Shown here: one piece after another, positions 1-64,000 of the stretch
Layout of the letters: each line of letters begins with the position of its first letter
Numbering within the stretch: the first letter of the stretch is position 1
Assembly: GCA_017640665.1 (NCBI GenBank)
Contig: JAEPQE010000001.1
Coordinates: forward strand, 186,001 to 250,000
DNA length: 64,000 nucleotides
Source of the DNA: Balneolaceae bacterium
GTDB taxonomy: Bacteria > Bacteroidota > Rhodothermia > Balneolales > Balneolaceae
Reading direction: 5' to 3'
Position numbers and translations under genes: made by a program
Notes under the pieces: generated by a model
Database searches by the model: none
What the model was told of the DNA's origin: nothing
Seen by the model: the letters and a program-made list of their open reading frames with translations, nothing else

Positions 1-1064
1 CAGTACATCTGTGGTAAATTTCGCTCAAATTTAAAGTAATTTACTTCCCGAACTTTCGGCATCATCGCTTCATAGTATATCCGGACAAACTCTCTCCAAC
101 CAATAACCTGCCGGATAAACCCTTCTACTGAGTTGAGCCTTGCCTTTCCCGCGTCATAAGCTTCTTGTGCTCTATCGCATACTTCCTTTGGGATCAGCAG
201 CCCATTATTTAAATACATAGACAGATGAGAATGAAAGATTACATGCTCTCCGGTAGCCATGGCGTCTTCGTACGGACCAAATTGATCAAGGCCGTGTTCA
301 ATGAAATCGTTTAGCCGATATAAAGCTTGTCGACGAGTAACTGCATAATCAAATCCATCTAGCTCTCCGAAATGATCGCTGAATGAATGCTCTACCAAAT
401 CAATTACTTCCTGAGTTATTGAGTCAACTTCAGTAGAGGCCCATTCTGGAGTTTTGATATTCTTAGGTAGCTTCTTCCGGTTCTCCTCATCATAATTCCA
501 TTCCCCTCCTTCAGGATTTGTTCCATCCATCAAATAACCAGTCATTCGACGCATGTCCCGGTAGAAGTATTCCATCCTGTAGCCCGGTCCAATTTTGTCT
601 TTGTATTCTTCCTCGTCAGCCAAAAAAAATGTATTTGGAATTTCTTCCATACGATTATTGAATTCCTCTTTCACTGATCGAAGTCGTTCGCGTGAATTCC
701 ATTCTGAAGGTGTCATATACGTAAGCACCAAATCCTTCGATTCTTCAAGTATCTCTTTTACACCTTCATCATAATGACCTTTTGAAGAATGATAGAGTAC
801 TGGGAATCCGACTTCGGAACATTCCAGAGCAAAATGCCGCATAGCACTCAACAGATAAATCAATTTCTTTTTATGATATGGAAGCGACTTCCCTTTCTCT
901 TTCGATTCGATGAAAACAAGTAGTGGCTTCTCTTCTTTCACCCATTCTGGCCATGCATCCAGGTTTAATTGATCGTGAAGAATAAATACTGCTTTTGGAT
1001 GCTTATCAATTTCGGACTTATCAATTCTACTATCAATCTCTGATAAAAAAGGTCTTGTTTTCAT
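1..1064 (-). CDS. Cryptochrome/photolyase-related protein, (6-4) type (partial, C-terminus off the left edge)
   Basis: Reading the minus strand from an ATG at 1064 gives 354 uninterrupted codons to the window edge, so the C-terminal part (FAD and Fe-S binding region) is outside. The N-terminus has the alpha/beta Rossmann-like region (AVFILHDQLNLD near residue 25). Around residues 185-196 it carries GGEWNYDEENRK, the signature of the FeS-BCP/PhrB branch of prokaryotic (6-4) photolyases, and later WREFVRIYYE. Members of this branch repair UV (6-4) photoproducts using FAD, a ribolumazine antenna and a [4Fe-4S] cluster. The cluster cysteines are not visible here. It is transcribed divergently from the BlaI-type gene. 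Family assignment is confident. The exact photochemistry is inferred. Confidence 0.88.
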   Translation of the reverse strand, partial: MKTRPFLSEIDSRIDKSEIDKHPKAVFILHDQLNLDAWPEWVKEEKPLLVFIESKEKGKSLPYHKKKLIYLLSAMRHFALECSEVGFPVLYHSSKGHYDEGVKEILEESKDLVLTYMTPSEWNSRERLRSVKEEFNNRMEEIPNTFFLADEEEYKDKIGPGYRMEYFYRDMRRMTGYLMDGTNPEGGEWNYDEENRKKLPKNIKTPEWASTEVDSITQEVIDLVEHSFSDHFGELDGFDYAVTRRQALYRLNDFIEHGLDQFGPYEDAMATGEHVIFHSHLSMYLNNGLLIPKEVCDRAQEAYDAGKARLNSVEGFIRQVIGWREFVRIYYEAMMPKVREVNYFKFERNLPQMY

Positions 1065-1131
1065 GCCTTTCAAATTGATTTCCAATGGAATTTAGTTCCT
1101 CAGTTTAAATTTTAATTTTGCATCTCAAGGA

Positions 1132-1151
1132 AATACTATTATAATAGTATT
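1132..1151. promoter_or_regulatory. Perfect 20-bp palindrome, probable BlaI-type operator
   Basis: AATACTATTATAATAGTATT is an exact inverted repeat ending 16 bases before the ATG of the BlaI/MecI-type repressor. BlaI/MecI repressors bind AT-rich dyads of the TACTA...TAGTA kind in their own promoters, so autoregulation is likely. It also sits about 70 bases upstream of the divergent photolyase start, so it could affect both genes. Confidence 0.7.
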
Positions 1152-1167
1152 AACTAATTCGTTTCCT

Positions 1168-1554
1168 ATGTCGAATAAAAGATTTCTACCCATCGGTAAA
1201 ACTGAACTTGAAGTACTTCACATTGTTTGGGAGCTGAAAGAAGCAACTGTAAATGATGTGCTGGAACAAATCCTGAAAAAGAGAAAAGTAGCATACACTA
1301 CAATTATGACCGTAATGAAAAACCTGAGCGGCAAAGGTGTTCTGAAATATCGAAAAGAAGGAACAACCTATGTATACAGTGCTAAACAAAGCCAACAGCC
1401 GGAAGAAGTTCAAGGTAAACTGTTGAGCGAAATCCTTGACAAAGTGTTTAAAGGATCCCCCTCTGCGCTCATACAAACACTTGTTAAACATGAAAACCTA
1501 AGCAAAGAAGATCGAGAAGAGATCAAAAAACTAATTGACGGCATGGAGGATTGA
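1168..1554 (+). CDS. BlaI/MecI/CopY-family transcriptional repressor
   Basis: 128 residues, the usual length for the family. Residues 8-75 form the winged helix (LEVLHIVWELKEATVNDVLEQI, then TTIMTVMKNLSGKGVL as recognition helix and wing). The C-terminal third is the dimerisation region that a partner protease cleaves in the beta-lactam systems. The next gene encodes an M56 metallopeptidase, the standard partner, whose likely original ATG (1557) is 2 bases after this stop. A perfect 20-bp palindrome just upstream is the probable operator. In Bacteroidota-like genomes such pairs are common without a beta-lactamase, and their signals are mostly unknown. Confidence 0.93.
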   Translation: MSNKRFLPIGKTELEVLHIVWELKEATVNDVLEQILKKRKVAYTTIMTVMKNLSGKGVLKYRKEGTTYVYSAKQSQQPEEVQGKLLSEILDKVFKGSPSALIQTLVKHENLSKEDREEIKKLIDGMED

Positions 1555-1608
1555 TCATGCAACCCATGTATGAATTTTTTCAACTTCTTGGCTCCCTCAG
1601 TATTGATC

Positions 1609-1614
1609 TTTTTT
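1609..1614 (+). other. T6 homopolymer at an apparent frameshift in the M56 gene
   Basis: A reading frame starting at ATG 1557, directly after the BlaI stop, runs through this T6 tract and stops at 1626-1628. The M56 frame opens only at 1607. One extra T would fuse them into a normal M56 N-terminus. It may be a sequencing or assembly indel, a true mutation, or a slippage site. Confidence 0.6.
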
Positions 1615-3568
1615 GTTTCCACTGCTGATTTGGTCTGTTGTAGCGTTTATTGCTTTTGTTGCATTAAAACATGCTTCCTTTTTAAATCCGTTGTATCAGT
1701 ATCATTTACGGTTCGCTACACTAGCTGCAGTTCTTTTTGGGGTTTTTGCAAGCTATGCCATTCATCAAGTAAGGCAAAGTACCATTAGTAATGTCAATTT
1801 TGAAGGGGCTATTTTTGTAGTTCAAAGTCCTATTGAGCTTACCGTTAGTGCCCAACCAGCTACTTCTGTTTTTCAACCCGACTTCCTTAACCCTAATTTT
1901 TTGATCGGGGCAATTACTTGCTTGTTAGCTTTAGTAAGTCTCTTCTTTTTAATCCGCCTTCTGACTTCTTACATCAGCTTAAAGCGACTATACCAAACTT
2001 TAGAAACTTCTCCTCTAGAGGGTTTTGAAACTTCAAATAAAGAGATCCAACTCGCATTTCACGATCATCCACTGGTTCCTTTCACCTTTGGCTGGATTAA
2101 GCCTGTTATCGTACTTCCAAAAAGGATTAAGGATCAACCTGAAAAAGTACAAATGGCGATTCAACATGAACTGGTTCATATAGAACGAGGAGACTATTTA
2201 CTTCAGCTTTTCCTTTCTGTTATTGAGTCTGTCTTATGGTTCCACCCTCTAATTAGATTAGGCGCTAAAGAAATTGAGACCTACCGGGAAATTTCCTGTG
2301 ATCAACAAGTTCTAAGCACGACTCAGGTTTCCACAAAAAAATATGCCTCTATGCTCTATGAACTTGTTCCCCTTGAACGAGGACTTAGTGGATTTTCGGT
2401 AAGCATGGCTGTTAAGCAATCAACTTTAAAGCAACGCATTGAAACCATGAAACATCATAAGCTTTATAAAACATCACTCAAGAGAAGCCTTTTGTTCTTT
2501 TTTGCGATGACGTTATTAATCACTTTACCCATTGCCTGCTCGGATTTGCAGGGGCAACAAGTTTTAAGTAGCGAACAGCTTCAGGATGAGAGGATAACTG
2601 TGATGTCTCATTCCATTTCAATTAATGATAAAGTTGTTTTAGACAAAAGTCCGGGAGGAGGAAATGGTCCCGGAATTGGCTCTGCGTTCTTTGGAACTAA
2701 AGATCATGGAATATTTGTGGTTGCGCTCCATGAAATAGAGAATGCAAAGAAATCTGGTAGTATTTCAGGAGAACGTATTTTATTCTCAATTAATGGACTT
2801 GATGTAGAAATCATTTCTAATGGTCCAATTCTTGAAAACAACAAAGAAGCGGATATTTGGGTAAAGCATTTTCCTGATTACAGTGTTCACGGAGTATCTG
2901 GCTTTTTTACTCAAAGAGATGTTGACTTTGAAGAGCACTTCAAAGATTTCAAGGCTTTTAGTAATGAAACCGGCAAGTACTATAAAGTCCCTGACCAAAT
3001 GCCGGAACTGATAGGTGGGCTAACTGAGCTCCAGAAGAATGTTGAATATCCAGAAGAGGCTAGAAGAACAGGAATCCAAGGGCGTGTAACTCTTCAATTT
3101 ATTGTTGATGAACAAGGTAATGTGGTAAATCCGAGAGTTATGACCGGTATAGGTGGAGGTTGTGATGAAGCTGCTCTGACTGCTCTCGCCAATGTCAAAT
3201 TTAAACCTGGAATCAAAAACGGAGAACCTGTTAAAACACAGTATAGCCTTCCTGTAATTTTCAGACTTACCAACACATTTGATAATACAGATGCCCAGAA
3301 TACTTTTTCTTCTGAACATTCAGATGGAAGAGAAATGCAAATATTTATCTTTGAGGATTCCAATGGAAAACTAGAATTAAGAGTAACAGACAAAAATAAG
3401 TTCCCCCTTGAAGGCGCTGTCCTAAGGTTTGAAGGAAATAACCAGGGCATAATTTCTGGTAAAGATGGATTAATTACTGCAACGAATCTGGAACCCGGCA
3501 ATCATAATTACATAATCTCACATACGGATTATTGGGAAATGAAAATGAATATTTTTATGGAAGAATAA
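1613..3568 (+). CDS. BlaR1-like M56 metallopeptidase with TonB C-terminal domain (start apparently frameshifted)
   Basis: 651 residues from the only in-frame start available (TTG 1613). Membrane helices lie near residues 3-20, 33-50, 97-115 and 291-308. HELVH at 185-189 is the M56 zinc motif and EISCD (226-230) the third-ligand region. Residues 463-553 form a TonB C-terminal domain (PELIGGL, YPEEARRTGIQGRV), followed by a carboxypeptidase-regulatory-like domain (about 565-651). The M56-TonB arrangement is common in Bacteroidota. The natural N-terminus seems to be in another frame: ATG 1557 or 1566 reads into residues ending LGSLSIDLF and then stops, and adding one T to the T6 run at 1609-1614 would join it to FPLLIWSVV. 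Probably cleaves the BlaI-type repressor in response to an envelope signal. Confidence 0.88.
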   Translation: MFPLLIWSVVAFIAFVALKHASFLNPLYQYHLRFATLAAVLFGVFASYAIHQVRQSTISNVNFEGAIFVVQSPIELTVSAQPATSVFQPDFLNPNFLIGAITCLLALVSLFFLIRLLTSYISLKRLYQTLETSPLEGFETSNKEIQLAFHDHPLVPFTFGWIKPVIVLPKRIKDQPEKVQMAIQHELVHIERGDYLLQLFLSVIESVLWFHPLIRLGAKEIETYREISCDQQVLSTTQVSTKKYASMLYELVPLERGLSGFSVSMAVKQSTLKQRIETMKHHKLYKTSLKRSLLFFFAMTLLITLPIACSDLQGQQVLSSEQLQDERITVMSHSISINDKVVLDKSPGGGNGPGIGSAFFGTKDHGIFVVALHEIENAKKSGSISGERILFSINGLDVEIISNGPILENNKEADIWVKHFPDYSVHGVSGFFTQRDVDFEEHFKDFKAFSNETGKYYKVPDQMPELIGGLTELQKNVEYPEEARRTGIQGRVTLQFIVDEQGNVVNPRVMTGIGGGCDEAALTALANVKFKPGIKNGEPVKTQYSLPVIFRLTNTFDNTDAQNTFSSEHSDGREMQIFIFEDSNGKLELRVTDKNKFPLEGAVLRFEGNNQGIISGKDGLITATNLEPGNHNYIISHTDYWEMKMNIFMEE

Positions 3569-3574
3569 TCTGAC

Positions 3575-3607
3575 TGAAGTATTCTGTATTCACTTCAAAC
3601 TTTTTTG
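3575..3607 (+). terminator. Weak terminator-like hairpin after the M56 gene
   Basis: Arms TGAAGT (3575-3580) and ACTTCA (3592-3597) are followed by a short T run (3602-3607). The stem is only 6 bp, so this is tentative. Confidence 0.35.
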
Positions 3608-3665
3608 TAACATGCTGTTGGTTGTCTCGTACGAGCGCCAAGATCTAAAATCAAACATGTTTGTT

Positions 3666-3845
3666 ATGCCTGCTAAATTAAGAAAATCCAAGAAGGACAA
3701 AATGATTGCCGGAGTATGCGCTGGATTGGCAGAATATCTTGGCTGGGACCCAACCATCATTCGAATTCTATTTATCATCTTTGCCTTTATGTATGGGTTC
3801 ACCATTCTCGCTTATTTTATACTCGCTATTGTAATGCCTGATTAA
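3666..3845 (+). CDS. PspC-domain small membrane protein
   Basis: 59 residues from ATG 3666, beginning MPAKLRKSKKDKMIAGV, which matches the usual PspC start. An in-frame ATG at 3657 would add three residues. The protein is essentially one PspC domain: the GVCAGLAEYLGWDPTIIR motif, then a hydrophobic helix (about residues 32-56). PspC proteins sit in the inner membrane and act in the phage-shock/envelope-stress response or as anti-regulators. No pspA or pspB is next to it. Stand-alone PspC proteins of this size are common in the Bacteroidota group. Confidence 0.88.
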   Translation: MPAKLRKSKKDKMIAGVCAGLAEYLGWDPTIIRILFIIFAFMYGFTILAYFILAIVMPD

Positions 3846-3921
3846 GCCTCCCTTTTCACCGAACGTTTGTTGGAAATTTGAAGCGTCCTGTGCATTTTAA
3901 GTAAAATTAAACCGTTTACTT

Positions 3922-4776
3922 ATGAAAGTAGGAATTGTTGGGGACGCAACCCGCGGAGTTGCCTGGGAAGGACATCTTCGCCCGCATAGCATTGTTCGCC
4001 AGGTTGATCTTACTCCATCCCTAAATGATCTGGATTCTGTTGATGCATGCCTCATCCTCGATGAATCCGAGCATAATCTTGATATCCTTTTAGAAGGAAT
4101 CCATAAAGGATTTAATTGTTTCTTTATTGCTAAACCCCCTACCAATATTCCAAAACTTGAGAAAATTCACAGGGCTGCAAAAGAAGCAGGAGTTATTGTT
4201 CAGTTTGCACACTGGCCAACACTCGCGCCAGCAACCCAATGGATGATGGATAAAATGGCCCGACCCGGCTTCATCCACATTGAAAAAGAGGTGAATAAAA
4301 ACCAGTTGATTGATGTGGAACATGAATTCCGACATCTTTGGATTGATGAACTCGGGCTGTGTTTAAAATGGATCGATAGCGGGATACATCATATTGAAGC
4401 GAAGCAAATTGCTCTTAATGAAAATCATCCTATCGTAATCCATCTATTTTTGAGGTTTGATAGCGGAGCTTCTGCATCTGTATGTGTTTATACCGGTGCT
4501 TCTGAGAACAAACACAAGCGTATCATTTCTACTAAGAATGAAATATTGGAATGCAATGTACCCAGCCAGATAATAAAGTTCGGACGACTTAATGAAAGTA
4601 ACAGACTTTATTTCGAAAAGCAGGTATTTGATCCGGCAACCTCAGCAGAGAAAGCTGCTCTTCTTTTTTTGAAGTCAATCCAATTAAATCGGGAATCGGC
4701 TTATTCTAGTTACGACGCACTGCGACTGGCAACCCACATATACAAAGTAGAACAACGACTTAAGCAGTTCTCTTAA
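3922..4776 (+). CDS. Gfo/Idh/MocA-like oxidoreductase family protein
   Basis: 284 residues, shorter than the usual 330-370. The N-terminus is a Rossmann strand-turn-helix (VGIVGDATRG, residues 3-12). AKPP at 70-73 occupies the place of the conserved EKP motif of Gfo/Idh/MocA NAD(P)-dependent sugar dehydrogenases. HPIVIHLFLRFDSGASASV resembles the beta-sheet of the C-terminal domain. The Glu of EKP is replaced by Ala and the protein is shortened, so catalysis is uncertain and no substrate can be named. It stands alone, with no sugar-catabolism neighbours. Confidence 0.6.
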   Translation: MKVGIVGDATRGVAWEGHLRPHSIVRQVDLTPSLNDLDSVDACLILDESEHNLDILLEGIHKGFNCFFIAKPPTNIPKLEKIHRAAKEAGVIVQFAHWPTLAPATQWMMDKMARPGFIHIEKEVNKNQLIDVEHEFRHLWIDELGLCLKWIDSGIHHIEAKQIALNENHPIVIHLFLRFDSGASASVCVYTGASENKHKRIISTKNEILECNVPSQIIKFGRLNESNRLYFEKQVFDPATSAEKAALLFLKSIQLNRESAYSSYDALRLATHIYKVEQRLKQFS

Positions 4777-4792
4777 CATTAAAGAAACCTTG

Positions 4793-4806
4793 AGTTAATA
4801 TTAACT
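4793..4806. promoter_or_regulatory. 14-bp perfect palindrome upstream of a secreted-protein gene
   Basis: AGTTAATATTAACT is an exact inverted repeat about 60 bases before the ATG at 4867. It is followed by TTAACA and TAACA half-repeats (4818-4832). It could be an operator, but the AT-rich sequence makes chance occurrence possible. Confidence 0.3.
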
Positions 4807-4866
4807 TTACTTTCTGTTAACAATTTGGTAACATTGGATTGGCATCAAATTCAGAAAGGTATTGCC

Positions 4867-5262
4867 ATGAAAAAATTATCGTTTACAATCATTCTTCTAC
4901 TTGTTGGTGGTTTTATAACTGCAAACGCGCAACAAATAGAAACCCCTAAAGAACAAAAAATTGTCACGCATGTAATTGGTGATAATTATGATGTAGTCTA
5001 CAAAGACTTAAATGGTAATACTCTTAAAGAGGGTAAATACCTGAAAATTGGTGACCGTTTCAAGCCACATGGCATTTGGAAATTGTATGACAGAAGTTCA
5101 TTCAAGTTGATTACAACTTCAAAGTACGATAAAGGTGAACAATTGTGGGTTGAAACTATCATTGACGGTAAAATTCTTTATGTAGGTAAAGAAGAGCTTA
5201 AAATGAAAAGGCATGAAGTACGCATTGCCAAACTAGATAAAAAAGCAAATAAGCTTAAGTAA
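4867..5262 (+). CDS. Small secreted protein of unknown function (MORN/YwqK-like motif)
   Basis: 131 residues from ATG 4867, which places a classic signal peptide (MKKLSF, then IILLLVGGF, cleavage near ANA-QQ, residue 20-21) at the N-terminus. An upstream in-frame GTG (4825) would put 14 extra residues before it and is less likely. The mature part has one stretch, GNTLKEGKYLKIGDRFKPHGIW, resembling the repeat of MORN/YwqK-like proteins (gain of text such as KEGKY...GxW). The C-terminus is rich in lysine. Export to the periplasm is likely. The function is unknown. Confidence 0.7.
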   Translation: MKKLSFTIILLLVGGFITANAQQIETPKEQKIVTHVIGDNYDVVYKDLNGNTLKEGKYLKIGDRFKPHGIWKLYDRSSFKLITTSKYDKGEQLWVETIIDGKILYVGKEELKMKRHEVRIAKLDKKANKLK

Positions 5263-5297
5263 CATTATCAAATTAATTGATTTCAATAGAGGTCGTC

Positions 5298-5450
5298 ATG
5301 AAAAAAAGTTTATATAATACCTATTACAAATTCGGACTCGAATACTTCATCAACAAGAAGCTTCTGGGACTGCACAAACCAAACGCAACCACCAATATCT
5401 TTTATCTCGGATTGATTCTAGTGATAATTACTATTGCACAGGTTTTTTAA
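5298..5450 (+). CDS. Tiny single-span membrane protein
   Basis: 50 residues starting MKKSLYNTYYKFGLEYF and ending in a hydrophobic helix (TNIFYLGLILVIITIAQVF, residues 32-50). A basic, aromatic N-terminal half precedes one membrane span. It lies 35 bases after the secreted-protein gene in the same direction, so the two may be cotranscribed. It ends three bases before the stop of the convergent dienoyl-CoA reductase. No family is recognised. The length and composition look coding, but this is a small gene with no homology evidence here. Confidence 0.5.
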   Translation: MKKSLYNTYYKFGLEYFINKKLLGLHKPNATTNIFYLGLILVIITIAQVF

Positions 5451-5453
5451 AAA

Positions 5454-6308
5454 TTACTTAGGCCTCATCGCTTTAAATGCGGCTTTAAGCTTTTTACGAG
5501 ACATCAGGTCGTTGATGAAATTAAATTGTCCGGCCTGAAGTCGCTCCCCCCCATCTATTACAACTGATTCTCCCGTTATATACGGAACCAAATCTGACAT
5601 AAGGAAAGTAGCCAGATTGGCAAGTTCCTCGTGTTTTCCATACCGCTTCATCGGAATCTTCTTAATAAAGAGCTTTTCTATCATTTTATCCGGAACCAAT
5701 CTCGACCAAGCCCCTTTCGTTGGAAAAGGTCCGGGAGCAATTGCATTCACCCGAATTCCATATTCTGCCCACTCGAAAGCTAATGAACGAGTCATGGCAA
5801 GAACTCCCGCCTTGCTACACGCAGACGGAAGAACAAAGGCACATCCCGTACTTTCTGCATAAGTTGTGACAATGTTTAGGATTGAACCTTCTTTTTCGTT
5901 GTCAATCAAATAGTTTCCAAAAGCATGTGTACAATTAAAACTACCATGAAGTACAATATCTACAATTGTTTTAAACCCTCCCGGGGTAAGATCTTCGGAT
6001 GCTGATAAGAAGTTCCCCGCTGCGTTGTTGACTAGTCCTTCCATAGACCCAAAATCAGAAACGATATCTGAAATCATATTCTTTACGGCTTCATGATCTC
6101 TTACGTCATTCACATAATACCGTACTTCAGCTCCCTCTTTTTCTTTTTTGATTTCCTCTACAGCTTTCTGAAGTTTTGTTTCTGTTCGTCCACAAATTGC
6201 GATATTAGCGCCTGATCTTGCAAAACCTTTCGCCATTGCCAGGCCAAGCCCGCTCCCTCCACCTGTTATCAAGATTGTTTTTCCAGCCAGTGTGTCTTCC
6301 GTAAACAT
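5454..6308 (-). CDS. 2,4-dienoyl-CoA reductase-type short-chain dehydrogenase
   Basis: 284 residues. TGGGSGLG (15-22) is the SDR cofactor loop, NNAAGNF (94-100) the structural NNAG motif in the form found in 2,4-dienoyl-CoA reductases (DECR), and IDGGE near 255 the C-terminal motif. The usual YxxxK reads S162-x3-K166: the Tyr is missing. That is normal for DECR enzymes, which use another arrangement, and it separates this from ordinary ketoacyl reductases. It reduces 2,4-dienoyl-CoA intermediates with NADPH during breakdown of unsaturated fatty acids. It is the last gene of the beta-oxidation operon, 9 bases after the thiolase gene, which supports the role. Comparable to FadH of Bacillus. Confidence 0.85.
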   Translation of the reverse strand: MFTEDTLAGKTILITGGGSGLGLAMAKGFARSGANIAICGRTETKLQKAVEEIKKEKEGAEVRYYVNDVRDHEAVKNMISDIVSDFGSMEGLVNNAAGNFLSASEDLTPGGFKTIVDIVLHGSFNCTHAFGNYLIDNEKEGSILNIVTTYAESTGCAFVLPSACSKAGVLAMTRSLAFEWAEYGIRVNAIAPGPFPTKGAWSRLVPDKMIEKLFIKKIPMKRYGKHEELANLATFLMSDLVPYITGESVVIDGGERLQAGQFNFINDLMSRKKLKAAFKAMRPK

Positions 6309-6317
6309 GATTACGCC

Positions 6318-7502
6318 TTAGTTTAAATTTTCAAAAATTCCTGCAGCACCCATGCCACCACCAATGCACATAGTCACGAGCCCATATTTTGACCCACGGC
6401 TTTTCATTTCGTGTAAGATTTGAGTAGTAAGTTTAGCTCCTGTGCAACCTAGTGGATGCCCCATCGCAATCGCACCTCCGTTCACATTCGTTATTTCCTG
6501 ATCCAGCCCAAGTTCTCTTATCACTGCTAAAGATTGTGATGCGAATGCTTCATTCAATTCAATCAAATCAATACTTTTCAATGAAAGACCTGACTTATCC
6601 AGGACTTTCGGAACAGCTTCAACCGGACCAATCCCCATATATTCAGGAGCTACTCCAGCTACATCAAATCCAACATATCTGGCTATAGGAGTTAAACCAA
6701 GTTCATTCACTTTCTCTTCGCTCATCACCAGAACGGCAGCGGATGCATCATTCATTTGTGATGAGTTTCCAGCTGTAACACTTCCTCCGGCTTTAAACAC
6801 TGGGCGTAATTTATTGAGAACTTCTGTTGATGTATCAGCTCGTGGACCTTCATCCTTGCTAAAAATGAACGTTTCTTTTATAAGCTCCCCTTCTGCACTA
6901 ATTTTCTTTTCTACCACTTCTACAGGTGTAATTTGCCCACCGAACTTATCTTTCTCCCAGGCACTTACTGCTCTTTGGTGACTTTGATAAGCGAAGGCAT
7001 CCTGATCATCACGGCTGATTTTATACTTTTCGGCTACATTTTCTGCTGTCAGCCCCATGCTGATATACACTTCGGGACGATTGTCAACTAAATCAGGGTT
7101 TGGCTGAAATGATATCCCACCCATCGGAACCATGCTCATTGATTCTACACCACCTGCGATAATCACATCTGCTCCACCAGCCATAATCCGTTCAGCTGCC
7201 ATCGCAATAGTCTGCAATCCTGAAGAACAGAACCGGTTTACTGTTACTCCGGGAACAGAATCAGGCAATCCACCAAGCAATGCAATTTGGCGTGCGATAT
7301 TTAACCCTTGTGAAGCCTCCGGAAATGCACATCCCATCATCACGTCATCAACTTCAGCAGGATCCAGATCGGGCACGTGCTTCATTAAATCCTTGATAAC
7401 TTCCCCTCCCAATGTATCAGGATAGGTAAATCTTAAGGAACCTTTGTTTGCTTTACCGCAGGCAGTTCGTTTAGCAGAAACTATATATGCTTGTTTAGTC
7501 AT
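6318..7502 (-). CDS. fadA: Acetyl-CoA C-acyltransferase (3-ketoacyl-CoA thiolase)
   Basis: 394 residues, standard for a degradative thiolase. The nucleophilic Cys92 lies in [10 protein letters not shown], His349 in MGHPLG and the second active-site Cys379 in CIGGGMG. It performs the final beta-oxidation step, cleaving 3-ketoacyl-CoA with CoA to acetyl-CoA and a shortened acyl-CoA. It lies between the FadN-type protein and the dienoyl-CoA reductase in one minus-strand operon. All catalytic residues are present. An exclusively biosynthetic acetoacetyl-CoA thiolase is less likely in this context. Confidence 0.95.
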
Positions 7503-7697
7503 GAGTTTTCTAGTTGGGAGTATTGAGTTGCGAGTTTATGGTTTTTTCATTTTAGCGTATTCCTGAATACAAAAATCACCTTTTGTATCTCATCAAGTTC
7601 TGTAGTACATCTTTGAAAATCTCCCTCTTCTGTAAATCCAAGGTTTTTATAATCACTCATAACTCACCGCTCTTAACTCAAACCTCACTACTCACAG
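7503..7697 (-). mobile_element. Decayed S23/IVP (four-helix-bundle) intervening-sequence-like element between fadN and fadA
   Basis: This 195-base gap inside the fad operon has degenerate GAGTT/AACTC heptads at both ends. On the plus strand 7503-7541 is GAGTT-rich and 7657-7695 is AACTC/ACTCA-rich, so the two sides are complementary and could fold into a long imperfect hairpin. Between them lies a 37-codon remnant (7547-7660) resembling the two ends of a four-helix-bundle protein. 23S rRNA intervening sequences have this plan: an IVP gene inside complementary arms. The interpretation is inference. Confidence 0.45.
7547..7660 (-). pseudogene. Remnant of a four-helix-bundle (S23/IVP family) protein gene, internally deleted
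   Basis: ATG at 7660 opens 37 codons beginning MSDYKNL and ending in ELDEIQKVIFVFRNTLK. Intact family members are about 110-125 residues, start like MxxYKDLxVWQK and end like LDEIxKMLxxLIxxLK. So the N- and C-terminal tips appear joined, with the central helices lost. It is called from remembered family pattern only. It could instead be a short coincidental reading frame. Confidence 0.4.
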
Positions 7698-10043
7698 CTA
7701 ATTCCTCAATGGTTTCCCGGTCTTAAGCATATGTTCGATTCGGGCGTGAGTTCCTTCATCTTTAAAGCAATCCAGTATAGCTTCACGCTCAAGTTTCAGA
7801 AGATAATCTTCCGGGACTTCCTGGGGCTCGCTTAAATCACCACCAGATAATACATGGGCTACTCTACCGCTAACAACCCTATCGTAGTCGGTGGCATATC
7901 TTGCTTCACTCATCACATACAACATCGTTTTCATTACGCTAAGAGCCTTAAGGCCCTGAACTTTGATGGGCTCTTTTGCGGGGGGCTGATATCCTGCTTC
8001 CAACATGGAAAGGGCCTCTTCTTTTGCTATTGCAAGCTGAAGATTCCGATTCATCACTATTACATCTTCATCACGTAAAAAACCCCGTTCTTTTGCCTTG
8101 TGAGCACTATCTGATACTTTTGCCAATCCTATAGTTTTAAAAGCTTCTTTAATAAAAGGAAGAGGGTCTGCTTCGGGTTCAAGCTTGCTCATCGCTCGTT
8201 TTAAAAGCTCGGTTGTTCCTCCACCTGCTGGAATCAATCCTACACCAACCTCAACTAAGCCCATATATAACTCATGATGGGCTACCACACGATCGGAGTA
8301 CAATACAAATTCAGTTCCTCCTCCAAGAGTTCTCCCGAAAGGAGCCGCAATCACAGGAAAAGAAGCATACCTCAGCTTAACTGCGGTACGCTGAAAGTTT
8401 GTAACCGCAGCCACAACATCTTCGAACTTACCCGATTGAACTGCCTGTACAGCTTCCATCAAATTAGCGCCATAAGCAAAATTGTCTCCATCGTGGCTTA
8501 TCACCAGCGCTTTGAAATGCTTTTCTACTGATTCGAGGCAATTTTCCAGAGATTTTACTAGCTCAAAACCGAGGGTAGCATTTTTTGTTTTGAACTCGAA
8601 TAATGCGATTCCGTCACCCATATCCAGTAAGGCAGCCGAATCATTTTCAAAAAACGGAACTTTTGCTTTCCGAACCTGAGCAACGGTTAATTCACCATCA
8701 GCATTAGGAGTTTGATCCACCATCGTTTTGGAAATTGGATCAAATACTTTTCCATCAGCATAAAAAGAATCGTAACCTGATTCTTTCAAATCCGAAACTA
8801 TATTCGGTATACCTTTCCCTTCACTTGAGAGTTTCTTTACAACAGAGTCAACTCCAAGAGCGTCCCAGCGTTCGAAAGGTCCTAGTTCCCAATTAAACCC
8901 CCATTTCATAGCACGATCAACTGATTCTATAGAATCTGAAATTTCCGGAATTCTGTTCGCGGCATATAACAATAAATCCCGTTGGGTTTCCCACACGAAA
9001 TTACCGACATCAGAATCGTCAAAGGTCAAAAGCTTGAGGCGTTTTCCTGTATCTCTAATCTTTTTTGCTTCAGCTATTATTTCATAGTCTATAGTCTTTT
9101 GAGGCTCGTATTCTAACTTCTCAGGATTTATAACATGGAATTCACGCCCTTGTTCAGTTTGAACCTTTTTGTAGAATCCCTCGCCACTTTTATTACCAAG
9201 CTTCCCTGCTTCAATCATTTTCCCGAACTGATCAGGAAGCTTGAAGGTATCCTTCATCTCATCATTTGGAATAAGCGGATGAATATTGCCCGAAACATGT
9301 GCCATCACATCTAATCCAACAATATCCCCGGTTCTGAATGTAGCAGACTTAGAATATCCTGTGAGAGTTCCTGTAAGTGCATCGATCTCTTCCACCCTAA
9401 ATTTCCCATCAAAGAAATAAGGCATTATGGAAGCCATCGAAAATACTCCAATTCTATTTCCGATGAAGTTCGGTGTATCTTTACAAAGCACCACTCCTTT
9501 TCCAAGTACCCGTTCACAAAAAGAACTTATATGGGAAATCACCTTTTCAGAAGTAAACTCTGTGGGAATAATCTCCAGCAACTTCATATAACGAGGAGGA
9601 TTGAAAAAATGAGTTCCAAGAAAATGCTCTTTAAATTCTTTGGAACAATCTGAGCTAATTTCAAAAATAGGAAGCCCGGACGTGTTTGAGCTTACAATGG
9701 TTCGAGGAGCCCTAAGTTCATCCAGTCTGGCCATCATCTTCTTTTTGATGTCCATTCGCTCAATAATTACTTCACAAATCCAGTCCACTTCTTTTAAACG
9801 GTTGAGATCATCATCAAAATTCCCGATCTCAATTCTTTCAGCAAACTTTGTCAATCCGAATGGAGCAGGCTTCAGTTTCTGAATTTTTTTGATACTCTCT
9901 TCAGCTATTTTATTGGGATGCCTGGGATCATCACTCTTAAGATCCAGAAGAAGTACTTCGAGCCCCGCATTTATACAATGTGCGGCTATCTGGCTGCCCA
10001 TTACACCAGATCCTAAAACTGCTACTTTCCGAATTTTTTTCAT
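7698..10043 (-). CDS. fadN: FadN-type 3-hydroxyacyl-CoA dehydrogenase/enoyl-CoA hydratase fusion
   Basis: 781 residues with the dehydrogenase first and hydratase last, the FadN order, opposite to E. coli FadB. Residues 8-23 (VLGSGVMGSQIAAHC) are the NAD-binding loop. GTHFFNPPRYMKLLEI (about 143-158) carries the catalytic His of the dehydrogenase. The C-terminal crotonase region (about 470-670) has GRTLGGGTEF and YMGLVEVGVGLIPAGGG with the expected Glu. It hydrates enoyl-CoA and oxidises the product to 3-ketoacyl-CoA. It follows the acyl-CoA ligase by 12 bases, and the thiolase lies downstream after the 195-base insert-like region. Confidence 0.94.
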   Translation of the reverse strand: MKKIRKVAVLGSGVMGSQIAAHCINAGLEVLLLDLKSDDPRHPNKIAEESIKKIQKLKPAPFGLTKFAERIEIGNFDDDLNRLKEVDWICEVIIERMDIKKKMMARLDELRAPRTIVSSNTSGLPIFEISSDCSKEFKEHFLGTHFFNPPRYMKLLEIIPTEFTSEKVISHISSFCERVLGKGVVLCKDTPNFIGNRIGVFSMASIMPYFFDGKFRVEEIDALTGTLTGYSKSATFRTGDIVGLDVMAHVSGNIHPLIPNDEMKDTFKLPDQFGKMIEAGKLGNKSGEGFYKKVQTEQGREFHVINPEKLEYEPQKTIDYEIIAEAKKIRDTGKRLKLLTFDDSDVGNFVWETQRDLLLYAANRIPEISDSIESVDRAMKWGFNWELGPFERWDALGVDSVVKKLSSEGKGIPNIVSDLKESGYDSFYADGKVFDPISKTMVDQTPNADGELTVAQVRKAKVPFFENDSAALLDMGDGIALFEFKTKNATLGFELVKSLENCLESVEKHFKALVISHDGDNFAYGANLMEAVQAVQSGKFEDVVAAVTNFQRTAVKLRYASFPVIAAPFGRTLGGGTEFVLYSDRVVAHHELYMGLVEVGVGLIPAGGGTTELLKRAMSKLEPEADPLPFIKEAFKTIGLAKVSDSAHKAKERGFLRDEDVIVMNRNLQLAIAKEEALSMLEAGYQPPAKEPIKVQGLKALSVMKTMLYVMSEARYATDYDRVVSGRVAHVLSGGDLSEPQEVPEDYLLKLEREAILDCFKDEGTHARIEHMLKTGKPLRN

Positions 10044-10055
10044 GTCGCCACTCTA

Positions 10056-11843
10056 CTATTCTTCATAAATTGATTTGATCAAATCTGCGTAGTTCTTTTT
10101 TACCACACTTCTCTTAACACTCATCTTTGGTGTTAGTTCTCCCTCGTCGATACTAAACGCCCGTTCAAGAAGAACGAACCTTTTTACCTGCTCCCAATGA
10201 GGAAGTTTCTTGTTGACCTTATCCACTTCGAGCTGTACCTGATTGATTATATCCTGGTTTGTTGATTTATTTTCAGAAGGAAATGGAATTCCCTTTTGTT
10301 TGAATCTCTTTTCGATATTGTTCCAGTCCGGAGCAATTAAAGCTGCACAGAACTTTTCCTCGCTACCTACCACCATCGCCTGGTCTATAAATCCACTATT
10401 TATCAGAGCATTTTCTATGGGTTGGGGTGCTACATATTTCCCGGTTGAAAGCTTAAACATCGATTTCTTTCGGTCTGTAATAAATAACCAACCCTCATCA
10501 TCTATGTAGCCGATATCGCCGGTACAAAACCAACCATCTTCCGTCATCACTTCCGCGGTTTTATCAGGAAGTTTGTAATAACCCACCATCAAATTTGGCC
10601 CTCTGGTTTCGATTTCTCCATCCTCGGCTATCCGGATTTCAACATCTTCAAGAGCTTTTCCCGCAGAACCTATTCGTATCACATCTGGAAGACTGGAAGT
10701 CATAACCGGAGAGGTTTCTGTCAATCCATAACCCATACCGCATTTTAACCCAATTCCATTAAAAAACCGCATTACCGGAGGTGCTAATGCAGCCCCACCT
10801 ACAGTGGTACCTACCAAATTTCCACCCATTCCCTCCCTGATTTTTGAATAAACCAGTTTATCAGCAAGCTTCCATTGCATGGCCTCTAACCCTTCTGGTG
10901 GATGCTCAGGATCATATTCCTCAGCAAATTTAACAGCCCAGTAGTAGAGCCTTTTTTTTACACCTGAAAGCTCCTGACCCTTCACTTTTATCCCGGTCAT
11001 AATCTTCTCCAGAAGCCTTGGAACTGTGGCAAAGTAGATAGGCTTTACAGTAACTAAATCGATTTTAAAATCCTGAACATCTTCTACATAATAAATTGAA
11101 GCTCCCGAACAGATATATAAATATGAAGCAATTCGTTCTAACATATGCGCCAGTGGGAGATAGGAAAGTATCTTTGGGGATTCAAAGTCATCAGACTTAA
11201 ATGGCATTCTTTCCAACGAAGCAAGCGCATTCGAAGCAAGATTCATATGGGTTAGCATTACCCCTTTCGGAACACCTGTGGTGCCCGAGGTATAATTGAT
11301 GTTAGCCAGATCATCTGGTTCAATAGCGCTTCTTAATTCCTTAAACAGACTGGGTTGTTCGGTGTCCAGTTCTTTACCCATCTCCATTACTTCTTCAAAT
11401 CCTTTTAACTTTTTGTGGGATGAAGGTTGAATACTAATAATAGCTTCGATAGAGGTAATCGCTTTAACAAGTGGCTTGGTTTCTTCGAACAGCTCATCAT
11501 TCGAAACGATATGAACTTTAGCCACAGAATTCTCGAGGATATATTTAATCTGATCAGCTGGTTGTGTGGTATAAACAGCTACATTCACTGCCCCAAGCGA
11601 AAGTACTGCCTGATCACAAATCAGCCATTCTGTGCTGTTTTCAGAGTGGATAGAAACCCGGTCTCCTTTGCGAACTCCAAGATGATATAATCCTAATGCA
11701 AGGTTCTTTACCTTGCTTTTAAAATCATCTACAGAGGTTTCAATCCATTGCCCTTTTCTCTTTACCGCAGAAAGAATCCCCAATTTATTTTTTTTCATTC
11801 CCTCTTCAAGTAAAAGAGGTACTACTGCTGGCTCATATTTCAT
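10056..11843 (-). CDS. Long-chain acyl-CoA synthetase (AMP-forming)
   Basis: 595 residues, FadD15/ACSL-like size. YTSGTTGVPKG (184-194) is the ATP/AMP motif, GYGLTETSPV the adenine-binding motif and WFCTGDIGYIDDEGWLFITDRKK the hinge/A8 region, so the adenylating domain is complete. It activates fatty acids to acyl-CoA with ATP. It is the first gene of the minus-strand beta-oxidation operon and lies 12 bases before fadN. Its start is 16 bases from a perfect dyad GTTACTaAGTAAC, a likely operator for a fatty-acid-responsive regulator (inferred). Confidence 0.94.
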   Translation of the reverse strand: MKYEPAVVPLLLEEGMKKNKLGILSAVKRKGQWIETSVDDFKSKVKNLALGLYHLGVRKGDRVSIHSENSTEWLICDQAVLSLGAVNVAVYTTQPADQIKYILENSVAKVHIVSNDELFEETKPLVKAITSIEAIISIQPSSHKKLKGFEEVMEMGKELDTEQPSLFKELRSAIEPDDLANINYTSGTTGVPKGVMLTHMNLASNALASLERMPFKSDDFESPKILSYLPLAHMLERIASYLYICSGASIYYVEDVQDFKIDLVTVKPIYFATVPRLLEKIMTGIKVKGQELSGVKKRLYYWAVKFAEEYDPEHPPEGLEAMQWKLADKLVYSKIREGMGGNLVGTTVGGAALAPPVMRFFNGIGLKCGMGYGLTETSPVMTSSLPDVIRIGSAGKALEDVEIRIAEDGEIETRGPNLMVGYYKLPDKTAEVMTEDGWFCTGDIGYIDDEGWLFITDRKKSMFKLSTGKYVAPQPIENALINSGFIDQAMVVGSEEKFCAALIAPDWNNIEKRFKQKGIPFPSENKSTNQDIINQVQLEVDKVNKKLPHWEQVKRFVLLERAFSIDEGELTPKMSVKRSVVKKNYADLIKSIYEE

Positions 11844-11858
11844 ACATTCAAAGCTATT

Positions 11859-11871
11859 GTTACTAAGTAAC
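11859..11871. promoter_or_regulatory. 13-bp dyad, candidate operator of the fatty-acid operon
   Basis: GTTACTAAGTAAC (6-bp arms, single central base) lies 16 bases upstream of the acyl-CoA ligase ATG in the divergent intergenic region. A repressor there would block the operon. No regulator gene is adjacent. Confidence 0.4.
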
Positions 11872-11927
11872 TATAGATACACTTTCAGCCTAAAACATGA
11901 AAGCGTTTCCAATAAATAAATACTCAA

Positions 11928-11942
11928 CTTAACAGTGTTAAG
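11928..11942. promoter_or_regulatory. 15-bp dyad just before the thioesterase gene
   Basis: CTTAACAGTGTTAAG (7-bp arms, one central base) ends 8 bases before ATG 11951. It overlaps the expected ribosome-binding region, so it could be an operator or a translation-controlling hairpin. It differs from the dyad on the ligase side. Confidence 0.4.
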
Positions 11943-11950
11943 CAAGTTTT

Positions 11951-12385
11951 ATGATTATAGAAGATTCAATAAAAGAAAAAGCTGAAGGCTTCCTCGATAT
12001 AAATGAAGCCAATATGGGAACTGCGCTTGGCATTAAGTTTCTAAAAATAACCAGGGAAGAGATGATTGCTGAAATGCCCGTGGATGAGCGAACCGTTCAA
12101 CCCTTCCGGGTTTTGCATGGAGGAGCATCCGTTTCACTAGCCGAAACTCTATGCTCCGTTGGTGCCTGGCTACATCTCGCTGAGAATAAAACTGCAGTTG
12201 GAATAGAGATTAACGCTAACCATCATCGTCCTGTAAAGGAAGGTGGCAAGGTTACAGGAACAGCTACCCCCATTCAGATCGGGAAAACCATTCATGTTTG
12301 GGAGACGAAGATTGTAGATGAACGGGGGAAGCTTGTGTGTACTTCCAGGTGTACGTTAGCGATTGTTGATCTGCTAAATAACTAA
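11951..12385 (+). CDS. Hotdog-fold acyl-CoA thioesterase (PaaI/MenI-like)
   Basis: 144 residues with the PaaI/DHNA-CoA thioesterase layout: MPVDERTVQPFRVLHGGASVSLAE, where His56-Gly57-Gly58 and the catalytic Glu65 fall on the long central helix. GIEINANHHRPVKEG and the closing strand pattern complete one hotdog fold. Such enzymes hydrolyse acyl-CoA or aryl-CoA thioesters in the cytoplasm, usually as tetramers. Divergence from the fatty-acid operon favours acyl-CoA disposal. 1,4-dihydroxy-2-naphthoyl-CoA in menaquinone synthesis is the main alternative, since the same subfamily does both. Confidence 0.85.
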   Translation: MIIEDSIKEKAEGFLDINEANMGTALGIKFLKITREEMIAEMPVDERTVQPFRVLHGGASVSLAETLCSVGAWLHLAENKTAVGIEINANHHRPVKEGGKVTGTATPIQIGKTIHVWETKIVDERGKLVCTSRCTLAIVDLLNN

Positions 12386-12414
12386 ATTTACCTAACCAAA
12401 TTCATCGAAATAAA

Positions 12415-13857
12415 GTGAACTCAAAAGACCTTGACCTTCCCAAAAAGGAGTTTAAAGAATTACTGGACATAAGTACGGAAATGATACTTCAAAAATTTGA
12501 GCATTTTGAAGAACGAAAAGCATTCCATTCTTTTCCCCAGACTGAAATCGAAAACTGGTTTGATGAGAAACCTCCCTCAGAAGGGATGTCACAAGTTGAA
12601 CTTCTTGAAGAAGTAAAACATAAAATACTTGATACGGCCACAGACAATATCGGAGTACATATGTATGGCTATGTTATGGCAGGCGGGACTCAAATCTCTA
12701 TTATTGCTGAGAAACTAGCCGCAACAATTAACCAAAATATTGGAAAGTGGCATCTTGCCCCATCTATAGTTGAGATTGAAAAACGTGTCGTTCAATGGAG
12801 TTCTGAGATCATTGATTTTGGCAAAGATATTGGCGGAGTTTTAGTTAGTGGTGGGTCTGAAGCAAATCTTGCAGGACTTACAGTAGCTAGAAATATTTTC
12901 TTTGAAAAGAAAAATATACAACAGAAAGGATTATTCGGGCTAAAACCATTTACAGTATATGCCTCAACAGAAGTTCATGGATGTATAGATAAAAGTGTAA
13001 CTCAACTTGGAATTGGTACTAATAATCTTAGAAAAATTGCTGTTAATTCTGATTTTACTATAGATATCGAGATACTTGAACAAACCATTAAAGAAGATAT
13101 TGAGAAAGGTTTCGAGCCATTTTGTGTGATAGGTACAGCGGGCACTGTTAATACAGGTGCAATTGATGATCTCAACTCAATTTCAGCTCTTGCACAAAAA
13201 TATGGTCTATGGTTTCATGTAGATGGTGCATATGGAGGTCTTGCATGTGTTTTACCTTCAGTGAAGAAATATTATATGGGACTTAAAAAAGCGGATTCTG
13301 TAGCTATCGATTTTCATAAATGGCTTTATCAAACTTTTGAAGTAGGATGTGTACTTGTAAAAAACTGGGATACTCTTCGAAATGCTTATTTCAAAAAGGC
13401 CGATTACTTAGATAGTAATTTGGAAGACCAGAATCGGTTAAACTTTAATGAGCACACATTTCAATTATCCAGGAATGCAAAGGCGCTTAAAGTTTGGATG
13501 AGTATCAAAGGATATGGCATGAATAAGCTAAAGAAAATGATTCAAAAGGATATTGATCTGGCTGGCTATCTTTCTGATCAGGTTAATGAAGCCCCCGATT
13601 TTGAATTGCAAGCCAGATCTGCTTTAGCAGTCTCTTGTTTTAGATACGTTGGCAATTTATCCGATGAATCTGAAATTGAATCCTTTAACAAAAAACTTGT
13701 TGCTGCTCTTGAAAAAGATGGAAGAGTTTTTTTAACAGGAACCAAGCTTAATGGAATCTTTGTACTGCGAGCATGTGTAATCAATCACCGAAAACAAAAA
13801 AAAGATATCGACTATTTATTACGAATAATCCGCGATGTTGCGAAAACACTTCATTAA
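12415..13857 (+). CDS. PLP-dependent group II amino-acid decarboxylase family protein
   Basis: 480 residues from a GTG start. VSGGSEANLAGL (about 146-157) holds the phosphate-contacting loop, FHVDGAYGG (about 284-292) the PLP-ring Asp, and IDFHKW places the Schiff-base Lys at 302. This is the aromatic-L-amino-acid/glutamate decarboxylase fold. Substrate cannot be assigned: tryptophan, tyrosine, aspartate and glutamate enzymes share these motifs. The gene is noticeably more AT-rich than the neighbouring fad and pcc genes, which may mean later acquisition. It is flanked by a thioesterase and a convergent carboxylase, so context gives no pathway. Confidence 0.87.
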   Translation: MNSKDLDLPKKEFKELLDISTEMILQKFEHFEERKAFHSFPQTEIENWFDEKPPSEGMSQVELLEEVKHKILDTATDNIGVHMYGYVMAGGTQISIIAEKLAATINQNIGKWHLAPSIVEIEKRVVQWSSEIIDFGKDIGGVLVSGGSEANLAGLTVARNIFFEKKNIQQKGLFGLKPFTVYASTEVHGCIDKSVTQLGIGTNNLRKIAVNSDFTIDIEILEQTIKEDIEKGFEPFCVIGTAGTVNTGAIDDLNSISALAQKYGLWFHVDGAYGGLACVLPSVKKYYMGLKKADSVAIDFHKWLYQTFEVGCVLVKNWDTLRNAYFKKADYLDSNLEDQNRLNFNEHTFQLSRNAKALKVWMSIKGYGMNKLKKMIQKDIDLAGYLSDQVNEAPDFELQARSALAVSCFRYVGNLSDESEIESFNKKLVAALEKDGRVFLTGTKLNGIFVLRACVINHRKQKKDIDYLLRIIRDVAKTLH

Positions 13858-13878
13858 GCCAGCCTGATAAGACTCACT

Positions 13879-15429
13879 TTAAAGTGGCAAATTATCATGT
13901 TTCTTCTTCGGTACTGTGTCTACTTTATGTTGAGTAACTTCCAGCATTTTAATCAGCTTTTCTCTCGTTTCTGAAGGGAGGATCACATCGTCAATAAATC
14001 CACGTGCGGCAGCTTTGTATGGATGAGCAAATTCTTCTGAGTACTGCGCTTCCAGCTCTTTTTGTTTGGCTTCGGGATCATCTGCTTTTGCGATTTCTCT
14101 TCGGAAAATAATCTCGACCGCACCTTTGGTTCCCATAACTGCAATCTCAGCTGTTGGCCATGCCACATTATAATCTGATCGGATGTGCTTCGAATTCATT
14201 ACATCGTAAGCGCCACCATAAGCCTTTCTGGTGATAACTGTCATTTTAGGAACAGTGGCTTCACAAAATGCATAGAGTAATTTTGCCCCATGTTTGATAA
14301 TCCCACCCCATTCCTGATCGGTTCCGGGTAAAAAGCCCGGAACATCTTCAAACACAACGAGCGGGATATTGAACGCATCACAAAAACGAACAAAACGTGC
14401 TCCTTTTAATGATGACCTTATTCCTAAAACCCCTGCCATCGATAAAGGTTGATTGGCAACTATTCCCACGCTTCGACCACCAAGCCGGGCAAATCCTACG
14501 ATGATGCTTTCAGCATAATCTTTCTGGACCTCAAAAAAAGAATCCTTATCCACGACCCCCTGAATCACATCATGCATATCATAGGGTTTATTTGGATTGA
14601 GAGGAACTATAGATTCCAGCGACTTGGCTTTTGCTGAATCCGGGTCTTTGGAAGGAATATTTGGTACTTTTTCCTCACAGTTTTGAGGGATATAGCTCAT
14701 CAACTTGCGGATTTCCTGCAAACAAACGGCATCATTTGGGGTCGCGAAATGCGCTACTCCGGATTTCGTATTGTGAGTAACTGCACCACCAAGTTCTTCA
14801 GAAGTTACTTCTTCGTGAGTTACCGTTTTCACAACATTAGGCCCGGTTACAAACATATAACTGGTGTTTTCGACCATAAAAATAAAATCGGTAAGCGCCG
14901 GACTATACACTGCGCCACCTGCACAAGGTCCCATTACTGCCGAAATCTGAGGAACTACTCCCGAAGCCATCGTATTTCTCCAGAAAACTTCTGCATAACC
15001 GCCAAGTGACGTAACTCCTTCCTGAATTCGTGCTCCCCCGGAGTCATTTAATCCAATTACAGGGATTCCGTTTTTAATGGCCAGATCCATAATCTTACAT
15101 ATCTTTTCGGCATGAGTTTCTGATAATGAACCACCGAACACTGTGAAATCCTGACTAAAAACATAGACAGGCTTTCCATGAATTTTTCCGAAACCGGTGA
15201 TTACCCCATCCCCCAGAAATTTTTGCTTCTCTAAACCAAAGGCGACACTTCTGTGTGTTACAAAAGCATCGATTTCTTCGAAACTACCCTTATCAAGAAG
15301 CAAGTCTACACGTTCCCTGGCAGTCAGCTTTCCTTTTTCATGTTGCTTCTCGATGCGGGCTTCACCTCCACCCTTCAACACTTCTTCTCTGAGTTCCAGT
15401 AATCGTTTTACTTTTTCATTGGTTTCCAT
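13879..15429 (-). CDS. Acyl-CoA carboxylase, carboxyltransferase (beta) subunit, propionyl-CoA type
   Basis: 516 residues from ATG 15429, chosen over the TTG 12 bases upstream because GAGGAG lies 4 bases before this ATG. Both crotonase-like halves are present: [19 protein letters not shown] with [11 protein letters not shown] in the N-half, and [26 protein letters not shown] with [10 protein letters not shown] in the C-half. These are the biotin and acyl-CoA oxyanion-hole motifs of PccB-type enzymes. It carboxylates propionyl-CoA (or a related acyl-CoA) to methylmalonyl-CoA. The biotin carboxylase alpha subunit is not in the window. It is translationally coupled to the acidic protein upstream. 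Confidence 0.94.
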
Positions 15430-15433
15430 AGTG

Positions 15434-15439
15434 CTCCTC
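15434..15439 (-). promoter_or_regulatory. Strong Shine-Dalgarno (GAGGAG) overlapping the upstream stop codon
   Basis: GAGGAG lies 4 bases before ATG 15429 and shares bases with the TGA stop (15438-15440) of the upstream gene. This fixes the carboxylase start at 15429 and indicates translational coupling. Strong Shine-Dalgarno sequences are rare in this window. Confidence 0.75.
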
Positions 15440-17177
15440 AACTATTCTGCAGTTCGTTAAAATATTGGTGCAATCGATCTGTAAAATCGACCGTAGCTCC
15501 TGAGAACAAATCCACTTTATTTTTCTTAAAAACATCTTTTTGGATAAAATCCGAAGTTTCTTTCCAGCTTTCGAAGGTTTTGATCTTTTCTAAGGCTTTA
15601 TCAAATTTCTTTTCTGAGCCGGAGAATATCACTTCAATAAATTCTGCTTTTCGGTCCACCAATAAATCTTCCAAATTTATCTCTGGTGTTTCTTCAGGGG
15701 TTATATCCGACTCCACATCAATTACAGGTTCCTCTGAGTAGTCGTCATCTACCTGAATTTCTTCTTCAAATGCTTCTGAGCCTTCTTTGCTATTCCGCTC
15801 TCCTCCCATTAGCACATCCATTTGATCGTCATTAAGGAATTTTGCCCACATTGGCTTTTCTTCACCTTCAGACTCAGGCTCGTCTTCAACATAAATATCA
15901 GCTTCGTATTCATCATCAGCTACTTCTTCCTCATCAACAAATACATCTGCGATATCTTCTACCTCGATCTCATCCGGTTGATCGCCTCTCTCAATGGTTT
16001 CAAATGAATTTTTAGCCTGATCGAGAATGGAAATAAGGTTCTCTCTGAATTCTGCCACATCTTCTGCATCTGCCTCTTTCATCTCTTTGATTTTAGCGGC
16101 AATCTCTTCTGAGGTCTCTGAAGCCTGGCCATCATCCTCACTTTCGCCGCTTAATGAAAAGAGTTTGTTCAAGGAAGCAACCTGATCAAAATCTTCCACT
16201 TCAACAACTCCATCATTGGCAATATCTGTTAGTAATTCCGACATCTCCTCATCTGATAAACTTCCATCCGAAAATTTAGCCGCTAACGTTTCCTCTCCAC
16301 TCTCTTCATCCTGAGGTACGTATTCATAATTCCCAAAAAAACTTTCGATCAGTGTTTGTTCTGAAGCATCTTCCTCTGAAATCTTCTCGACCTCTTCAGC
16401 TGCTTTTTTTTCTTCTTTTGCATTCGATTTCTCTGGCTTCGTTTCCGTAGAAAACTCTGCCAGCTCTTTAGAAGAGATAATCTCAATAAAATCAGATTTA
16501 GTGAGTGGTTCCTTCAATGCTTCAAACTTTCCTGCCATCCCGTAAAGACCTTTATCTTCAAAAAAGGTAGAAAGTAGCATTGGGTCAATTTTCCCACCAA
16601 AAAGAATGAAAAGCTGCTCAAGCTTTTGTGCCCAATCCTGTGCCGAATAAGATGCCACAAGTTTAGCATCCAGCTTATGAATCAATAATTTACACCTCTC
16701 TTTGGAAAGTGAATCCAGGCTTCTTTTCTTCATGTACAGAGGAACGGCTGTTCCAAAGTGCTTATAAATTGTTAGCCGCGAGCAACGCTCTTCGATTTCT
16801 TCGAAAGGGAGCTCGTCATCATCCCTAAAGAGATACTCAGCCATATTTTTCCTCGGCTCAATGAATACAAAAATGATGTCCTTTACCACGGCATGAATTA
16901 CTTCATACAGTTCATCTTTAGGGATTCTGGAGGTACTGATCGCAGATCTTACATAATCGTTAAACGCATCGGATACCAGACGAGCCTCGCCATCAAACCA
17001 CTTCGGGGTAGAGTCTCCGATTTCCTCTCTCACTTTATCCTCCAGATATAAGCGGATACGTTCCACCACAAACGATGGAATACCTGATTTGAGCAATTCT
17101 TTGGGATTATATTCAGCTTTGTCACTGGTTACAAGGCTTACCAAATGATCTGTTATTTGATCGATTACTTTTTGCAT
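15438..17177 (-). CDS. Acidic protein of unknown function, coupled to acyl-CoA carboxylase
   Basis: 579 residues, no recognised domain. Residues 1-235 look globular and mostly helical ([27 protein letters not shown]-type hydrophobic helices). Residues 240-510 are low-complexity and extremely acidic (runs of E, D, S and A), probably disordered. Residues 515-575 form a final helical segment ([32 protein letters not shown]). No signal peptide or membrane span, so likely cytoplasmic. Its stop overlaps the Shine-Dalgarno of the carboxylase beta gene, implying matched expression. The shape resembles a scaffold or flexible adaptor, but that is speculation. Confidence 0.8.
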
Positions 17178-17305
17178 AGAGGATTGATGTGCGCAGAAAA
17201 TAGGATGTCTTTAGTCGCTTTACAACCTAATAACTGTAATAATTATTTAGGTTTGATGAAGAAATTTATCTTCTGTTCTTTTCTTTGTTCTTGCTACCTT
17301 CTGGC

Positions 17306-17920
17306 ATGATTTCAGTTCAGGCAGATCGGCTTTCAAAAACATACAATCGCAGAACGGTTTTTAGCGAACTTTCTTTTTCTCATAAGGAAGGAATTCTCGG
17401 TATTTCCGGCGCTAATGGAAGTGGGAAATCAACATTATTGAAATGTTTAGCGGGTTTATTACGTCTAAAGTCGGGGAACGTTATCTGGAAACAAGGCCCA
17501 GAGGTTTTACCCAAAGATCATGCAAAAGCACTTATTGGCTATTCTGCTCCGTACATTAATTTATATGATGAACTTTCAACTTCTGAAAATCTTGAGTTTA
17601 TTTTGGAAGTAAGCGGGAAATTAAAAAGTGAAACTGATATTCCTTCCGTTCTTGAATACGTTCAAATGAAGGAGTACAGTAACCAACTTTTCAAGGAACT
17701 TTCAACTGGTCAACAACAACGTATTAAGCTAGCTGCTGCCTTAATTACCAAGCCTCTGATTTTATTTCTGGACGAGCCCGGCTCTAATCTGGATGAAAAA
17801 GGCCACGAACTGGTCGAAAGAATCGTTTCCGATCAAAAAGAAAAAGGAACGCTTCTGGTTTTAGCTTCGAATGATCCTATGGAGATCAATCTATGTGATA
17901 ATGTAGTGGTTTTGAGTTGA
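17306..17920 (+). CDS. ABC transporter ATP-binding protein (CcmA-like)
   Basis: 204 residues from ATG 17306; a TTG at 17285 in the same frame is less likely. GANGSGKST (35-43) is Walker A, LSTGQQQR the ABC signature and LILFLDEPGSNLD Walker B with the catalytic Glu. The compact length and the text around VFSELSF and LYDELSTSENLEFI resemble CcmA, the ATPase of the haem exporter for cytochrome c maturation. No CcmB or CcmC partner follows, so the cognate permease must be elsewhere and the CcmA label stays tentative. Confidence 0.88.
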   Translation: MISVQADRLSKTYNRRTVFSELSFSHKEGILGISGANGSGKSTLLKCLAGLLRLKSGNVIWKQGPEVLPKDHAKALIGYSAPYINLYDELSTSENLEFILEVSGKLKSETDIPSVLEYVQMKEYSNQLFKELSTGQQQRIKLAAALITKPLILFLDEPGSNLDEKGHELVERIVSDQKEKGTLLVLASNDPMEINLCDNVVVLS

Positions 17921-17993
17921 GATTCGTTATTCGTTTAAAAAGAGGTTTTCTTACATTTAAGATTCAAACATTCATCATTTAACATTTCATAAA

Positions 17994-19097
17994 GTGATTT
18001 CACAACACGATCAGGATCTTGCAACACTAATTCTTGAGCACTCCACACAACTCAAAAAAGGTGAAAATGTGATGGTTCAGCTTATTGGACTAAATGGCAT
18101 CGATCTTCTAAGAGCACTGGTGCAACAAATCAGAGATAAAGAAGGTCATCCTTTCGTGCAGATTGAAGATGCCGAAACACAGCGAATACTCATCGAAAAT
18201 GGAAATGAGGAGTTCTGGAAAAACCAGGCGAAAGTGGATCAACTTCCTTTAATGGAACAGATGGATGTATTTATTGGAATTCGCGCCTCTGAGAATATTT
18301 ACGAAAACTCTCAGGCGGACAAAGCGGCAAATAAAGCTTATTCTGAACACTTCCTGCATCTGGTTCATTTTGAGGAGCGAGTTAACAATACCAAATGGTG
18401 CATTATGCGCTACCCTTCTCCGGCTTTTGCGATGAATGCCAAACTCCCTACCAGTGAGTTCACAAAATTCTATTATGATGCCTGCCTGGTGGATTACGCC
18501 AAGCTTAAAAAAGCGATGGAGCCGCTGGAAGCCCGACTTCGGAAAACGGATGTTATTCATCTTAAAGGAGATGGAACAGACATTACGTTTTCTGTGAAAG
18601 GGCAGAACTGGGTACCTTGTTTTGGTTCGCACAATATTCCTGATGGAGAACTTTTTACGTCTCCGGTGCGTGATTCTGTAAACGGGCACATCACGTATGC
18701 CCCATCCGTGTACCAGGGAAAGCCTTTTGAGTTTGTGAAGCTTGTGGTAGAAAACGGAGTCGTAGTGGATTTCGATTCTTCCAACAATGAAGCACTGAAA
18801 GATATTCTTGATACCGACGAAGGTGCCCGAAGATTCGGCGAGTTTAGTTTCGGAACCAATCCTGTAATAGAAAAGCCGATGTATGATATTCTTTTTGATG
18901 AAAAAATTTACGGCTCCAACCACCTTACGTTGGGCAAAGATTACGAAATCGCCCCAAACGGAAATTCCAGCAACATTCACTGGGATTTGGTCTGTATTGG
19001 TGCTGATGTTTATCTGGATGGCGAACTGATTAGAAAAGGTCGCGAGTTTGTGGTGGATGATTTAAAAGGATTGAATCCGGGCAAACTGTTGAATTAA
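17994..19097 (+). CDS. M29-family (AmpS/aminopeptidase T) metallo-aminopeptidase
   Basis: 367 residues from a GTG start. The dinuclear metal ligands of AmpS/AmpT can be placed: Glu219 in DGELFTSP, Glu283 in RFGEFSFGTN, His310 in SNHLTLG, Tyr317 in KDYE, and His329 with Asp331 in IHWDL. The spacings 219/283, 310/317 and 329/331 match the thermophilic enzymes. M29 enzymes are cytoplasmic dimers that remove N-terminal residues from peptides. It stands alone between the ABC ATPase and the LuxR-like gene. Confidence 0.92.
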   Translation: MISQHDQDLATLILEHSTQLKKGENVMVQLIGLNGIDLLRALVQQIRDKEGHPFVQIEDAETQRILIENGNEEFWKNQAKVDQLPLMEQMDVFIGIRASENIYENSQADKAANKAYSEHFLHLVHFEERVNNTKWCIMRYPSPAFAMNAKLPTSEFTKFYYDACLVDYAKLKKAMEPLEARLRKTDVIHLKGDGTDITFSVKGQNWVPCFGSHNIPDGELFTSPVRDSVNGHITYAPSVYQGKPFEFVKLVVENGVVVDFDSSNNEALKDILDTDEGARRFGEFSFGTNPVIEKPMYDILFDEKIYGSNHLTLGKDYEIAPNGNSSNIHWDLVCIGADVYLDGELIRKGREFVVDDLKGLNPGKLLN

Positions 19098-19166
19098 GAG
19101 TAAAGAATGAAGATTGAAGATTTGGAATCCCTTCATTTTTAGCTCTTCATTCGCTATTCTTTATTC

Positions 19167-19583
19167 GTGAAAAAAACCATCCTTATATACGGCCTAGTCC
19201 TTGCGGCACTCATTTTTCTGCTCGAGTATTTCGAGTATCGCTATTTTGTGCGGGATCTTTCTACTGAAGCATTCGTTTTTATTATTGCACTGATGTTTGC
19301 CGGACTCGGGCTTTGGGTAGGTCAAAAACTCACCGCTCCCAAAAGAGCTCCTGATGAATTCCAAAAAAACGAAAAAGCACTCGATTTCCTTGGTATTAGC
19401 GAGCGGGAATTGGAAGTACTGGAGCTGGTTGCAGAAGGACTTTCCAACAAAGAAATAGCGGGTAAACTCTTTGTCTCCATCAATACCGTAAAAACGCACC
19501 TCTCCCGGTTATACGAGAAACTGGAAGTAAACCGCCGTACCCAAGCCGTAGAAAAGGCGAAGTCATTACGACTTATAAAATAA
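19167..19583 (+). CDS. Membrane-anchored LuxR-type helix-turn-helix protein
   Basis: 138 residues from a GTG start. Two membrane helices (about 4-20 and 36-53) precede a linker and a LuxR C-terminal HTH (about 75-135: SERELEVLELVAEGLSNKEIAGKL, then INTVKTHLSRLYEKL). There is no receiver domain, so it is not an ordinary response regulator. Similar short two-span LuxR proteins are widespread in Bacteroidota and Balneolota with no known targets. It may hold its DNA site at the membrane or be released on a signal. An imperfect heptad hairpin lies between the M29 gene and its start (19098-19166). Confidence 0.85.
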   Translation: MKKTILIYGLVLAALIFLLEYFEYRYFVRDLSTEAFVFIIALMFAGLGLWVGQKLTAPKRAPDEFQKNEKALDFLGISERELEVLELVAEGLSNKEIAGKLFVSINTVKTHLSRLYEKLEVNRRTQAVEKAKSLRLIK

Positions 19584-19588
19584 TTTTC

Positions 19589-19720
19589 AGGTCATCCCGG
19601 GCTTGACCCAGGATCTTTGTAAGGTTTCAAAACAATTTATGAGTAGAAAGTAAATCAACGCTTGATTCATAAGATCCTGAAACTTCCTAGGGAATGCCTT
19701 CGGCAAAGTTCAGGATGTCG
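19589..19720. repeat. Dispersed intergenic repeat (GTCATCC...GGATGTC family), copy A
   Basis: Starts GGTCATCCCGGGCTTGACCC and ends AAAGTTCAGGATGTCG, with internal AGATCCTGAAAC. The ends are partly complementary. Elements of this look (GTCATCC, CTTGAC, AGATCCTGAA) also occur at 36428-36459 and 41426-41534. It is non-coding. The short frame at 19694-19876 inside it is not convincing. Confidence 0.6.
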
Positions 19721-19859
19721 TTTTATTCTTCTTTCTCTTCCCTTATCCTTTTTAACCCACCTTTTGGGATGATTTGCCTAAAATCATACTTTCGGGTGAC
19801 GGAATTAGTTTGGGTATTCCTTTTCTTTGCTGGCGAATCATCACTAAATACAGGTTTAT

Positions 19860-20420
19860 ATGAGTTCAATGAATAAAATTATTTTGGTTTACGGCTCCAT
19901 CACAGGAGCAACTATTATAGGGAGTATGATCCTTGGAATTATGGCAGCAAGTTCCGGTGCTAATTCTTTCTTTGCTTCAGAGACTATTGGCTACTCCATT
20001 ATGCTCATCGGTTTTTCGATGATTTTTGTAGCCACTAAGAAATATCGGGATCAGGAATTGGGAGGAGTGATCAACTTTAAAACCGCGTTAAAAATAGGTC
20101 TTGGCATTTCTCTTGTAGCCGGAATTGTATATGTCATTACGTGGGAAGTAAATCTTTATATAAACGATTATGCATTCATTGAAGAGTACACGAATTCTAT
20201 AATCGATAAGGCAAGAGAGTCGGGCGCTAATCAACAAGAGTTGAATGAAACCATTCAAAAAATGGAAGAAATGAAAACGCAATATAACAACCCTTTGTAC
20301 CGGCTTCCCATCACCTTCACCGAAATTTTCCCAGTTGGACTGCTTCTCTCTCTAATAAGCGCCGGACTATTCCGAAACCCGAATTTTTGGAAATCTGAAG
20401 AACTAACAACTCAACCCTAA
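19860..20420 (+). CDS. DUF4199 family membrane protein
   Basis: 186 residues. Four hydrophobic segments (about 5-28, 40-57, 75-97 and 150-172) in the DUF4199 pattern, with the conserved GGVINFKTALKIG between helices 2 and 3 and a long soluble stretch (105-145) before the last helix. DUF4199 proteins are inner-membrane proteins found mostly in Bacteroidota and their function is unknown. An in-frame ATG at 19869 is an equally good start (MNKIILVYGS). The next gene starts 5 bases after the stop, suggesting cotranscription. Confidence 0.83.
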   Translation: MSSMNKIILVYGSITGATIIGSMILGIMAASSGANSFFASETIGYSIMLIGFSMIFVATKKYRDQELGGVINFKTALKIGLGISLVAGIVYVITWEVNLYINDYAFIEEYTNSIIDKARESGANQQELNETIQKMEEMKTQYNNPLYRLPITFTEIFPVGLLLSLISAGLFRNPNFWKSEELTTQP

Positions 20421-20425
20421 TAGCC

Positions 20426-20881
20426 ATGCAAATTAAAGCCGACACCCCCGAAGAGTATTTAGAAAAAGTACCCGCTGAACGAAAAGAACCAATAGAAAAA
20501 CTGCGACAGGTAATTTTGGAAAATTTGCCGGAAGGTTTTGAGGAAACCATCAATTACGGAATGATTGGCTATGTTGTACCACATAGCATTTATCCGGATG
20601 GGTATCATTGCTCGCCCGAGCTTCCTCTGCCGTTTATAAATATTGCTTCTCAGAAGAATTTCATTGCTTTATATCACTCCGGAATATACGCCAATGAAGA
20701 GCTGCTGAATTGGTTTGTGGAAGAATATCCCAAGCATGTAAAAACAAAGCTGGATATGGGAAAGAGCTGCATCCGCTTTAAAAAACCGGAGCAAATTCCT
20801 TACGAATTGATCGCAGAACTCACTACAAAGATGACCGTTCGGGAATGGATTGATATTTATGAAAGCGCCATTAAAAGATAA
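20426..20881 (+). CDS. DUF1801 (YdhG-like) family protein
   Basis: 151 residues with the DUF1801 layout: TPEEYLEKVPAERKEPIEKLRQVI, then FEETINYGMIGY, FINIASQKNFIALYHSG, and the closing GKSCIRFKKPEQIPYELI. The fold is the iron-chaperone-like (frataxin-like) YdhG type. Biochemical role is unproven for most members. Cytoplasmic. It sits in a run of closely spaced small genes (19860-24412). Confidence 0.88.
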   Translation: MQIKADTPEEYLEKVPAERKEPIEKLRQVILENLPEGFEETINYGMIGYVVPHSIYPDGYHCSPELPLPFINIASQKNFIALYHSGIYANEELLNWFVEEYPKHVKTKLDMGKSCIRFKKPEQIPYELIAELTTKMTVREWIDIYESAIKR

Positions 20882-20896
20882 TCAAAATGTAGAACG

Positions 20897-21331
20897 ATGA
20901 ATTATACCCTTGAAACTACTATCAACAAACCTCTCGACGAGGTGATCGCTTTCTTTGAAGCCCCTTCAAACTATCCCCTTTGGATGGAAGGCCTTAAAGA
21001 GCATCAGACTACAAAAGGAAGTCATGGTCAGGAAGGTGCCGAATCCCGTTTTGTGTTCGATATGAAAGGCAGGGAGATGGAAATGACTGAAACTGTACTG
21101 GTCAGTAATCTTCCTGAGAAATATACGGTTCAGTACAAGGCTCCCGGAATGACTAATAAGGTTGAATTAAGATATAGTGAAATTGACGCAAATACTACAA
21201 AAGTAGTCAGTTACAATGAATTTCAATTTTCAGGATTTATGAAAATCATTTCTTTTTTTATGGGAGGTGCTTTTAAGAAACAAAGCCACAAGTATCTGGA
21301 CGACTTCAAATCAGCCGTGGAAAAAGAATAA
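20897..21331 (+). CDS. SRPBCC-family (START-like) protein
   Basis: 144 residues following the polyketide-cyclase/START pattern: TLETTINKPLDEVIAFFEAPSNYPLWMEG at the N-terminus, alternating strands forming the helix-grip cavity, and a long C-terminal helix (QSHKYLDDFKSAVEKE). These proteins bind hydrophobic ligands, and the ligand here is unknown. It begins 15 bases after the DUF1801 gene and 11 bases before the AraC regulator. Confidence 0.87.
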   Translation: MNYTLETTINKPLDEVIAFFEAPSNYPLWMEGLKEHQTTKGSHGQEGAESRFVFDMKGREMEMTETVLVSNLPEKYTVQYKAPGMTNKVELRYSEIDANTTKVVSYNEFQFSGFMKIISFFMGGAFKKQSHKYLDDFKSAVEKE

Positions 21332-21342
21332 TCCCAAATAGT

Positions 21343-22158
21343 ATGTTGTACGATCGAATTGAACCTGAGCTTTCTCTTACCAACCTGATTGATTGCTATT
21401 GGGTAATTGAAAGTAATGACCGCACCCCCCGTCAACAGAAAATAATTCCGGATGGTTTTCCCGAAATCATTTTCCATTATCGAGATCCGTACCGGATTAA
21501 GCTTTCGGGAGAATGGGAGCTTCAAACCAAAAAATTATTTGCAGGACAAATCCGAAATCACTTTTTACTTGAAAATACAGGAAGCTCAGGAATGATTGGT
21601 ATCAAATTTAAACCGGCAGGGCTAACAAAGCTCTTTGGTATTGATATGCAGAACTATACTGATAATGTAGCAGATCTGGATTCTGTTTTAGAATCAGAGT
21701 TCCATTTCGTTTCGGAGATATTGCTCTCCCCTACCCCCTATTTCGAGAAAGTGGATGTGCTCAATCAATTCTTTACCAAGAAAAAAGCAGGTAACACAAA
21801 AAGCTCACAAATAATAGAGCAAACACTTGAATTGATTTCTGAAAACAATGGAGTGATTTCTGTTTCTGAACTTACTTCTACTTTGGATGTTGGTGAACGA
21901 AAACTGGAGCGGTTGTTCAACAAGTATGTTGGTTTATCTCCAAAGTTCTATTCACGGATTATCCGGTTTAATTACATTTTTCAGGTCATACAAAAAAAGA
22001 AATTGAGCTGGAGTGAGGTTGCCCATCTAAGCGGATACTATGATCAATCTCATTTCATCAGCAATTTCCAGGAATTTACCGGAGAAGATCCTTCTTCCTA
22101 TTTCTTTGAGAATGACAACATGGCGAATTTCTTTTTAAAACGTCCGATTGAAAACTGA
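21343..22158 (+). CDS. AraC-family transcriptional regulator
   Basis: 271 residues. Residues 1-120 resemble the DUF6597 sensor domain (PDGFPEIIFHY, GIKFKPAGLTKLFGID). Residues about 165-262 hold the two AraC helix-turn-helices (VSELTSTLDVGERKLERLFNKYVGLSPKFYSRIIRF and WSEVAHLSGYYDQSHFISNFQEFTGEDPSSY). It probably controls the small genes around it, but no operator was identified. The ligand is unknown. Confidence 0.9.
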   Translation: MLYDRIEPELSLTNLIDCYWVIESNDRTPRQQKIIPDGFPEIIFHYRDPYRIKLSGEWELQTKKLFAGQIRNHFLLENTGSSGMIGIKFKPAGLTKLFGIDMQNYTDNVADLDSVLESEFHFVSEILLSPTPYFEKVDVLNQFFTKKKAGNTKSSQIIEQTLELISENNGVISVSELTSTLDVGERKLERLFNKYVGLSPKFYSRIIRFNYIFQVIQKKKLSWSEVAHLSGYYDQSHFISNFQEFTGEDPSSYFFENDNMANFFLKRPIEN

Positions 22159-22235
22159 ATATGTCGGTTTTTTCCAATACATATCGCTTTCCTGATTTTA
22201 GTTTTGAGATTCAATCTCAATTCAAAAATTTACTT

Positions 22236-22682
22236 ATGAAAGCAATTATTACTATATCATTATTACTGGTTTCAAATACAGTTTCAGCTCAATCTCTTGC
22301 TGATCTAAGCTGGATGAATGGGTACTGGACTCAGGAAAAAAATGGAACATCTGTCGAAGAACTATGGACTACACCTGATGGAGGAATTATGTTAGGAGTA
22401 AACCGCAGTATATATACGAATGGAAGAAGTTCTTTTGAATTTTTTAGAATTATAGAAACCCAGGGCAAAGTACTATACATGGCAAGCCCGGGCGGTCAAG
22501 CTCCTACCTCTTTCACATTGACCGAAGTTAGCAGTAAAAAAGTCGTTTTCGAAAACATGGAGCACGACTTTCCCCAACGGGTTATATATTCACGAAATGG
22601 GAACTCCCTCACTGCACGAATTGAAGATGCAACAGGTGAAAAAGGAATGCAATGGACCTGGACCAAAACTAAATTTGATTAA
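22236..22682 (+). CDS. DUF6265-family secreted protein
   Basis: 148 residues from ATG 22236, which gives a proper signal peptide (MKAIITISLLLVSNTVSAQ). The ATG at 22161 would add 25 non-hydrophobic residues. The mature part has LSWMNGYWTQE, GGIMLGVNRSI, FEFFRIIET and ENMEHDFPQRVIYSR, the conserved blocks of DUF6265, a lipocalin-like beta-barrel family of unknown function. Likely periplasmic. Confidence 0.82.
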   Translation: MKAIITISLLLVSNTVSAQSLADLSWMNGYWTQEKNGTSVEELWTTPDGGIMLGVNRSIYTNGRSSFEFFRIIETQGKVLYMASPGGQAPTSFTLTEVSSKKVVFENMEHDFPQRVIYSRNGNSLTARIEDATGEKGMQWTWTKTKFD

Positions 22683-22684
22683 GC

Positions 22685-23152
22685 ATGAAAAAACCTGTTC
22701 TCATTTTAATCACTCTATTAATAAGCTTTTCGGCTAATGCCCAAATTCCTGAATCTTTTCTTGGAAAATGGGAAGGTATTGGAACACTATACAACTCCGA
22801 GGCGACTTTTAGCATGGAATGGGAACAGGTTCTTAATCAACAATTTTATCATTTAAGTTTTTCCAACGCTCTGAATAACGGAGCATTTAGCATGAGCGCT
22901 CATGGATATTACAGAACGGAAGGCGATTCCATAACCGGACAATGGTTTGATACACGAGGAGTTTCATTTCCGCTAAGGGGTGTTACTAAAGAACACAAAT
23001 TAATCATCCACTGGGGAACCCTTGATTTTGAACAAGGCAAAACCGAGTACTCCTTAGTATCAAATGACTCAATGGAAGTAACAGATTTTGTACTAAAAAA
23101 TGGAGAGTACGCCCAATTTGGAAACGCAACATATCAACGAAAACTAAACTAA
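22685..23152 (+). CDS. Secreted beta-barrel-like protein of unknown function (DUF1579-like)
   Basis: 155 residues with signal peptide MKKPVLILITLLISFSANAQ. IPESFLGKWEGIGTLYN and GQWFDTRGVSFPLRG give the beta-rich, lipocalin-like pattern seen in DUF1579 and related periplasmic proteins. It starts 2 bases after the DUF6265 stop and ends 1 base before the VOC gene, so it is in the same transcript. The family assignment is loose and no ligand can be inferred. Confidence 0.75.
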   Translation: MKKPVLILITLLISFSANAQIPESFLGKWEGIGTLYNSEATFSMEWEQVLNQQFYHLSFSNALNNGAFSMSAHGYYRTEGDSITGQWFDTRGVSFPLRGVTKEHKLIIHWGTLDFEQGKTEYSLVSNDSMEVTDFVLKNGEYAQFGNATYQRKLN

Positions 23153-23153
23153 A

Positions 23154-23510
23154 ATGAACGAAGAATTTGGAATCCATTCATTATCACTTGCAGTAAAAGA
23201 CATCAAAGCATCTAAAGAGTTTTATAAAAAACTTGGTTTTGAGGCCTTGACTCAGTTCGGATCAATCGAGGAGAAATGGTTGATTATGCAACGTGGCGAT
23301 TACAAAATCGGGCTGTTTCAAGATATGTTTGAGGAGAATATCATCACCTTTAATCCAACTGATGCCAGAACGATTCACGCGGATTTAAAAGATAAAGGCA
23401 TCAGTTTTTTGATGGAATCTCCATCTGTTCAGGACGAAAAAGGGCCTTGCCATTTTTGTATTGCTGATCCTGATGGAAATCAGATTCTATTTGATCAGCA
23501 TAATGAGTAA
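23154..23510 (+). CDS. VOC-superfamily (glyoxalase-like) protein
   Basis: 118 residues, a single VOC unit: IHSLSLAVKDIKASKEFYKKLGF, then CHFCIADPDGNQILFDQH. Two such units from a dimer form the metal site. The metal residues of true glyoxalase I are only partly apparent (His at the N-terminal strand and C-terminal segment), so the reaction is unknown. Closely follows the secreted-protein gene. Confidence 0.87.
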   Translation: MNEEFGIHSLSLAVKDIKASKEFYKKLGFEALTQFGSIEEKWLIMQRGDYKIGLFQDMFEENIITFNPTDARTIHADLKDKGISFLMESPSVQDEKGPCHFCIADPDGNQILFDQHNE

Positions 23511-23584
23511 TTCTAATTATCCCCAAATACTTTTTAATCTGGTTTAAAGTTATTGCATTTAGTCATTAACTAATCTCATTTAGA

Positions 23585-23968
23585 ATGAAAAATTTAACCG
23601 CTTCTCTATTTATCTCTGCATTAATTTTCGCTGGCTGCAACGTGGTTGGTAATGATGATACCGAAGTTGAAATCCGGGTTCAAAATACCAGTTCATTTAC
23701 TATTGAAGGATTAAGAATAGCTACCGGAGGAGGCGATTTCATCTATGAGTCTCTTCAACCGGGAGAAGTCTCTGATTATAAGCTTTATGACTACTCTTAT
23801 AGCTATTTCTTTGTCTCTTTTTCAATTGATACTAACAATTTTGTACAGCAACCCATCGACTATGTAGGTGAATCGAAAATCAAAAATGGGAAATATACTT
23901 ACCGTATCTCAATACAAACTTTTGAAGACCGGCCGGACTATTTTATCGGAGATTTAAAGAAAGACTAA
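23585..23968 (+). CDS. Small lipoprotein of unknown function
   Basis: 127 residues with a lipoprotein signal (SLFISALIFAGC, acylated Cys about 18). The mature part is beta-rich (TEVEIRVQNTSSFTIEGLRIATGGG, then YTYRISIQTFEDRPDYF), possibly one Ig-like sandwich. No family recognised. It lies between two VOC genes. Confidence 0.75.
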   Translation: MKNLTASLFISALIFAGCNVVGNDDTEVEIRVQNTSSFTIEGLRIATGGGDFIYESLQPGEVSDYKLYDYSYSYFFVSFSIDTNNFVQQPIDYVGESKIKNGKYTYRISIQTFEDRPDYFIGDLKKD

Positions 23969-23983
23969 CTAACACCAACTGTT

Positions 23984-24412
23984 ATGAAACGAAGAGTAAC
24001 TGGAATCGGCGGAGTTTTCCTTAAAGCGGATGACCCGAAATCAACCAATGAGTGGTATGCAAAACATCTCGGAATAAAATCAGGACAATGGGGAGGAACT
24101 TTTGAGTGGCGGCATGGAGAAGATGAATCCAAGAAAGGATTTACCGCCTGGAGTGTATTCAAAAGCGATACCACCTACACCGATCCAAGTACCAAAGATG
24201 CCATGATCAACTACCGGGTTGAAAATCTTGAGGAGTTGCTCAAAACCCTGAAAGAAGAAGGTGTAGAAATAGTCGGAGAAATGGAAAGCTTCGAGTATGG
24301 TAAATTCGGCTGGATCATGGATCCAAACGGCTACAAAATCGAGCTTTGGGAGCCGAATGACGAAGAATATGAGAAAATAGGAACAGACGACGCCCTTAAT
24401 TTAATGGGGTGA
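23984..24412 (+). CDS. VOC-superfamily (glyoxalase-like) protein
   Basis: 142 residues of the PhnB/bleomycin-resistance-like kind: ITGIGGVFLKADDPKSTNEWYAKHLGI, FEWRHGEDE, then EYGKFGWIMDPNGYKIELWEP. The final Glu of IELWEP is the classical metal ligand position. Probably cytoplasmic, reaction unknown. It differs from the VOC protein at 23154 and is not a recent duplicate. Confidence 0.88.
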   Translation: MKRRVTGIGGVFLKADDPKSTNEWYAKHLGIKSGQWGGTFEWRHGEDESKKGFTAWSVFKSDTTYTDPSTKDAMINYRVENLEELLKTLKEEGVEIVGEMESFEYGKFGWIMDPNGYKIELWEPNDEEYEKIGTDDALNLMG

Positions 24413-24504
24413 TTAAAAAGCTTGTTACGGTTAATAACGCTTTCTTATTGAACATATTAATATTTGAGTCGTACTTTGGAGCGCTTAAATTATGATTCGA
24501 TATT

Positions 24505-25368
24505 ATGACCCAAGAAAGCCTTAAGAAACTGTTTACTGCTAGCATTGAATATGAGAATGATGAGTATGCAAAAACGCTAAAGGATACAGGGTTTATTACT
24601 GCAATCATTTATTTTGTTTTCATCTCCTTAGAACCATTTGGATTTTCTTCTGATTACAACAAATTTCTTGTGCTGCTTTTGTTCTGTGGAATGTATGGAG
24701 TCATCTATTTTTTAAATGTGGCTTTATTCTTTCCTGCTTTCAATGCATACTTTAGAATCAAACGCTGGTATTTCTATTCGTTTGTTCTTTCTTACTGTTG
24801 GGTAGTTCTTGTTATTGCTTTTTCACATCACGTTCTCCAAAACTTCTTGAATGAACTACCGCTTATCCATACAGGTAATCTGATTGAAAATCTTAAAAAT
24901 GCCTTTCTTTTTGGATTAATACCTTCAGCTGGCTTAGGATGCTGGAAATACATTGAATTCTTACAAAAAGAAGCCAACAAAAAAACAACCAACCTATCTG
25001 ATCTTTTAAAAAACTTCCCTTATCAACAATCTATAGAACAAGTATCCAGATCTTCTAATAAACTAATTGCTATAAAGCCAGACGACATTCTATATATAAA
25101 ATCAGATGATAATTATGTAACGGTGTACTATAAGTCGGGTAATTCTATCTCAAAAGAACTTATCCGAAATACATTAAAATCGTATAGCGAACATTTAGTC
25201 TTTCCATTTCTGAGAGTTCATCGGTCTTATCTTGTAAATTTTAATAAAGTGAAAAAGATTGATGGTAATATGCAAGGGCTGCAACTCTTCTTAGAACATA
25301 CCGATACCACAATCCCTGTTTCCAAAACGTATGTTCATCAAGTGATTGAAGCTTTGAATAGCCAATAG
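24505..25368 (+). CDS. Membrane LytTR-family transcriptional regulator
   Basis: 287 residues. Four membrane helices (about 29-48, 53-77, 90-108 and 133-150) precede a LytTR DNA-binding domain (about 183-287: KPDDILYIKSDDNYVTVYY and FLRVHRSYLVNFNKVKKI). There is no receiver domain, so the membrane region must be the sensor or anchor. Such one-component LytTR proteins are common in Bacteroidota, often next to the genes they control. Here the CocE-hydrolase/TPR block follows 140 bases downstream. Confidence 0.88.
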   Translation: MTQESLKKLFTASIEYENDEYAKTLKDTGFITAIIYFVFISLEPFGFSSDYNKFLVLLLFCGMYGVIYFLNVALFFPAFNAYFRIKRWYFYSFVLSYCWVVLVIAFSHHVLQNFLNELPLIHTGNLIENLKNAFLFGLIPSAGLGCWKYIEFLQKEANKKTTNLSDLLKNFPYQQSIEQVSRSSNKLIAIKPDDILYIKSDDNYVTVYYKSGNSISKELIRNTLKSYSEHLVFPFLRVHRSYLVNFNKVKKIDGNMQGLQLFLEHTDTTIPVSKTYVHQVIEALNSQ

Positions 25369-25510
25369 CTTTGTGGCGAACTAAAAAAGAGAGTTCATTC
25401 ACCACACATATACCATATTCACCACTTTTCTTAGTTCCTAATCTCATTTTTAAGAAGCATTCTTAATGATTAAGTAGGTTTTTCAAAAACTATTAATCAA
25501 TACGAATTTG

Positions 25511-27175
25511 ATGACCAGAATATCTTATGTATGTAAAGTGTCTTGTTTCTTTTTAGCTGGACTTTTTCTCTTCAAACCCGCCCAAAGTCAATCGCTAATA
25601 GAAGTATTGAAAGGCCAATCTATCATACTTCAAGATGGTACTACGCTCTATCATGATTTTTATAAACCCTCAAATAAAGAAACATTTCCGATTATTCTAA
25701 TACGAACTCCCTATCAAAAAGAAGGCATCGAATTATTTGGAAATTTCTTTGCTGAAGAAGGTTTCGGCGTTGTTATACAAGATGTACGGGGTAAATATAG
25801 CTCGAAAGGTATGTTCATTCCTTTCTTTAAAGAATATGAAGATGGCCTACAAACCCTCGATTGGATTCAGAAACAAACTTGGTTTGATGGAAATGTAGGG
25901 ATGTGGGGGTCTTCCTATTTAGGATTTTCAGCTATGATTTTGAGTAAATCGAATCATCCAGCTCTTAAAAGTATTTTCAATTTATCTGGCTGGATTGATG
26001 GGACTGAAATTAGCGAAACTGATGGCGCTTTTCATCAATTATTGGTAATTCCTTGGCTACTTTTTGAGGGGCAAAAAACAAGGAAATCGCTTAAGGGAAT
26101 GGATTTGGATGAGATATTTCTCCACACTCCTCTTGTAGACGTTATGCCGGACATAGAATTTAAGGATAACGATGGATTACACAAGCTGGAAGAAATCACC
26201 CGAATGTATCAAAACTATCCGCATGAACAATCGGCTGTGCCTACTATGCACGTAAACGGATGGTTTGATTTCACGCTTAAAGCAAGTTTAAATGACTACC
26301 AAATGCTTGCTTCAAAAGCTTCGTCAACCCAAAAAATGATACTTGGTCCTTGGTATCATAATCAGTTGTACCACGAAAATCCGATGCTTGGAGACTATGA
26401 GCTCCCTGAAAACGGAGAAGCCAATATGCAATGGATGCTGGATGAGGCAAAAGATTGGTTTAAGAACACGTTGATAGATTCTTATAAAACAGAACCCAAC
26501 CTGATTCGCTATTACGTCTTATTTAAAGACACTTGGAATGAAACGGAAATTTGGCCACCAAAAAATTCAGTTGAGGCCAACTATTATTTATCCGATAACA
26601 ATTTAACTGAAAATACACCTACTAATTCCAATTCTATTTTTAGAGGATTTACTTTCGACCCACATAATCCTGTCCCTACAACCGGAGGGGCAAACTTTCA
26701 TACTTTTTTAGAAAAAATGGGTATCAGAGATCAACAGGATGTTGAATCCAGAGAAGATGTACTCACTTTTAGTACAGACCCATTCAGTACAGATAAAACC
26801 TTTGCCGGAAATCATTCCGTTACGTTATATGTGAGTACAACGGGCATTGGTACCGATTTTACGGCAAAGCTAACAAAAGTGGATAGCGCTGGGGTTTCAT
26901 GGAACCTACTTGACGCTATTACCCGAATTGAACCTGGAGCATTAAAACTTCCTGTAGTCAAAGTAACGCTGAACTTAGGCGATATGGCTTTCCAGATAAA
27001 AAAAGGAGAAAGCATACGACTACAGGTATCCAGTAGTAATTTCCCAAAGTATAACCGTAATCCAAATAGCGGGGTTGAATCTATCTTGGCTAAAGAGTTA
27101 AAACCTGCACAACAACGTATTTACTTTTCTAATCAATACCCATCTCATATCAAACTTTCGCTCTTACAAAATTAA
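25511..27175 (+). CDS. Secreted CocE/NonD-family hydrolase
   Basis: 554 residues from ATG 25511 (the preceding TTG is in frame but unnecessary). A signal peptide (residues 1-27, ending PAQSQS) is followed by an alpha/beta hydrolase. GSSYLG (133-138) places the nucleophile at Ser135, as in cocaine esterase and X-Pro dipeptidyl peptidases. The C-terminal jelly-roll (about 400-550: FAGNHSVTLYVSTTG, GESIRLQVSSSNFPKYNRNP) is typical of the S15 family. It is likely a periplasmic esterase or dipeptidyl peptidase, substrate unknown. The TPR gene starts 4 bases after the stop, implying one transcript. Confidence 0.9.
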   Translation: MTRISYVCKVSCFFLAGLFLFKPAQSQSLIEVLKGQSIILQDGTTLYHDFYKPSNKETFPIILIRTPYQKEGIELFGNFFAEEGFGVVIQDVRGKYSSKGMFIPFFKEYEDGLQTLDWIQKQTWFDGNVGMWGSSYLGFSAMILSKSNHPALKSIFNLSGWIDGTEISETDGAFHQLLVIPWLLFEGQKTRKSLKGMDLDEIFLHTPLVDVMPDIEFKDNDGLHKLEEITRMYQNYPHEQSAVPTMHVNGWFDFTLKASLNDYQMLASKASSTQKMILGPWYHNQLYHENPMLGDYELPENGEANMQWMLDEAKDWFKNTLIDSYKTEPNLIRYYVLFKDTWNETEIWPPKNSVEANYYLSDNNLTENTPTNSNSIFRGFTFDPHNPVPTTGGANFHTFLEKMGIRDQQDVESREDVLTFSTDPFSTDKTFAGNHSVTLYVSTTGIGTDFTAKLTKVDSAGVSWNLLDAITRIEPGALKLPVVKVTLNLGDMAFQIKKGESIRLQVSSSNFPKYNRNPNSGVESILAKELKPAQQRIYFSNQYPSHIKLSLLQN

Positions 27176-27179
27176 AAAC

Positions 27180-28148
27180 ATGAAACATTTACTCTTTTTA
27201 TTCCTCACTCTTTTTATACTGAAAGCTCCTGCTTTCGCCCAAAACGAAATCATTTCCAAAGCAGAAGATTTGGTTAAAGCTGAAGAATTTGTACAAGCCG
27301 TTTCCTTATTAGAAAACGAATTACCGAACTATTCAAACAATGAACAGCTGCTTCTACTTCTTGGAAAAAGCTATATGGAAACACAAGACTACCCTAAAGC
27401 GATAGATACTTTTTCAGATTTGACCAAAGTAGATAATCAGAATGCCGAATACTTTTATTTATTGGGAGAAGCCAGTTTTGAAGCATTATCAAATACGTCA
27501 AGCATTTTTAAAATGAGTACCTACTCCACTAAAATGAAAAGCGCTATGAGTAAAGCCCTTGAAATAGATCCCAGCCATGTTAACGCCAGAATTCGGTTAA
27601 GTAATTTTTACTTGAATGCACCAATGATTGCAGGAGGAAGCTCAAAAAAAGCTTTAGAACATGCCCAAATACTAAAAAAATACGATCCTAATTTGGGTTA
27701 TCAATTAATGGCATCGGTTTATAAAGAGCAAGAAGAATTCGAAAAAGCCGAACAAATTTACCTAACTATGCTGAACGAAGGAGTAGAAGAGAAAAGACTT
27801 TATTACCTCATTTCTGTAGTAAAATTTGATCAAAAAGATTACGAAGCCACGATGGATTATTCCGAACAATCCATGAAGGCGCATCCTGAATATTTAACAG
27901 CGTACTACCAATATGGTAAAGCTGCTGCATACGCTGGGAAAAACTTTGATACAGCCCTTTCCCATCTCAACTACTTTTTAGAGCATCACCATTCAGAGAC
28001 CTCCCCTTCAATTCATTGGGCACATCTTCGTTTAGGTCAAATTTATAGCCTTCAAGAAAACACAACCGCTGCAAAGCAGGCGTTTAACAAAGCCATAGAG
28101 TTGAAGCCTGATTTTGATGAAGCCAAGAAAGAACTCAAGAAACTGTAA
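27180..28148 (+). CDS. Secreted TPR-repeat protein
   Basis: 322 residues with a signal peptide (MKHLLFLFLTLFILKAPAFAQ). Successive 34-residue TPR units are visible: ELLLLLGKSYMETQDYPKAIDTF, EYFYLLGEASFEAL, GYQLMASVYKEQEEFEKAEQIY and HWAHLRLGQIYSLQENTTAAKQAF. It likely acts as a periplasmic interaction scaffold. Same transcript as the hydrolase and the two unknown genes downstream. Confidence 0.88.
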   Translation: MKHLLFLFLTLFILKAPAFAQNEIISKAEDLVKAEEFVQAVSLLENELPNYSNNEQLLLLLGKSYMETQDYPKAIDTFSDLTKVDNQNAEYFYLLGEASFEALSNTSSIFKMSTYSTKMKSAMSKALEIDPSHVNARIRLSNFYLNAPMIAGGSSKKALEHAQILKKYDPNLGYQLMASVYKEQEEFEKAEQIYLTMLNEGVEEKRLYYLISVVKFDQKDYEATMDYSEQSMKAHPEYLTAYYQYGKAAAYAGKNFDTALSHLNYFLEHHHSETSPSIHWAHLRLGQIYSLQENTTAAKQAFNKAIELKPDFDEAKKELKKL

Positions 28149-28168
28149 TCAAAACCTGAGCTTTTTCA

Positions 28169-28804
28169 ATGACGGAACTACTCTATAAAACCTGGCGCTT
28201 CTTTAATTTATTTATCGCCATTTTTGTAACCCTTGCGCTTTATCGGGCTAGTGTACAAAACGATTATGAATGGGGCTTCTTTATTATCTCAGGAACGGGT
28301 TTAGAAGGCGATTTTTTCTGGTTACTCGCAAGCGTTTTTGCAAGCTGGTGTAGCTATCTGCTGGAAAACTGGTACAAAAGAATCTGGTTTTATGTATTCC
28401 CTTTCGTCACTCTTAGCACTACAAGTTTCCTATCTATTTACGCTTACTATATTGCTAACAATCTTACATTTAAAGGAGATGCGTTACGCATTGAATTTGA
28501 TCTTGGTCTAATCTTTATTTTAATCACTCTTGGTTCATTTATCTCTTTTTTGTTTTGGATGAAGGGGGATTTCAAACAATTCCAACCTAAAACATTGCAT
28601 CTTAATCGTATAAAAACGGTACAGTTGGGAGTTTTACTCCTTTTGGGAATCCCCATTGCGTTGTTTTTTGCAGATGGAAATGGAGCAACTCATTCTAGTT
28701 TAGACCGAATTGCTGTATTTCTTACTGTGTTACAAGGAATTGGGCTGGGAGTGCTAAACGATTATACCCACATCAAAGAACAGATAATCAGTAAAGAAAC
28801 TTAG
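28169..28804 (+). CDS. Integral membrane protein of unknown function
   Basis: 211 residues with about six hydrophobic segments (for example LFIAIFVTLALY, FWLLASVFASWCSYLL, FYVFPFVTLSTTSFL, LGLIFILITLGSFISFLFW, LGVLLLLGIPIALFF and IAVFLTVLQGIGLGVL). No family recognised. It begins 20 bases after the TPR gene, and the next gene follows 4 bases after its stop, so the three probably work together or at least share a transcript. Confidence 0.75.
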   Translation: MTELLYKTWRFFNLFIAIFVTLALYRASVQNDYEWGFFIISGTGLEGDFFWLLASVFASWCSYLLENWYKRIWFYVFPFVTLSTTSFLSIYAYYIANNLTFKGDALRIEFDLGLIFILITLGSFISFLFWMKGDFKQFQPKTLHLNRIKTVQLGVLLLLGIPIALFFADGNGATHSSLDRIAVFLTVLQGIGLGVLNDYTHIKEQIISKET

Positions 28805-28808
28805 CATT

Positions 28809-29564
28809 ATGAATGCATCCAACAAACAAACCAAACTCTTAATTATAAGCAATGTAGCGTCTTGGTTAGTCCTCGTTTCATTTTTTGTATTTGGCTTTAG
28901 CACAGAAAATAAAAATACCTTTGATATACTCACTGCCAAAAGAATTAACATCGTAAACGAAGACGGAACAACAGTTATAGCCATTGCAAACAAGCAACAC
29001 ATTGCCCCTCCCGTTTTTAATGGAACGGAATACCCACTTGAGCTAGCCGATGGAAGAAAATACATGGCTGGGATGATTTTCTTTAACCAAGAAGGAGATG
29101 AAATGGGTGGATTGATCTTTAATAGTTTTAAACTACCTGATGGACGGATTGCAGGAGTAGGTCATTTATCGTTTGATCGATACAAAGACAATCAAGTAAT
29201 CAATCTGGAGTACAAAGAAAATGTGAATGGAGTAAGTTCAGGATTAACTTTTTACGACAGACCTGCAGATGGGAGTTTTCCTAAAAGTCTTGACCTATCA
29301 AAGGAATATTTCTTCTCTGGTTCTTTATCAGAAAAAAGAAAACAAGAGATTAAAGATACTTTGGCAACTATGAAAGCGAATAAAGCCTTTGGGCTAGACC
29401 GGCTCTTTTTAGGAAGTCAAAACGAGATCCCACAATTAAGTATGAAGGATACTTTTGGCAATGAGCGAATTCGGCTTTTCATAGATTCAACAAATACGGC
29501 GAAACTTCTTTTTTTTGATAAAGATGGCATCATTGTACAAGAAATCTCTCCTCAACAGAAATAG
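28809..29564 (+). CDS. Membrane-anchored protein of unknown function
   Basis: 251 residues with one N-terminal membrane helix (LLIISNVASWLVLVSFFVFGF), then a periplasmic domain. That domain contains INIVNEDGTTVIAIANK, a beta-repeat-like stretch (MIFFNQEGDEMGGLIFN), and a related motif at the end (LSMKDTFGNERIRLFID, LFFDKDGIIVQE). The internal similarity suggests a small beta-propeller or sandwich. Related proteins occur in Bacteroidota without known function. It is the last gene of the 25511-29564 transcript. Confidence 0.72.
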   Translation: MNASNKQTKLLIISNVASWLVLVSFFVFGFSTENKNTFDILTAKRINIVNEDGTTVIAIANKQHIAPPVFNGTEYPLELADGRKYMAGMIFFNQEGDEMGGLIFNSFKLPDGRIAGVGHLSFDRYKDNQVINLEYKENVNGVSSGLTFYDRPADGSFPKSLDLSKEYFFSGSLSEKRKQEIKDTLATMKANKAFGLDRLFLGSQNEIPQLSMKDTFGNERIRLFIDSTNTAKLLFFDKDGIIVQEISPQQK

Positions 29565-29653
29565 AATTCCAACTAACAATTCATATACACGCAAAGCTTT
29601 CAAAGAAATCTTACAAATCTAGTCCGTATTATCCATTCCAAAAAAATCAGGAT

Positions 29654-30616
29654 ATGGATAACAAGCCTCAAGCAAGCTCTTCAAAATTTCAGCTTAAAAA
29701 TCTCGCGTTTACCCTTTCTGTTATTGTAGCAGTGGTCTGGGCAATGATTTTTCCTGAGCATTTTACAACCTGGGGAAGTTTCAAAGTCAGCTCTTTGATT
29801 ATCCCTCTCCTCATGCTCATTATGTTTGGGATGGGTACAACAATGAGTATCCATGACTTTGCAGGTGTTGTAAAAATGCCAAAAGCTATTCTGGCAGGAT
29901 TGCTTTGCCAGTTCACCATCATGCCTATTGTTGGATTACTGCTGGTTTTATTGGCTGGACTACCGAATGAAATTGCGGCAGGAGTAATCCTGGTTGGTTC
30001 TTCCCCGAGTGGTTTAGCCTCCAATGTAATGAGCTATATTTCAAAATCGAATGTAGCTCTCTCTATTACACTCACAGCGTTTGCTACTATTCTGGCCCCT
30101 TTCTTAACTCCGCTTTTAATGAAGCTACTTGCCAGCAGTTACGTACCTGTTGATGTTCTGGGTATGCTTTGGAGTATCACAAAAATTGTTCTACTCCCAA
30201 TTATTGCAGGTTTAGCATTCAATCACTTTTTCTATGAGCGATTTAAACTGTTCGGGAAAATAATGCCGATTGTGTCGATGACTGGCATAGTTGTTATCAT
30301 CGCCGTAATTACTGCATCAGGAAGAGATTCCTTGTTATCAATCGGCTTTTTATTGATTGGAATTGTAACACTGCACAACCTCATTGGATACACACTGGGT
30401 TACTGGATTACTACTCTTTTAGGCATGGATAAAAAATCAGCCCGAACTATTGCCTTCGAAGTGGGGATGCAGAACTCCGGTTTAGCTTCCGGCATTGCCG
30501 CAGAAATGGGAAGACTCGCTACTATGGGGCTCGCACCTGCTCTCTTCAGTATTATTCAAAATATTACCGGTTCCATCCTCTCCGGGTTTTGGCGTAAAGA
30601 TGTTAAGAAGATGTAA
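29654..30616 (+). CDS. Bile acid:Na+ symporter (BASS)-family transporter
   Basis: 320 residues with about nine or ten membrane helices. VGSSPSGLASNVMSYISKSNVALSITLT is the crossover motif of BASS transporters, and FEVGMQNSGLASGIA is the second conserved crossover region. It takes up organic anions with sodium. In marine bacteria the substrates are often pantoate, keto acids or sulfonates rather than bile acids. The gene is alone, so no substrate can be assigned. Confidence 0.92.
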   Translation: MDNKPQASSSKFQLKNLAFTLSVIVAVVWAMIFPEHFTTWGSFKVSSLIIPLLMLIMFGMGTTMSIHDFAGVVKMPKAILAGLLCQFTIMPIVGLLLVLLAGLPNEIAAGVILVGSSPSGLASNVMSYISKSNVALSITLTAFATILAPFLTPLLMKLLASSYVPVDVLGMLWSITKIVLLPIIAGLAFNHFFYERFKLFGKIMPIVSMTGIVVIIAVITASGRDSLLSIGFLLIGIVTLHNLIGYTLGYWITTLLGMDKKSARTIAFEVGMQNSGLASGIAAEMGRLATMGLAPALFSIIQNITGSILSGFWRKDVKKM

Positions 30617-30724
30617 AATCTCTCAAAAAACCACTTTTTCTTAAAAATCTCTGTCACTTTTTCTTTCCGCACCTCGTCATACAGGTGGTCATCGAGAAAA
30701 ATTTAATCCTACAAGTATTACATC

Positions 30725-30910
30725 ATGGAAATTGCAAAGTACATATTCATCATCGTGGCAAGCGTTACTCTTTTTGGAATTTTAGGGGGGCTATCTCCCG
30801 ATATCACCCTCCCGGAAATGGCAGTAAAAGCTGTTTTCGTTGGTCTTATTTTTGCAACGGGCTTAGTGTTACGGGAAGTCAAAACACTGCTTCTCGAAAA
30901 GATTAGTTAA
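30725..30910 (+). CDS. Small two-span membrane protein, paralogue of the protein at 31020
   Basis: 61 residues with two hydrophobic helices (about 5-22 and 34-52) split by GGLSPDITLPEMAVK. It aligns without gaps over about 45 residues with residues 7-52 of the protein encoded at 31020 (shared AS, GG.xP, K and VG positions), so the two are duplicates. No known family. A terminator follows at 30941-30973. Confidence 0.65.
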   Translation: MEIAKYIFIIVASVTLFGILGGLSPDITLPEMAVKAVFVGLIFATGLVLREVKTLLLEKIS

Positions 30911-30940
30911 TTAGTTAGTTACATTCCCTATCCTGGGATT

Positions 30941-30973
30941 AGGTTTCGCTCTTGACAGGGCGAAACCTTTTTT
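30941..30973 (+). terminator. Rho-independent terminator
   Basis: Perfect 9-bp arms AGGTTTCGC (30941-30949) and GCGAAACCT (30960-30968) with a 10-base loop, followed by a T6 run. It ends the transcript of the small membrane protein at 30725. Confidence 0.85.
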
Positions 30974-31019
30974 GTTTGTGTTCGTGATTAAGTAGTCTGC
31001 TAAACAAACCATCACTGCC

Positions 31020-31307
31020 ATGAAAAACTCTAACCCCTTTTTCTTAACCGGAGCTTCCCTTCTTTTTCTGTGGATTATCGGAGGCTTCAATCCTTATCTA
31101 AGCTGGGAACAGCGCCTATTTAAAATTGCCATCGTTGGAATCTTAGCATTTATCGCATGGACCCTCAAAAACTCTGAGAAACAAACACGGAGAAAAACCG
31201 GTCTTATTGTAGTTTTACTTCTTGCAGCGGGAGTTGCATACGCTGAGCCTTATGCCAGCGATTTGATTTTTGGGCATCATCATCATCACTTTTTCTGTAT
31301 GAAATAA
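31020..31307 (+). CDS. Small membrane protein with histidine-rich tail
   Basis: 95 residues with three hydrophobic helices (about 7-22, 33-50 and 61-75) and the C-terminus FGHHHHHFFCMK: five consecutive histidines and a cysteine. Its first half is paralogous to the 61-residue protein at 30725. The His/Cys tail could bind Zn, Ni or Cu or help anchor a metal-dependent partner, but no metal transporter is nearby. No known family. It is followed directly by a bidirectional terminator. Confidence 0.65.
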   Translation: MKNSNPFFLTGASLLFLWIIGGFNPYLSWEQRLFKIAIVGILAFIAWTLKNSEKQTRRKTGLIVVLLLAAGVAYAEPYASDLIFGHHHHHFFCMK

Positions 31308-31333
31308 AAAAGCCGCTCAAAGGAACGGCTTTT
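31308..31333. terminator. Bidirectional terminator between convergent genes
   Basis: AAAAGCCG (31308-31315) pairs with CGGCTTTT (31326-31333) around a 10-base loop. A-runs on the left and T-runs on the right serve both directions. It sits between the His-tail gene and the amidohydrolase gene. Confidence 0.85.
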
Positions 31334-31339
31334 AAAAAA

Positions 31340-34300
31340 CTAGTGATTATCCCAGTAATCGGTTGGAATCGAGTCTGATTTCAGAGCGTCTTCATCCACC
31401 CAGTAATAAGGACCAAATTCCTTTTGTTCGGGCCATACCTCATTGAGTGTTGCAGCTTCATATAGTTTTCCATCCTTCATCACGTACAGCATGTCCAGGG
31501 TATGTTCAATGTCTTCTAATGGGTTTGAATTGATCACCAGTAAATCCGCAATCTTTCCAACTTCCAAAGAACCTAAATCGTTCTGCATTCCCAGGAAGTA
31601 AGCTCCGTGATAGGTTGCTACCCGAATAGCCTGAAGATTGCTCATTCCGGCAGCAGTCATCCAAAGCTCCCAGTGACTTGAAATACCATGAATCTGTCCA
31701 TGAGATCCAATGGCACCATACCCTCCTGCTTCAATTACATCTTTCAGCGCTTCTGCAATTAAAGGGAAACCATAGTCAGAGACCGGGCGTAGCATTCTTC
31801 TTCTTGTATGAGGAAGTAATTGTCGCCAGGGAAGGAATCTTTGCATCTTCTCGTTTTCCCAAACATTCTCACGCTGATAATAATATTCTTCATTCCAAGG
31901 ACCAGTACCCCCAACCATATAAGTTGGAGAATACACCATTTTCGCTTTCCCAAAGAACATGGACGCATCTTTATAAATAATCCCGTAGCTCATCGGATGC
32001 TCAAAGGCAGTATGACCATCCATCGTCATTCCCAGATTGTACATTAAATCTCCACCTTCGGTAGTAACCATTAACCCTTCTTTACGTGCGATGTCGGTAA
32101 CCCATTGTCTCTGATCTCGTCGAGGTTGCAGATACTGTTTTAATGAAACCGCACCGAAAGACTTCAGACGATGGATATTCTCTTCAGCTACTTCATAGCT
32201 TGTTAAATCATTTTGATTCGTCCCATCTCCACGATACAACGGGTCGCCGGTACTGAAGGTTCTCGGGCCTAATATTTCTCCGGCATCAATTAATTCAGCA
32301 GTTGGAAATACATTCTGAGACCACATGGAATTATCAAGATTGGTAGTAACTCCAAAGGCCAAATAAATTGCTGTTTCGAAACTCTTTTTAGGCATGATTC
32401 CCTGATACTCACGGTAATGATGGGCATGCATATCAATGAGTCCCGGCATAATGGTTTTACCGGATGCATCGATCACCTCATCCACATCCGAGACATCACA
32501 ATCTCCCACACAGGTTATTCGACCATCAACAGCGACAACACTTCCCGACTCTATCACTTCGTCGTTTTCATTTACTGTGATGATACGAGCATTGGTTAAT
32601 GCAATCGATCCAGAAGCTTTATCCTTCTCTACTATAAGATTGATTTCGATGCTGTCAGTTTCTTCAGAATTCAAATTATACTTGTAGAGCATATTAGCGC
32701 TTCCAAAAGTGAGCGTGTTACCATCTACCCAAGTCGGAAACATTCCACCGGTTTTGGAAAGTTGTTTTACCGGAAACTTTCCATTCTTTTTGTTGATGTC
32801 GATCGTTTCGCTGTTAGTACGCATAAAAGGAAGAGGCATCAGATAGACGTTCATTCCTTCCGTGATCGCCACATTCTTCCCATCCGGAGAGAGCGTGATC
32901 TCATCTCCGTCTTCTATAGAAACATGGACAACTTCATCAGAACCATCATTTCGAACCGACTTCAAATTCATTTCATTATCAACCGGCTCCTGATAAAAAA
33001 TCCTGTTTTTTGGTCCATAAAATGGACGAGCCAATTGAGCACGAGTGCTTCCATGATTCTCAATCCTTTTAACTGCTCGTTCGCTTCCACCCTGTGCATC
33101 TAATTCTACAAGATCGTACCAGGGGTTCCAGGTCAGTGTTCTACCGCGGTAAGTCGTTCCTGAACCTTTTATGGCTATAATTTTTGAACCATCTTTACTC
33201 CATGCCGGATGCAGATACTCTCCGAATTCTTTAGTCAATTCAGTAATCCTTCCATTCCGGACATCAGCTTTCCAGAGTTTACCTCCATTCATATCTTCCC
33301 AGCTTGCAAAAGCAATCGATCTGCTATCGGGCGACCAACTTGGAGAAAATTCGAAAGGCTCGAAATTGTCTCTGGTTAGTCTACGAGGAGTTCCATTTGG
33401 AACATCCATCACCCAGATTCTGCCAATCGCCTGAAAAGCTGCTTTGCTTCCATCAGGAGAAAGCCCATACCAGCGTAAAAACTTTGCTTCAAACTCATCA
33501 AAAGGAACATCAAATTTATGATAAGCCTGCTCCGAAATTACCCGGTGGATATCTGCCTCAAAAGGAATCGTAGTAACTTCACCAGATTCTACTTCCAGTT
33601 TTCTGATTTTACCGCCTTGTGAAATGTAGATATGTCGTCCATCTTTACTCCAACTATACCCCGGCAAATCACGCAGAACTTTAATGGTTTCCGTCATGTC
33701 CCGATCGATAGGGTCCATTATCAATCGTTCGGAACCTGTGTGGAGATCCCGCAACCAAAGTGCAGTTCTGGGTCCAAATTCATGTCCGCGATAGTTTATG
33801 GTTCCACTTGGAATCTGACGTGCAAAGGCGATGTATCTTCCGTCTGGTGAAACTTCACCGGCATAGCCACCTCCACTCGAACTTCTTATTTGCTGCGCCG
33901 CTACTCCATTGGTGATTTCAATTATATCTCCTGTAGCTAAATCTTTACGAAAAAGTTGATTGTAGCCTTTCAAAGCATCGTTCAAGCCAATTCCCGGGCG
34001 CGAACCCACTGCATCATAGTAATAAAGATATGAATCCACATCCGATACAGATGGCCAGACTCCATCTGCTATTTCTATACCCTGACCTCCGTCTTTATGG
34101 TACATCCAGATACCGGAACCACCGCCTGAAAGACTTTGCCTGCGAACAAAAATATACTGCCCGTCATTACTCCACTCGGGAGTTACCGCCCGAACCATTC
34201 CTTCTTTAAATACTTGCTTGGCATCTGAACCATCGGAATTCATCACCCATAAATTACTTTGTCCCGAGCGATCTGAAATGAAGGCAATCTGGGAACCATC

Positions 34301-34615
34301 AGGTGAAACAGCAGGATGAAAATTCAGGGCAATCCCTGTACTATCGGTTAGATTTTCGGCTTTACCTCCTTCAGATAGAAGCCGGTAAATATGGCCCATC
34401 AAATCAAAATAAATCCATTCGCCATCCGGAGAAATATCGAGCGACATCCATGTGCCCTCATTCGTTGAAAAAGAGATTTCACGGGTTTCTCCTCTGGGTT
34501 CCGTTATCTCCCACTTCTCGTCTTCCTTCTCTTCATCCTGAGCAAATACCATAACTGGTGATAATAGCATAGCAACCAGTGTTAACCACAACCCTTTAAA
34601 GTATACTTTTTTCAT
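31340..34615 (-). CDS. Secreted beta-propeller/amidohydrolase fusion protein
   Basis: 1091 residues. A signal peptide (1-25, ending MVFAQ) is followed by a long TolB/tricorn-like PD40 propeller (about 40-660; repeated blocks such as SPDGSQIAFISDRSGQSNLWVM and SPSWSPDSRSIAFAS). An amidohydrolase domain follows (about 680-1080) with MPGLIDMHAHHYRE (the HxH metal motif near 730) and GKIADLLVINSNPLEDI at the end. Imidazolonepropionase-like amidohydrolases use Zn to hydrolyse cyclic amides or peptides. Propeller fusions of this type are common secreted enzymes in Bacteroidota, likely acting on peptides, but no substrate is known. Confidence 0.93.
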   Translation of the reverse strand: MKKVYFKGLWLTLVAMLLSPVMVFAQDEEKEDEKWEITEPRGETREISFSTNEGTWMSLDISPDGEWIYFDLMGHIYRLLSEGGKAENLTDSTGIALNFHPAVSPDGSQIAFISDRSGQSNLWVMNSDGSDAKQVFKEGMVRAVTPEWSNDGQYIFVRRQSLSGGGSGIWMYHKDGGQGIEIADGVWPSVSDVDSYLYYYDAVGSRPGIGLNDALKGYNQLFRKDLATGDIIEITNGVAAQQIRSSSGGGYAGEVSPDGRYIAFARQIPSGTINYRGHEFGPRTALWLRDLHTGSERLIMDPIDRDMTETIKVLRDLPGYSWSKDGRHIYISQGGKIRKLEVESGEVTTIPFEADIHRVISEQAYHKFDVPFDEFEAKFLRWYGLSPDGSKAAFQAIGRIWVMDVPNGTPRRLTRDNFEPFEFSPSWSPDSRSIAFASWEDMNGGKLWKADVRNGRITELTKEFGEYLHPAWSKDGSKIIAIKGSGTTYRGRTLTWNPWYDLVELDAQGGSERAVKRIENHGSTRAQLARPFYGPKNRIFYQEPVDNEMNLKSVRNDGSDEVVHVSIEDGDEITLSPDGKNVAITEGMNVYLMPLPFMRTNSETIDINKKNGKFPVKQLSKTGGMFPTWVDGNTLTFGSANMLYKYNLNSEETDSIEINLIVEKDKASGSIALTNARIITVNENDEVIESGSVVAVDGRITCVGDCDVSDVDEVIDASGKTIMPGLIDMHAHHYREYQGIMPKKSFETAIYLAFGVTTNLDNSMWSQNVFPTAELIDAGEILGPRTFSTGDPLYRGDGTNQNDLTSYEVAEENIHRLKSFGAVSLKQYLQPRRDQRQWVTDIARKEGLMVTTEGGDLMYNLGMTMDGHTAFEHPMSYGIIYKDASMFFGKAKMVYSPTYMVGGTGPWNEEYYYQRENVWENEKMQRFLPWRQLLPHTRRRMLRPVSDYGFPLIAEALKDVIEAGGYGAIGSHGQIHGISSHWELWMTAAGMSNLQAIRVATYHGAYFLGMQNDLGSLEVGKIADLLVINSNPLEDIEHTLDMLYVMKDGKLYEAATLNEVWPEQKEFGPYYWVDEDALKSDSIPTDYWDNH

Positions 34616-34666
34616 TTTCCCACCCTCACATTTTTTAGATTAGTTAGCGCTATTTACAAAATCTGG

Positions 34667-35167
34667 ATGGAAATGCAAAAAACGGTACACTTTAGAAACG
34701 CTACTATTGAAGATCTTGATTTGCTGAAGCGATGGGATGAACAGCCTCATGTAATTAACTCGGGTGGTGCAGATGATGACTATGAATGGGAGCAAGAGTT
34801 AGTCAAGAATTCTCCGTATTCAGAGTTTTTGATTGCTCAGGTTGGTGAACAACCCATTGGCGTCATACAGATCATAGACCCAAAAAATGAAGAAACTCAT
34901 TACTGGGGAGATGTTGAGCCAAATCTTCGCGCCATTGATATCTGGATTGGAGAACCGGATATGTTGAATAAAGGCTATGGCACGCAAATGATGAAACTGG
35001 TTATTGAGCGATGTTTTGCTGAACCTAATGTAACAGCTATTATTATTGATCCATTGGTTTCCAATAAAGATGCTATCCGTTTCTACAAACGGCTTGGTTT
35101 TGAATTTGTAGAATACCGAACCTTTGGCAAAGATGAATGTATTGTTATGAGGTTGGAGAGGATATGA
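34667..35167 (+). CDS. GNAT acetyltransferase, AAC(6')-Ib-like
   Basis: 166 residues. The order of motifs follows aminoglycoside 6'-N-acetyltransferases of the Ib type: WDEQPHV at the N-terminus, EPNLRAIDIWIG, then NKGYGTQMM (the acetyl-CoA loop) and IIIDPLVSNKDAIRFYKRLGFEFV. Members acetylate aminoglycosides or, in chromosomal relatives, unknown amines. Resistance is not established from sequence. The stop overlaps the start of the next GNAT gene (ATGA), so the two are coupled. Confidence 0.85.
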   Translation: MEMQKTVHFRNATIEDLDLLKRWDEQPHVINSGGADDDYEWEQELVKNSPYSEFLIAQVGEQPIGVIQIIDPKNEETHYWGDVEPNLRAIDIWIGEPDMLNKGYGTQMMKLVIERCFAEPNVTAIIIDPLVSNKDAIRFYKRLGFEFVEYRTFGKDECIVMRLERI

Positions 35168-35691
35168 ACATTACTGTAAGGCAAGAACAATCCAAAGATT
35201 TTAGTCCGGTGTTTAACCTCATTAAAAGTGCATTTAAAAATAAAGAATACAGCGATCATTCTGAGCACCTTTTGGTAGAAAAGCTTAGAGGATCTGAGGC
35301 ATTTATTCCCGAACTATCTTTGGTGGCAGAATTTGATGCTAAAATTGTAGGTCATATTCTTTTGACCAAGATTAAAGTTAGAAATAAGGAGCAGGAATTT
35401 GAGTCCCTTGCACTGGCTCCAGTCTCTGTATTACCTGAATTTCAAGGGAAAGGAATTGGCAGAGAACTGATTATCAATGCCCATCAAATAGCTAAAAAAC
35501 TCGGATATGAGTCCATCATTCTGCTGGGGCATTCAGAGTATTATCCAAGATTTGGATATCGCCAATTAGACAAGTTTGGAATCTCGCTTCCTTTTGAAGT
35601 TCCCAAAGAGAACTGTATGGTTGTTGAGTTAACTGAAGGTGCTCTTGAGAAAGTGAACGGTGTAGTTGAATATCCCAAAGAGTTTTTCTAA
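35164..35691 (+). CDS. GNAT N-acetyltransferase (YhbS-like)
   Basis: 175 residues from ATG 35164, which overlaps the previous stop by 4 bases (ATGA). VLPEFQGKGIGRELI is the acetyl-CoA loop, and LGHSEYYPRFGYRQLDKFGI matches the YhbS-like predicted acetyltransferases. Substrate unknown. The overlapping start is better than an upstream in-frame ATG at 35137. Confidence 0.88.
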   Translation: MNITVRQEQSKDFSPVFNLIKSAFKNKEYSDHSEHLLVEKLRGSEAFIPELSLVAEFDAKIVGHILLTKIKVRNKEQEFESLALAPVSVLPEFQGKGIGRELIINAHQIAKKLGYESIILLGHSEYYPRFGYRQLDKFGISLPFEVPKENCMVVELTEGALEKVNGVVEYPKEFF

Positions 35692-35741
35692 AAAAATTAC
35701 GCTTGAAATATTTATTAATTAATAAATTTTAAAACCTACTT

Positions 35742-36380
35742 ATGAACCCCGAATTCTGGCACAAACGTTGGGCAGAACGACAAATCGGTTTCGATCAACC
35801 CCGCCCAAATCCGCTTCTTTTGAAACACTTTAACTCCCTCAATCTTGAGCTTGGTTCCAGAATATTCGTTCCACTAACCGGCAAAACCATTGATGCGGCC
35901 TGGCTTTTATCTGAAGGTTTCCAAGTGGTTGGAGTGGAATTAAATGAAACTGCTGTTAAGGAGTTATTTGAAGAACTTTCAGCAGAACCAGAAATATCTA
36001 AAACCGAAAACTTCCGGATTTACAGTGCAGATAACATCAATATTTTTGTGGGAGATTTCTTCAAGCTTTCAGCAGAAATGGTTGAAAAGGTAGATGCTGT
36101 TTATGACCGCGCCGCTTTGGTGGCTTTACCGAAAGAAATGAGAAAAGACTATTGCACTCATTTGAGGAATATCACTAAGAAAGCCCCACAGTTTTTGATT
36201 GTGTTTGAGTATGACCAGGGTCTAGTTTCCGGACCTCCGTTTTCAATCACTCAAGAAGAAATTCATCAGCATTATGGTGCTTCTTATTCTGTTCAACTCC
36301 TGGAAAGCGTTGAAATGCCTGGTGGGTTGAAGGGGCAAGTTAAAGCTAACGAGAATATTTGGACACTTGTTACAAAGTGA
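35742..36380 (+). CDS. tpm: Thiopurine S-methyltransferase (Tpm)
   Basis: 212 residues, the family length. FWHKRWAERQIGFDQPRPNPLLLKHF is the conserved N-terminus. RIFVPLTGKTIDAAWLLSEGFQVVGVELNETAV is the S-adenosylmethionine-binding Rossmann segment, and VDAVYDRAALVALP is motif IV. It methylates thiols, and bacterial homologues also act on selenium and tellurium oxyanions. Stands alone before the convergent clpB gene. Confidence 0.93.
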   Translation: MNPEFWHKRWAERQIGFDQPRPNPLLLKHFNSLNLELGSRIFVPLTGKTIDAAWLLSEGFQVVGVELNETAVKELFEELSAEPEISKTENFRIYSADNINIFVGDFFKLSAEMVEKVDAVYDRAALVALPKEMRKDYCTHLRNITKKAPQFLIVFEYDQGLVSGPPFSITQEEIHQHYGASYSVQLLESVEMPGGLKGQVKANENIWTLVTK

Positions 36381-36427
36381 ATAAGCAATCAAAGCTAATC
36401 AATTTTTTCTCCAATAATACCCGCTTA

Positions 36428-36459
36428 GATCCTTCGGAAGTATCCTCAGGATGACTGAG
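36428..36459. repeat. Dispersed intergenic repeat, short copy B
   Basis: AGATCCTTCGGAAGTATCCT, then CAGGATGACTGA, matches the AGATCC...GGATGAC style of copy A. It lies in the 130-base gap between tpm and the convergent clpB gene. Confidence 0.45.
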
Positions 36460-36513
36460 CTATTAACAAATTCAAACCAAATTCTTAATTCTTCACTCTT
36501 TATTCTCTATTTG

Positions 36514-39162
36514 TTAATCCTTCGCCTCTTCTTCTGCCCATTCTTCCGGATCACTCACCACTTCCACGAAGTCGATTCCATCTTTGGTTTTGTTGAGGAT
36601 GGCTTCATATTCAACGGAACCTTCCCCCTCCCTCATTAATAACTGAGTTGCCAACATGTTAGTAATACTTCGCTGAATCACTCTTTTCAGAGGGCGAGCG
36701 CCATATACAGGATCATATCCCCGGGAAGCTAACCAGTCTTTTACATTATTTGGAATACTGAGTTTAACATGATTCTTAGCAAGTAGCTGATGCACTCTTT
36801 TGAGTTGGATGTCCACAATCTGGCGAATGTGTTCTTTGCCCAATGGGTGGAATACAATGATATCATCCACTCTGTTCAGAAACTCGGGACGAATCGTCAT
36901 TTTAAGTTGATCAATCAGTTGCTGTTGAAGAGTTTCATATTGCTCATCATTTAATTCCCCGCCCGACTTTTCCATCTCATTCACAATCAAGTGTGAACCA
37001 ATGTTACTGGTCATAATGATGATAGTGTTCTTGAAATCGACGGTCGTTCCTTTGTTATCGGTAAGCCGACCTTCATCTAATACCTGTAGTAAAATATTAA
37101 ATACATCCGGATGAGCTTTTTCGATTTCATCGAGCAAAATTACTGAGTATGGATGTCGACGAGCCGCCTCAGTCAACTGTCCGCCTTCATCATATCCAAC
37201 ATATCCAGGAGGAGGTCCTATTAAACGACTCACGCTATGCTTTTCCATATACTCACTCATATCGATACGAATCATGGCATTAGAGTCATTAAACAGGAAT
37301 TCAGCCAGCGATCGCGCTAGTTCTGTTTTGCCCACACCTGTGGATCCGAGAAAGAAAAAAGATCCGATTGGCCTGTCTTCATCCTGTAAACCAGCACGCG
37401 AACGTCGAACCGCATTCGCTACGGCTTCGATTCCTTTATCCTGACCGATTACTCTTTTGTGGAGCTCTTCTTCCAGTAATAACAGTTTTTGTCGTTCACT
37501 TTGAAGCATTCGTTTTACAGGTATACCGGTCCAGCGGGCTACGATATCTGCAATATCTTCTGCATCTACTTCTTCTTTAAGCAACGCTTTTCGCTCCTGC
37601 ATTTCATCCAGCTTCTTCTTAGCCGAATCCAGATCTTTTTCCAATTGAGTGATGGTTCCATATCGGAGTTCTGCCACTTTCTCGTAGTTACCAGATCGCT
37701 CGGCTTTGTCGGCTTCGTTGCGGGTAGTTTCGATAGCTTGCTTCAACTCGCGGGCTTTTTGAATCAGATCACGTTCCTGTTCCCATTGTACCCGCATTGA
37801 ATTTCGTTGTTCTTCCAGGTCTGCCAACTCTTTCTCAATCCCTTTGATCTTGGATTGATCTTTTTCTCTTTTCAACGCTTCCCGTTCGATTTCCAACTGA
37901 CGGATTTGTCGTTCGATGCCGTCCAGTTCTTCGGGTAGAGAATCAATCTGTAATCGTAATCTGGAAGCAGATTCATCAATTAAATCAATGGCTTTATCCG
38001 GCAGAAAGCGATCAGAAATATACCGATGAGAAAGTTCGGCAGCAGCGATAATAGCTGCATCTGTAATTCGAACTCCGTGATGCACTTCGTATCGTTCCTG
38101 CAATCCACGAAGGATGGAAACCGTATCTTCTACGGATGGCTCGCCCACCAAAACGGTTTGGAGTCGGCGCTCCAGCGCTTTGTCTTTTTCGATATATTTT
38201 CGGTATTCATCAAGAGTGGTTGCCCCAATGGCATGCATCTCTCCACGTGCAAGAGCTGGTTTCAAAATATTTGCTGCATCCATAGAACCTTCAGCAGAAC
38301 CAGCTCCAACTAGGGTATGTATCTCATCAATGAAAAGAATGAGTTCTCCATCCGATTCAGTAACTTCCTTAACCACAGCTTTAAGGCGCTCCTCAAACTC
38401 TCCTCGAAATTTTGTACCTGCAACCAGGGCTCCCATATCCAACGCTACAATACGTTTTGACTTGAGACCTTCGGGAACATCTCCTCTCACAATTCGAAGT
38501 GCCATACCTTCGGCTATAGCAGTTTTACCAACACCCGGCTCACCAATTAAAACGGGGTTATTCTTAGTACGTCGAGTCAGAATCTGCATTACGCGCCGGA
38601 TTTCCTGGTCACGGCCAATTACCGGATCGAGTTTATTCTTCTCTGCAAGTTCATTCAAATCCCGGGCGTATCTTTTTAACGCTCCGTACCGACTTTCGGC
38701 ATTGGGATCGTCTACGGTTTGCCCTCCCCGAACATCATTCAATACTTTTAAGATATTGTCTTTGGTGACTCCCTGATCATTCAGGAGGTCAGCTATTTCT
38801 CCTTTGGTTTGTACAATTCCCAGAAGTACATGCTCGGAACTTATGTATTCATCACCAAGTGCGGTAGACTCTTTTTGAGCTATGTCGAATGCCTCTTTAG
38901 TAGTAGCAGACAGATACTGTCCTGATACCGAAGCGCCCTGGACTTTCGGAAGCTTATTTAGTGATCCATCGGTAGTCACCTCCACTACTTTCATACTTGC
39001 ACCAAGCTTATTCAACAAGGTGATTACAATATTGTCTCCATCAATCAAAAATGCTTTGAGTACGTGAGCCGGTTCCAGTGCCTGATTGTTCCCAGACTGT
39101 GCCAGCTCCAGTGCCTTTTGAGTAGTTTCCTGGGCTTTAAGTGTAAATTTGTTCAAATTCAT
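36514..39162 (-). CDS. clpB: ClpB disaggregase
   Basis: 882 residues. N-domain 1-145, first AAA+ module with GEPGVGKT at 207-214, long coiled-coil middle domain (about 400-525), and second AAA+ module with GSTGVGKT near 605-612, so all ClpB parts are present. It unfolds aggregates together with DnaK/DnaJ/GrpE. There is no ClpP-binding loop expected in this family. The start lies 10 bases after a GGGAGG Shine-Dalgarno on the minus strand. In the same half-window are HtrA and Hsp20. An inverted TTAACAAAT/ATTTGTTAA (36463-36471 and 36509-36517) overlaps the stop codon and may act as a weak terminator. Confidence 0.98.
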
Positions 39163-39335
39163 AATTCAATTCCTCCCTGTGTATTTACTCCCAATATTGA
39201 CCAAAACCATGCCCGGATTGTGGAACTGACGGAATTGCAGGTCTTTTCGCAAAGTTACTAACATCAATATGTTATACTTACTAAGTTTATGTATCGAAAT
39301 ATTCATCTAGCTTTAAAACTAACGACTCCATAAGA

Positions 39336-40793
39336 ATGAAATTTGTTTATACCCTTCTGTTTCTACTTACAAGCTCATCTATCATCGCACAAGAAAGTAT
39401 TGGCTTTACCGACAGCACCGATTTCGAATACCTGATTGATTATCGCTTACCGGATTGGGGATACAGTAATTTTTACCTATCAAATGTGGGAGTAGGAATT
39501 AATAATGGAATTAACAAGATAAATCGTGATAGAAATTTCTCCGGTTCTAACTCATTCCAAACTAATAGGTTTGAATCAAACCAGTTTAATTTAGGTTTTG
39601 GAGTAGCTCCGACATACGATTATTTCAGAGAAAGCGAGGATTTGAACATGAAAGTAAATACCTCTTTGTCATTTTCAGTAAACAGAAGAACAAACGAGCA
39701 AGAAAATGAGGATAATAATTCGGGTGTTATGAACACCAATAAAGTGAATAGTAGTCTCGGTTCAGAACGCATTGATTTTGATATTAATGCAGAAACTCAA
39801 CACTTCATTTCTTCTGATTTATTTCTGGAAGGAAACTGGAGAAGTAATCTTCGATACGATTTTAATTCCAGTACCGAAAATAGAAATCAATTACCTGAAA
39901 TCACTCAAAGTTCCACAACCCGGTTTATTTATTTTAACCCTGGCGCAGGTATAGGTTTTGGAAGAATTCGTAATGTAACTCCCATCCTTAGAGCGTTACG
40001 ACTTAATGAACGCTATAAAGCCCTCGGGAATAGCTCAATTTCAAAACAGGATATTGAGTTTTCTTCGGTGCAGTTTACACGGTATCAAGGATATCAAAGA
40101 ACTTATGACCGACCGCTCAAATATTTTTGGAATGACCTTAATAATGGTATTCAGGGAAAACTTAGCAGCTTAAGTGCATTTGATATATTCTATTTGAACG
40201 ATCTGTTTAATGAAAATCTGGGCTCTAGATTTGAAGGACATAGCGTTACACTAACCGGAGGTTATACCTATTTTAATTCATTATCTAAAATAGACTTTCA
40301 TGGTTCTGATCCTAACCGAAGAAATTTTGACATTTTAAGAGCTGCTAATGTTGAATTGAATGCTGTTTGGTATAAAAACCTAAATTTAAATCATCAATTA
40401 AGTGCCAATTTTGTTAATCAACTGTATTTTCCTTTGGAGAGAAGAAATAGTGTAGAGGTTGCTTATTCATCTCAATTCGATAGCGGTTGGCTTTGGATTT
40501 TGGCTGATCGTTTTCAACTAAACAATCAATTGAGATTGAGGTACAATAGAGATCGAGTTAAGGATATTGAATCGTTAAAAGAACACAACCTCTTTACAAA
40601 TATTTCTTCTCAACTAAGCTATTTTATTGAAAACAGACTTCTTCTCTCTGCTTCTTTAGGTTTAAACCAGACGTATCGATCCCGAGATTTCACCCCTAAT
40701 AATAATCTTTTTGATGAAAATTATTCAAGGAGTACCTGGGATATAAATTTCAGTGTTTCTCTGCGCTACTACATAAACCGGAATCTATTTTAG
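39336..40793 (+). CDS. Predicted outer-membrane beta-barrel protein of unknown function
   Basis: 485 residues with a signal peptide (MKFVYTLLFLLTSSSIIAQ). The mature part alternates short amphipathic strands ending in aromatic residues with polar loops. It ends in SVSLRYYINRNLF: the terminal Phe is typical of outer-membrane barrels. No plug or known domain. It is probably a porin-like or Bacteroidota-type barrel. Expressed away from clpB. Ligand and partner unknown. Confidence 0.78.
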   Translation: MKFVYTLLFLLTSSSIIAQESIGFTDSTDFEYLIDYRLPDWGYSNFYLSNVGVGINNGINKINRDRNFSGSNSFQTNRFESNQFNLGFGVAPTYDYFRESEDLNMKVNTSLSFSVNRRTNEQENEDNNSGVMNTNKVNSSLGSERIDFDINAETQHFISSDLFLEGNWRSNLRYDFNSSTENRNQLPEITQSSTTRFIYFNPGAGIGFGRIRNVTPILRALRLNERYKALGNSSISKQDIEFSSVQFTRYQGYQRTYDRPLKYFWNDLNNGIQGKLSSLSAFDIFYLNDLFNENLGSRFEGHSVTLTGGYTYFNSLSKIDFHGSDPNRRNFDILRAANVELNAVWYKNLNLNHQLSANFVNQLYFPLERRNSVEVAYSSQFDSGWLWILADRFQLNNQLRLRYNRDRVKDIESLKEHNLFTNISSQLSYFIENRLLLSASLGLNQTYRSRDFTPNNNLFDENYSRSTWDINFSVSLRYYINRNLF

Positions 40794-40830
40794 ATAATCA
40801 TCTTTTCAGGGATTTTGGTATCCTTGGTCT

Positions 40831-41403
40831 ATGAACCCTACTCTATCTGAAATTCCTCAACTATTTTATTCTTCTGAAACCGGAGCCCCGATAGATAAAT
40901 GCCTGGTGTGTGAAAAACACCTGCTCGATCAACAAGAGTATATCATTGAAAAAGCATTTACAAATTATCCGGGGGTTAACACAGAAGATCTGGTTTGGGA
41001 ATTCGCAATTTGTACTGATTGCATGAAAACACAAATGGATGAATATTCAGAAGAGTCGGAACGAAAAATGACGGAGTACTTTCAACAAAACATGAATTTC
41101 ATTCATCAGAATGAGCTCCGTACTGCTCAGCAATTTGATGCCGACAAATGGATTTCAAAATGTATTGTAAAAGGCACACCGATTGAAGAATGTGCACAGT
41201 TTCAAATCAGCGCACAGTGTGTTGGAAATTTAGTTCTTTTTGACCGAACCCCTTTTATGATTTCCGGAGAGGCGATGGACGAAATTCTCCAGTTAATGAG
41301 TAATGAAACACTTGATTTCTTTAATGACTTTCGTGGCAAATACTTCCCTCCACCTGAAGATCTCAGCCCTTTCTTTAGAGAAAAAGATTTTGTGTTGATT
41401 TGA
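40831..41403 (+). CDS. CxxC-CxxC protein of unknown function, possible zinc ribbon
   Basis: 190 residues. Cys24-x2-Cys27 and Cys61-x2-Cys64 (CLVCEKH and CTDCMK) give a four-cysteine zinc-ribbon-like pair with a 33-residue insert. Three more Cys occur later. The rest is helical and acidic, with no membrane span. No family recognised. It ends in RGKYFPPPEDLSPFFREKDFVLI. Alone, with a terminator downstream. Confidence 0.75.
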   Translation: MNPTLSEIPQLFYSSETGAPIDKCLVCEKHLLDQQEYIIEKAFTNYPGVNTEDLVWEFAICTDCMKTQMDEYSEESERKMTEYFQQNMNFIHQNELRTAQQFDADKWISKCIVKGTPIEECAQFQISAQCVGNLVLFDRTPFMISGEAMDEILQLMSNETLDFFNDFRGKYFPPPEDLSPFFREKDFVLI

Positions 41404-41425
41404 TTCTTCAACCTCTAATAGTTTT

Positions 41426-41534
41426 CGTTCCAGACTTGACGCAGAATCCGTATAAAAAAGTTCTTAATACGAATAGAAAAGCTTAATTAAAGTCTTATCT
41501 AGAAACAGATGCTGAATCAAGTTCAGCATAACGG
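41426..41534. repeat. Dispersed intergenic repeat, copy C
   Basis: Starts CGTTCCAGACTTGACGCAG (compare GGTCATCCCGGGCTTGACCC in copy A) and ends AGATGCTGAATC then AAGTTCAGCATAACGG (compare AGATCCTGAAAC and AAGTTCAGGATGTCG). The 3' hairpin GCTGAATcaaGTTCAGC is clear. The middle 60 bases are AT-rich and unrelated to copy A. Confidence 0.55.
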
Positions 41535-41543
41535 CTATAAAAA

Positions 41544-41574
41544 AAAGCATGGACCGTATCAGGGTCCATGCTTT
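41544..41574. terminator. Strong bidirectional terminator
   Basis: A 12-bp stem AAAGCATGGACC/GGTCCATGCTTT with a 7-base loop (41556-41562) lies between two convergent genes. A-runs before and T-rich sequence after allow termination in both directions. Confidence 0.92.
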
Positions 41575-41612
41575 GGCTTTTTCGGGGTACAATAAATTAG
41601 GTCAACAATAAC

Positions 41613-43085
41613 TTAAAGTCTGAATGCGATAAATTGTTTCAAATTATTTCGCTCAATAGTCAATAAAATTGCCTGATCGCCTTTTTCAGTACTACGCTCA
41701 ACTTCATCGTAAAATTGTTCAACGCTGGAAACTTTTTTTCTCTTAACAGCTGTGATAACATCTCCACGCTGAAGTCCTCGCTCGAATGCGTTACTTGATT
41801 CACTTATTTCTCTAACAACAACTCCCTCAACATCATTCACTATGTTAAGCTGTCTTTTTATATCAGAGCTAAGTTCGGCTACTTTAAATCCCAGCTTCTC
41901 TACAATGTCCTCTTTTTCTGGCTCATTAGAAGCGATTTCGGTACCTGGACGACTTCCTAAAGTTACAGAAATTTCCTGACCTTCTCCATCTCTGATTACT
42001 TCAAGGTCTACTTTTTTACCAGGTTTTAAATTTGCAATTTCAAGCCTGAATGCATCCCAGTCTTTAATCTTTTCTCCATTTACTGAAACAATGATATCGT
42101 CTTCTTTTAACCCGGCTTTAGCCGCTGGACCATCTTCTTCAATCTGTCCTACGATGATACCACCAGCGTTATCCAATCCTAATGCAGCCGCCATTGTCTG
42201 ATCAACTTCGCCGGCATAGTACATCCCAAGATAACCGCGAGACACGACCCCATCTTCAATTAAATCATCCATTATTCTTTTAGCCAGCTTGATAGGAATC
42301 GCAAAACCGATACCGTCATTTCCACCAGAACGTGAGGCGATAGCAGAATTAATTCCAACTAACTCCCCATTCATATCTATCAAAGCGCCTCCAGAGTTAC
42401 CTGGATTAATAGCGGCATCTGTTTGGATATAATCTCCATACGCAGTAAGATTATTAAGTGTTCTTCCGCGCGCGCTCACAATTCCGAAGGAAACAGTATG
42501 AGCAAGGTCAGCACTTAACGGACTTCCGATTGCTAAAACAAAAGAACCAACTTTGGCTTCATCGCTATTGCCTAAGGTTACCGCCGGAAGATTACCGGTA
42601 TTTACTTTAAGAACGGCAATATCCGTTTCGGGGTCTGTTCCGATGAGCTCGGCATCAATTTCGTCTCCATTAAACATGCGTACTTTAATTTCGTCTGTGT
42701 TATCAATCACATGATTATTGGTAAGAATAAGACCGTCTTCCGATACAATTACACCCGAGCCTAAACCTCGCTGTACATACTCCTGAGTTTGGCCATCACG
42801 ATTATTCGGGTTCCCAAAGAACATCGAAAAAGGATCCATTCTTCGTACTTGTTGGGTCTTTTCTGTAGTGATGGTAACTACAGAAGGGTTAGTTTTTTCT
42901 GCGATGTCAACAATCGCGTCGTTTAAATCTTTTAGAGAGGCAACGGAGCGGTTTTCAGAAGTGGTTACTTCCGTGTCATAATCAGGGAGATTTATCGGGT
43001 TGTTAGTTCCTGTGTAAGCATTAACTCCCAGCAACACAATTATCGCAGCTGCAACTCCAAAAAAATTCTTAACAGCAGTATTCAT
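41613..43085 (-). CDS. degP: Do/DegQ-family periplasmic serine protease
   Basis: 490 residues: one N-terminal membrane segment or signal anchor (about 8-23), trypsin-like domain with His125 (LTNNHVIDN), Asp155 (ETDIAVLK) and Ser231 (NPGNSGGALID), PDZ1 (about 275-370) and PDZ2 (about 395-485). All catalytic residues present. It degrades or refolds damaged periplasmic proteins. Two PDZ domains place it with DegP/DegQ rather than DegS. It lies downstream of hsp20 in the same direction but is separated from it by a terminator, so it has its own promoter in 43086-43170. Confidence 0.96.
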   Translation of the reverse strand: MNTAVKNFFGVAAAIIVLLGVNAYTGTNNPINLPDYDTEVTTSENRSVASLKDLNDAIVDIAEKTNPSVVTITTEKTQQVRRMDPFSMFFGNPNNRDGQTQEYVQRGLGSGVIVSEDGLILTNNHVIDNTDEIKVRMFNGDEIDAELIGTDPETDIAVLKVNTGNLPAVTLGNSDEAKVGSFVLAIGSPLSADLAHTVSFGIVSARGRTLNNLTAYGDYIQTDAAINPGNSGGALIDMNGELVGINSAIASRSGGNDGIGFAIPIKLAKRIMDDLIEDGVVSRGYLGMYYAGEVDQTMAAALGLDNAGGIIVGQIEEDGPAAKAGLKEDDIIVSVNGEKIKDWDAFRLEIANLKPGKKVDLEVIRDGEGQEISVTLGSRPGTEIASNEPEKEDIVEKLGFKVAELSSDIKRQLNIVNDVEGVVVREISESSNAFERGLQRGDVITAVKRKKVSSVEQFYDEVERSTEKGDQAILLTIERNNLKQFIAFRL

Positions 43086-43171
43086 AGTTCTTAAATTTTG
43101 ATGATAGTTTTGTTTTGTGATGCTACAACGTTATCGCAATCAAAAATTGCACGCCTTTACATTTTGTAACT

Positions 43172-43205
43172 AAAAATAGTCGGAGCCTGGTCAAAGGCTC
43201 CGACT
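43172..43205 (-). terminator. Terminator of the hsp20 transcript
   Basis: AGTCGGAGCC (43178-43187) and GGCTCCGACT (43196-43205) form a perfect 10-bp stem with an 8-base loop. On the minus strand it is followed by ATTTTTAG. It separates hsp20 from degP. Confidence 0.88.
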
Positions 43206-43230
43206 TCTCTTAACCAATCAGTCGAAATTC

Positions 43231-43662
43231 TTATGCGATTTCGATCTGCTTCTTAACTTTCTCTTCACTTTTCTTAATAGAGATGTTCAGAATTCCATCT
43301 TCGTATTTTGCTGTAATGCTGTCCTCGTGAATAGAATCCGGTAAGTAGAAAGAGCGACTAAATTTACCATACTGAGTTTCTACTCTATGGAAGTTTTTGC
43401 CTTCTTCTTCATTCTTAAACTTACGCTCACCACTAATTGTTAATCTTCCTTTCTCAAGATCAACTTTGATGTCTTCTTTCTTCAAGCCTGGCAGTTCAAC
43501 TGATACTTCAAACTGTTCGTCTGTTTCGGAGACATCCACGCTAGGCATAAAATTATCTTTGCGATAGTTTGTTGTAGCGTTGTTGAAGAATTCATCAACA
43601 ATGTCGTTGAAGTTTCTTGAGAATACGTCGGTGTTTGGTCTGTTATATTTTATAAGTGCCAT
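43231..43662 (-). CDS. Hsp20/alpha-crystallin small heat-shock protein
   Basis: 143 residues. A short N-terminal arm (YNRPNTDVFSRNFNDIVDEFF) leads to the alpha-crystallin domain (about 45-137) with FEVSVELPGLKKEDIKVDLEKGRLTISGER, GKFSRSFYLPD and the terminal motif YEDGILNISIKK. ATP-independent holdase in the cytoplasm. Upstream lies a well-formed sigma-54 promoter (43717-43732) and a set of TGTCA/TGACA repeats, so expression is probably controlled by an NtrC-family activator. This is unlike the usual heat-shock sigma or HrcA control. Confidence 0.97.
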   Translation of the reverse strand: MALIKYNRPNTDVFSRNFNDIVDEFFNNATTNYRKDNFMPSVDVSETDEQFEVSVELPGLKKEDIKVDLEKGRLTISGERKFKNEEEGKNFHRVETQYGKFSRSFYLPDSIHEDSITAKYEDGILNISIKKSEEKVKKQIEIA

Positions 43663-43714
43663 AATTGAATCCTCTTTTCTTATTAGTTATACATTCAAAA
43701 ATTCACTTTGTGTT

Positions 43715-43732
43715 TTGCAACGGACATGCCAA
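43715..43732 (-). promoter_or_regulatory. Sigma-54 promoter of hsp20
   Basis: On the minus strand TTGGCATGTCCGTTGCAA matches TTGGCACG-N4-TTGCW at all but one base, with the essential GG (43730-43729) and GC (43718-43717) separated by exactly 10 bases. A start about 12 bases downstream leaves a leader of about 43 bases before the ATG at 43662. Confidence 0.8.
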
Positions 43733-43753
43733 TTGCATCAGATATTTAAGAAC

Positions 43754-43861
43754 TGACAGCTCGTCAAACTGGGAATGAAGAAATTGCAGCCTACTTTTTG
43801 AGGGATAGAAAGGATGTCATACAGAGTTTGTCGCATAGACAGGTGGGTGACAAAAATGACA
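43754..43861. promoter_or_regulatory. TGTCA/TGACA repeats, candidate enhancer sites for the hsp20 activator
   Basis: TGAC-N5-GTCA at 43754-43766. Further upstream TGTCA 43815-43819, TTGTCG 43828-43833, GTGACAA 43847-43853 and TGACA 43857-43861 form a nested inverted arrangement. They start about 22 bases upstream of the sigma-54 promoter and extend about 130 bases, typical for bacterial enhancer-binding proteins. The activator gene is not in the window. Confidence 0.55.
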
Positions 43862-43884
43862 GGCTTATTCAATTAAAAATGTTT

Positions 43885-43930
43885 CAATTAAGAATTATCA
43901 ATGGCAAAGAAGCCTTTTCATTCTTAATTG
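43885..43930. repeat. 11-bp inverted repeat with internal GGC/GCC hairpin after the DAHP synthase gene
   Basis: CAATTAAGAAT (43885-43895) and ATTCTTAATTG (43920-43930) are exact complements flanking GGCaaagaaGCC (43903-43914). It is probably the 3' end of the minus-strand DAHP synthase transcript. It also belongs to the recurring TTAATTCTTAATT-type tracts. Confidence 0.5.
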
Positions 43931-43952
43931 ATCATTGATGTATTGTTAATTG

Positions 43953-45311
43953 CTAAGAGTAGCTCTGCTTCCACTCTTTTGCTACCAGAAAAGCCATTTC
44001 CAGAGATTGCTCGTAATTAAGACGAGGGTCACAGAAAGTTTCGTAGTTGTGATCCAGTCCATCTTCATTCAATCCTTTTGCTCCGCCAACACATTCGGTT
44101 ACATTATCGCCCGTTAGTTCGAGGTGAACACTTCCGAGGTAGCTGCCTTCAGCCCGGTGGATTGCAAAAGCAGATTTAATTTCCTGAAGGATATGATCAA
44201 AATTACGAGTCTTATAATTATTGGAGGATGAGAAGGTATTACCATGCATTGGATCTGAACTCCAAACAACGGGGAAACCTTCCCGGCGTACAGCTTGAAT
44301 AAGACCGGGGAGTTCATCTTCAATTACTGATTTCCCAAAACGGGTGATCAATACGATTTTACCTGCCTCGTGGGTTGGGTTCAATTCCTCAATAAGCTTG
44401 AGGGTATCATCAATGGTGTATGGAGGACCTACTTTTATACCAATCGGATTTGCAATCCCTTTGAGATATTCCACATGGGCTCCATCTAATTCGCGGGTTC
44501 GGTTACCGAGCCAAACCATATGAGAGCTGAGGTTATAGAAATCAGTTTTGCGAGGAACTTTCCGGGTTTGAGCGGAATCGTAATATAAGTTCAAGGCTTC
44601 ATGAGATGTGTAAATATCTACCTTCTGAAAACTTGAAAAACGATCCGGTGATATGGCGTCCACAAATTTCACAGCTTTAGTGATAGACTCCACCATAGCT
44701 TCGTATTCTTTGTAGTATTCATTATTCTTCATGAAGTCTAGTTCCCACTGCTCCGGATGATGGAGATCAGCAAAGCCTTCATCAGCGAGTGCGCGAACAA
44801 AATTCAAAGTCAGTGCTGCTTTATGATAGCCTTCGATCAATCGTTGCGGATCTGGAGTACGTGCTTCTTTATTTGGCTCAAACCCATTGATAAGATCTCC
44901 TCGGTAATTGTGGATCATCTCACCATCTACCTCTTCAAAATCTTTGGAACGAGGTTTAGCATATTGTCCGGCAATTCTTCCGAGACGAACTACAGGAACT
45001 CCTAATTCATGAATCAAAATGAAGCTGGTCTGCAACAGTACTTTTACAGTATTAACAATCTTTGGAGAATTAGTCAGGCTGAAACTCTCTGCACAATCCC
45101 CGGCCTGTAATAAAAAAGATTTACCCGCAGAAACCTGCGCCAGCTTGTTCTTAAGTGCTTCGATCTCCCAGGAAGTTACTAGGGGTGGTAATTTTTGAAG
45201 TGTTTTGAAACTATCCTCAAGTTCCTTCTGATTAGGATATGCAGGTAATTGCTTAACTGGCTTTTCAAGCCAACTGGTAGGTGCCCAGTTTTTCTGTAAC
45301 GTGTCTTCCAT
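43953..45311 (-). CDS. Class II 3-deoxy-7-phosphoheptulonate (DAHP) synthase
   Basis: 452 residues, the class II (plant/AroH-like) type: WAPTSWLEKPVKQLPAYP at the N-terminus, LLQAGDCAESF with the metal/PEP region, RIAGQYAKPRS, and WSSDPMHGNT and RAEGSYLGSVHLELTGDNVTECVGG at the C-terminus. It condenses phosphoenolpyruvate and erythrose-4-phosphate, the entry step of aromatic biosynthesis. The gene is isolated from other aro genes. Confidence 0.97.
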   Translation of the reverse strand: MEDTLQKNWAPTSWLEKPVKQLPAYPNQKELEDSFKTLQKLPPLVTSWEIEALKNKLAQVSAGKSFLLQAGDCAESFSLTNSPKIVNTVKVLLQTSFILIHELGVPVVRLGRIAGQYAKPRSKDFEEVDGEMIHNYRGDLINGFEPNKEARTPDPQRLIEGYHKAALTLNFVRALADEGFADLHHPEQWELDFMKNNEYYKEYEAMVESITKAVKFVDAISPDRFSSFQKVDIYTSHEALNLYYDSAQTRKVPRKTDFYNLSSHMVWLGNRTRELDGAHVEYLKGIANPIGIKVGPPYTIDDTLKLIEELNPTHEAGKIVLITRFGKSVIEDELPGLIQAVRREGFPVVWSSDPMHGNTFSSSNNYKTRNFDHILQEIKSAFAIHRAEGSYLGSVHLELTGDNVTECVGGAKGLNEDGLDHNYETFCDPRLNYEQSLEMAFLVAKEWKQSYS

Positions 45312-45429
45312 GATAATGAGTGATTTTGAGGGTATTAACTTAAGGCTTTTTTAATTAATGCTTTTAAAAAATCTAAATACTAATCTTGCCTTGTTTGCTC
45401 TATATTTCCAGTTATATATTATTTGAATT

Positions 45430-46725
45430 ATGATTGAAACCAAATCCCGCATTCTGGTAGTAGACGATTACCCTGCACTGGTAACTATTACCCGACATAA
45501 ACTATTACAACATGGCTATGAAGTTCTTACAGCTCAGAACGGGCAGGATGCATTAGAATTGGTTGAAACTGAATTTCCTGATTTGGTGATTTCTGATGTT
45601 GAGATGCCACTTATGAATGGCTATGAGCTGTGTAAACGTATCAAAGAAAGTTCAAAACTTAGAACTATTCCCGTTATTCTGGTTACATCACGTATCGAGG
45701 CCGGTAGCCTGATGAAAGGTATAGAAGCAGGAGCCGATAATTACCTTACAAAACCCTATGACGATGACACGCTTTTTTCTAAGGTAAGTGAGTTGCTGAA
45801 TAACCCTATTGCTGTTTCAGATGCGGACGAAACCGTTACGGTTACTATTGAAGGGGCACAGTATCGAGTAAAAGCAGACTACAGCCATTTAGTAAATCTT
45901 TTGATTTCTACCTACAAAAATACACTTGGCCAAAATTCGAGGCTTGAGAAAATGCAGTCTGGTTTAAATGCAGCCAATAGAGAACTTGAGCTTACCAAGA
46001 AAGAACATGAAGAGCTTTTACAGAATATCTTTCCAAAAAAAATTGCTGATAGTCTGCTCGCTTATGGTACCGTTACCCCGGAACGCTATGAAGACGCAAC
46101 TTTCTTATTCACAGATTTCGACGGCTTCAGCAAAGTTGTTCCCGACTTATCTCCCGAAGCTCTTATTGAAAGCCTGAGTTTCTATTTTGATAAGTTTGAT
46201 GAGTTTATGTCTCAACACAACCTTATTAAGATTAAAACTATTGGCGATAGTTATATGGCAGCAGGCGGAATTCCTGAACGAAATGTAACCCACCCTGTTG
46301 ACACAGCTTTGGCCGCTTTAAAAATGAAGTTTTTTGTAACTAATCTTAAAGACTCTCTTCTTGAGTCGATTCCATATTTCCCGCTTAGAATTGGAATCCA
46401 TACCGGGCATTCGGTAGTTGGTGTTATCGGGAAGAAGAGGTTCGCTTATGATGTTTGGGGAGAAGCTGTAAATCTGGCCTCAAGAATGGAACAAAGTTCT
46501 GAATCGAATACCGTCAACATATCAGAAGATACCTACCACAGAATTAAGGATTTCTTTGAATGTGAACCCAGGGGAGAGATTGAAGCGAAAAATATCGGTA
46601 AAGTTCCGATGTACTTTCTAAATCGCATCAAACCGGATTTATCAGAGGATGAGTTCGGAATTATTCCAAATCGATTATTTATCAGAGAATATAACTTTCT
46701 GTCGAAGGGCGTAAGTAAAGGCTAA
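45430..46725 (+). CDS. Response-regulator receiver fused to a class III adenylate cyclase
   Basis: 431 residues. Receiver 8-125 with phospho-acceptor Asp56 (LVISDVEMP) and Lys near 108 (LTKPYD), then a linker (150-200), then the cyclase domain (about 215-415). The metal ligands Asp229 (LFTDFDG) and Asp273 (TIGDSY), base-selecting Lys269 and Asp341 (FAYDVWGEAVN), and transition-state Asn/Arg (NLASR, 348-352) are all present. Lys/Asp at the selectivity positions predict ATP, so cAMP. Phosphorylation by an unlinked histidine kinase probably controls cAMP output. No kinase gene is adjacent. Confidence 0.93.
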   Translation: MIETKSRILVVDDYPALVTITRHKLLQHGYEVLTAQNGQDALELVETEFPDLVISDVEMPLMNGYELCKRIKESSKLRTIPVILVTSRIEAGSLMKGIEAGADNYLTKPYDDDTLFSKVSELLNNPIAVSDADETVTVTIEGAQYRVKADYSHLVNLLISTYKNTLGQNSRLEKMQSGLNAANRELELTKKEHEELLQNIFPKKIADSLLAYGTVTPERYEDATFLFTDFDGFSKVVPDLSPEALIESLSFYFDKFDEFMSQHNLIKIKTIGDSYMAAGGIPERNVTHPVDTALAALKMKFFVTNLKDSLLESIPYFPLRIGIHTGHSVVGVIGKKRFAYDVWGEAVNLASRMEQSSESNTVNISEDTYHRIKDFFECEPRGEIEAKNIGKVPMYFLNRIKPDLSEDEFGIIPNRLFIREYNFLSKGVSKG

Positions 46726-46808
46726 TCACTTTTCGTAAAAAGGAATGAAGGATTTGTGAGCTCTGTTTGGTACCTTCCAAGTTGATCTGAATCCAAAACC
46801 AGAGACTA

Positions 46809-49649
46809 TTGCAGCAAAACATTGTCATTAAAGGCGCTCGCGAACACAATCTTAAAAACTTTGATATCGATATCCCCCGGGATCAGCTTGTGGTTATAAC
46901 CGGACTTTCAGGTTCCGGGAAATCTTCTTTAGCTTTCGATACTATTTATGCCGAAGGACAGCGCCGATTTCTTGAATCGCTTTCAGCTTACGCACGCCAG
47001 TTTTTAGGGATGATGGAACGACCTGCTGTAGATTTCATTGATGGCCTCTCGCCTGTTATTTCTATTGATCAGAAAACTACCAATCGAAATCCCCGGTCAA
47101 CTGTGGGTACCGTAACCGAAATTTATGATTTCCTTAGACTTCTTTATGCCCGGATCGGAGTTCCGTATTCTTATGTGAGCGGAAATAAGATGGAAAAGCA
47201 AACGGCCGATCAGGTTGTGGCTGCTGTAATGGACATGTCAAAAGGAACAAAAGCTTACTGTCTTGCTCCGGTTGTTCGCGGTAGAAAAGGGCATTACCGC
47301 GAACTTTTTGAACAAACCATTAAGCAGGGATTTGTAAGTGCCAGAATTGATGGTGAGTTGACAGAGCTAACTGATGGTCTAATGGTAGATCGTTATAAAA
47401 CTCACAATATCGAGGTGGTTGTAGATCGGTTTGTAATCAGCCCAAAAAGTGAAAAACGTATTGCAGACAGTATCAGAATGGCCCTTGAAATGGCAGATGG
47501 AAACGTGGTACTGTCTGTTCAACAGGAAGATGGTTCTTTCAAAGACCGGTTATTTTCACAGAAGCTTTTTGATCTGGAAAGCGGTATCGCTTATGAAGAC
47601 CCCGCTCCTAATTTATTTTCATTCAATTCTCCCTATGGAGCTTGCCCGGAATGTGATGGACTTGGTTATACCTATGATGTAAGCTGGAATTTACTTGTTC
47701 CTAACAAATCTCAAAGCGTAAATGATGGAGGGATTCGGTACCTCGGTCCTCCCCGTGATATTTTTGCTTTTAAACAGTTAAAAGCCGTTCTGGAAAGCTT
47801 TGATTTAGATTTTGACACTCCTTTCAAAAAATATACTGAAGAAGTTCGGGAAATATTGATGTATGGCTCCGGGGAAAAGAAGTTTGCTGTGAGTTACGAT
47901 TTTAAGGATAACTCTGTCACCTACCAGCATAAGTTTGAAGGGCTTAGAAGAACCATCATCGAGCAATATGAAAACAGCAAATCTCCAAAACAACGGGACA
48001 AAGCGAAAGCGTATATGAGCAAAGTCGTTTGCCCGGAATGTGATGGCGGACGATTGAACAAAGAAGCGTTGTCTTATAAGATTGATGAATACAACATTCA
48101 TGATCTCGTGAAGCTGGATATCCAGGGATTGAGAGATGTGCTGTATTCGATTAAACTAACAGAGCGTCAGCAATTGATTGGAAATCAGGTACTTAAAGAA
48201 ATTTGTGACCGACTCGATTTCCTCCTCAACGTAGGCTTGAATTACCTGAATCTGGATAGGGAAGCTCAAACTTTAAGTGGCGGTGAAGCCCAGCGTATCC
48301 GACTGGCCACCCAAATCGGAACACAGCTTGTTGGTGTACTTTACATTTTAGATGAGCCTAGTATAGGACTTCATCAAAGAGACAATATCAAGCTGATTAA
48401 CTCCCTGGAAACACTACGGGATTTGGGTAACAGCGTAATCGTTGTGGAACATGACCGGGAAACCATAGAACATGCCGATTTCGTGGTTGATTTAGGACCG
48501 GATGCTGGTGTAAACGGGGGACATATTGTTTCCGCAGGAAAGCCAGGTGAGCTTACAAAAGACTCAATGACTGCAAAGTTTCTACGGGATGAAGAAGTCA
48601 TTGAGTTGCCTGATGAATACAGAAAAGGAAATAAAAAGAAGATAAAGATCAAAAATGCCCGCGGTCATAATCTTAAGAATGTAGATTTAGAGGTTCCTCT
48701 TGGTAAGTTTATATCAGTAACCGGGGTTAGTGGCAGTGGCAAGAGTTCATTGATCAATCAAACGCTCGTGCCCATCCTCTCGAATCACTTTTATAAATCC
48801 AAAAGCGTTCCCCTTCCCTACGATACTGTAGAAGGGCTCAATAATATTGATAAGATTATTTCTATTGACCAAAGTCCGATTGGAAGAACTCCCCGCTCCA
48901 ATCCCGGTACTTACACCAAAGTATTCGACCATGTCCGAAGGTTATTTTCGGAACTTCCTGAGGCAAAAATCCGGGGTTACGACCAGGGACGTTTTTCTTT
49001 TAATGTGAAAGGTGGAAGGTGTGAAACCTGTCAGGGCGATGGCGTTCGAAAAATTGAGATGAACTTCCTTCCTGATGTGTACGTGACCTGCGAAACCTGT
49101 AATGGTAAACGTTACAATCGGGAAACTCTTGAAATCTACTATAAGAAAAAGAACATTTCTGATGTGCTGAAAATGCCCATCAGCGAAGCTGCAGAATTTT
49201 TCGATGCACAACCTACCATCTCCCGAATTTTAAATACACTTACTTCAGTAGGATTAGGATATCTCACTTTAGGGCAGTCAAGTACGACTCTTTCAGGTGG
49301 AGAGGCTCAGCGTATTAAGCTTGCCAGAGAGCTTTCCAAAATTGGTACAGGGGACACATTGTACGTTATGGACGAACCTACTACCGGACTTCACTTTCAG
49401 GATGTTCGTATGCTCATTAATGTGATCCAAAAACTGGTAGAGAAAGGAAATACCGTAATGGTTATAGAACATAATCTCGATCTCATTAAAGCCGCCGACT
49501 GGATTATAGACCTCGGTCCTGAAGGAGGTCGCGGCGGCGGTGAAATCATCGCACAAGGCACTCCTAAAGAACTAGCTGATCATAAAAAATCAGAGACAGG
49601 CAAGTTTCTGAATCAGGAATTTGAGCGGTTGGAAAAAGCTACTGTGTAA
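46809..49649 (+). CDS. uvrA: UvrA, excinuclease ABC subunit A
   Basis: 946 residues, normal length, starting at TTG 46809 because no ATG is available and the text NIVIKGAREHNLKNFDIDIPRD is the true N-terminus. Walker A motifs GLSGSGKSS (31-39) and GVSGSGKSS (about 640). Signatures LSGGEAQRI appear twice. Zinc fingers with CPECDGLGY and CETCQGDG...CETC. It scans DNA for bulky damage and loads UvrB. The other uvr genes are elsewhere. Confidence 0.98.
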   Translation: MQQNIVIKGAREHNLKNFDIDIPRDQLVVITGLSGSGKSSLAFDTIYAEGQRRFLESLSAYARQFLGMMERPAVDFIDGLSPVISIDQKTTNRNPRSTVGTVTEIYDFLRLLYARIGVPYSYVSGNKMEKQTADQVVAAVMDMSKGTKAYCLAPVVRGRKGHYRELFEQTIKQGFVSARIDGELTELTDGLMVDRYKTHNIEVVVDRFVISPKSEKRIADSIRMALEMADGNVVLSVQQEDGSFKDRLFSQKLFDLESGIAYEDPAPNLFSFNSPYGACPECDGLGYTYDVSWNLLVPNKSQSVNDGGIRYLGPPRDIFAFKQLKAVLESFDLDFDTPFKKYTEEVREILMYGSGEKKFAVSYDFKDNSVTYQHKFEGLRRTIIEQYENSKSPKQRDKAKAYMSKVVCPECDGGRLNKEALSYKIDEYNIHDLVKLDIQGLRDVLYSIKLTERQQLIGNQVLKEICDRLDFLLNVGLNYLNLDREAQTLSGGEAQRIRLATQIGTQLVGVLYILDEPSIGLHQRDNIKLINSLETLRDLGNSVIVVEHDRETIEHADFVVDLGPDAGVNGGHIVSAGKPGELTKDSMTAKFLRDEEVIELPDEYRKGNKKKIKIKNARGHNLKNVDLEVPLGKFISVTGVSGSGKSSLINQTLVPILSNHFYKSKSVPLPYDTVEGLNNIDKIISIDQSPIGRTPRSNPGTYTKVFDHVRRLFSELPEAKIRGYDQGRFSFNVKGGRCETCQGDGVRKIEMNFLPDVYVTCETCNGKRYNRETLEIYYKKKNISDVLKMPISEAAEFFDAQPTISRILNTLTSVGLGYLTLGQSSTTLSGGEAQRIKLARELSKIGTGDTLYVMDEPTTGLHFQDVRMLINVIQKLVEKGNTVMVIEHNLDLIKAADWIIDLGPEGGRGGGEIIAQGTPKELADHKKSETGKFLNQEFERLEKATV

Positions 49650-49715
49650 AGCAATCTTATTTTTTGTTTCCTGGCACAGCTTATTATTTTAACTGCGGCT
49701 TTAAAATTACGGGGT

Positions 49716-52694
49716 ATGATTAAAAAGATATTTCTATTGGGTATTTTGGGGATAGTTTCCATCCCCTCAATGGGTCAATCCATTGTTAACTATGGATCCT
49801 ATTTCGATAATTACTTAATTCGAACCATAGATAGAGAAGATGGATTGTATCGGGATGAAGTATATGACACTTTTCAGGATTCATCTGGTTTTATATGGAT
49901 TGCTAACTATTCTTTCTTGTTCAAATACGATGGTATTAAGCTCTCTCCATTTTCTGAAAGCTCTTACAGAACGGGAATTATTCCGGAGCTAAATACAAAT
50001 AAAAAAGAGGATTTAACCTTCCTGGGAGTTGAAGCTGGTATTCATACTATTAGTGATGATTCGTTAATAACAGTGAAGGATGAGATAGGACTTACGCTTA
50101 ATTCACTTTCATCGATGAGCTATACAAAAGGTGATTCCATTTTTATTGGCGACTATGAAGATGGTTTAGCCATCATATTTAGGGATACCGTTGTAGCCTT
50201 TTTTGATAGTACCAATGGAATTGCTGGAAATAAAATTGAACAAATTATTACAGATAGTAAGAATAGAGTGTGGGTTGCTACTACAACTGGTATCAGTGTT
50301 TTTCAAAATGGTGAGATTATAAATATAACGATTCCAGACGGTTTACCTGATAATTCTATTAATACAGTAAAAGAGATGAAAGATGGCAAAGTTTGGGCGG
50401 GTACTGAAACGGAAGGAATTGTAATTTTTGAAGATTTAAAACCAACAATAAATCTAACAAAAAAAGATGGACTAACAGATAACAGCGTTAGTTATATCGA
50501 GCAAAACCCTGCTGATAATTCTATTTGGATAGGCTTTAAAACCGAAGGGGTAGATCGTTTTATTAATAATAATTTTGAGAACCTCAATAATGAGTCTGGT
50601 CTTGTTTCAAATGATATCAATTCGATTAATTTTGACACTAAAAATCGGGTTTATATAGGAACTGAGTTTGGCTTATCAGTCTTAGTCCCAAGATTAGTTG
50701 ATGTAATTGATGAAAGTACGCCCGGTTTTTTATATACCGAAACTAATTCGGTGGATCAGGATTCGTCTGGAAAAATATTTGTTGGAACACTTGGAGGTGG
50801 ACTAATGATTTATGAAGACGGTGTTTGGAAAAACCACCGTTATTCTACCACAAGGTCTAATGAAAGCGTTTCGTCTATAAAAATTGCAAATGACAGCACT
50901 TATTATATAACAACTTCGGAATTTGGTATAGTTAAATATGTTAATGACGAAATTGTAGGTACTAAAAATGCTCAATCTGGACTAACTTCTAACTATATAG
51001 TATGCTTAGAAACTTATAAGAATGGAGATCTTTTAGTTGGGACATTTGATGGACTTAACATCATAAGCAATGATTGGGAAATATCTGATACCCTCACAAC
51101 AGATGATGGAATCCCTGGAAATGAGTGTTTTAATACGGCTGTAGATAAAGAAGGAGACATTTGGGTCTCTACCGTAAATAATGGGATTTATGAATTGCGG
51201 GGAACCAACGTTATCTCGCACTATGATACTTCAAATGGTTTGTTAGATAACAGAGTTTTTGGAATTACGGAAGATTCCAAAGGTGAAATTTGGGCTGCTT
51301 CTTTAAATTACGGTTTTTACAGAATTACAGATAATGGCTTAAATGTATACAAAGATTTACCGGATAATTTTGTGAGTGTTACAGAAGATAACTCTGGTAA
51401 TTTTTGGTTCTCATCCAACGGATATATCGCGCATGTTAAAAGATCAGATTTAGATAAGTTTGATCGGGGTGAAATGGAAAGGATTCAATATCAAAGGTTT
51501 ACTGTAGATGACGGCTTCCCTTCAGCGCGAGTAAATTATGGTAATAGCTCTTTAACCAAAAAAATCGATACGGGCGAAATATTAATTACAACAAAAAAAG
51601 GAATCGCCGTTATAAATCCGGAGAAAACCGAAGCAGATAGATCTACTTTCTTCCCATATTTTGATGGATTTTCAGTGGATGGTGAGTCTCGCTCCTTAAA
51701 CGAAGATATAATTGTAGAACCATCTGAAACAAGAATTGAAATCTCTTTTTCAGCGTTAAATATAAGCGCCCCAAATAAAACAAGATTTAGAACTAAACTT
51801 CTTGGCGTTGATGAAGATTGGAATTATTTGGGAAGCAGAACTACGACTTATTTTGACTTCCTTCCTAATGGCAAATATATATTGCAGGTTTCAGCACTTG
51901 ACCAAGCTGGTGTTTGGAATGATACGATTGCATCACTTGAATTTACAGTTCTTCCTCCATTCTATAAAACCTGGTGGTTTATCGGGTTATGTCTTTTGGG
52001 CTTCGTGAGCTTAGGGGCTGGAGGAGTTCAGATCAGGTCAAATATGAAACTCAGAACTTTAAATAGAGAACTTGAAACACAGCGTAAAATTCAAACAGAA
52101 CGGGAGCGGATTTCCAGAGAGCTACATGATAATGTAGGTTCACAAATAACCAATCTTATTACCGGTATTGAGATTAGTAATCTGCATGTTAAAAAAAATC
52201 AACAGGACAAAGCCCTGTCTCTTTTGCAAAATCTGGACTCTGACGCCAGGAGTGCTATGACTGATTTGAGAGAAACAATCTGGTTATTAGATAAAGAAGA
52301 AGTTCAATTTGAAATTTTCCTTGAGCATCTTAAGGGATTTATTAAACGACAGGAACGTTACCTGAAAGGAATGAAAATTGAATTTAAAGCAGATGTAAAT
52401 CCTCATAAAATTCTAGACCCAGTACAATCAATGAATTTAACGAGAATTATTCAGGAAGCGCTGAATAATGCCAGAAAATACTCTGAAGCCTCCACATTCA
52501 AGATATCTTTTAAACAAGAAGGCTCTAAATTCAATGTTATACTCTCTGATAATGGAGTTGGTATGGAAACAGAGGATTCTCATACTAGAGGAAATGGTAT
52601 TAAAAATATGCATGAAAGAGCAAAAGAGATCGGTGGCTCTCTTGTAATAACTTCTGATAAAAACTCTGGTACAGTACTTAAGTTAGATTTTTAA
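49716..52694 (+). CDS. Two-component sensor histidine kinase with beta-propeller sensor (Reg_prop/Y_Y_Y)
   Basis: 992 residues. Signal peptide (1-21), a sensor region of about 14 propeller strands or repeats (about 30-660; recurring motifs like DSSGFIWIANYS and NGLPDNSINTVKEMKDGKVWAGT), a Y_Y_Y Ig-like domain (about 665-748), one membrane helix (about 751-771), HisKA_3 with the phospho-His at 804 (SRELHDNVGSQ), and HATPase (DNGVGM near 945). No receiver is fused. This is the periplasmic-ligand sensor type often linked to polysaccharide use, but here no sugar genes are near. It pairs with the NarL-type regulator 54 bases downstream, separated by an ATACCC-N6-GGGTAT dyad. Confidence 0.93.
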   Translation: MIKKIFLLGILGIVSIPSMGQSIVNYGSYFDNYLIRTIDREDGLYRDEVYDTFQDSSGFIWIANYSFLFKYDGIKLSPFSESSYRTGIIPELNTNKKEDLTFLGVEAGIHTISDDSLITVKDEIGLTLNSLSSMSYTKGDSIFIGDYEDGLAIIFRDTVVAFFDSTNGIAGNKIEQIITDSKNRVWVATTTGISVFQNGEIINITIPDGLPDNSINTVKEMKDGKVWAGTETEGIVIFEDLKPTINLTKKDGLTDNSVSYIEQNPADNSIWIGFKTEGVDRFINNNFENLNNESGLVSNDINSINFDTKNRVYIGTEFGLSVLVPRLVDVIDESTPGFLYTETNSVDQDSSGKIFVGTLGGGLMIYEDGVWKNHRYSTTRSNESVSSIKIANDSTYYITTSEFGIVKYVNDEIVGTKNAQSGLTSNYIVCLETYKNGDLLVGTFDGLNIISNDWEISDTLTTDDGIPGNECFNTAVDKEGDIWVSTVNNGIYELRGTNVISHYDTSNGLLDNRVFGITEDSKGEIWAASLNYGFYRITDNGLNVYKDLPDNFVSVTEDNSGNFWFSSNGYIAHVKRSDLDKFDRGEMERIQYQRFTVDDGFPSARVNYGNSSLTKKIDTGEILITTKKGIAVINPEKTEADRSTFFPYFDGFSVDGESRSLNEDIIVEPSETRIEISFSALNISAPNKTRFRTKLLGVDEDWNYLGSRTTTYFDFLPNGKYILQVSALDQAGVWNDTIASLEFTVLPPFYKTWWFIGLCLLGFVSLGAGGVQIRSNMKLRTLNRELETQRKIQTERERISRELHDNVGSQITNLITGIEISNLHVKKNQQDKALSLLQNLDSDARSAMTDLRETIWLLDKEEVQFEIFLEHLKGFIKRQERYLKGMKIEFKADVNPHKILDPVQSMNLTRIIQEALNNARKYSEASTFKISFKQEGSKFNVILSDNGVGMETEDSHTRGNGIKNMHERAKEIGGSLVITSDKNSGTVLKLDF

Positions 52695-52720
52695 GAATAC
52701 CCTGATCAGGGTATTCTTTT
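52695..52720. promoter_or_regulatory. ATACCC-N6-GGGTAT dyad between kinase and regulator (also terminator-like)
   Basis: A perfect 22-bp palindrome (52695-52716) with core TACCCTGATCAGGGTA, followed by TTTT. The T-run makes it look like a terminator after the kinase gene. The ATACCC-N6-GGGTAT core (52697-52714) is identical in form to two sites at 56782 and 56828, so it may be an operator of the response regulator, or both. Confidence 0.65.
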
Positions 52721-52748
52721 ATTATTCATTATTCGCTTTTTTTAGACT

Positions 52749-53417
52749 ATGAATATTCAAATTGCAATTGTTGAAGACCAGGATAAGATCCGAAAAAACC
52801 TAATCACCCGACTAGATTTTTTTGATGATATAAACATTATTTTTGTTGCTGAGAACGCAGACATTGCCTTATCAAAGCTCCGCTCTCTTTCAGAAAAAAA
52901 TCTTCCTCAGGTTATACTTATGGATATTGAAATGCCTGGCAAAACTGGGATAGAAGCTACGCTCGAAATTAAATCCGAATTCCCTGAAATTGATATTCTT
53001 ATCCAAACAGTATTTGAAAATGAAGAAAAGATTTTTCAATCCATTCAGGCAGGAGCTTCGGGATACTTACTAAAAGACGATCCCATACAAAAGTATGTCG
53101 ATGCAATCCAAGAACTCGCAACAGGTGGTGCTGCTCTTTCATCAAGTATTGCTCTAAAGTTAATGAGTTTTGTAAAGTCTGAACAACAACAAAAAGAAAC
53201 AAAAGCGAAAGCGGCTCAAGTTGAGTTTTCGTTAAGTGATAGAGAGATAGACATTCTTAAAGGAATTGTGGATGATTTAACCGAACAACAACTAGGAGAA
53301 CAACTTTTTATAAGTCCTCATACTGTTCGAACCCACATAAAAAATATTTACAAGAAGCTTCATGTCCATTCACGTGCTTCAGCTGTTCGTTTTGCCATTA
53401 CAAAAGGCTTAGCTTAA
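52749..53417 (+). CDS. NarL/FixJ-family response regulator
   Basis: 222 residues. Receiver (3-125) with phospho-acceptor Asp59 (VILMDIEMP) and Lys near 107 (YLLKDD), linker, then LuxR-type HTH (about 157-218: LSDREIDILKGIVDDLTEQQLGEQLFISPHTVRTHIKNIYKKL). It is phosphorylated by the kinase upstream. NarL-type dimers bind inverted heptamers TACYNMT separated by two bases, and TACCC-N6-GGGTA sites of that form occur next to its own gene and in the promoter region of the PorE-like and giant surface-protein genes. Confidence 0.95.
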   Translation: MNIQIAIVEDQDKIRKNLITRLDFFDDINIIFVAENADIALSKLRSLSEKNLPQVILMDIEMPGKTGIEATLEIKSEFPEIDILIQTVFENEEKIFQSIQAGASGYLLKDDPIQKYVDAIQELATGGAALSSSIALKLMSFVKSEQQQKETKAKAAQVEFSLSDREIDILKGIVDDLTEQQLGEQLFISPHTVRTHIKNIYKKLHVHSRASAVRFAITKGLA

Positions 53418-53844
53418 TACCTGCTACCCCTCTATTAATTAAAGGTAACCTAAATTTTTTATTCCCTCGTTAAAACCGTTTTTTGGGGCAGTAACTTAAT
53501 AGGTTTATAACTTGCACTACTAAGCATCAAATCGGTTATATACGCTTATATAGAAATAAAACCAGCTATTCAGTTCTTTTCTTTTTCTCTTCTGAAAGTA
53601 GACTTTGAATTCAGTCTGGAGTTTAGTTCGTAAATTTACTTAAATGGTAGCCTTACTACTCTGAGAAACTATTAACTAGAGTAACATTGTCTTCAAATTT
53701 CTACTCTATATGAGAATATAAAAAGCTCTTTTACCCACATAAGGTGAGTTTAAAATTCTACAGTATTAAAAAAGGCCGGCAGCTTTCGCTGTCGACCCTT
53801 ATCAAGGTGGCATCTATGTGCCACTTACGCTTCTTTTCAAGAAT
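53418..53844. other. 427-base intergenic region between convergent genes
   Basis: No gene is supported here: reading frames are short and the sequence is AT-rich. From 53767 to 53826 it holds two hairpins belonging to the minus-strand gene. The remaining 350 bases show no repeat, tRNA or dyad that can be named. Confidence 0.7.
53767..53800 (-). terminator. Terminator of the PorE-like gene
   Basis: On the minus strand GGGTCGACAGC-GAAA-GCTGCCGGCC (imperfect stem, tetraloop) is followed by TTTTTT. A second hairpin, GTGGCA/TGCCAC (53807-53824), lies between it and the gene. Confidence 0.75.
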
Positions 53845-56691
53845 TTAGAAAGCTAGTCCCGCCCTAAACATTATCCCTGAGCCTGCTCCTCCGTTTTGTA
53901 TACCAAGTCCGGCAGATAGGAATTTGAATTTAGCTCTTGCACCAAACTCAAGCCAATGTGGTGCATCTACTACTGCCTGAGGGTAAACCTCATTCCCTTC
54001 TGAGATTGACTCTGGCTCGGGTTCTACAAAGCTCAACAGGTTATAATTATACGATGCGTAAGGTGAGACTTTTATATCACTCACTTCAAGGTTATATCGT
54101 AATCTTACCTTTAAAGGGATCCCCCAGCTTGTAGTAAAGAAGTCGTAGTTTTCGCCTCCAAAGGTAGATCGTTCTTCTTTGTTAAAGACCAGATAAGCAC
54201 TCAGTCCATAATCAAGTGAAAGAGGTAGTTTTGTTAACCTGGTCAAGTCTTTATACCTGATCCAATCTATTCCACCGCCCACTGCATTTCCTATGAAATA
54301 ACCATAGAAGTTGCGCTCTCCGGTTCCTTTGCTACTTTGAAACAAGACTCCTGCCCCACCTACGTTTGCGAATCCGTGCTGTCCGTTTCCTGTATGCGAC
54401 AAGAAATTGATGCTTGATCCTCCAAATGCGCTTATATCATTTCCATTTGCATCTATAAACCAGGCTGGTGAGGTTGATCGGGCTGTGGAAGTAGAGGTTC
54501 TGTTGTTGTTTGTATTTGTACTTACATAGGTAGTACTTCTTTCGGAATAATTACTGGTATCGTAACATGCTGCACCCTCAGGAATACCACCTGCCATTGC
54601 AGCCTGACGATAAAGCTCGTATAAATTTTCCGAAGAAAGAGCTTCTTCCTCTAATCGTTGTTGCTCAAGCACTCCTCCGGTACCTTCCTGGGCAACACTT
54701 CCTAATACCTTAACTTCAACCCTGCGGTTTTCCTGTCGACCTTCAGCTGTTTCGTTAGTAGCCCTTGGGTCTGTTTCCCCATACCCTTGTGCTGAGATAC
54801 GAGTTGATGAAATACCTTTTTCAATCACGTAGTTAACAACGGCTTCGGCACGAGCCTGGCTCAAGTCCATATTCGTTTCATCGGAGCCAACGTTATCGGT
54901 ATGCCCTCCAATCTCAATGATAAGATTTGATTGAGCCATTATTTCGTACAAACGATCCAATTCCTGAATGCTTTCCTCTCTCAGGTTATCACTTCCAGTA
55001 TCAAAATAGATGTTTTCGAGTACGATCCTTGCTCCTTCATTCGCCTCAGTTAAGCTAATGTCTTTTCTTACTTCTTCGTATCCTGAATTATCCTCCAGCC
55101 AACTAATTCTGGCTCTTCGGATTGAAGCATTCAGATCTGCCTGAGCCTGATTCATTTCTTTACTTAAATCAGACAGCTCATCGAATTCCTGATCCAGATT
55201 GGTTGAAGTACTGGCGAGCAATCGTTCATACTCAACTCTGTTTTGATCTATTCTGCTTAGAGCGTTTCTCATTCTAAAAAGCTCTGATCCAAGTTTTTCA
55301 GAAAAAGCAATGGAATCATCAACCATAGTTTTCAAATCTAACATCTCTGTTTGAAACAGGTATCCTCTTTGATTTGCAGTAATCAAATATCTTCTGCCAA
55401 ATGGTAGGTTGATAAGATAGTCTCCGGTTCTTGGGTTACTTGTAGAATACCCCAACTGCTCTCCGGTATCAAAATCACTCCAGTATAGTGTTGCTGCAAT
55501 CAAACTGTCTTCCTGGTTAGTTACATTTCCATAGATGGTAACTACCGGATCCGGACGCATATCGGGAGGTAGGATCATTCTAAAAATATCATCGTCGCCA
55601 AAACCATCTCCTTCGCCCGTTGTTTCTCTGGTAAAGTAAGCTACCGTTCCTGAAGCTGGAATTGTCATATCTTCATCGTCTAATACCGAATTGATATTTT
55701 TTCCCAGATTTACGGGTGTTGTCCAATTGTCCCAGCCCTCGCCAATCCTTCTTGTAACAAATAAATCGGAACCTCCCAAACCAGGATGCCCGTCAGAAGA
55801 AAAATATAGCGTTCTTCCATCGGCATTTAGAAATGGCCAGGTTTCGGAAGATGTTGTGTTTATTGTAGTAGAGATAGGCTTCGGCTCTGTCCATCTTCCG
55901 TTTCTTAGATGTGTTATATAAATATCTGTTTCGTAATCAGCGTCTTCAGCATTTTTACGTCCATGATAAGCTACAAAAATAAGTGTTTTGCCATCTGGTG
56001 ATAAGTTAGCCATTGACTCCCAGTTACTTGAGTTTACATCTCCTCCCAAATTACATGGCACGGTCCAACTGTCTCCAATTTTTGCACTATAAAAAAAATC
56101 TCCATTTCCGAACCTTCCTTCATAGTTCCCAAATACAATAGCTGTATTACCATCAGAAGAAAGTGATAAAATGCCTTCATGAGAATCGGTATTTATAATA
56201 GACCCCATATTATTGGGCTCACTCCAATTACCGTTACTTTGTTTGCTTGAATACCAAACATCCCCTCCACCAAATCCATTAGATCTGTCTGTTGAATAGA
56301 AATACATACGGCTTCCGTCTGAAGAGATTCTGGGCAGAAATTCATCCAGATCAGAATTTACATTAGCTCCTAAGTTATCGATATAGATTTCTTCATCAGG
56401 TGCTTCTAATAGTTCGATGATCTTTTCAACTTTCGCCTTATCGGCCCCGGAATAACGATTTATATAAAGTCTGTAATTTTCAATCGCTTTGTCCCAGTCT
56501 TGTAGAGCGGTATAACTTTCAGCTGCGTTCTTGAAATATTCAGGATCGGAAACAGCTAATCGTTCGTAAGCGTTAGCAGCAGATTGATACTTCCCACTTT
56601 CGAAAAGATCATCCGCGTCTTGTGCATATAAAAGAAAAGGTATCCCCAAAAAAGCCATTAGAAGAATACCCTTTTTTAAAAGAGTGTACAT
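53845..56691 (-). CDS. PorE-like outer-membrane protein (TPR-PD40-CRD-OmpA) with extra C-terminal barrel
   Basis: 948 residues. Signal peptide 1-23, TPR-like helices (25-95), PD40 beta-propeller (105-375; FLPRISSDGSRMYFYSTDRSNGFGGGD and similar), carboxypeptidase-regulatory domain (382-450), coiled coil (465-535), and OmpA C-terminal peptidoglycan-binding domain (561-662; GGHTDN, NRRVEV). This TPR/PD40/CRD/OmpA order is that of PorE, the T9SS component anchoring the machinery to peptidoglycan. Unlike PorE it continues with a further 280 residues: a Ser/Thr/Asn-rich linker and a predicted barrel (about 745-948). It could be a PorE paralogue dedicated to the surface protein encoded divergently at 56922. 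Confidence 0.87.
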   Translation of the reverse strand: MYTLLKKGILLMAFLGIPFLLYAQDADDLFESGKYQSAANAYERLAVSDPEYFKNAAESYTALQDWDKAIENYRLYINRYSGADKAKVEKIIELLEAPDEEIYIDNLGANVNSDLDEFLPRISSDGSRMYFYSTDRSNGFGGGDVWYSSKQSNGNWSEPNNMGSIINTDSHEGILSLSSDGNTAIVFGNYEGRFGNGDFFYSAKIGDSWTVPCNLGGDVNSSNWESMANLSPDGKTLIFVAYHGRKNAEDADYETDIYITHLRNGRWTEPKPISTTINTTSSETWPFLNADGRTLYFSSDGHPGLGGSDLFVTRRIGEGWDNWTTPVNLGKNINSVLDDEDMTIPASGTVAYFTRETTGEGDGFGDDDIFRMILPPDMRPDPVVTIYGNVTNQEDSLIAATLYWSDFDTGEQLGYSTSNPRTGDYLINLPFGRRYLITANQRGYLFQTEMLDLKTMVDDSIAFSEKLGSELFRMRNALSRIDQNRVEYERLLASTSTNLDQEFDELSDLSKEMNQAQADLNASIRRARISWLEDNSGYEEVRKDISLTEANEGARIVLENIYFDTGSDNLREESIQELDRLYEIMAQSNLIIEIGGHTDNVGSDETNMDLSQARAEAVVNYVIEKGISSTRISAQGYGETDPRATNETAEGRQENRRVEVKVLGSVAQEGTGGVLEQQRLEEEALSSENLYELYRQAAMAGGIPEGAACYDTSNYSERSTTYVSTNTNNNRTSTSTARSTSPAWFIDANGNDISAFGGSSINFLSHTGNGQHGFANVGGAGVLFQSSKGTGERNFYGYFIGNAVGGGIDWIRYKDLTRLTKLPLSLDYGLSAYLVFNKEERSTFGGENYDFFTTSWGIPLKVRLRYNLEVSDIKVSPYASYNYNLLSFVEPEPESISEGNEVYPQAVVDAPHWLEFGARAKFKFLSAGLGIQNGGAGSGIMFRAGLAF

Positions 56692-56781
56692 AGTTACCCC
56701 TTGATTTGTGCTGCCATATACTTATTGAGGCAGCGGTTTGTATTAACAAGGGAAATATTCGTTAAGCTTCAATCTCTTTAC

Positions 56782-56799
56782 ATACCCGATCCAGGGTAT
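56782..56799. promoter_or_regulatory. Operator 1: ATACCC-N6-GGGTAT dyad
   Basis: ATACCCGATCCAGGGTAT, perfect 6-bp arms, 91 bases upstream of the PorE-like ATG and 123 bases upstream of the giant-protein ATG. It fits the NarL 7-2-7 inverted heptamer layout (TACCC at each outer edge). Confidence 0.75.
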
Positions 56800-56827
56800 T
56801 TTTATTCCTAAGGTATTCTGCTTCATT

Positions 56828-56845
56828 ATACCCTCAATCGGGTAT
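56828..56845. promoter_or_regulatory. Operator 2: ATACCC-N6-GGGTAT dyad
   Basis: ATACCCTCAATCGGGTAT, centred 46 bases from operator 1. A potential ATG at 56844 overlaps its right arm, which argues against that ATG as the start of the giant-protein gene. Confidence 0.75.
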
Positions 56846-56921
56846 GTTGCAAAATCTCATCTCTTGGTTATTTAAACCGCCTTATAAAAGGCCATTAACA
56901 AAAAACCAGACAGATAAGATC

Positions 56922-59900
56922 ATGGGGTATTATAGACTTAACCAGCTTTACAAAGCACTATTCACTTTAACATTTTTATTAATTTTTTCCGGCACAACTA
57001 ACTTAAATGCTCAGGTTGTTGCAGGAATTGATACTCTTAATAAAGTATCAGGACAATGGGAATACTATGACTTCACAAGTCAAAAAGCTTTTTCCATTGC
57101 TGATACAGCCACTTATACACCAGATTTTTGGGGGAGTAGTAATGAAGGAGTGAATTTTGGAAAAGAATTTTCATCTCTCATTCCCGGAAAACGACTTTAT
57201 TTACTCGGAACAGGTGATATCGACACCGTAAAAACCGTACCTGAATGGACGGATGATGCTCCTTGGATAGACACCAGCTGGGACTGGCCAAATGGTACGC
57301 AAGGTCAACCTATATCACCAGATCAATTATGGGTTGTTTACACCAGTGAAGGTTTATATGCTGTTATGCAAATCGATGAATTACCCGGAGGTGACTTCGG
57401 CAACAGCTTTGTATTTAAATACAAATATATGAGCGAGGGTGGTACTAGTTTAACTGAAACCAACCTTAATGAAGATAACGGAAGTCAGATTGCAGGATCA
57501 GGGACCAGCACTTTTGGAACAGGCTTTGATTTCTCCGGAGAAGAAACGGCAGACAACGAAGACGCTGGAGATTATCAGCTTGATTTCGCTTTTGTAAGCA
57601 ATGAAGGTGTAAATTTTGGAAACGAAGGGAGCAGCTCGTTATCCTCTACGGGACGCAGGTTTTTGCTCTTAGGAACAGGAAATATTGATACTCTGAAGTC
57701 TGTTCCCAGCCGAACCGATGCAGCGCCATGGGTTACAGTTTCCTATGACTTTTCTGATGGAACTCAAGGTCAACCAATTTCAGTAGGTCAGCTTTGGGGA
57801 GTATTTACCAGAGAAGGTCATTATGCGGTTATGGAGATTACCGATTTACCGGATGGAAATTTCGGTAACTCATTCACCTTCGACTACAAGTATCAACCTA
57901 ATGGTACCCGCTTTTTTGAAGGCAGTGATGGAGTTGAGCCAGACCCGGTTCTTTCAATTGCCATTGAGGAAGGTGACAACCAAACTGTATTACCTGAAGC
58001 AGTGGCACCAGAATTTTTGCGGGTGCTCATTACCGATGAAAACGCAAACCTTATCTCAGACGCTACTGTCACTTTTAATTTCTCAGAAGTTCCCGATGAT
58101 ATTTTGGTAGCCGGTTCTCTCGCAACCAGTGCTCAGTCAAACGAGTCTGGAATTGCTCAGTCTTTTGTTAAAGCGGGTGATGCTCCCGGTGTATATAAGA
58201 TTAAAGCGACATTAGACTCTGATACTTCCAAATACGTAACATTTACCCTGAATGTAGAGGACACCAGCTCAACCTCTGCAGAACAACTCACAGGTTCAAC
58301 TACCAGTACTCTCGGGACTGGGTTTGACTTTTCTAGAGAAGAAACCGGAGATAATAATGATACAGGAGACTATCAACTCGATTTCGCTTTTGTAAGTAAC
58401 GAAGGTGTAAATTTTGGGAATGAGGGAAGTTCTTCACTTTCCGGAACCGGTCGAAGATTCCTGCTTTTGGGAACGGGTGATATCGACACTGTTAAGTCTG
58501 TACCCGAACGAGTTGATACAGCACCATGGGTTACTGTTTCCTATGATTTTTCGGACGGGACAGTAGGCCTGCCAATTGCCGTTGGTCAGCTTTGGGCGGT
58601 GTATACCCGTGAAGGACATTATGCCATCATGGAGATCACGGACCTCCCTGGGGGGAATTTTGGAACTTCATTTTCCTTCGATTATATCTATCAACCCAAC
58701 GGGACCCGTTTCTTTGAAGGTAGTGGCACAGTAGATCCCGATCCTGTCTATAATCTCGCAATCGTTTCAGGGAATAATCAACAAGTTGCTTTAAACACTT
58801 TCGCTCCGGAATCACTAATTGTAAAACTTACAGATGAAAATGGTGACGCAATTGCTGAAAAAGGCATAACATTTAGCTTTTCAAATATTCCTGATGGAGC
58901 AACCGGACAAGGTGGCCTTGAAGGTGACCTTACAACTGATATCAACGGAGAAGTTTCCACTCCCGTAAAAATCGGAGATTCAAATGGTCAATACTTTGTG
59001 AAAGCACAAATGGATGTTGATGCAGAAGTAAGTGTTGAGTTTACCTTAATTGGAGTAGAAGCCCAACCTGCCTCTATCGAAATAGCCTCCGGGGATAATC
59101 AATCAGCGTTTCCTACTGAACCGATTGAACATCCACTAAAAGTAATTGTAAAAGATGCTTCAGGAAATCCTATTACGAGTGGAGCCGGAGTCGATTTTGA
59201 AGTAACTCAACATCCTGATGCTGCAAATCCCGGAAACTTTACTTCAATCGATGGTATTCAGATAAGCTATGCAGGAACCGATTCGGAAGGTATTGCACAA
59301 ATCAAATACTTTGTGGGCACAAAACCCGGTACCTATGTTGTAAAGGCCTCTGTATCAGATTATGGAAGCATTGATCCGGTATTCTTTACCGTAAACGGAG
59401 CTGAACTTGAAGCCCCTTTAAATCTTAAAGCATCTTCAGGAGCTGGTAGCGTAAAATTAACATGGAATAAAGCAGCAGGAGCAAGTGCCTATAACATTTA
59501 CCGTTCACAAGGGGATGATAATCCAGCTTCTGCATCTTTTCTCAATATCACCGACGATACTATGTTTGTTGATGTGAATGTAACATCTGGAGAGGGATAC
59601 TTTTATTGGGTTACCTCCATCGATCATCAACTTAACGAAAGCGAAGATCGTGTAGGTCCTGCTTTCGCAACTCCAACGGATATACCGATTCCTGTTTCCG
59701 GAGAAGCAACAATTGTTGCGATTGCAGGAGATGGTTTTGGAAAACAATGGCAATACTTCGATTTCTCGAAAGAACTCGCTTCTTCTGAGGCTGATACTGG
59801 TGCATATTTCGCTGATATCCGTGGTACTTCTAATGAAGGTGTGAATTTCGGGAACGAAAGTGCTCCTCAAATAGAAGGAAGGAGAATCATTCGTCTTGAA

Positions 59901-62768
59901 GATGGTTCACTTGAGGATGTAACAAGTATTCCTTTATGGACAAATGAAGAGCCCTGGATTTCTGTAAGCTGGATGGGTTCAGGTACCAGCGGTCAACCAG
60001 TAGCGGCTGGTCAACTTTGGGGGGTATATACCCGTGAGGGAAATTATGCCGTAATGCAAATAACAGATGTGCCAGAAGCCTTTGGTGATACCCTTTCCTT
60101 CCGCTACAAATATCAAACCGGTGGAACGCCCATATTTTCTGAAGGTGGAACTTCTTCTGATCCGGATACTATGGTTGCCGTAATGGGTAACAATCAAAAA
60201 GGACTACCCGGAAAATTACTTGAAGACCCTTTGGCTGTTTTGGTAGTTGACGAAGATACAAATGGAGTTGCCGGAGTTACCGTACATTTTGATATTACTT
60301 CGGTACCCGATGCTTCTACCGGAGCATTACTTACTTCTACATCAGCAATTACTAATGAAGATGGTTTGGCATTCAGCTTCTTCACTTTAGGTGATGCAGC
60401 AGGTTCATATGAAGTGACAGCTTCAGCAGATGGAGTAAACGATGTTATCTTCGCCAATATCGCTGAGGAAGCACAACCTCCTCAACCTGTTACTTTACTG
60501 GAAATCCGAGATCGCTCTTCTGAAGCACTTTCTCTGGTTTGGACTCAAAGTAAAGATCCAGACTTCCTTCGATATCGGATTTACATGAGCACAGATAGTG
60601 AAAATTTTGCTCTGGTTGATTCTACCCGCAGAGATGGTTTTGCAGTTGATTCTGGACAAACGGTGACGGGACTTACTGAACTGGTAAATTACTCATTCAA
60701 AGTTACTGTGGTAAATAATAACTTTGTTGAAAGTGAGTTTTCGAATGTTCTCACTTCTTTTCCGAAACCTACCCCGGATCAACCACAAAATGTGATGGCT
60801 GTTGCTGCAGATGGAGCCGTTCAAATTAACTGGGATGCTGTTGATTCAACCTTCTTTGACTTTTACTACGTGTACTATGGAGAAGATGGATTTGGCATCA
60901 ACATGGCCGATACGGTGTATGGTTATGAAAATACAAGTACCGTAATCAGTGGACTTGAAAATGAAACCACCTACCAATTCTATGTATTTGCTGTAAACCG
61001 ATTTGGGGTCCAAAGTGCGTTTCCAGACAAAATACTTGCCACTCCTCAATCCACATATGAAGAACAAGAAATCACCTTGCCTGATTTAATTAATGGAGTT
61101 TCTTCATGGGCTGATGTTGATAACGATGGCGATCTTGATCTTCTTCTTACCGGTCAGGAACAAGCTGATGGAGACCCTTTGACTTTACTTTATGTGAATG
61201 ATGGAGACGGTAACCTTTCTGATTCTGGGGAATCTTTAGAAGGAGTAATAAACAGCGATGTATACTGGTTCGATATTGACCAGAATGAATTTGTTGACTT
61301 GATTATCTCCGGGGAATCTTCTGAAGGTCCCATCACAAAAGTATATCTCAATAATGAAGGAAGTCTGACTGATGCCGGTTTTACTCTTCCTGGTTTAGGT
61401 GATGGAATGGTCTCCCCTTCTGATTATGATAACGATGGTGATATTGACTTCTTAGTTGCTGGTGCAACAGCAGAAGGACCACAAACTCTTTTGATTAAAA
61501 ATAACGGCGCTGGTTCTTTTGAGCCAATTGCTTTCCCATTCACAGGCTTTACCAAAGCGGCGGCTGCATGGGGAGATTCAAACGGAGATGGCAGAATTGA
61601 TCTTCTGATCTCCGGAGAAGTTTCTGATGGAAGCATTATAACTATGTTGTATCGATATCTGGGTAACGATCAATTCTTCCTTGCTGAATCAAGCTTCCAG
61701 GGAGTAATTAATGGAACATTGGCATTCACAGATTTCGATCTGGATACTGATCAGGATGTCCTGATCACCGGTTATACAGATGCTGCTCAAACCAATCTCT
61801 TCACAGGTTTTTACCAGAATAACGGGTTAGATTTTGAGTTGTTCTTCTCATCGAATTCCAATCCTCCAGCAAAAGCTGTAGCTGCAGGACAAGCAAAAAG
61901 TCGTGCAGTAGTTGGGGATTATGATAATGACGGAGATCCGGATGTACTTTTAAATGCAAATGGCGGAGCTTCAATCTTCAATAACAACCGAGGTAAAATT
62001 GCAGAAGAAAAGCTGGACATTAGTGGAGCTGGTTCTGTAACCTGGGCCGATTACGACGGAGACGGCGATCTGGATATCATTATAACCGGTTCCGGCTCCA
62101 AAGTATTATCTAATACCACCGCTATCAAAAACACAGCACCATCAGTTCCGGAGAATTTGATGTTTGAAGTGGCCGATGATACGGTAAAACTAAGCTGGAA
62201 TCCATCTTCAGACGCTCAGACTCCATCTCCTTCTTTAACTTATAATGTGCGAATCGGTACTTCGGCAGGAGCATCAGATATTCTTTCTGCGAATGCTGAT
62301 CTCTCGACTGGAAAACTGAAAATTCTGGCTAATGGAAATGCCGGGTACAAAACCGGATTACTACTACAGGGACTTCCAAACGGTACCTACTTCTGGCAGG
62401 TTCAGGCAGTAGATAATTCCTTCCTTGGGTCACCATTTTCGGCTGAAGCACAGTTTGAAGTAATGACCAGTCTGGTGTCTAATGAAGTAATTGAAGACTT
62501 GCCAACTAAAGTTGCGCTAGAACAGAATTATCCAAACCCATTCAATCCAAGCACAACTATCAGTTACTCGGTACCTAAAGAAGCAGACGTTAGCTTACTG
62601 GTATTCGATATTACCGGACGGCTGGTGGGCACACTTGTTCAGCAACGCAAAACAGCCGGTAATCACACCATAGCATTTGATGCACAAAACTTATCGAGTG
62701 GGGTTTACATCTATCGGCTTCAGATAGGAAATCAATTAATCACAAAAAAGATGACCTTAATTAAGTAA
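56922..62768 (+). CDS. Giant T9SS-sorted surface protein with repeated modules
   Basis: 1948 residues from ATG 56922, which opens a signal peptide (MGYYRLNQLYKALF...NLNAQ). The upstream ATG at 56844 lies in an operator. Four copies of a ~150-residue unnamed module (about 32-165, 187-336, 453-602, 927-1075; motif SNEGVNFGNE, then GQLWGVYTREGHYAVMEITDLP) are mixed with Ig-like Big_1 domains, three or four fibronectin type III domains, and six FG-GAP/VCBS repeats (about 1387-1727; DYDNDGDIDFLVAG type, calcium binding). The end (1866-1948) is a T9SS type A sorting domain: NYPNPFNPSTTISYSVP, GVYIYRL. It is exported and anchored on the cell surface. Adhesion is likely; no enzyme domain was seen. 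Confidence 0.92.
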   Translation: MGYYRLNQLYKALFTLTFLLIFSGTTNLNAQVVAGIDTLNKVSGQWEYYDFTSQKAFSIADTATYTPDFWGSSNEGVNFGKEFSSLIPGKRLYLLGTGDIDTVKTVPEWTDDAPWIDTSWDWPNGTQGQPISPDQLWVVYTSEGLYAVMQIDELPGGDFGNSFVFKYKYMSEGGTSLTETNLNEDNGSQIAGSGTSTFGTGFDFSGEETADNEDAGDYQLDFAFVSNEGVNFGNEGSSSLSSTGRRFLLLGTGNIDTLKSVPSRTDAAPWVTVSYDFSDGTQGQPISVGQLWGVFTREGHYAVMEITDLPDGNFGNSFTFDYKYQPNGTRFFEGSDGVEPDPVLSIAIEEGDNQTVLPEAVAPEFLRVLITDENANLISDATVTFNFSEVPDDILVAGSLATSAQSNESGIAQSFVKAGDAPGVYKIKATLDSDTSKYVTFTLNVEDTSSTSAEQLTGSTTSTLGTGFDFSREETGDNNDTGDYQLDFAFVSNEGVNFGNEGSSSLSGTGRRFLLLGTGDIDTVKSVPERVDTAPWVTVSYDFSDGTVGLPIAVGQLWAVYTREGHYAIMEITDLPGGNFGTSFSFDYIYQPNGTRFFEGSGTVDPDPVYNLAIVSGNNQQVALNTFAPESLIVKLTDENGDAIAEKGITFSFSNIPDGATGQGGLEGDLTTDINGEVSTPVKIGDSNGQYFVKAQMDVDAEVSVEFTLIGVEAQPASIEIASGDNQSAFPTEPIEHPLKVIVKDASGNPITSGAGVDFEVTQHPDAANPGNFTSIDGIQISYAGTDSEGIAQIKYFVGTKPGTYVVKASVSDYGSIDPVFFTVNGAELEAPLNLKASSGAGSVKLTWNKAAGASAYNIYRSQGDDNPASASFLNITDDTMFVDVNVTSGEGYFYWVTSIDHQLNESEDRVGPAFATPTDIPIPVSGEATIVAIAGDGFGKQWQYFDFSKELASSEADTGAYFADIRGTSNEGVNFGNESAPQIEGRRIIRLEDGSLEDVTSIPLWTNEEPWISVSWMGSGTSGQPVAAGQLWGVYTREGNYAVMQITDVPEAFGDTLSFRYKYQTGGTPIFSEGGTSSDPDTMVAVMGNNQKGLPGKLLEDPLAVLVVDEDTNGVAGVTVHFDITSVPDASTGALLTSTSAITNEDGLAFSFFTLGDAAGSYEVTASADGVNDVIFANIAEEAQPPQPVTLLEIRDRSSEALSLVWTQSKDPDFLRYRIYMSTDSENFALVDSTRRDGFAVDSGQTVTGLTELVNYSFKVTVVNNNFVESEFSNVLTSFPKPTPDQPQNVMAVAADGAVQINWDAVDSTFFDFYYVYYGEDGFGINMADTVYGYENTSTVISGLENETTYQFYVFAVNRFGVQSAFPDKILATPQSTYEEQEITLPDLINGVSSWADVDNDGDLDLLLTGQEQADGDPLTLLYVNDGDGNLSDSGESLEGVINSDVYWFDIDQNEFVDLIISGESSEGPITKVYLNNEGSLTDAGFTLPGLGDGMVSPSDYDNDGDIDFLVAGATAEGPQTLLIKNNGAGSFEPIAFPFTGFTKAAAAWGDSNGDGRIDLLISGEVSDGSIITMLYRYLGNDQFFLAESSFQGVINGTLAFTDFDLDTDQDVLITGYTDAAQTNLFTGFYQNNGLDFELFFSSNSNPPAKAVAAGQAKSRAVVGDYDNDGDPDVLLNANGGASIFNNNRGKIAEEKLDISGAGSVTWADYDGDGDLDIIITGSGSKVLSNTTAIKNTAPSVPENLMFEVADDTVKLSWNPSSDAQTPSPSLTYNVRIGTSAGASDILSANADLSTGKLKILANGNAGYKTGLLLQGLPNGTYFWQVQAVDNSFLGSPFSAEAQFEVMTSLVSNEVIEDLPTKVALEQNYPNPFNPSTTISYSVPKEADVSLLVFDITGRLVGTLVQQRKTAGNHTIAFDAQNLSSGVYIYRLQIGNQLITKKMTLIK
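57500..57935 (+). repeat. Internal DNA repeat, copy 1 (module 2 of the surface protein)
   Basis: Closely matches 58298-58733 at an offset of about 798 bases. The encoded modules share long runs such as GDYQLDFAFVSNEGVNFGNE and differ at only a few positions. Recent duplication or gene conversion is likely. Confidence 0.7.
58298..58733 (+). repeat. Internal DNA repeat, copy 2 (module 3 of the surface protein)
   Basis: Second copy of the module at 57500-57935, separated from it by an Ig-like domain. Recombination between the two would delete or add about 266 residues in frame. Confidence 0.7.
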
Positions 62769-62795
62769 TATTACCTTAATAAATAAACCTACCTT

Positions 62796-62828
62796 ACCCT
62801 TAACAGTTGATCCTGTTAAGGGTTTTTT
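62796..62828 (+). terminator. Terminator of the surface-protein gene
   Basis: ACCCTTAACAG (62796-62806) pairs with CTGTTAAGGGT (62813-62823): a perfect 11-bp stem with a 6-base loop, then T6. Confidence 0.92.
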
Positions 62829-62885
62829 ATTTATGAATCCTTTCGTTGATAATTGGGTACAGACTTAACTATCTTTAATGCTCTG

Positions 62886-63446
62886 ATGAAAATGTTCAGA
62901 TCACATATCGCCCGTATTTCCGGTTTTCTGATGTTGATGATTGGTATGGTGCTTCACTATGCCAAACCAGCTGACAGCAAAACCGATTATAGTGCATTTA
63001 CTTCGTGGCTAGAGTCTCACCTGAAAACTCCGGATCATACTGTTCTGGACGAATTAGAGGCTCTTTCCAGTGATGATGGCGAACTGGAAACGGTGATTCG
63101 CAAAGCGTCTGAGTTGGTTCACAATCATTCTGATGACTTTAAACTACCGGTTTCTGAAAGCAATGATGAAGGAACTTCAAAAGAAGATGTTTATCAACTT
63201 TTACTAACTCAGTGGAATAATTATCAAAATTCCGGAAGTGGTATGGGTAAAGCGGTGTTCATTCAGAACATCAAACCGCAAACGATACTCCCTTCAGACG
63301 GACATTATTTTTCATCAACCCTGAACGAACGGACATTGCGTTACGATGTGGATGAAGTTTCTGATATTAAGGATCATGAACTCACCTCTGGCAATGCTTC
63401 TATCCTATCTCCACATAAAAGCGGCACAGCTATAGGTGCCCCTTAA
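62886..63446 (+). CDS. Membrane-anchored protein of unknown function
   Basis: 186 residues from ATG 62886; a TTG at 62853 in frame is less likely. An N-terminal helix (ISGFLMLMIGMVLHYA) anchors a periplasmic or secreted part of mixed charge with DEVSD and GTAIGAP at the end. No domain recognised. It lies between the surface-protein terminator and secD, 126 bases before the secD start, in the same direction. Confidence 0.65.
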   Translation: MKMFRSHIARISGFLMLMIGMVLHYAKPADSKTDYSAFTSWLESHLKTPDHTVLDELEALSSDDGELETVIRKASELVHNHSDDFKLPVSESNDEGTSKEDVYQLLLTQWNNYQNSGSGMGKAVFIQNIKPQTILPSDGHYFSSTLNERTLRYDVDEVSDIKDHELTSGNASILSPHKSGTAIGAP

Positions 63447-63572
63447 CCATTAGCAATGTTTCAATGAACAATGTTTAGTGAAACTCCCTCTTCTCAAAAC
63501 TTTATCGGATTAGAAGAATAAATTCTGATCCCATTCTTAATTCTAAAATTTTTAATTCTTAATTGAACAATC

Positions 63573-64000
63573 ATGCAAGGAAATGGATTTAAAATCGGTG
63601 TTATCGTTGCCTTTTTGGCACTCACCTTATACTACTTGTATCCAACGGTCATCTGGAACCTGGAACAAAAACAAATTGAGAGCTTTACTAACGATACTGA
63701 AAGAGCTCAATACATAGAAGAAAACGCGGAAAAACTTTCTAATCTCCGCGAGAACATTTTATCCCTTGGGCTTGACCTTCAGGGCGGAATGCACGTAACC
63801 CTGGAAGTTGGAACTCCACAACTTATCCTTGAGTTGGCTGGCGAAGATCGTGACGACCTTCTTGATGAAGTGGTTGCAGACGCACGCCAAACAGCCAGAG
63901 ATAACGATACCGACTTCATCGACGAAATGGCAGCAGCTTTTATAGCTCGTGATGCCAATGCTCGTTTAAGTAGGTACTACCGTAGTGACTCAGACAACAT
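63573..64000 (+). CDS. secD: Protein translocase subunit SecD (partial, runs off the right edge)
   Basis: 142 residues visible from ATG 63573. A first membrane helix (7-23) is followed by the beginning of the periplasmic P1 region, including LGLDLQGGMHVTLEV (residues 65-79), the conserved SecD signature. SecD works with SecF at the translocon, using the proton gradient to help release exported proteins. In this group it is often fused to SecF. The rest is outside the window, so that cannot be told here. Confidence 0.96.
   Translation, partial: MQGNGFKIGVIVAFLALTLYYLYPTVIWNLEQKQIESFTNDTERAQYIEENAEKLSNLRENILSLGLDLQGGMHVTLEVGTPQLILELAGEDRDDLLDEVVADARQTARDNDTDFIDEMAAAFIARDANARLSRYYRSDSDN

Follow-up and report, generated by a model that had tools for sequence, protein, structure and literature searches.

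Which machinery controls the small heat-shock gene hsp20 in this Balneolaceae bacterium? In other organisms, hsp20 genes are usually controlled by a σ70-family factor, by HrcA or by an RNA thermometer. For the 64,000-nucleotide stretch of DNA analyzed here (the window), the initial annotation had proposed σ54 control of hsp20 by an NtrC-family activator with further targets, and our comparison of sequences across the family supports this proposal. The gene itself, hsp20-1 (43231 to 43662, minus strand, with its ATG at 43662), encodes a 143-aa small heat-shock protein (Pfam HSP20, 4.4e-27) in a genome of 3.8 Mb assembled in 9 contigs. Its nearest named relatives in a similarity search belong to Balneolaceae, Gracilimonas amylolytica and a Rhodothermia bacterium, and an Hsp20 match is present in 90 of 92 Balneolaceae genomes. 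The DNA upstream is probably the hsp20 control region, at which σ54 (RpoN) would act together with a dyad-bound NtrC-family AAA+ activator, most likely the protein that we call L005.

The minus strand carries a putative σ54 −24/−12 promoter, TGGCATGTCCGTTGCA (43716 to 43731), with GG-N10-GC spacing and 53 nt between the end of the element and the hsp20 ATG, which bears out its initial placement at about 50 bases before the gene. The exact consensus TGGCAYGN4TTGCW has one match in the window versus 0.04 expected; with two mismatches allowed, there are 12 window matches versus 12.6 expected, which is the level of chance, and genome-wide the exact form has two matches (the second inside a gene) versus one for the reversed control. 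Given that the motif is near chance with mismatches or genome-wide, it is not decisive by itself, and we dropped it as stand-alone proof. It is conservation, rather than the motif match, that settles the predicted promoter as real. All 90 Balneolaceae loci examined have an element scoring at least 12 of 14 at −55 to −85 before hsp20 (best score 14 in 56, 13 in 24 and 12 in 10), counts that are not independent because the family sequences are related; shuffled upstream sequences reach a score of 12 in 2.8% of cases and 13 in 0.4%. These upstream regions comprise 30 initial and 60 later loci from 89 genomes, one of them represented twice, and one genome with only a divergent Hsp20 match was left out of the set. 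The −12 element of g19 genomes reads GT instead of GC. Among the 39 open reading frame starts of the window, only hsp20 scores 14 and one other scores 13, while clpB and degP show no −24/−12 score of at least 11 upstream and are thereby ruled out as co-targets within the window. We hold it to be almost certain that the σ54 promoter before hsp20 is genuine.

Transcription from σ54 promoters begins roughly 12 nt downstream of the GC of the −12 element, and applying this rule to the promoter position predicts a start at about 43705 and thus a 5′ leader at 43663 to 43705 on the minus strand. Downstream, an intrinsic terminator-like hairpin with an 11-bp stem and a T-rich tail lies 3′ of the gene on the same strand (43178 to 43205), and hsp20 is monocistronic.

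Upstream of the promoter, five 15-mers resembling CTGNC-N5-GNCAG begin on the minus strand at 43862, 43842, 43820, 43789 and 43767. Site A, CTGTCATTTTTGTCA (43848 to 43862), and site C, ATGACATCCTTTCTA (43806 to 43820), which is chiefly one half-site, came from the upstream alignment together with the dyad search. Site B, CTGTCTATGCGACAA (43828 to 43842), is a full dyad from the dyad search, and site E, TTGACGAGCTGTCAG (43753 to 43767), the closest to the promoter, was found by the search for TGNC-N5-GNCA dyads. Site D, CTGCAATTTCTTCAT (43775 to 43789), is a degenerate dyad that we recognized visually in the alignment of upstream regions, where its counterpart in relatives reads CTGAA-N5-TTCAG. 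In dyad quality, B and E rate as good, A as fair, and C and D as degenerate in this genome. The TGTCA/TGACA repeats that had been read as dyads are real, and their array extends from 43753 to 43862, one base past the end first assigned to it. The spacings from A to E (20, 22, 31 and 22 bp) are near whole numbers of helical turns, which would place the five sites roughly on one face of the DNA.

The array is well represented in the family, and Gracilimonas amylolytica (L018), a cultured relative, shares it. In 28 of the 30 family loci used for the dyad search, a TGNC-N5-GNCA dyad of the site E type occupies −35 to −37, and a CTGNC of the site A type lies at about −131 in most family loci. Altogether, the 30 loci contain 47 TGNC-N5-GNCA dyads versus a shuffle mean of 0.89 and a maximum of 3. 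A site matrix built from these 30 loci and applied to the 60 others recovered 130 sites versus 15.9 expected, with 40 of the 60 loci significant by count and 31 by best site; the sites are weak in many g11 loci. As for the promoter, these counts come from related sequences and are not independent.

The initial annotation had suggested looking for an rpoN gene, for conservation upstream of hsp20 in relatives, and for other places in the genome where promoter and dyads occur together. Besides the conservation described above, we found a single rpoN gene encoding all three RpoN domains, and the combined pattern at exactly two places in the 3.8-Mb genome, both of them before hsp20 paralogues (reversed control, 0). 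The second paralogue, hsp20-2, encodes a 148-aa protein with the Pfam HSP20 domain. In 81 of 92 family genomes the combined pattern is matched, by eye mostly as TGNCAATACGTCA before the second hsp20.

The shorter promoter pattern TGGCAYN5TTGCW, searched without the dyad, occurs at 9 places in the same genome versus 2 in the reversed control, and at 102 places in 13 relatives versus 43. All 111 places in these 14 genomes were classified, 107 by direct reading (a place retrieved in duplicate entering a single time) and 4 as known hsp20 loci: 59 fall within coding sequence, 13 are intergenic and have no gene start within 95 nt, and 39 are located 38 to 95 nt upstream of a gene start. At 33 of these 39, the downstream gene is a chaperone gene (hsp20-1 in 9 cases, hsp20-2 in 10, grpE in 10, a DnaJ-like gene in 3 and a GroES-like gene in 1). 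The other six precede BI-1 family genes (2), flgB-like genes (2), an FmdB-like gene (1) and a methyltransferase-like gene (1), the last three names being given by eye. The hsp20, grpE and BI-1 places were sorted by tblastn, and one example each of grpE, BI-1, DnaJ-like and GroES-like was checked against Pfam. As would be the case in a chaperone regulon of the flavobacterial type, the promoter is therefore common to the second hsp20, grpE, DnaJ-like and GroES genes.

Under a held-out test of the site matrix, all 10 hsp20-2 loci carry a site at p ≤ 0.021. At p < 0.05, the same holds for one of three cbpA and one of two BI-1 promoters, for only 1 of 11 grpE promoters and for none of one groES promoter; the three flagellar σ54 promoters and the one HlyD promoter gave none (p ≥ 0.08). 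The grpE gene of the window's genome (C3, about 117437; L121:1501-1557) has its −24/−12 site 56 nt before the ATG, kept in relatives. Full dyads before grpE were looked for in the held-out test and not found, and by eye a half-site, TTTGTCA, stands in their place. A further grpE place (L339) falls among the 13 intergenic places, and so does a −24/−12 site with a TGTCATTACGTCA dyad (p 0.008) in one relative (G079; L284, C4:15810), located about 340 nt upstream of the start of a gene named dnaK by eye, with a masked run between. On this sequence evidence, the full dyad is present at the two hsp20 genes and one dnaK, and grpE has a promoter with a half-site at best. The further targets anticipated at the outset were thus recovered: the second hsp20, grpE and a DnaJ-like gene, together with dnaK in one relative. 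As a separate observation, a Bax1-inhibitor family gene (PF01027) of the window's genome (C3, about 207821; L122:1501-1579) is preceded by a −24/−12 site and a dyad, TTGACATTTTTTCAG, and the PF01027 gene of another genome (G040) by the promoter only.

Which protein might bind these dyads? The window's genome encodes three σ54 activators, of which L004, located near folD, and L006 (C1:10207-13710) have a receiver domain and L005 (C4:11993-13291) has none. L006 is a response-regulator activator with GAFTDA instead of GAFTGA, encoded beside an NtrY-like kinase; the HlyD-type gene divergent from it has TTGGCACAGTAATTGA and a palindrome, ACACTAAGTGT, upstream. Downstream of the L005 gene lie lptE-like and TPR-like genes (named by eye), and in two relatives (G089 and G009) a miaB-like gene directly precedes its ortholog. 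L005 comprises a Sigma54_activat AAA+ domain (PF00158, 5.6e-70) that begins at residue 13, leaving 12 residues before it, and a Fis-type HTH (PF02954, 5.9e-13); the stretch from the lid to the HTH, about 120 residues long, has no Pfam match. Among 14 aligned orthologs, the loop reads GAFTGA in 12 and GSFTGA in 2. Response_reg is not matched, so that L005 was rejected as an NtrC two-component response regulator; it was likewise rejected as a member of the PspF family (292 bits versus a cut-off of 444) and of the NorR family (301 bits versus 476, with no GAF match). Its predicted structure had a mean pLDDT of 41.9, too low for use. Regarding the NtrC-family activator initially proposed, the σ54-activator part of the claim stands, with sites and genes conserved, whereas the likely activator lacks a receiver and would not be of the classic two-component kind.

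Across the family, rpoN was found in 84 of 92 genomes. Among the matches listed, 87 of the 92 genomes show one to L005 at 61% identity or more, in one case a fragment, and those of the remaining five are weaker and concern other activators. Two family genomes of 1.5 Mb (G089 and G090) keep rpoN and exactly one detectable activator, which is linked to lptE.

The alternative that survives best accepts the σ54 promoter and assigns its activation to L004 or to L006 with its NtrY-like kinase. Both are true σ54 activators with receiver domains, and most relatives have two or more activators. However, among 19 genomes chosen mostly for showing few activators, six (G079, G080, G081, G085, G089 and G090) have a single PF00158 activator, and in all six it is the lptE-linked L005 ortholog and the −24/−12 element of hsp20 is kept. 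The hsp20 sites are significant in five of the six, the exception being G079 (p 0.23 at hsp20, with a significant site at its dnaK promoter), and rpoN was found in five, none being seen in G085 (87% complete). These genomes are drafts of 67 to 96% completeness from three genera, and a second activator may therefore have been lost or left unassembled. The upstream regions of the activator genes themselves point the same way. Of 30 relatives, 25 have a dyad upstream of the gene for their L005 ortholog and 5 lack it; in 18 of the 30 the site reaches p < 0.05. The dyad typically reads ACGTCA-N3-TGACAG, with the geometry of the hsp20 dyads. No −24/−12 element was found before the L005 ortholog genes (scores 7 to 10). 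In contrast, the upstream regions of L004, L006 and HlyD show no significant dyad (p 0.08-0.6), and by eye the palindrome of the HlyD region differs from the hsp20 dyad. We thus regard activation by L004 or L006 as unlikely, and infer from these comparisons that the lptE-linked L005 is very probably the activator of the hsp20 promoter.

A second alternative is that the dyads bind some other regulator, such as a repressor or global factor, with the activator working from solution or from sites elsewhere. Site E is merely 22 nt upstream of the −24 element, and many classical enhancers sit farther away; in addition, the full dyad is missing at the grpE promoter. Yet this dyad is found again at a constant distance upstream of both hsp20 genes and also before the activator gene, and it is absent at the three flagellar σ54 promoters, which makes this alternative quite improbable. 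That hsp20 is instead under ordinary σ70-family, HrcA or RNA-thermometer control and the −24/−12 match is accidental appears extremely improbable: although across the genome the exact motif by itself does no better than chance, the element is conserved at every hsp20 locus of the set, and our searches lent these controls no support (no CIRCE inverted repeat in the window at up to 3 mismatches, no relevant Rfam match to a ROSE-type or other RNA thermometer in the leader up to an E value of 1, and no σ70-like sites above chance).

Returning to L005 as the preferred activator, the following mechanism can be proposed. RNA polymerase with σ54 would transcribe hsp20 from the −24/−12 element, and the NtrC-family AAA+ activator would bind the CTGNC-N5-GNCAG dyads 22-131 bp upstream of the −24 element. 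An activator oligomer would form on roughly one face of the DNA, cooperatively over several sites, as published for NorR. By looping or directly, it would contact the σ54 closed complex and open it by ATP hydrolysis, an established feature of all σ54 systems. L005 probably also drives the second hsp20 and the DnaJ-like gene, and perhaps grpE and, in some relatives, dnaK. PspF is an activator without a receiver that controls stress genes and regulates its own synthesis. The dyad before the L005 gene suggests that L005, too, would bind near its own promoter and autoregulate in the PspF manner, and the two also share the missing receiver and the stress-gene targets. Unlike PspF, L005 has other targets, a long linker before the HTH and a location beside lptE, and it falls below the PspF model cut-off. 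Since L005 has no recognized sensor domain, our guess is that some partner restrains or titrates it. The NorR site is GTCA-N3-TGAC, and NorR resembles the present system in having several sites and, as GTC-N5-GAC, the same site geometry; L005 differs from NorR in lacking a GAF domain and in falling below the model cut-off. At norVW, as stated in the accessible portion of PMC2941729, three enhancer sites scaffold the NorR oligomer.

How does this relate to published systems? In the accessible text on Flavobacterium psychrophilum (PMC9723704), σ54 (SM4) starts are mapped at groESL, dnaK, grpE-dnaJ, lon, htpG, clpB and skp, none of the three PF00158 proteins is assigned to the chaperone promoters, an operon of a σ54 regulator and lptE is listed under another promoter class, and neither Hsp20 nor an enhancer site appears. 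The two systems are alike in phylum, in the −24/−12 elements before chaperone genes and in a σ54 regulator encoded with LptE, as far as that text goes; the present system differs in that hsp20 is its principal target and in offering both an array of sites and a candidate activator. A 2025 survey by promoter matrix and gene class (PMC12316311) reports, in its accessible parts, σ54 promoters enriched at IbpA, GroEL, GrpE, DnaJ and DnaK genes of Bacteroidota and Planctomycetota. Those parts predict for small heat-shock genes the kind of control found here and name no activator or enhancer for the chaperone genes; the word Balneol- is absent from the main text. Judging from these portions of both sources, σ54 control of chaperone genes is not unusual in the phylum, contrary to what the initial annotation expected for hsp20. 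Escherichia coli ibpB, likewise a small heat-shock gene, has a σ54 promoter (cited in PMC4316790); going by the excerpt available, it is a second promoter beside that of σ32, whereas no other promoter was found here. The available portion of PMC4641369 contains no heat-shock target, and in our literature search neither this activator nor this site was named by any paper found. σ54 control of hsp20 in Bacteroidota is thus already in print as a prediction, and what the present analysis adds is the assignment of activator and site.

Beyond Balneolaceae, all four hsp20 loci of the sister family f2 score 12-13 of 14, with CTGAC-like sites by eye. Of 20 outgroup hsp20 loci taken from other parts of the phylum, 10 show a −24-like element with a score of at least 12 (2% of shuffles), and none of these 10 has GC at −12. 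The 20 outgroup loci contain 10 sites versus 5.9 expected, and outside the order the site model does not reach significance. Four of the 20 show, by eye, an apparent second hsp20 coding sequence directly upstream. Two loci of another class (L376 and L377, in G102 and G107) have repeated CTGAAAACTTTTCAG-like palindromes and CTGTCA copies before TTGGCACACACTTTGAA, upstream of hsp20. Given the departed −12 element and site counts not clearly above chance, we treat phylum-wide control by L005 as hypothetical.

It is tempting to speculate, although we consider it rather doubtful, that the lptE-linked activator is a general heat-shock switch of Bacteroidota, acting on hsp20, grpE-dnaJ, dnaK and groESL in the role of σ32 or HrcA, restrained by chaperones or by an envelope component, and that it ties protein quality control in the cytoplasm to lipopolysaccharide transport. 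If the narrower assignment of L005 to the hsp20 promoter is right, an abundant phylum would possess a σ54 heat-shock circuit linked to an lptE operon. By singling out one activator together with a likely DNA site and a core set of targets, the comparison makes the question of the activator testable.

Follow-up and report, generated by a model that had tools for sequence, protein, structure and literature searches.

Conserved inverted repeats predict NarL-type operators for a propeller-kinase regulator and its neighboring envelope and type IX cargo genes in Balneolaceae

The window studied here, a stretch of 64,000 nucleotides from a Balneolaceae bacterium, contains a locus of four genes and three inverted repeats, the coordinates of which are collected in Table 1. 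The first gene encodes a propeller sensor kinase, in which Pfam finds Reg_prop repeats and Y_Y_Y together with HisKA_3/HATPase_c. The regulator that follows had been called NarL-type, and Pfam indeed detects a receiver and then a GerE domain, both over their curated cut-offs (Response_reg, 4.8e-18; GerE, 3.4e-18). Its closest solved chains are those of VraR, ChrA and NarL, its score with the NarL equivalog model is 104 bits against a cut-off of 250, and its recognition helix, HTVRTHIKNIYKKLHVHSRA, is nearly invariant among the aligned regulators. The third gene product had been described as PorE-like, a name that is apt for the TPR, PD40 and OmpA domains in common but not for the family as a whole, the NCBIfam PorE score being 187 bits against a cut-off of 600; the CHU_0125 score is likewise far under its cut-off. 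The C-terminal extension of this protein, about 250 residues long (window 53848-54624, minus strand), is conserved and lacks a Pfam match, and structure prediction of the C-terminal region gave a mean pLDDT of 37, too low for use. The fourth gene, divergent from the third, encodes a type A T9SS cargo protein, with a C-terminal Por_Secre_tail match (PF18962, 2.8e-14) and 48.5 bits for TIGR04183 (cut-off 23). A mechanical list of open reading frames places the start of this gene at 56844, inside dyad 3; we prefer the start at 56922 given by the original prediction, since a signal-peptide-like sequence follows it and 56844 would overlap the conserved putative operator and promoter.

Table 1. Genes, predicted operators and candidate promoter elements of the locus (window positions).
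Feature	Position	Strand	Sequence	Assignment	Basis
Histidine kinase (Reg_prop propeller, Y_Y_Y, HisKA_3, HATPase_c)	49716..52694	+		presumed sensor	ORF, Pfam; orthologues likewise placed in relatives
Dyad 1	52697-52714	.	ATACCCTGATCAGGGTAT	predicted operator, regulator gene	pattern scan; conserved in orthologous loci
-7 box, regulator promoter	52737..52744	+	TTTTTTTA	candidate, weak	23 bp past dyad 1 core
NarL-type response regulator (receiver + GerE)	52749..53417	+			Pfam; solved-structure matches; recognition helix
TPR/PD40/OmpA-domain envelope protein	53845..56691	-		putative target	ORF, Pfam, NCBIfam
-7 box, OmpA-domain gene	56752..56759	-	AATATTTC	candidate	23 bp past dyad 2 core
Dyad 2	56782-56799	.	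ATACCCGATCCAGGGTAT	predicted operator nearest OmpA-domain gene	aligned, conserved in 6 genomes
Dyad 3	56828-56845	.	ATACCCTCAATCGGGTAT	predicted operator nearest large cargo gene	exact in 6 aligned genomes
-7 region, cargo gene	56866..56874	+	GGTTATTTA	candidate	gap-free spacing from dyad 3, 6 genomes
Large T9SS cargo protein (Big_1, fn3, FG-GAP, type A sorting domain)	56922..62768	+		putative target	ORF, Pfam, NCBIfam

A pattern scan of the window returned the three ATACCC-N6-GGGTAT dyads exactly where they had been noted, their identity of form extending to the twelve fixed bases and the N6 differing among the three. Dyad 1, only 34 bp from the regulator start codon, is part of a 22-bp perfect palindrome, GAATACCCTGATCAGGGTATTC. 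The claim that the window holds no further copy also stands: none was found with 0-1 mismatches, and the single extra match has 2. From base composition, 0.17 exact dyads would be expected per genome and 0.0002 in 4.15 kb, and three copies within such a distance are, as proposed, far above chance. Scanning the whole genome (3,796,084 bases) gave four exact copies in total, and 0 matches with the reversed pattern as control; with just one copy beyond the three, there is no repeat or terminator family in this genome, and the repeat-family reading was dropped. The fourth exact dyad (G000:C4:132917-132934, locus L050) lies upstream of a thioredoxin-like gene that is followed by a PDZ-like secreted-protein gene, and a one-mismatch dyad (G000:C1:931414-931431, locus L005) lies between two lipoprotein-like genes; both are possible, weak additional targets. 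As to the letters, NarL heptamers have the consensus TACYYMT, and the original prediction of an exact fit holds for the 7-2-7 spacing of the 16-bp core and for the TAC...GTA ends, but not for heptamer position 7, which is mostly G/A and not T: the heptamer here reads TACCCTG/TACCCNR. The inverted 7-2-7 geometry itself is matched exactly and conserved, and binding by a regulator dimer is predicted from it.

Conservation of the sites was examined in 92 genomes of the family, 9 with an orthologous regulator (at least 57% identity) and 83 without, and sites were found beside the orthologous genes of relatives. In 9/9 orthologous loci a regulator-proximal dyad sits roughly at -50 relative to the start codon, exact in eight and with one mismatch in G060. 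Paired dyads precede the cargo gene in six genomes, with dyad 3 exact in all six and dyad 2 carrying a single mismatch in two of them, G002 and G066. The locus of G066 lacks the OmpA-domain gene yet retains both dyads; the loci of G014 and G060 lack both target genes, and the regulator's site alone is left; and in G001, a congeneric genome, the regulator and the sites are both missing. Exact sites outside tRNA genes number 26 in the nine regulator-bearing genomes (mean 2.9) versus 12 in the 83 lacking the regulator (0.14), the latter being 41 minus 29 in a tRNA-Ser variable arm, a context counted by pattern. At least two such sites occur in 7/9 versus 1/83 genomes (Fisher p=3e-8, uncorrected for phylogeny). 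Most of the extra exact copies in relatives belong to this one tRNA-Ser variable arm, one case of which was confirmed by ARAGORN: the long arm makes an exact ATACCC-N6-GGGTAT in 27 Balneolaceae genomes (locus L036, tRNA-Ser 6387-6476, and 26 others) and is thus a decoy in motif scans. Several relatives carry duplicated or shortened kinase copies around the same regulator (L101 3905-9950; L041 1262-6104; L102 and L103 10742-12550), as if several sensors fed one regulator.

The dyads stand in a fixed relation to promoter-like elements. The Bacteroidota -7 element is TAnnTTTG, and scoring this box at all offsets from the dyads gave a single peak, exactly 23 bp past the dyad core (0/500 shuffles). 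The same 23-bp peak was obtained with nine held-out target promoters, which had not been used in noticing the element (mean 3.78 of 6, against 1.88 expected; 0/2000 shuffles), and 23 bp is also the best offset for the regulator promoters, at lower strength (p=0.024 for the maximum). In the divergent region the stretch from each dyad to the AT-rich element on that dyad's side aligns without gaps in 6/6 genomes, whereas the distance from dyad to dyad varies from 39 to 46 bp across the six. With the offset of 23 bp the dyad centre falls near -43 relative to the presumed start, the -7 boxes being degenerate and the start sites assumed; by analogy this would be the position of a NarL-type activator, and NarL of E. 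coli is an activator at 7-2-7 sites, one example being the site at -44.5 of the ogt promoter (PMC7419079). On this geometry the transcript of the regulator gene would be almost leaderless. Genome-wide target scans gave 115 sites with 2 mismatches against 92 in the control, no clear excess, and 18 combinations of dyad and -7 box against 20/18 in controls, no excess; given this we claim no larger regulon, and the regulon of this genome appears compact, consisting of the three sites and no more than one or two additional candidates.

Two other functions of the same dyads were considered. Intrinsic terminators or RNA hairpins, with dyad 1 ending the kinase transcript, are suggested by folding, in which dyad 1 forms a stem of 11 bp with a T-rich stretch behind it, and by the terminator-like score of dyad 2. 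The T-tract is, however, clear only at dyad 1 of this genome and partial at its dyad 2, and most orthologous sites do not have it although their half-sites are conserved; the genes on either side of dyads 2 and 3 are divergent, so that a terminator is unnecessary there, and these dyads show no compensatory changes, the letters themselves being fixed; and a terminator would not be expected to keep a fixed distance from a -7 box. We regard this reading as very improbable and reject it on the loss of the T-tracts in orthologues. A change of sign, with the same regulator binding the same sites to repress all three promoters or some of them, for instance in autorepression, is unlikely though less far-fetched: dyad 1 is so close to the start codon that a bound dimer could block transcription. 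Against repression, all target classes have the 23-bp offset in common, and a centre near -43, with the dyad in place of the -33/-35 element, is typical of NarL-type activators (PMC7419079).

The dyads might also be operators of another regulator, chiefly a paralogous one, or be common to both. A second propeller-kinase/NarL-type system (L088 9785-13671; G000:C1, ~825.8-829.7 kb) is present in this genome and in 11 relatives. Its regulator (G000:C1:825788-826441) is about 45% identical to the first, and a BNR/sortilin-like T9SS cargo gene adjoins the regulator in every locus examined. The recognition helix of the paralogue is near-identical, and its system has dyads of the same geometry and similar letters, AATACC..GGGGTAT before the regulator and AATACYCC..GGGYGAT before the cargo gene. 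These letters nevertheless differ consistently from ATACCC-N6-GGGTAT, which tracks the orthologue, and three genomes that keep the paralogous regulator alone (G040, G044 and G011) have no exact site of that form. Operation by another regulator is therefore judged improbable, and assignment of the dyads to the adjacent regulator is retained.

Beyond the family, an unbiased search of 82 upstream regions of regulator homologues from the FCB group, covering all 5-mer dyads with gaps of 0-12, ranked ATACC-N8-GGTAT top, with 17 regions against a maximum of 4 for any dyad in 100 mononucleotide shuffles, the loci being phylogenetically related and the counts not independent events. In L106-L108 and L119, from Ignavibacteriae, Chlorobi and one Bacteroidetes genome, whose regulators are 43-54% identical, dyads with one mismatch are located between about -53 and -60. 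Saprospiraceae (L121-L123, L179) have TCCCC..GGGGTA at about -80, and several Bacteroidales have ATCCCAT-N4-ATGGGAT or near forms at -54 from the regulator start codon, with the 16-bp geometry kept and the letters changed (such dyads occur in L135, L142, L144, L147, L149, L151, L158 and L178). No recognisable dyad of this form was seen in L110, L120 and many homologues below 43% identity. Genes with T9SS sorting domains occur in 30/80 loci of regulator homologues, often directly 3'. A dyad with 0-1 mismatch starts about 65-115 bp upstream of a T9SS cargo gene in L108, L119, L124 and the Balneolaceae orthologues, and sister systems in relatives and other phyla have T9SS cargo beside the regulator, some with a dyad.

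Taken together, the rarity and conservation of the sites, their co-occurrence with the regulator and their promoter-like geometry make it highly likely that the dyads are operators from which the adjacent NarL-type regulator activates the three promoters, with the kinase as its sensor. As domains and gene order suggest, the propeller-domain kinase would sense a periplasmic cue and phosphorylate the regulator, a dimer of which would bind the inverted 7-2-7 site of 16 bp, with its centre some 43 bp ahead of the start of transcription, and activate the regulator gene itself together with those for the OmpA-domain envelope protein and the large T9SS cargo protein. The divergent genes would have one dyad each, and activation would be of class II, with one dimer per promoter. 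The dyads probably serve as activator operators that also autoregulate the regulator gene, positive autoregulation from a near-leaderless promoter being probable, and the locus is very probably a small, self-contained, NarL-like gene switch. The original prediction of a two-component surface regulon thus largely holds in its conserved sites that co-occur with the regulator, while binding, phosphotransfer, activation and the sensed signal stay predicted. That this is an undescribed regulon built of known parts, namely NarL-like geometry, a propeller kinase and T9SS cargo, is well supported. More tentatively, and with the balance slightly against it, the homologues may form an undescribed propeller-kinase/NarL-type lineage across Balneolota, Ignavibacteriota/Chlorobi and Bacteroidota that uses a single drifting dyad of 16 bp for autoregulation and acts directly as an activator of individual T9SS cargo genes, independent of a PorXY-SigP-type cascade.

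Few Balneolota regulators have a known DNA site; a literature search turned up LexA (PMC7739468), and for the motif letters the listed papers contained incidental matches only. Here sequence alone yields a predicted operator, promoter geometry and targets, the -7-like box at a fixed 23 bp after the dyad being new. The site and its geometry offer a handle for predicting NarL-type regulons across the FCB group; they connect propeller-domain two-component systems, as a large group, with individual genes for secreted cargo, and make it possible to test directly if T9SS cargo genes are served by regulators of their own.

Among known systems, the VraR/LiaR-type envelope-stress regulators share the receiver-GerE architecture, VraR (5hev) being the closest solved full-length homologue, but differ in phyla, kinase type, targets and site letters. 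PorX is not known as a GerE-type regulator, and the PorXY-SigP cascade reaches the secretion machinery by way of an ECF sigma factor; in the present locus it is single cargo genes that seem to be targeted directly. In Porphyromonas gingivalis, PorXY-SigP ties two-component control to type IX secretion (PMC4800418). FimS/FimR of the same species is also a Bacteroidota-group two-component system with a surface-structure target, the promoter of which its regulator directly binds and activates (PMC1974823); its targets are fimbriae, those here T9SS type A cargo. NarX/NarL and NarQ/NarP of Escherichia coli share the receiver-GerE regulator, the inverted 16-bp 7-2-7 site with TAC...GTA ends and a HisKA_3-type kinase, and activation near -44.5 (PMC7419079) compares with the centre near -43 proposed here; their sensor is for nitrate, whereas the present one has a propeller domain and the putative targets are surface and envelope genes.
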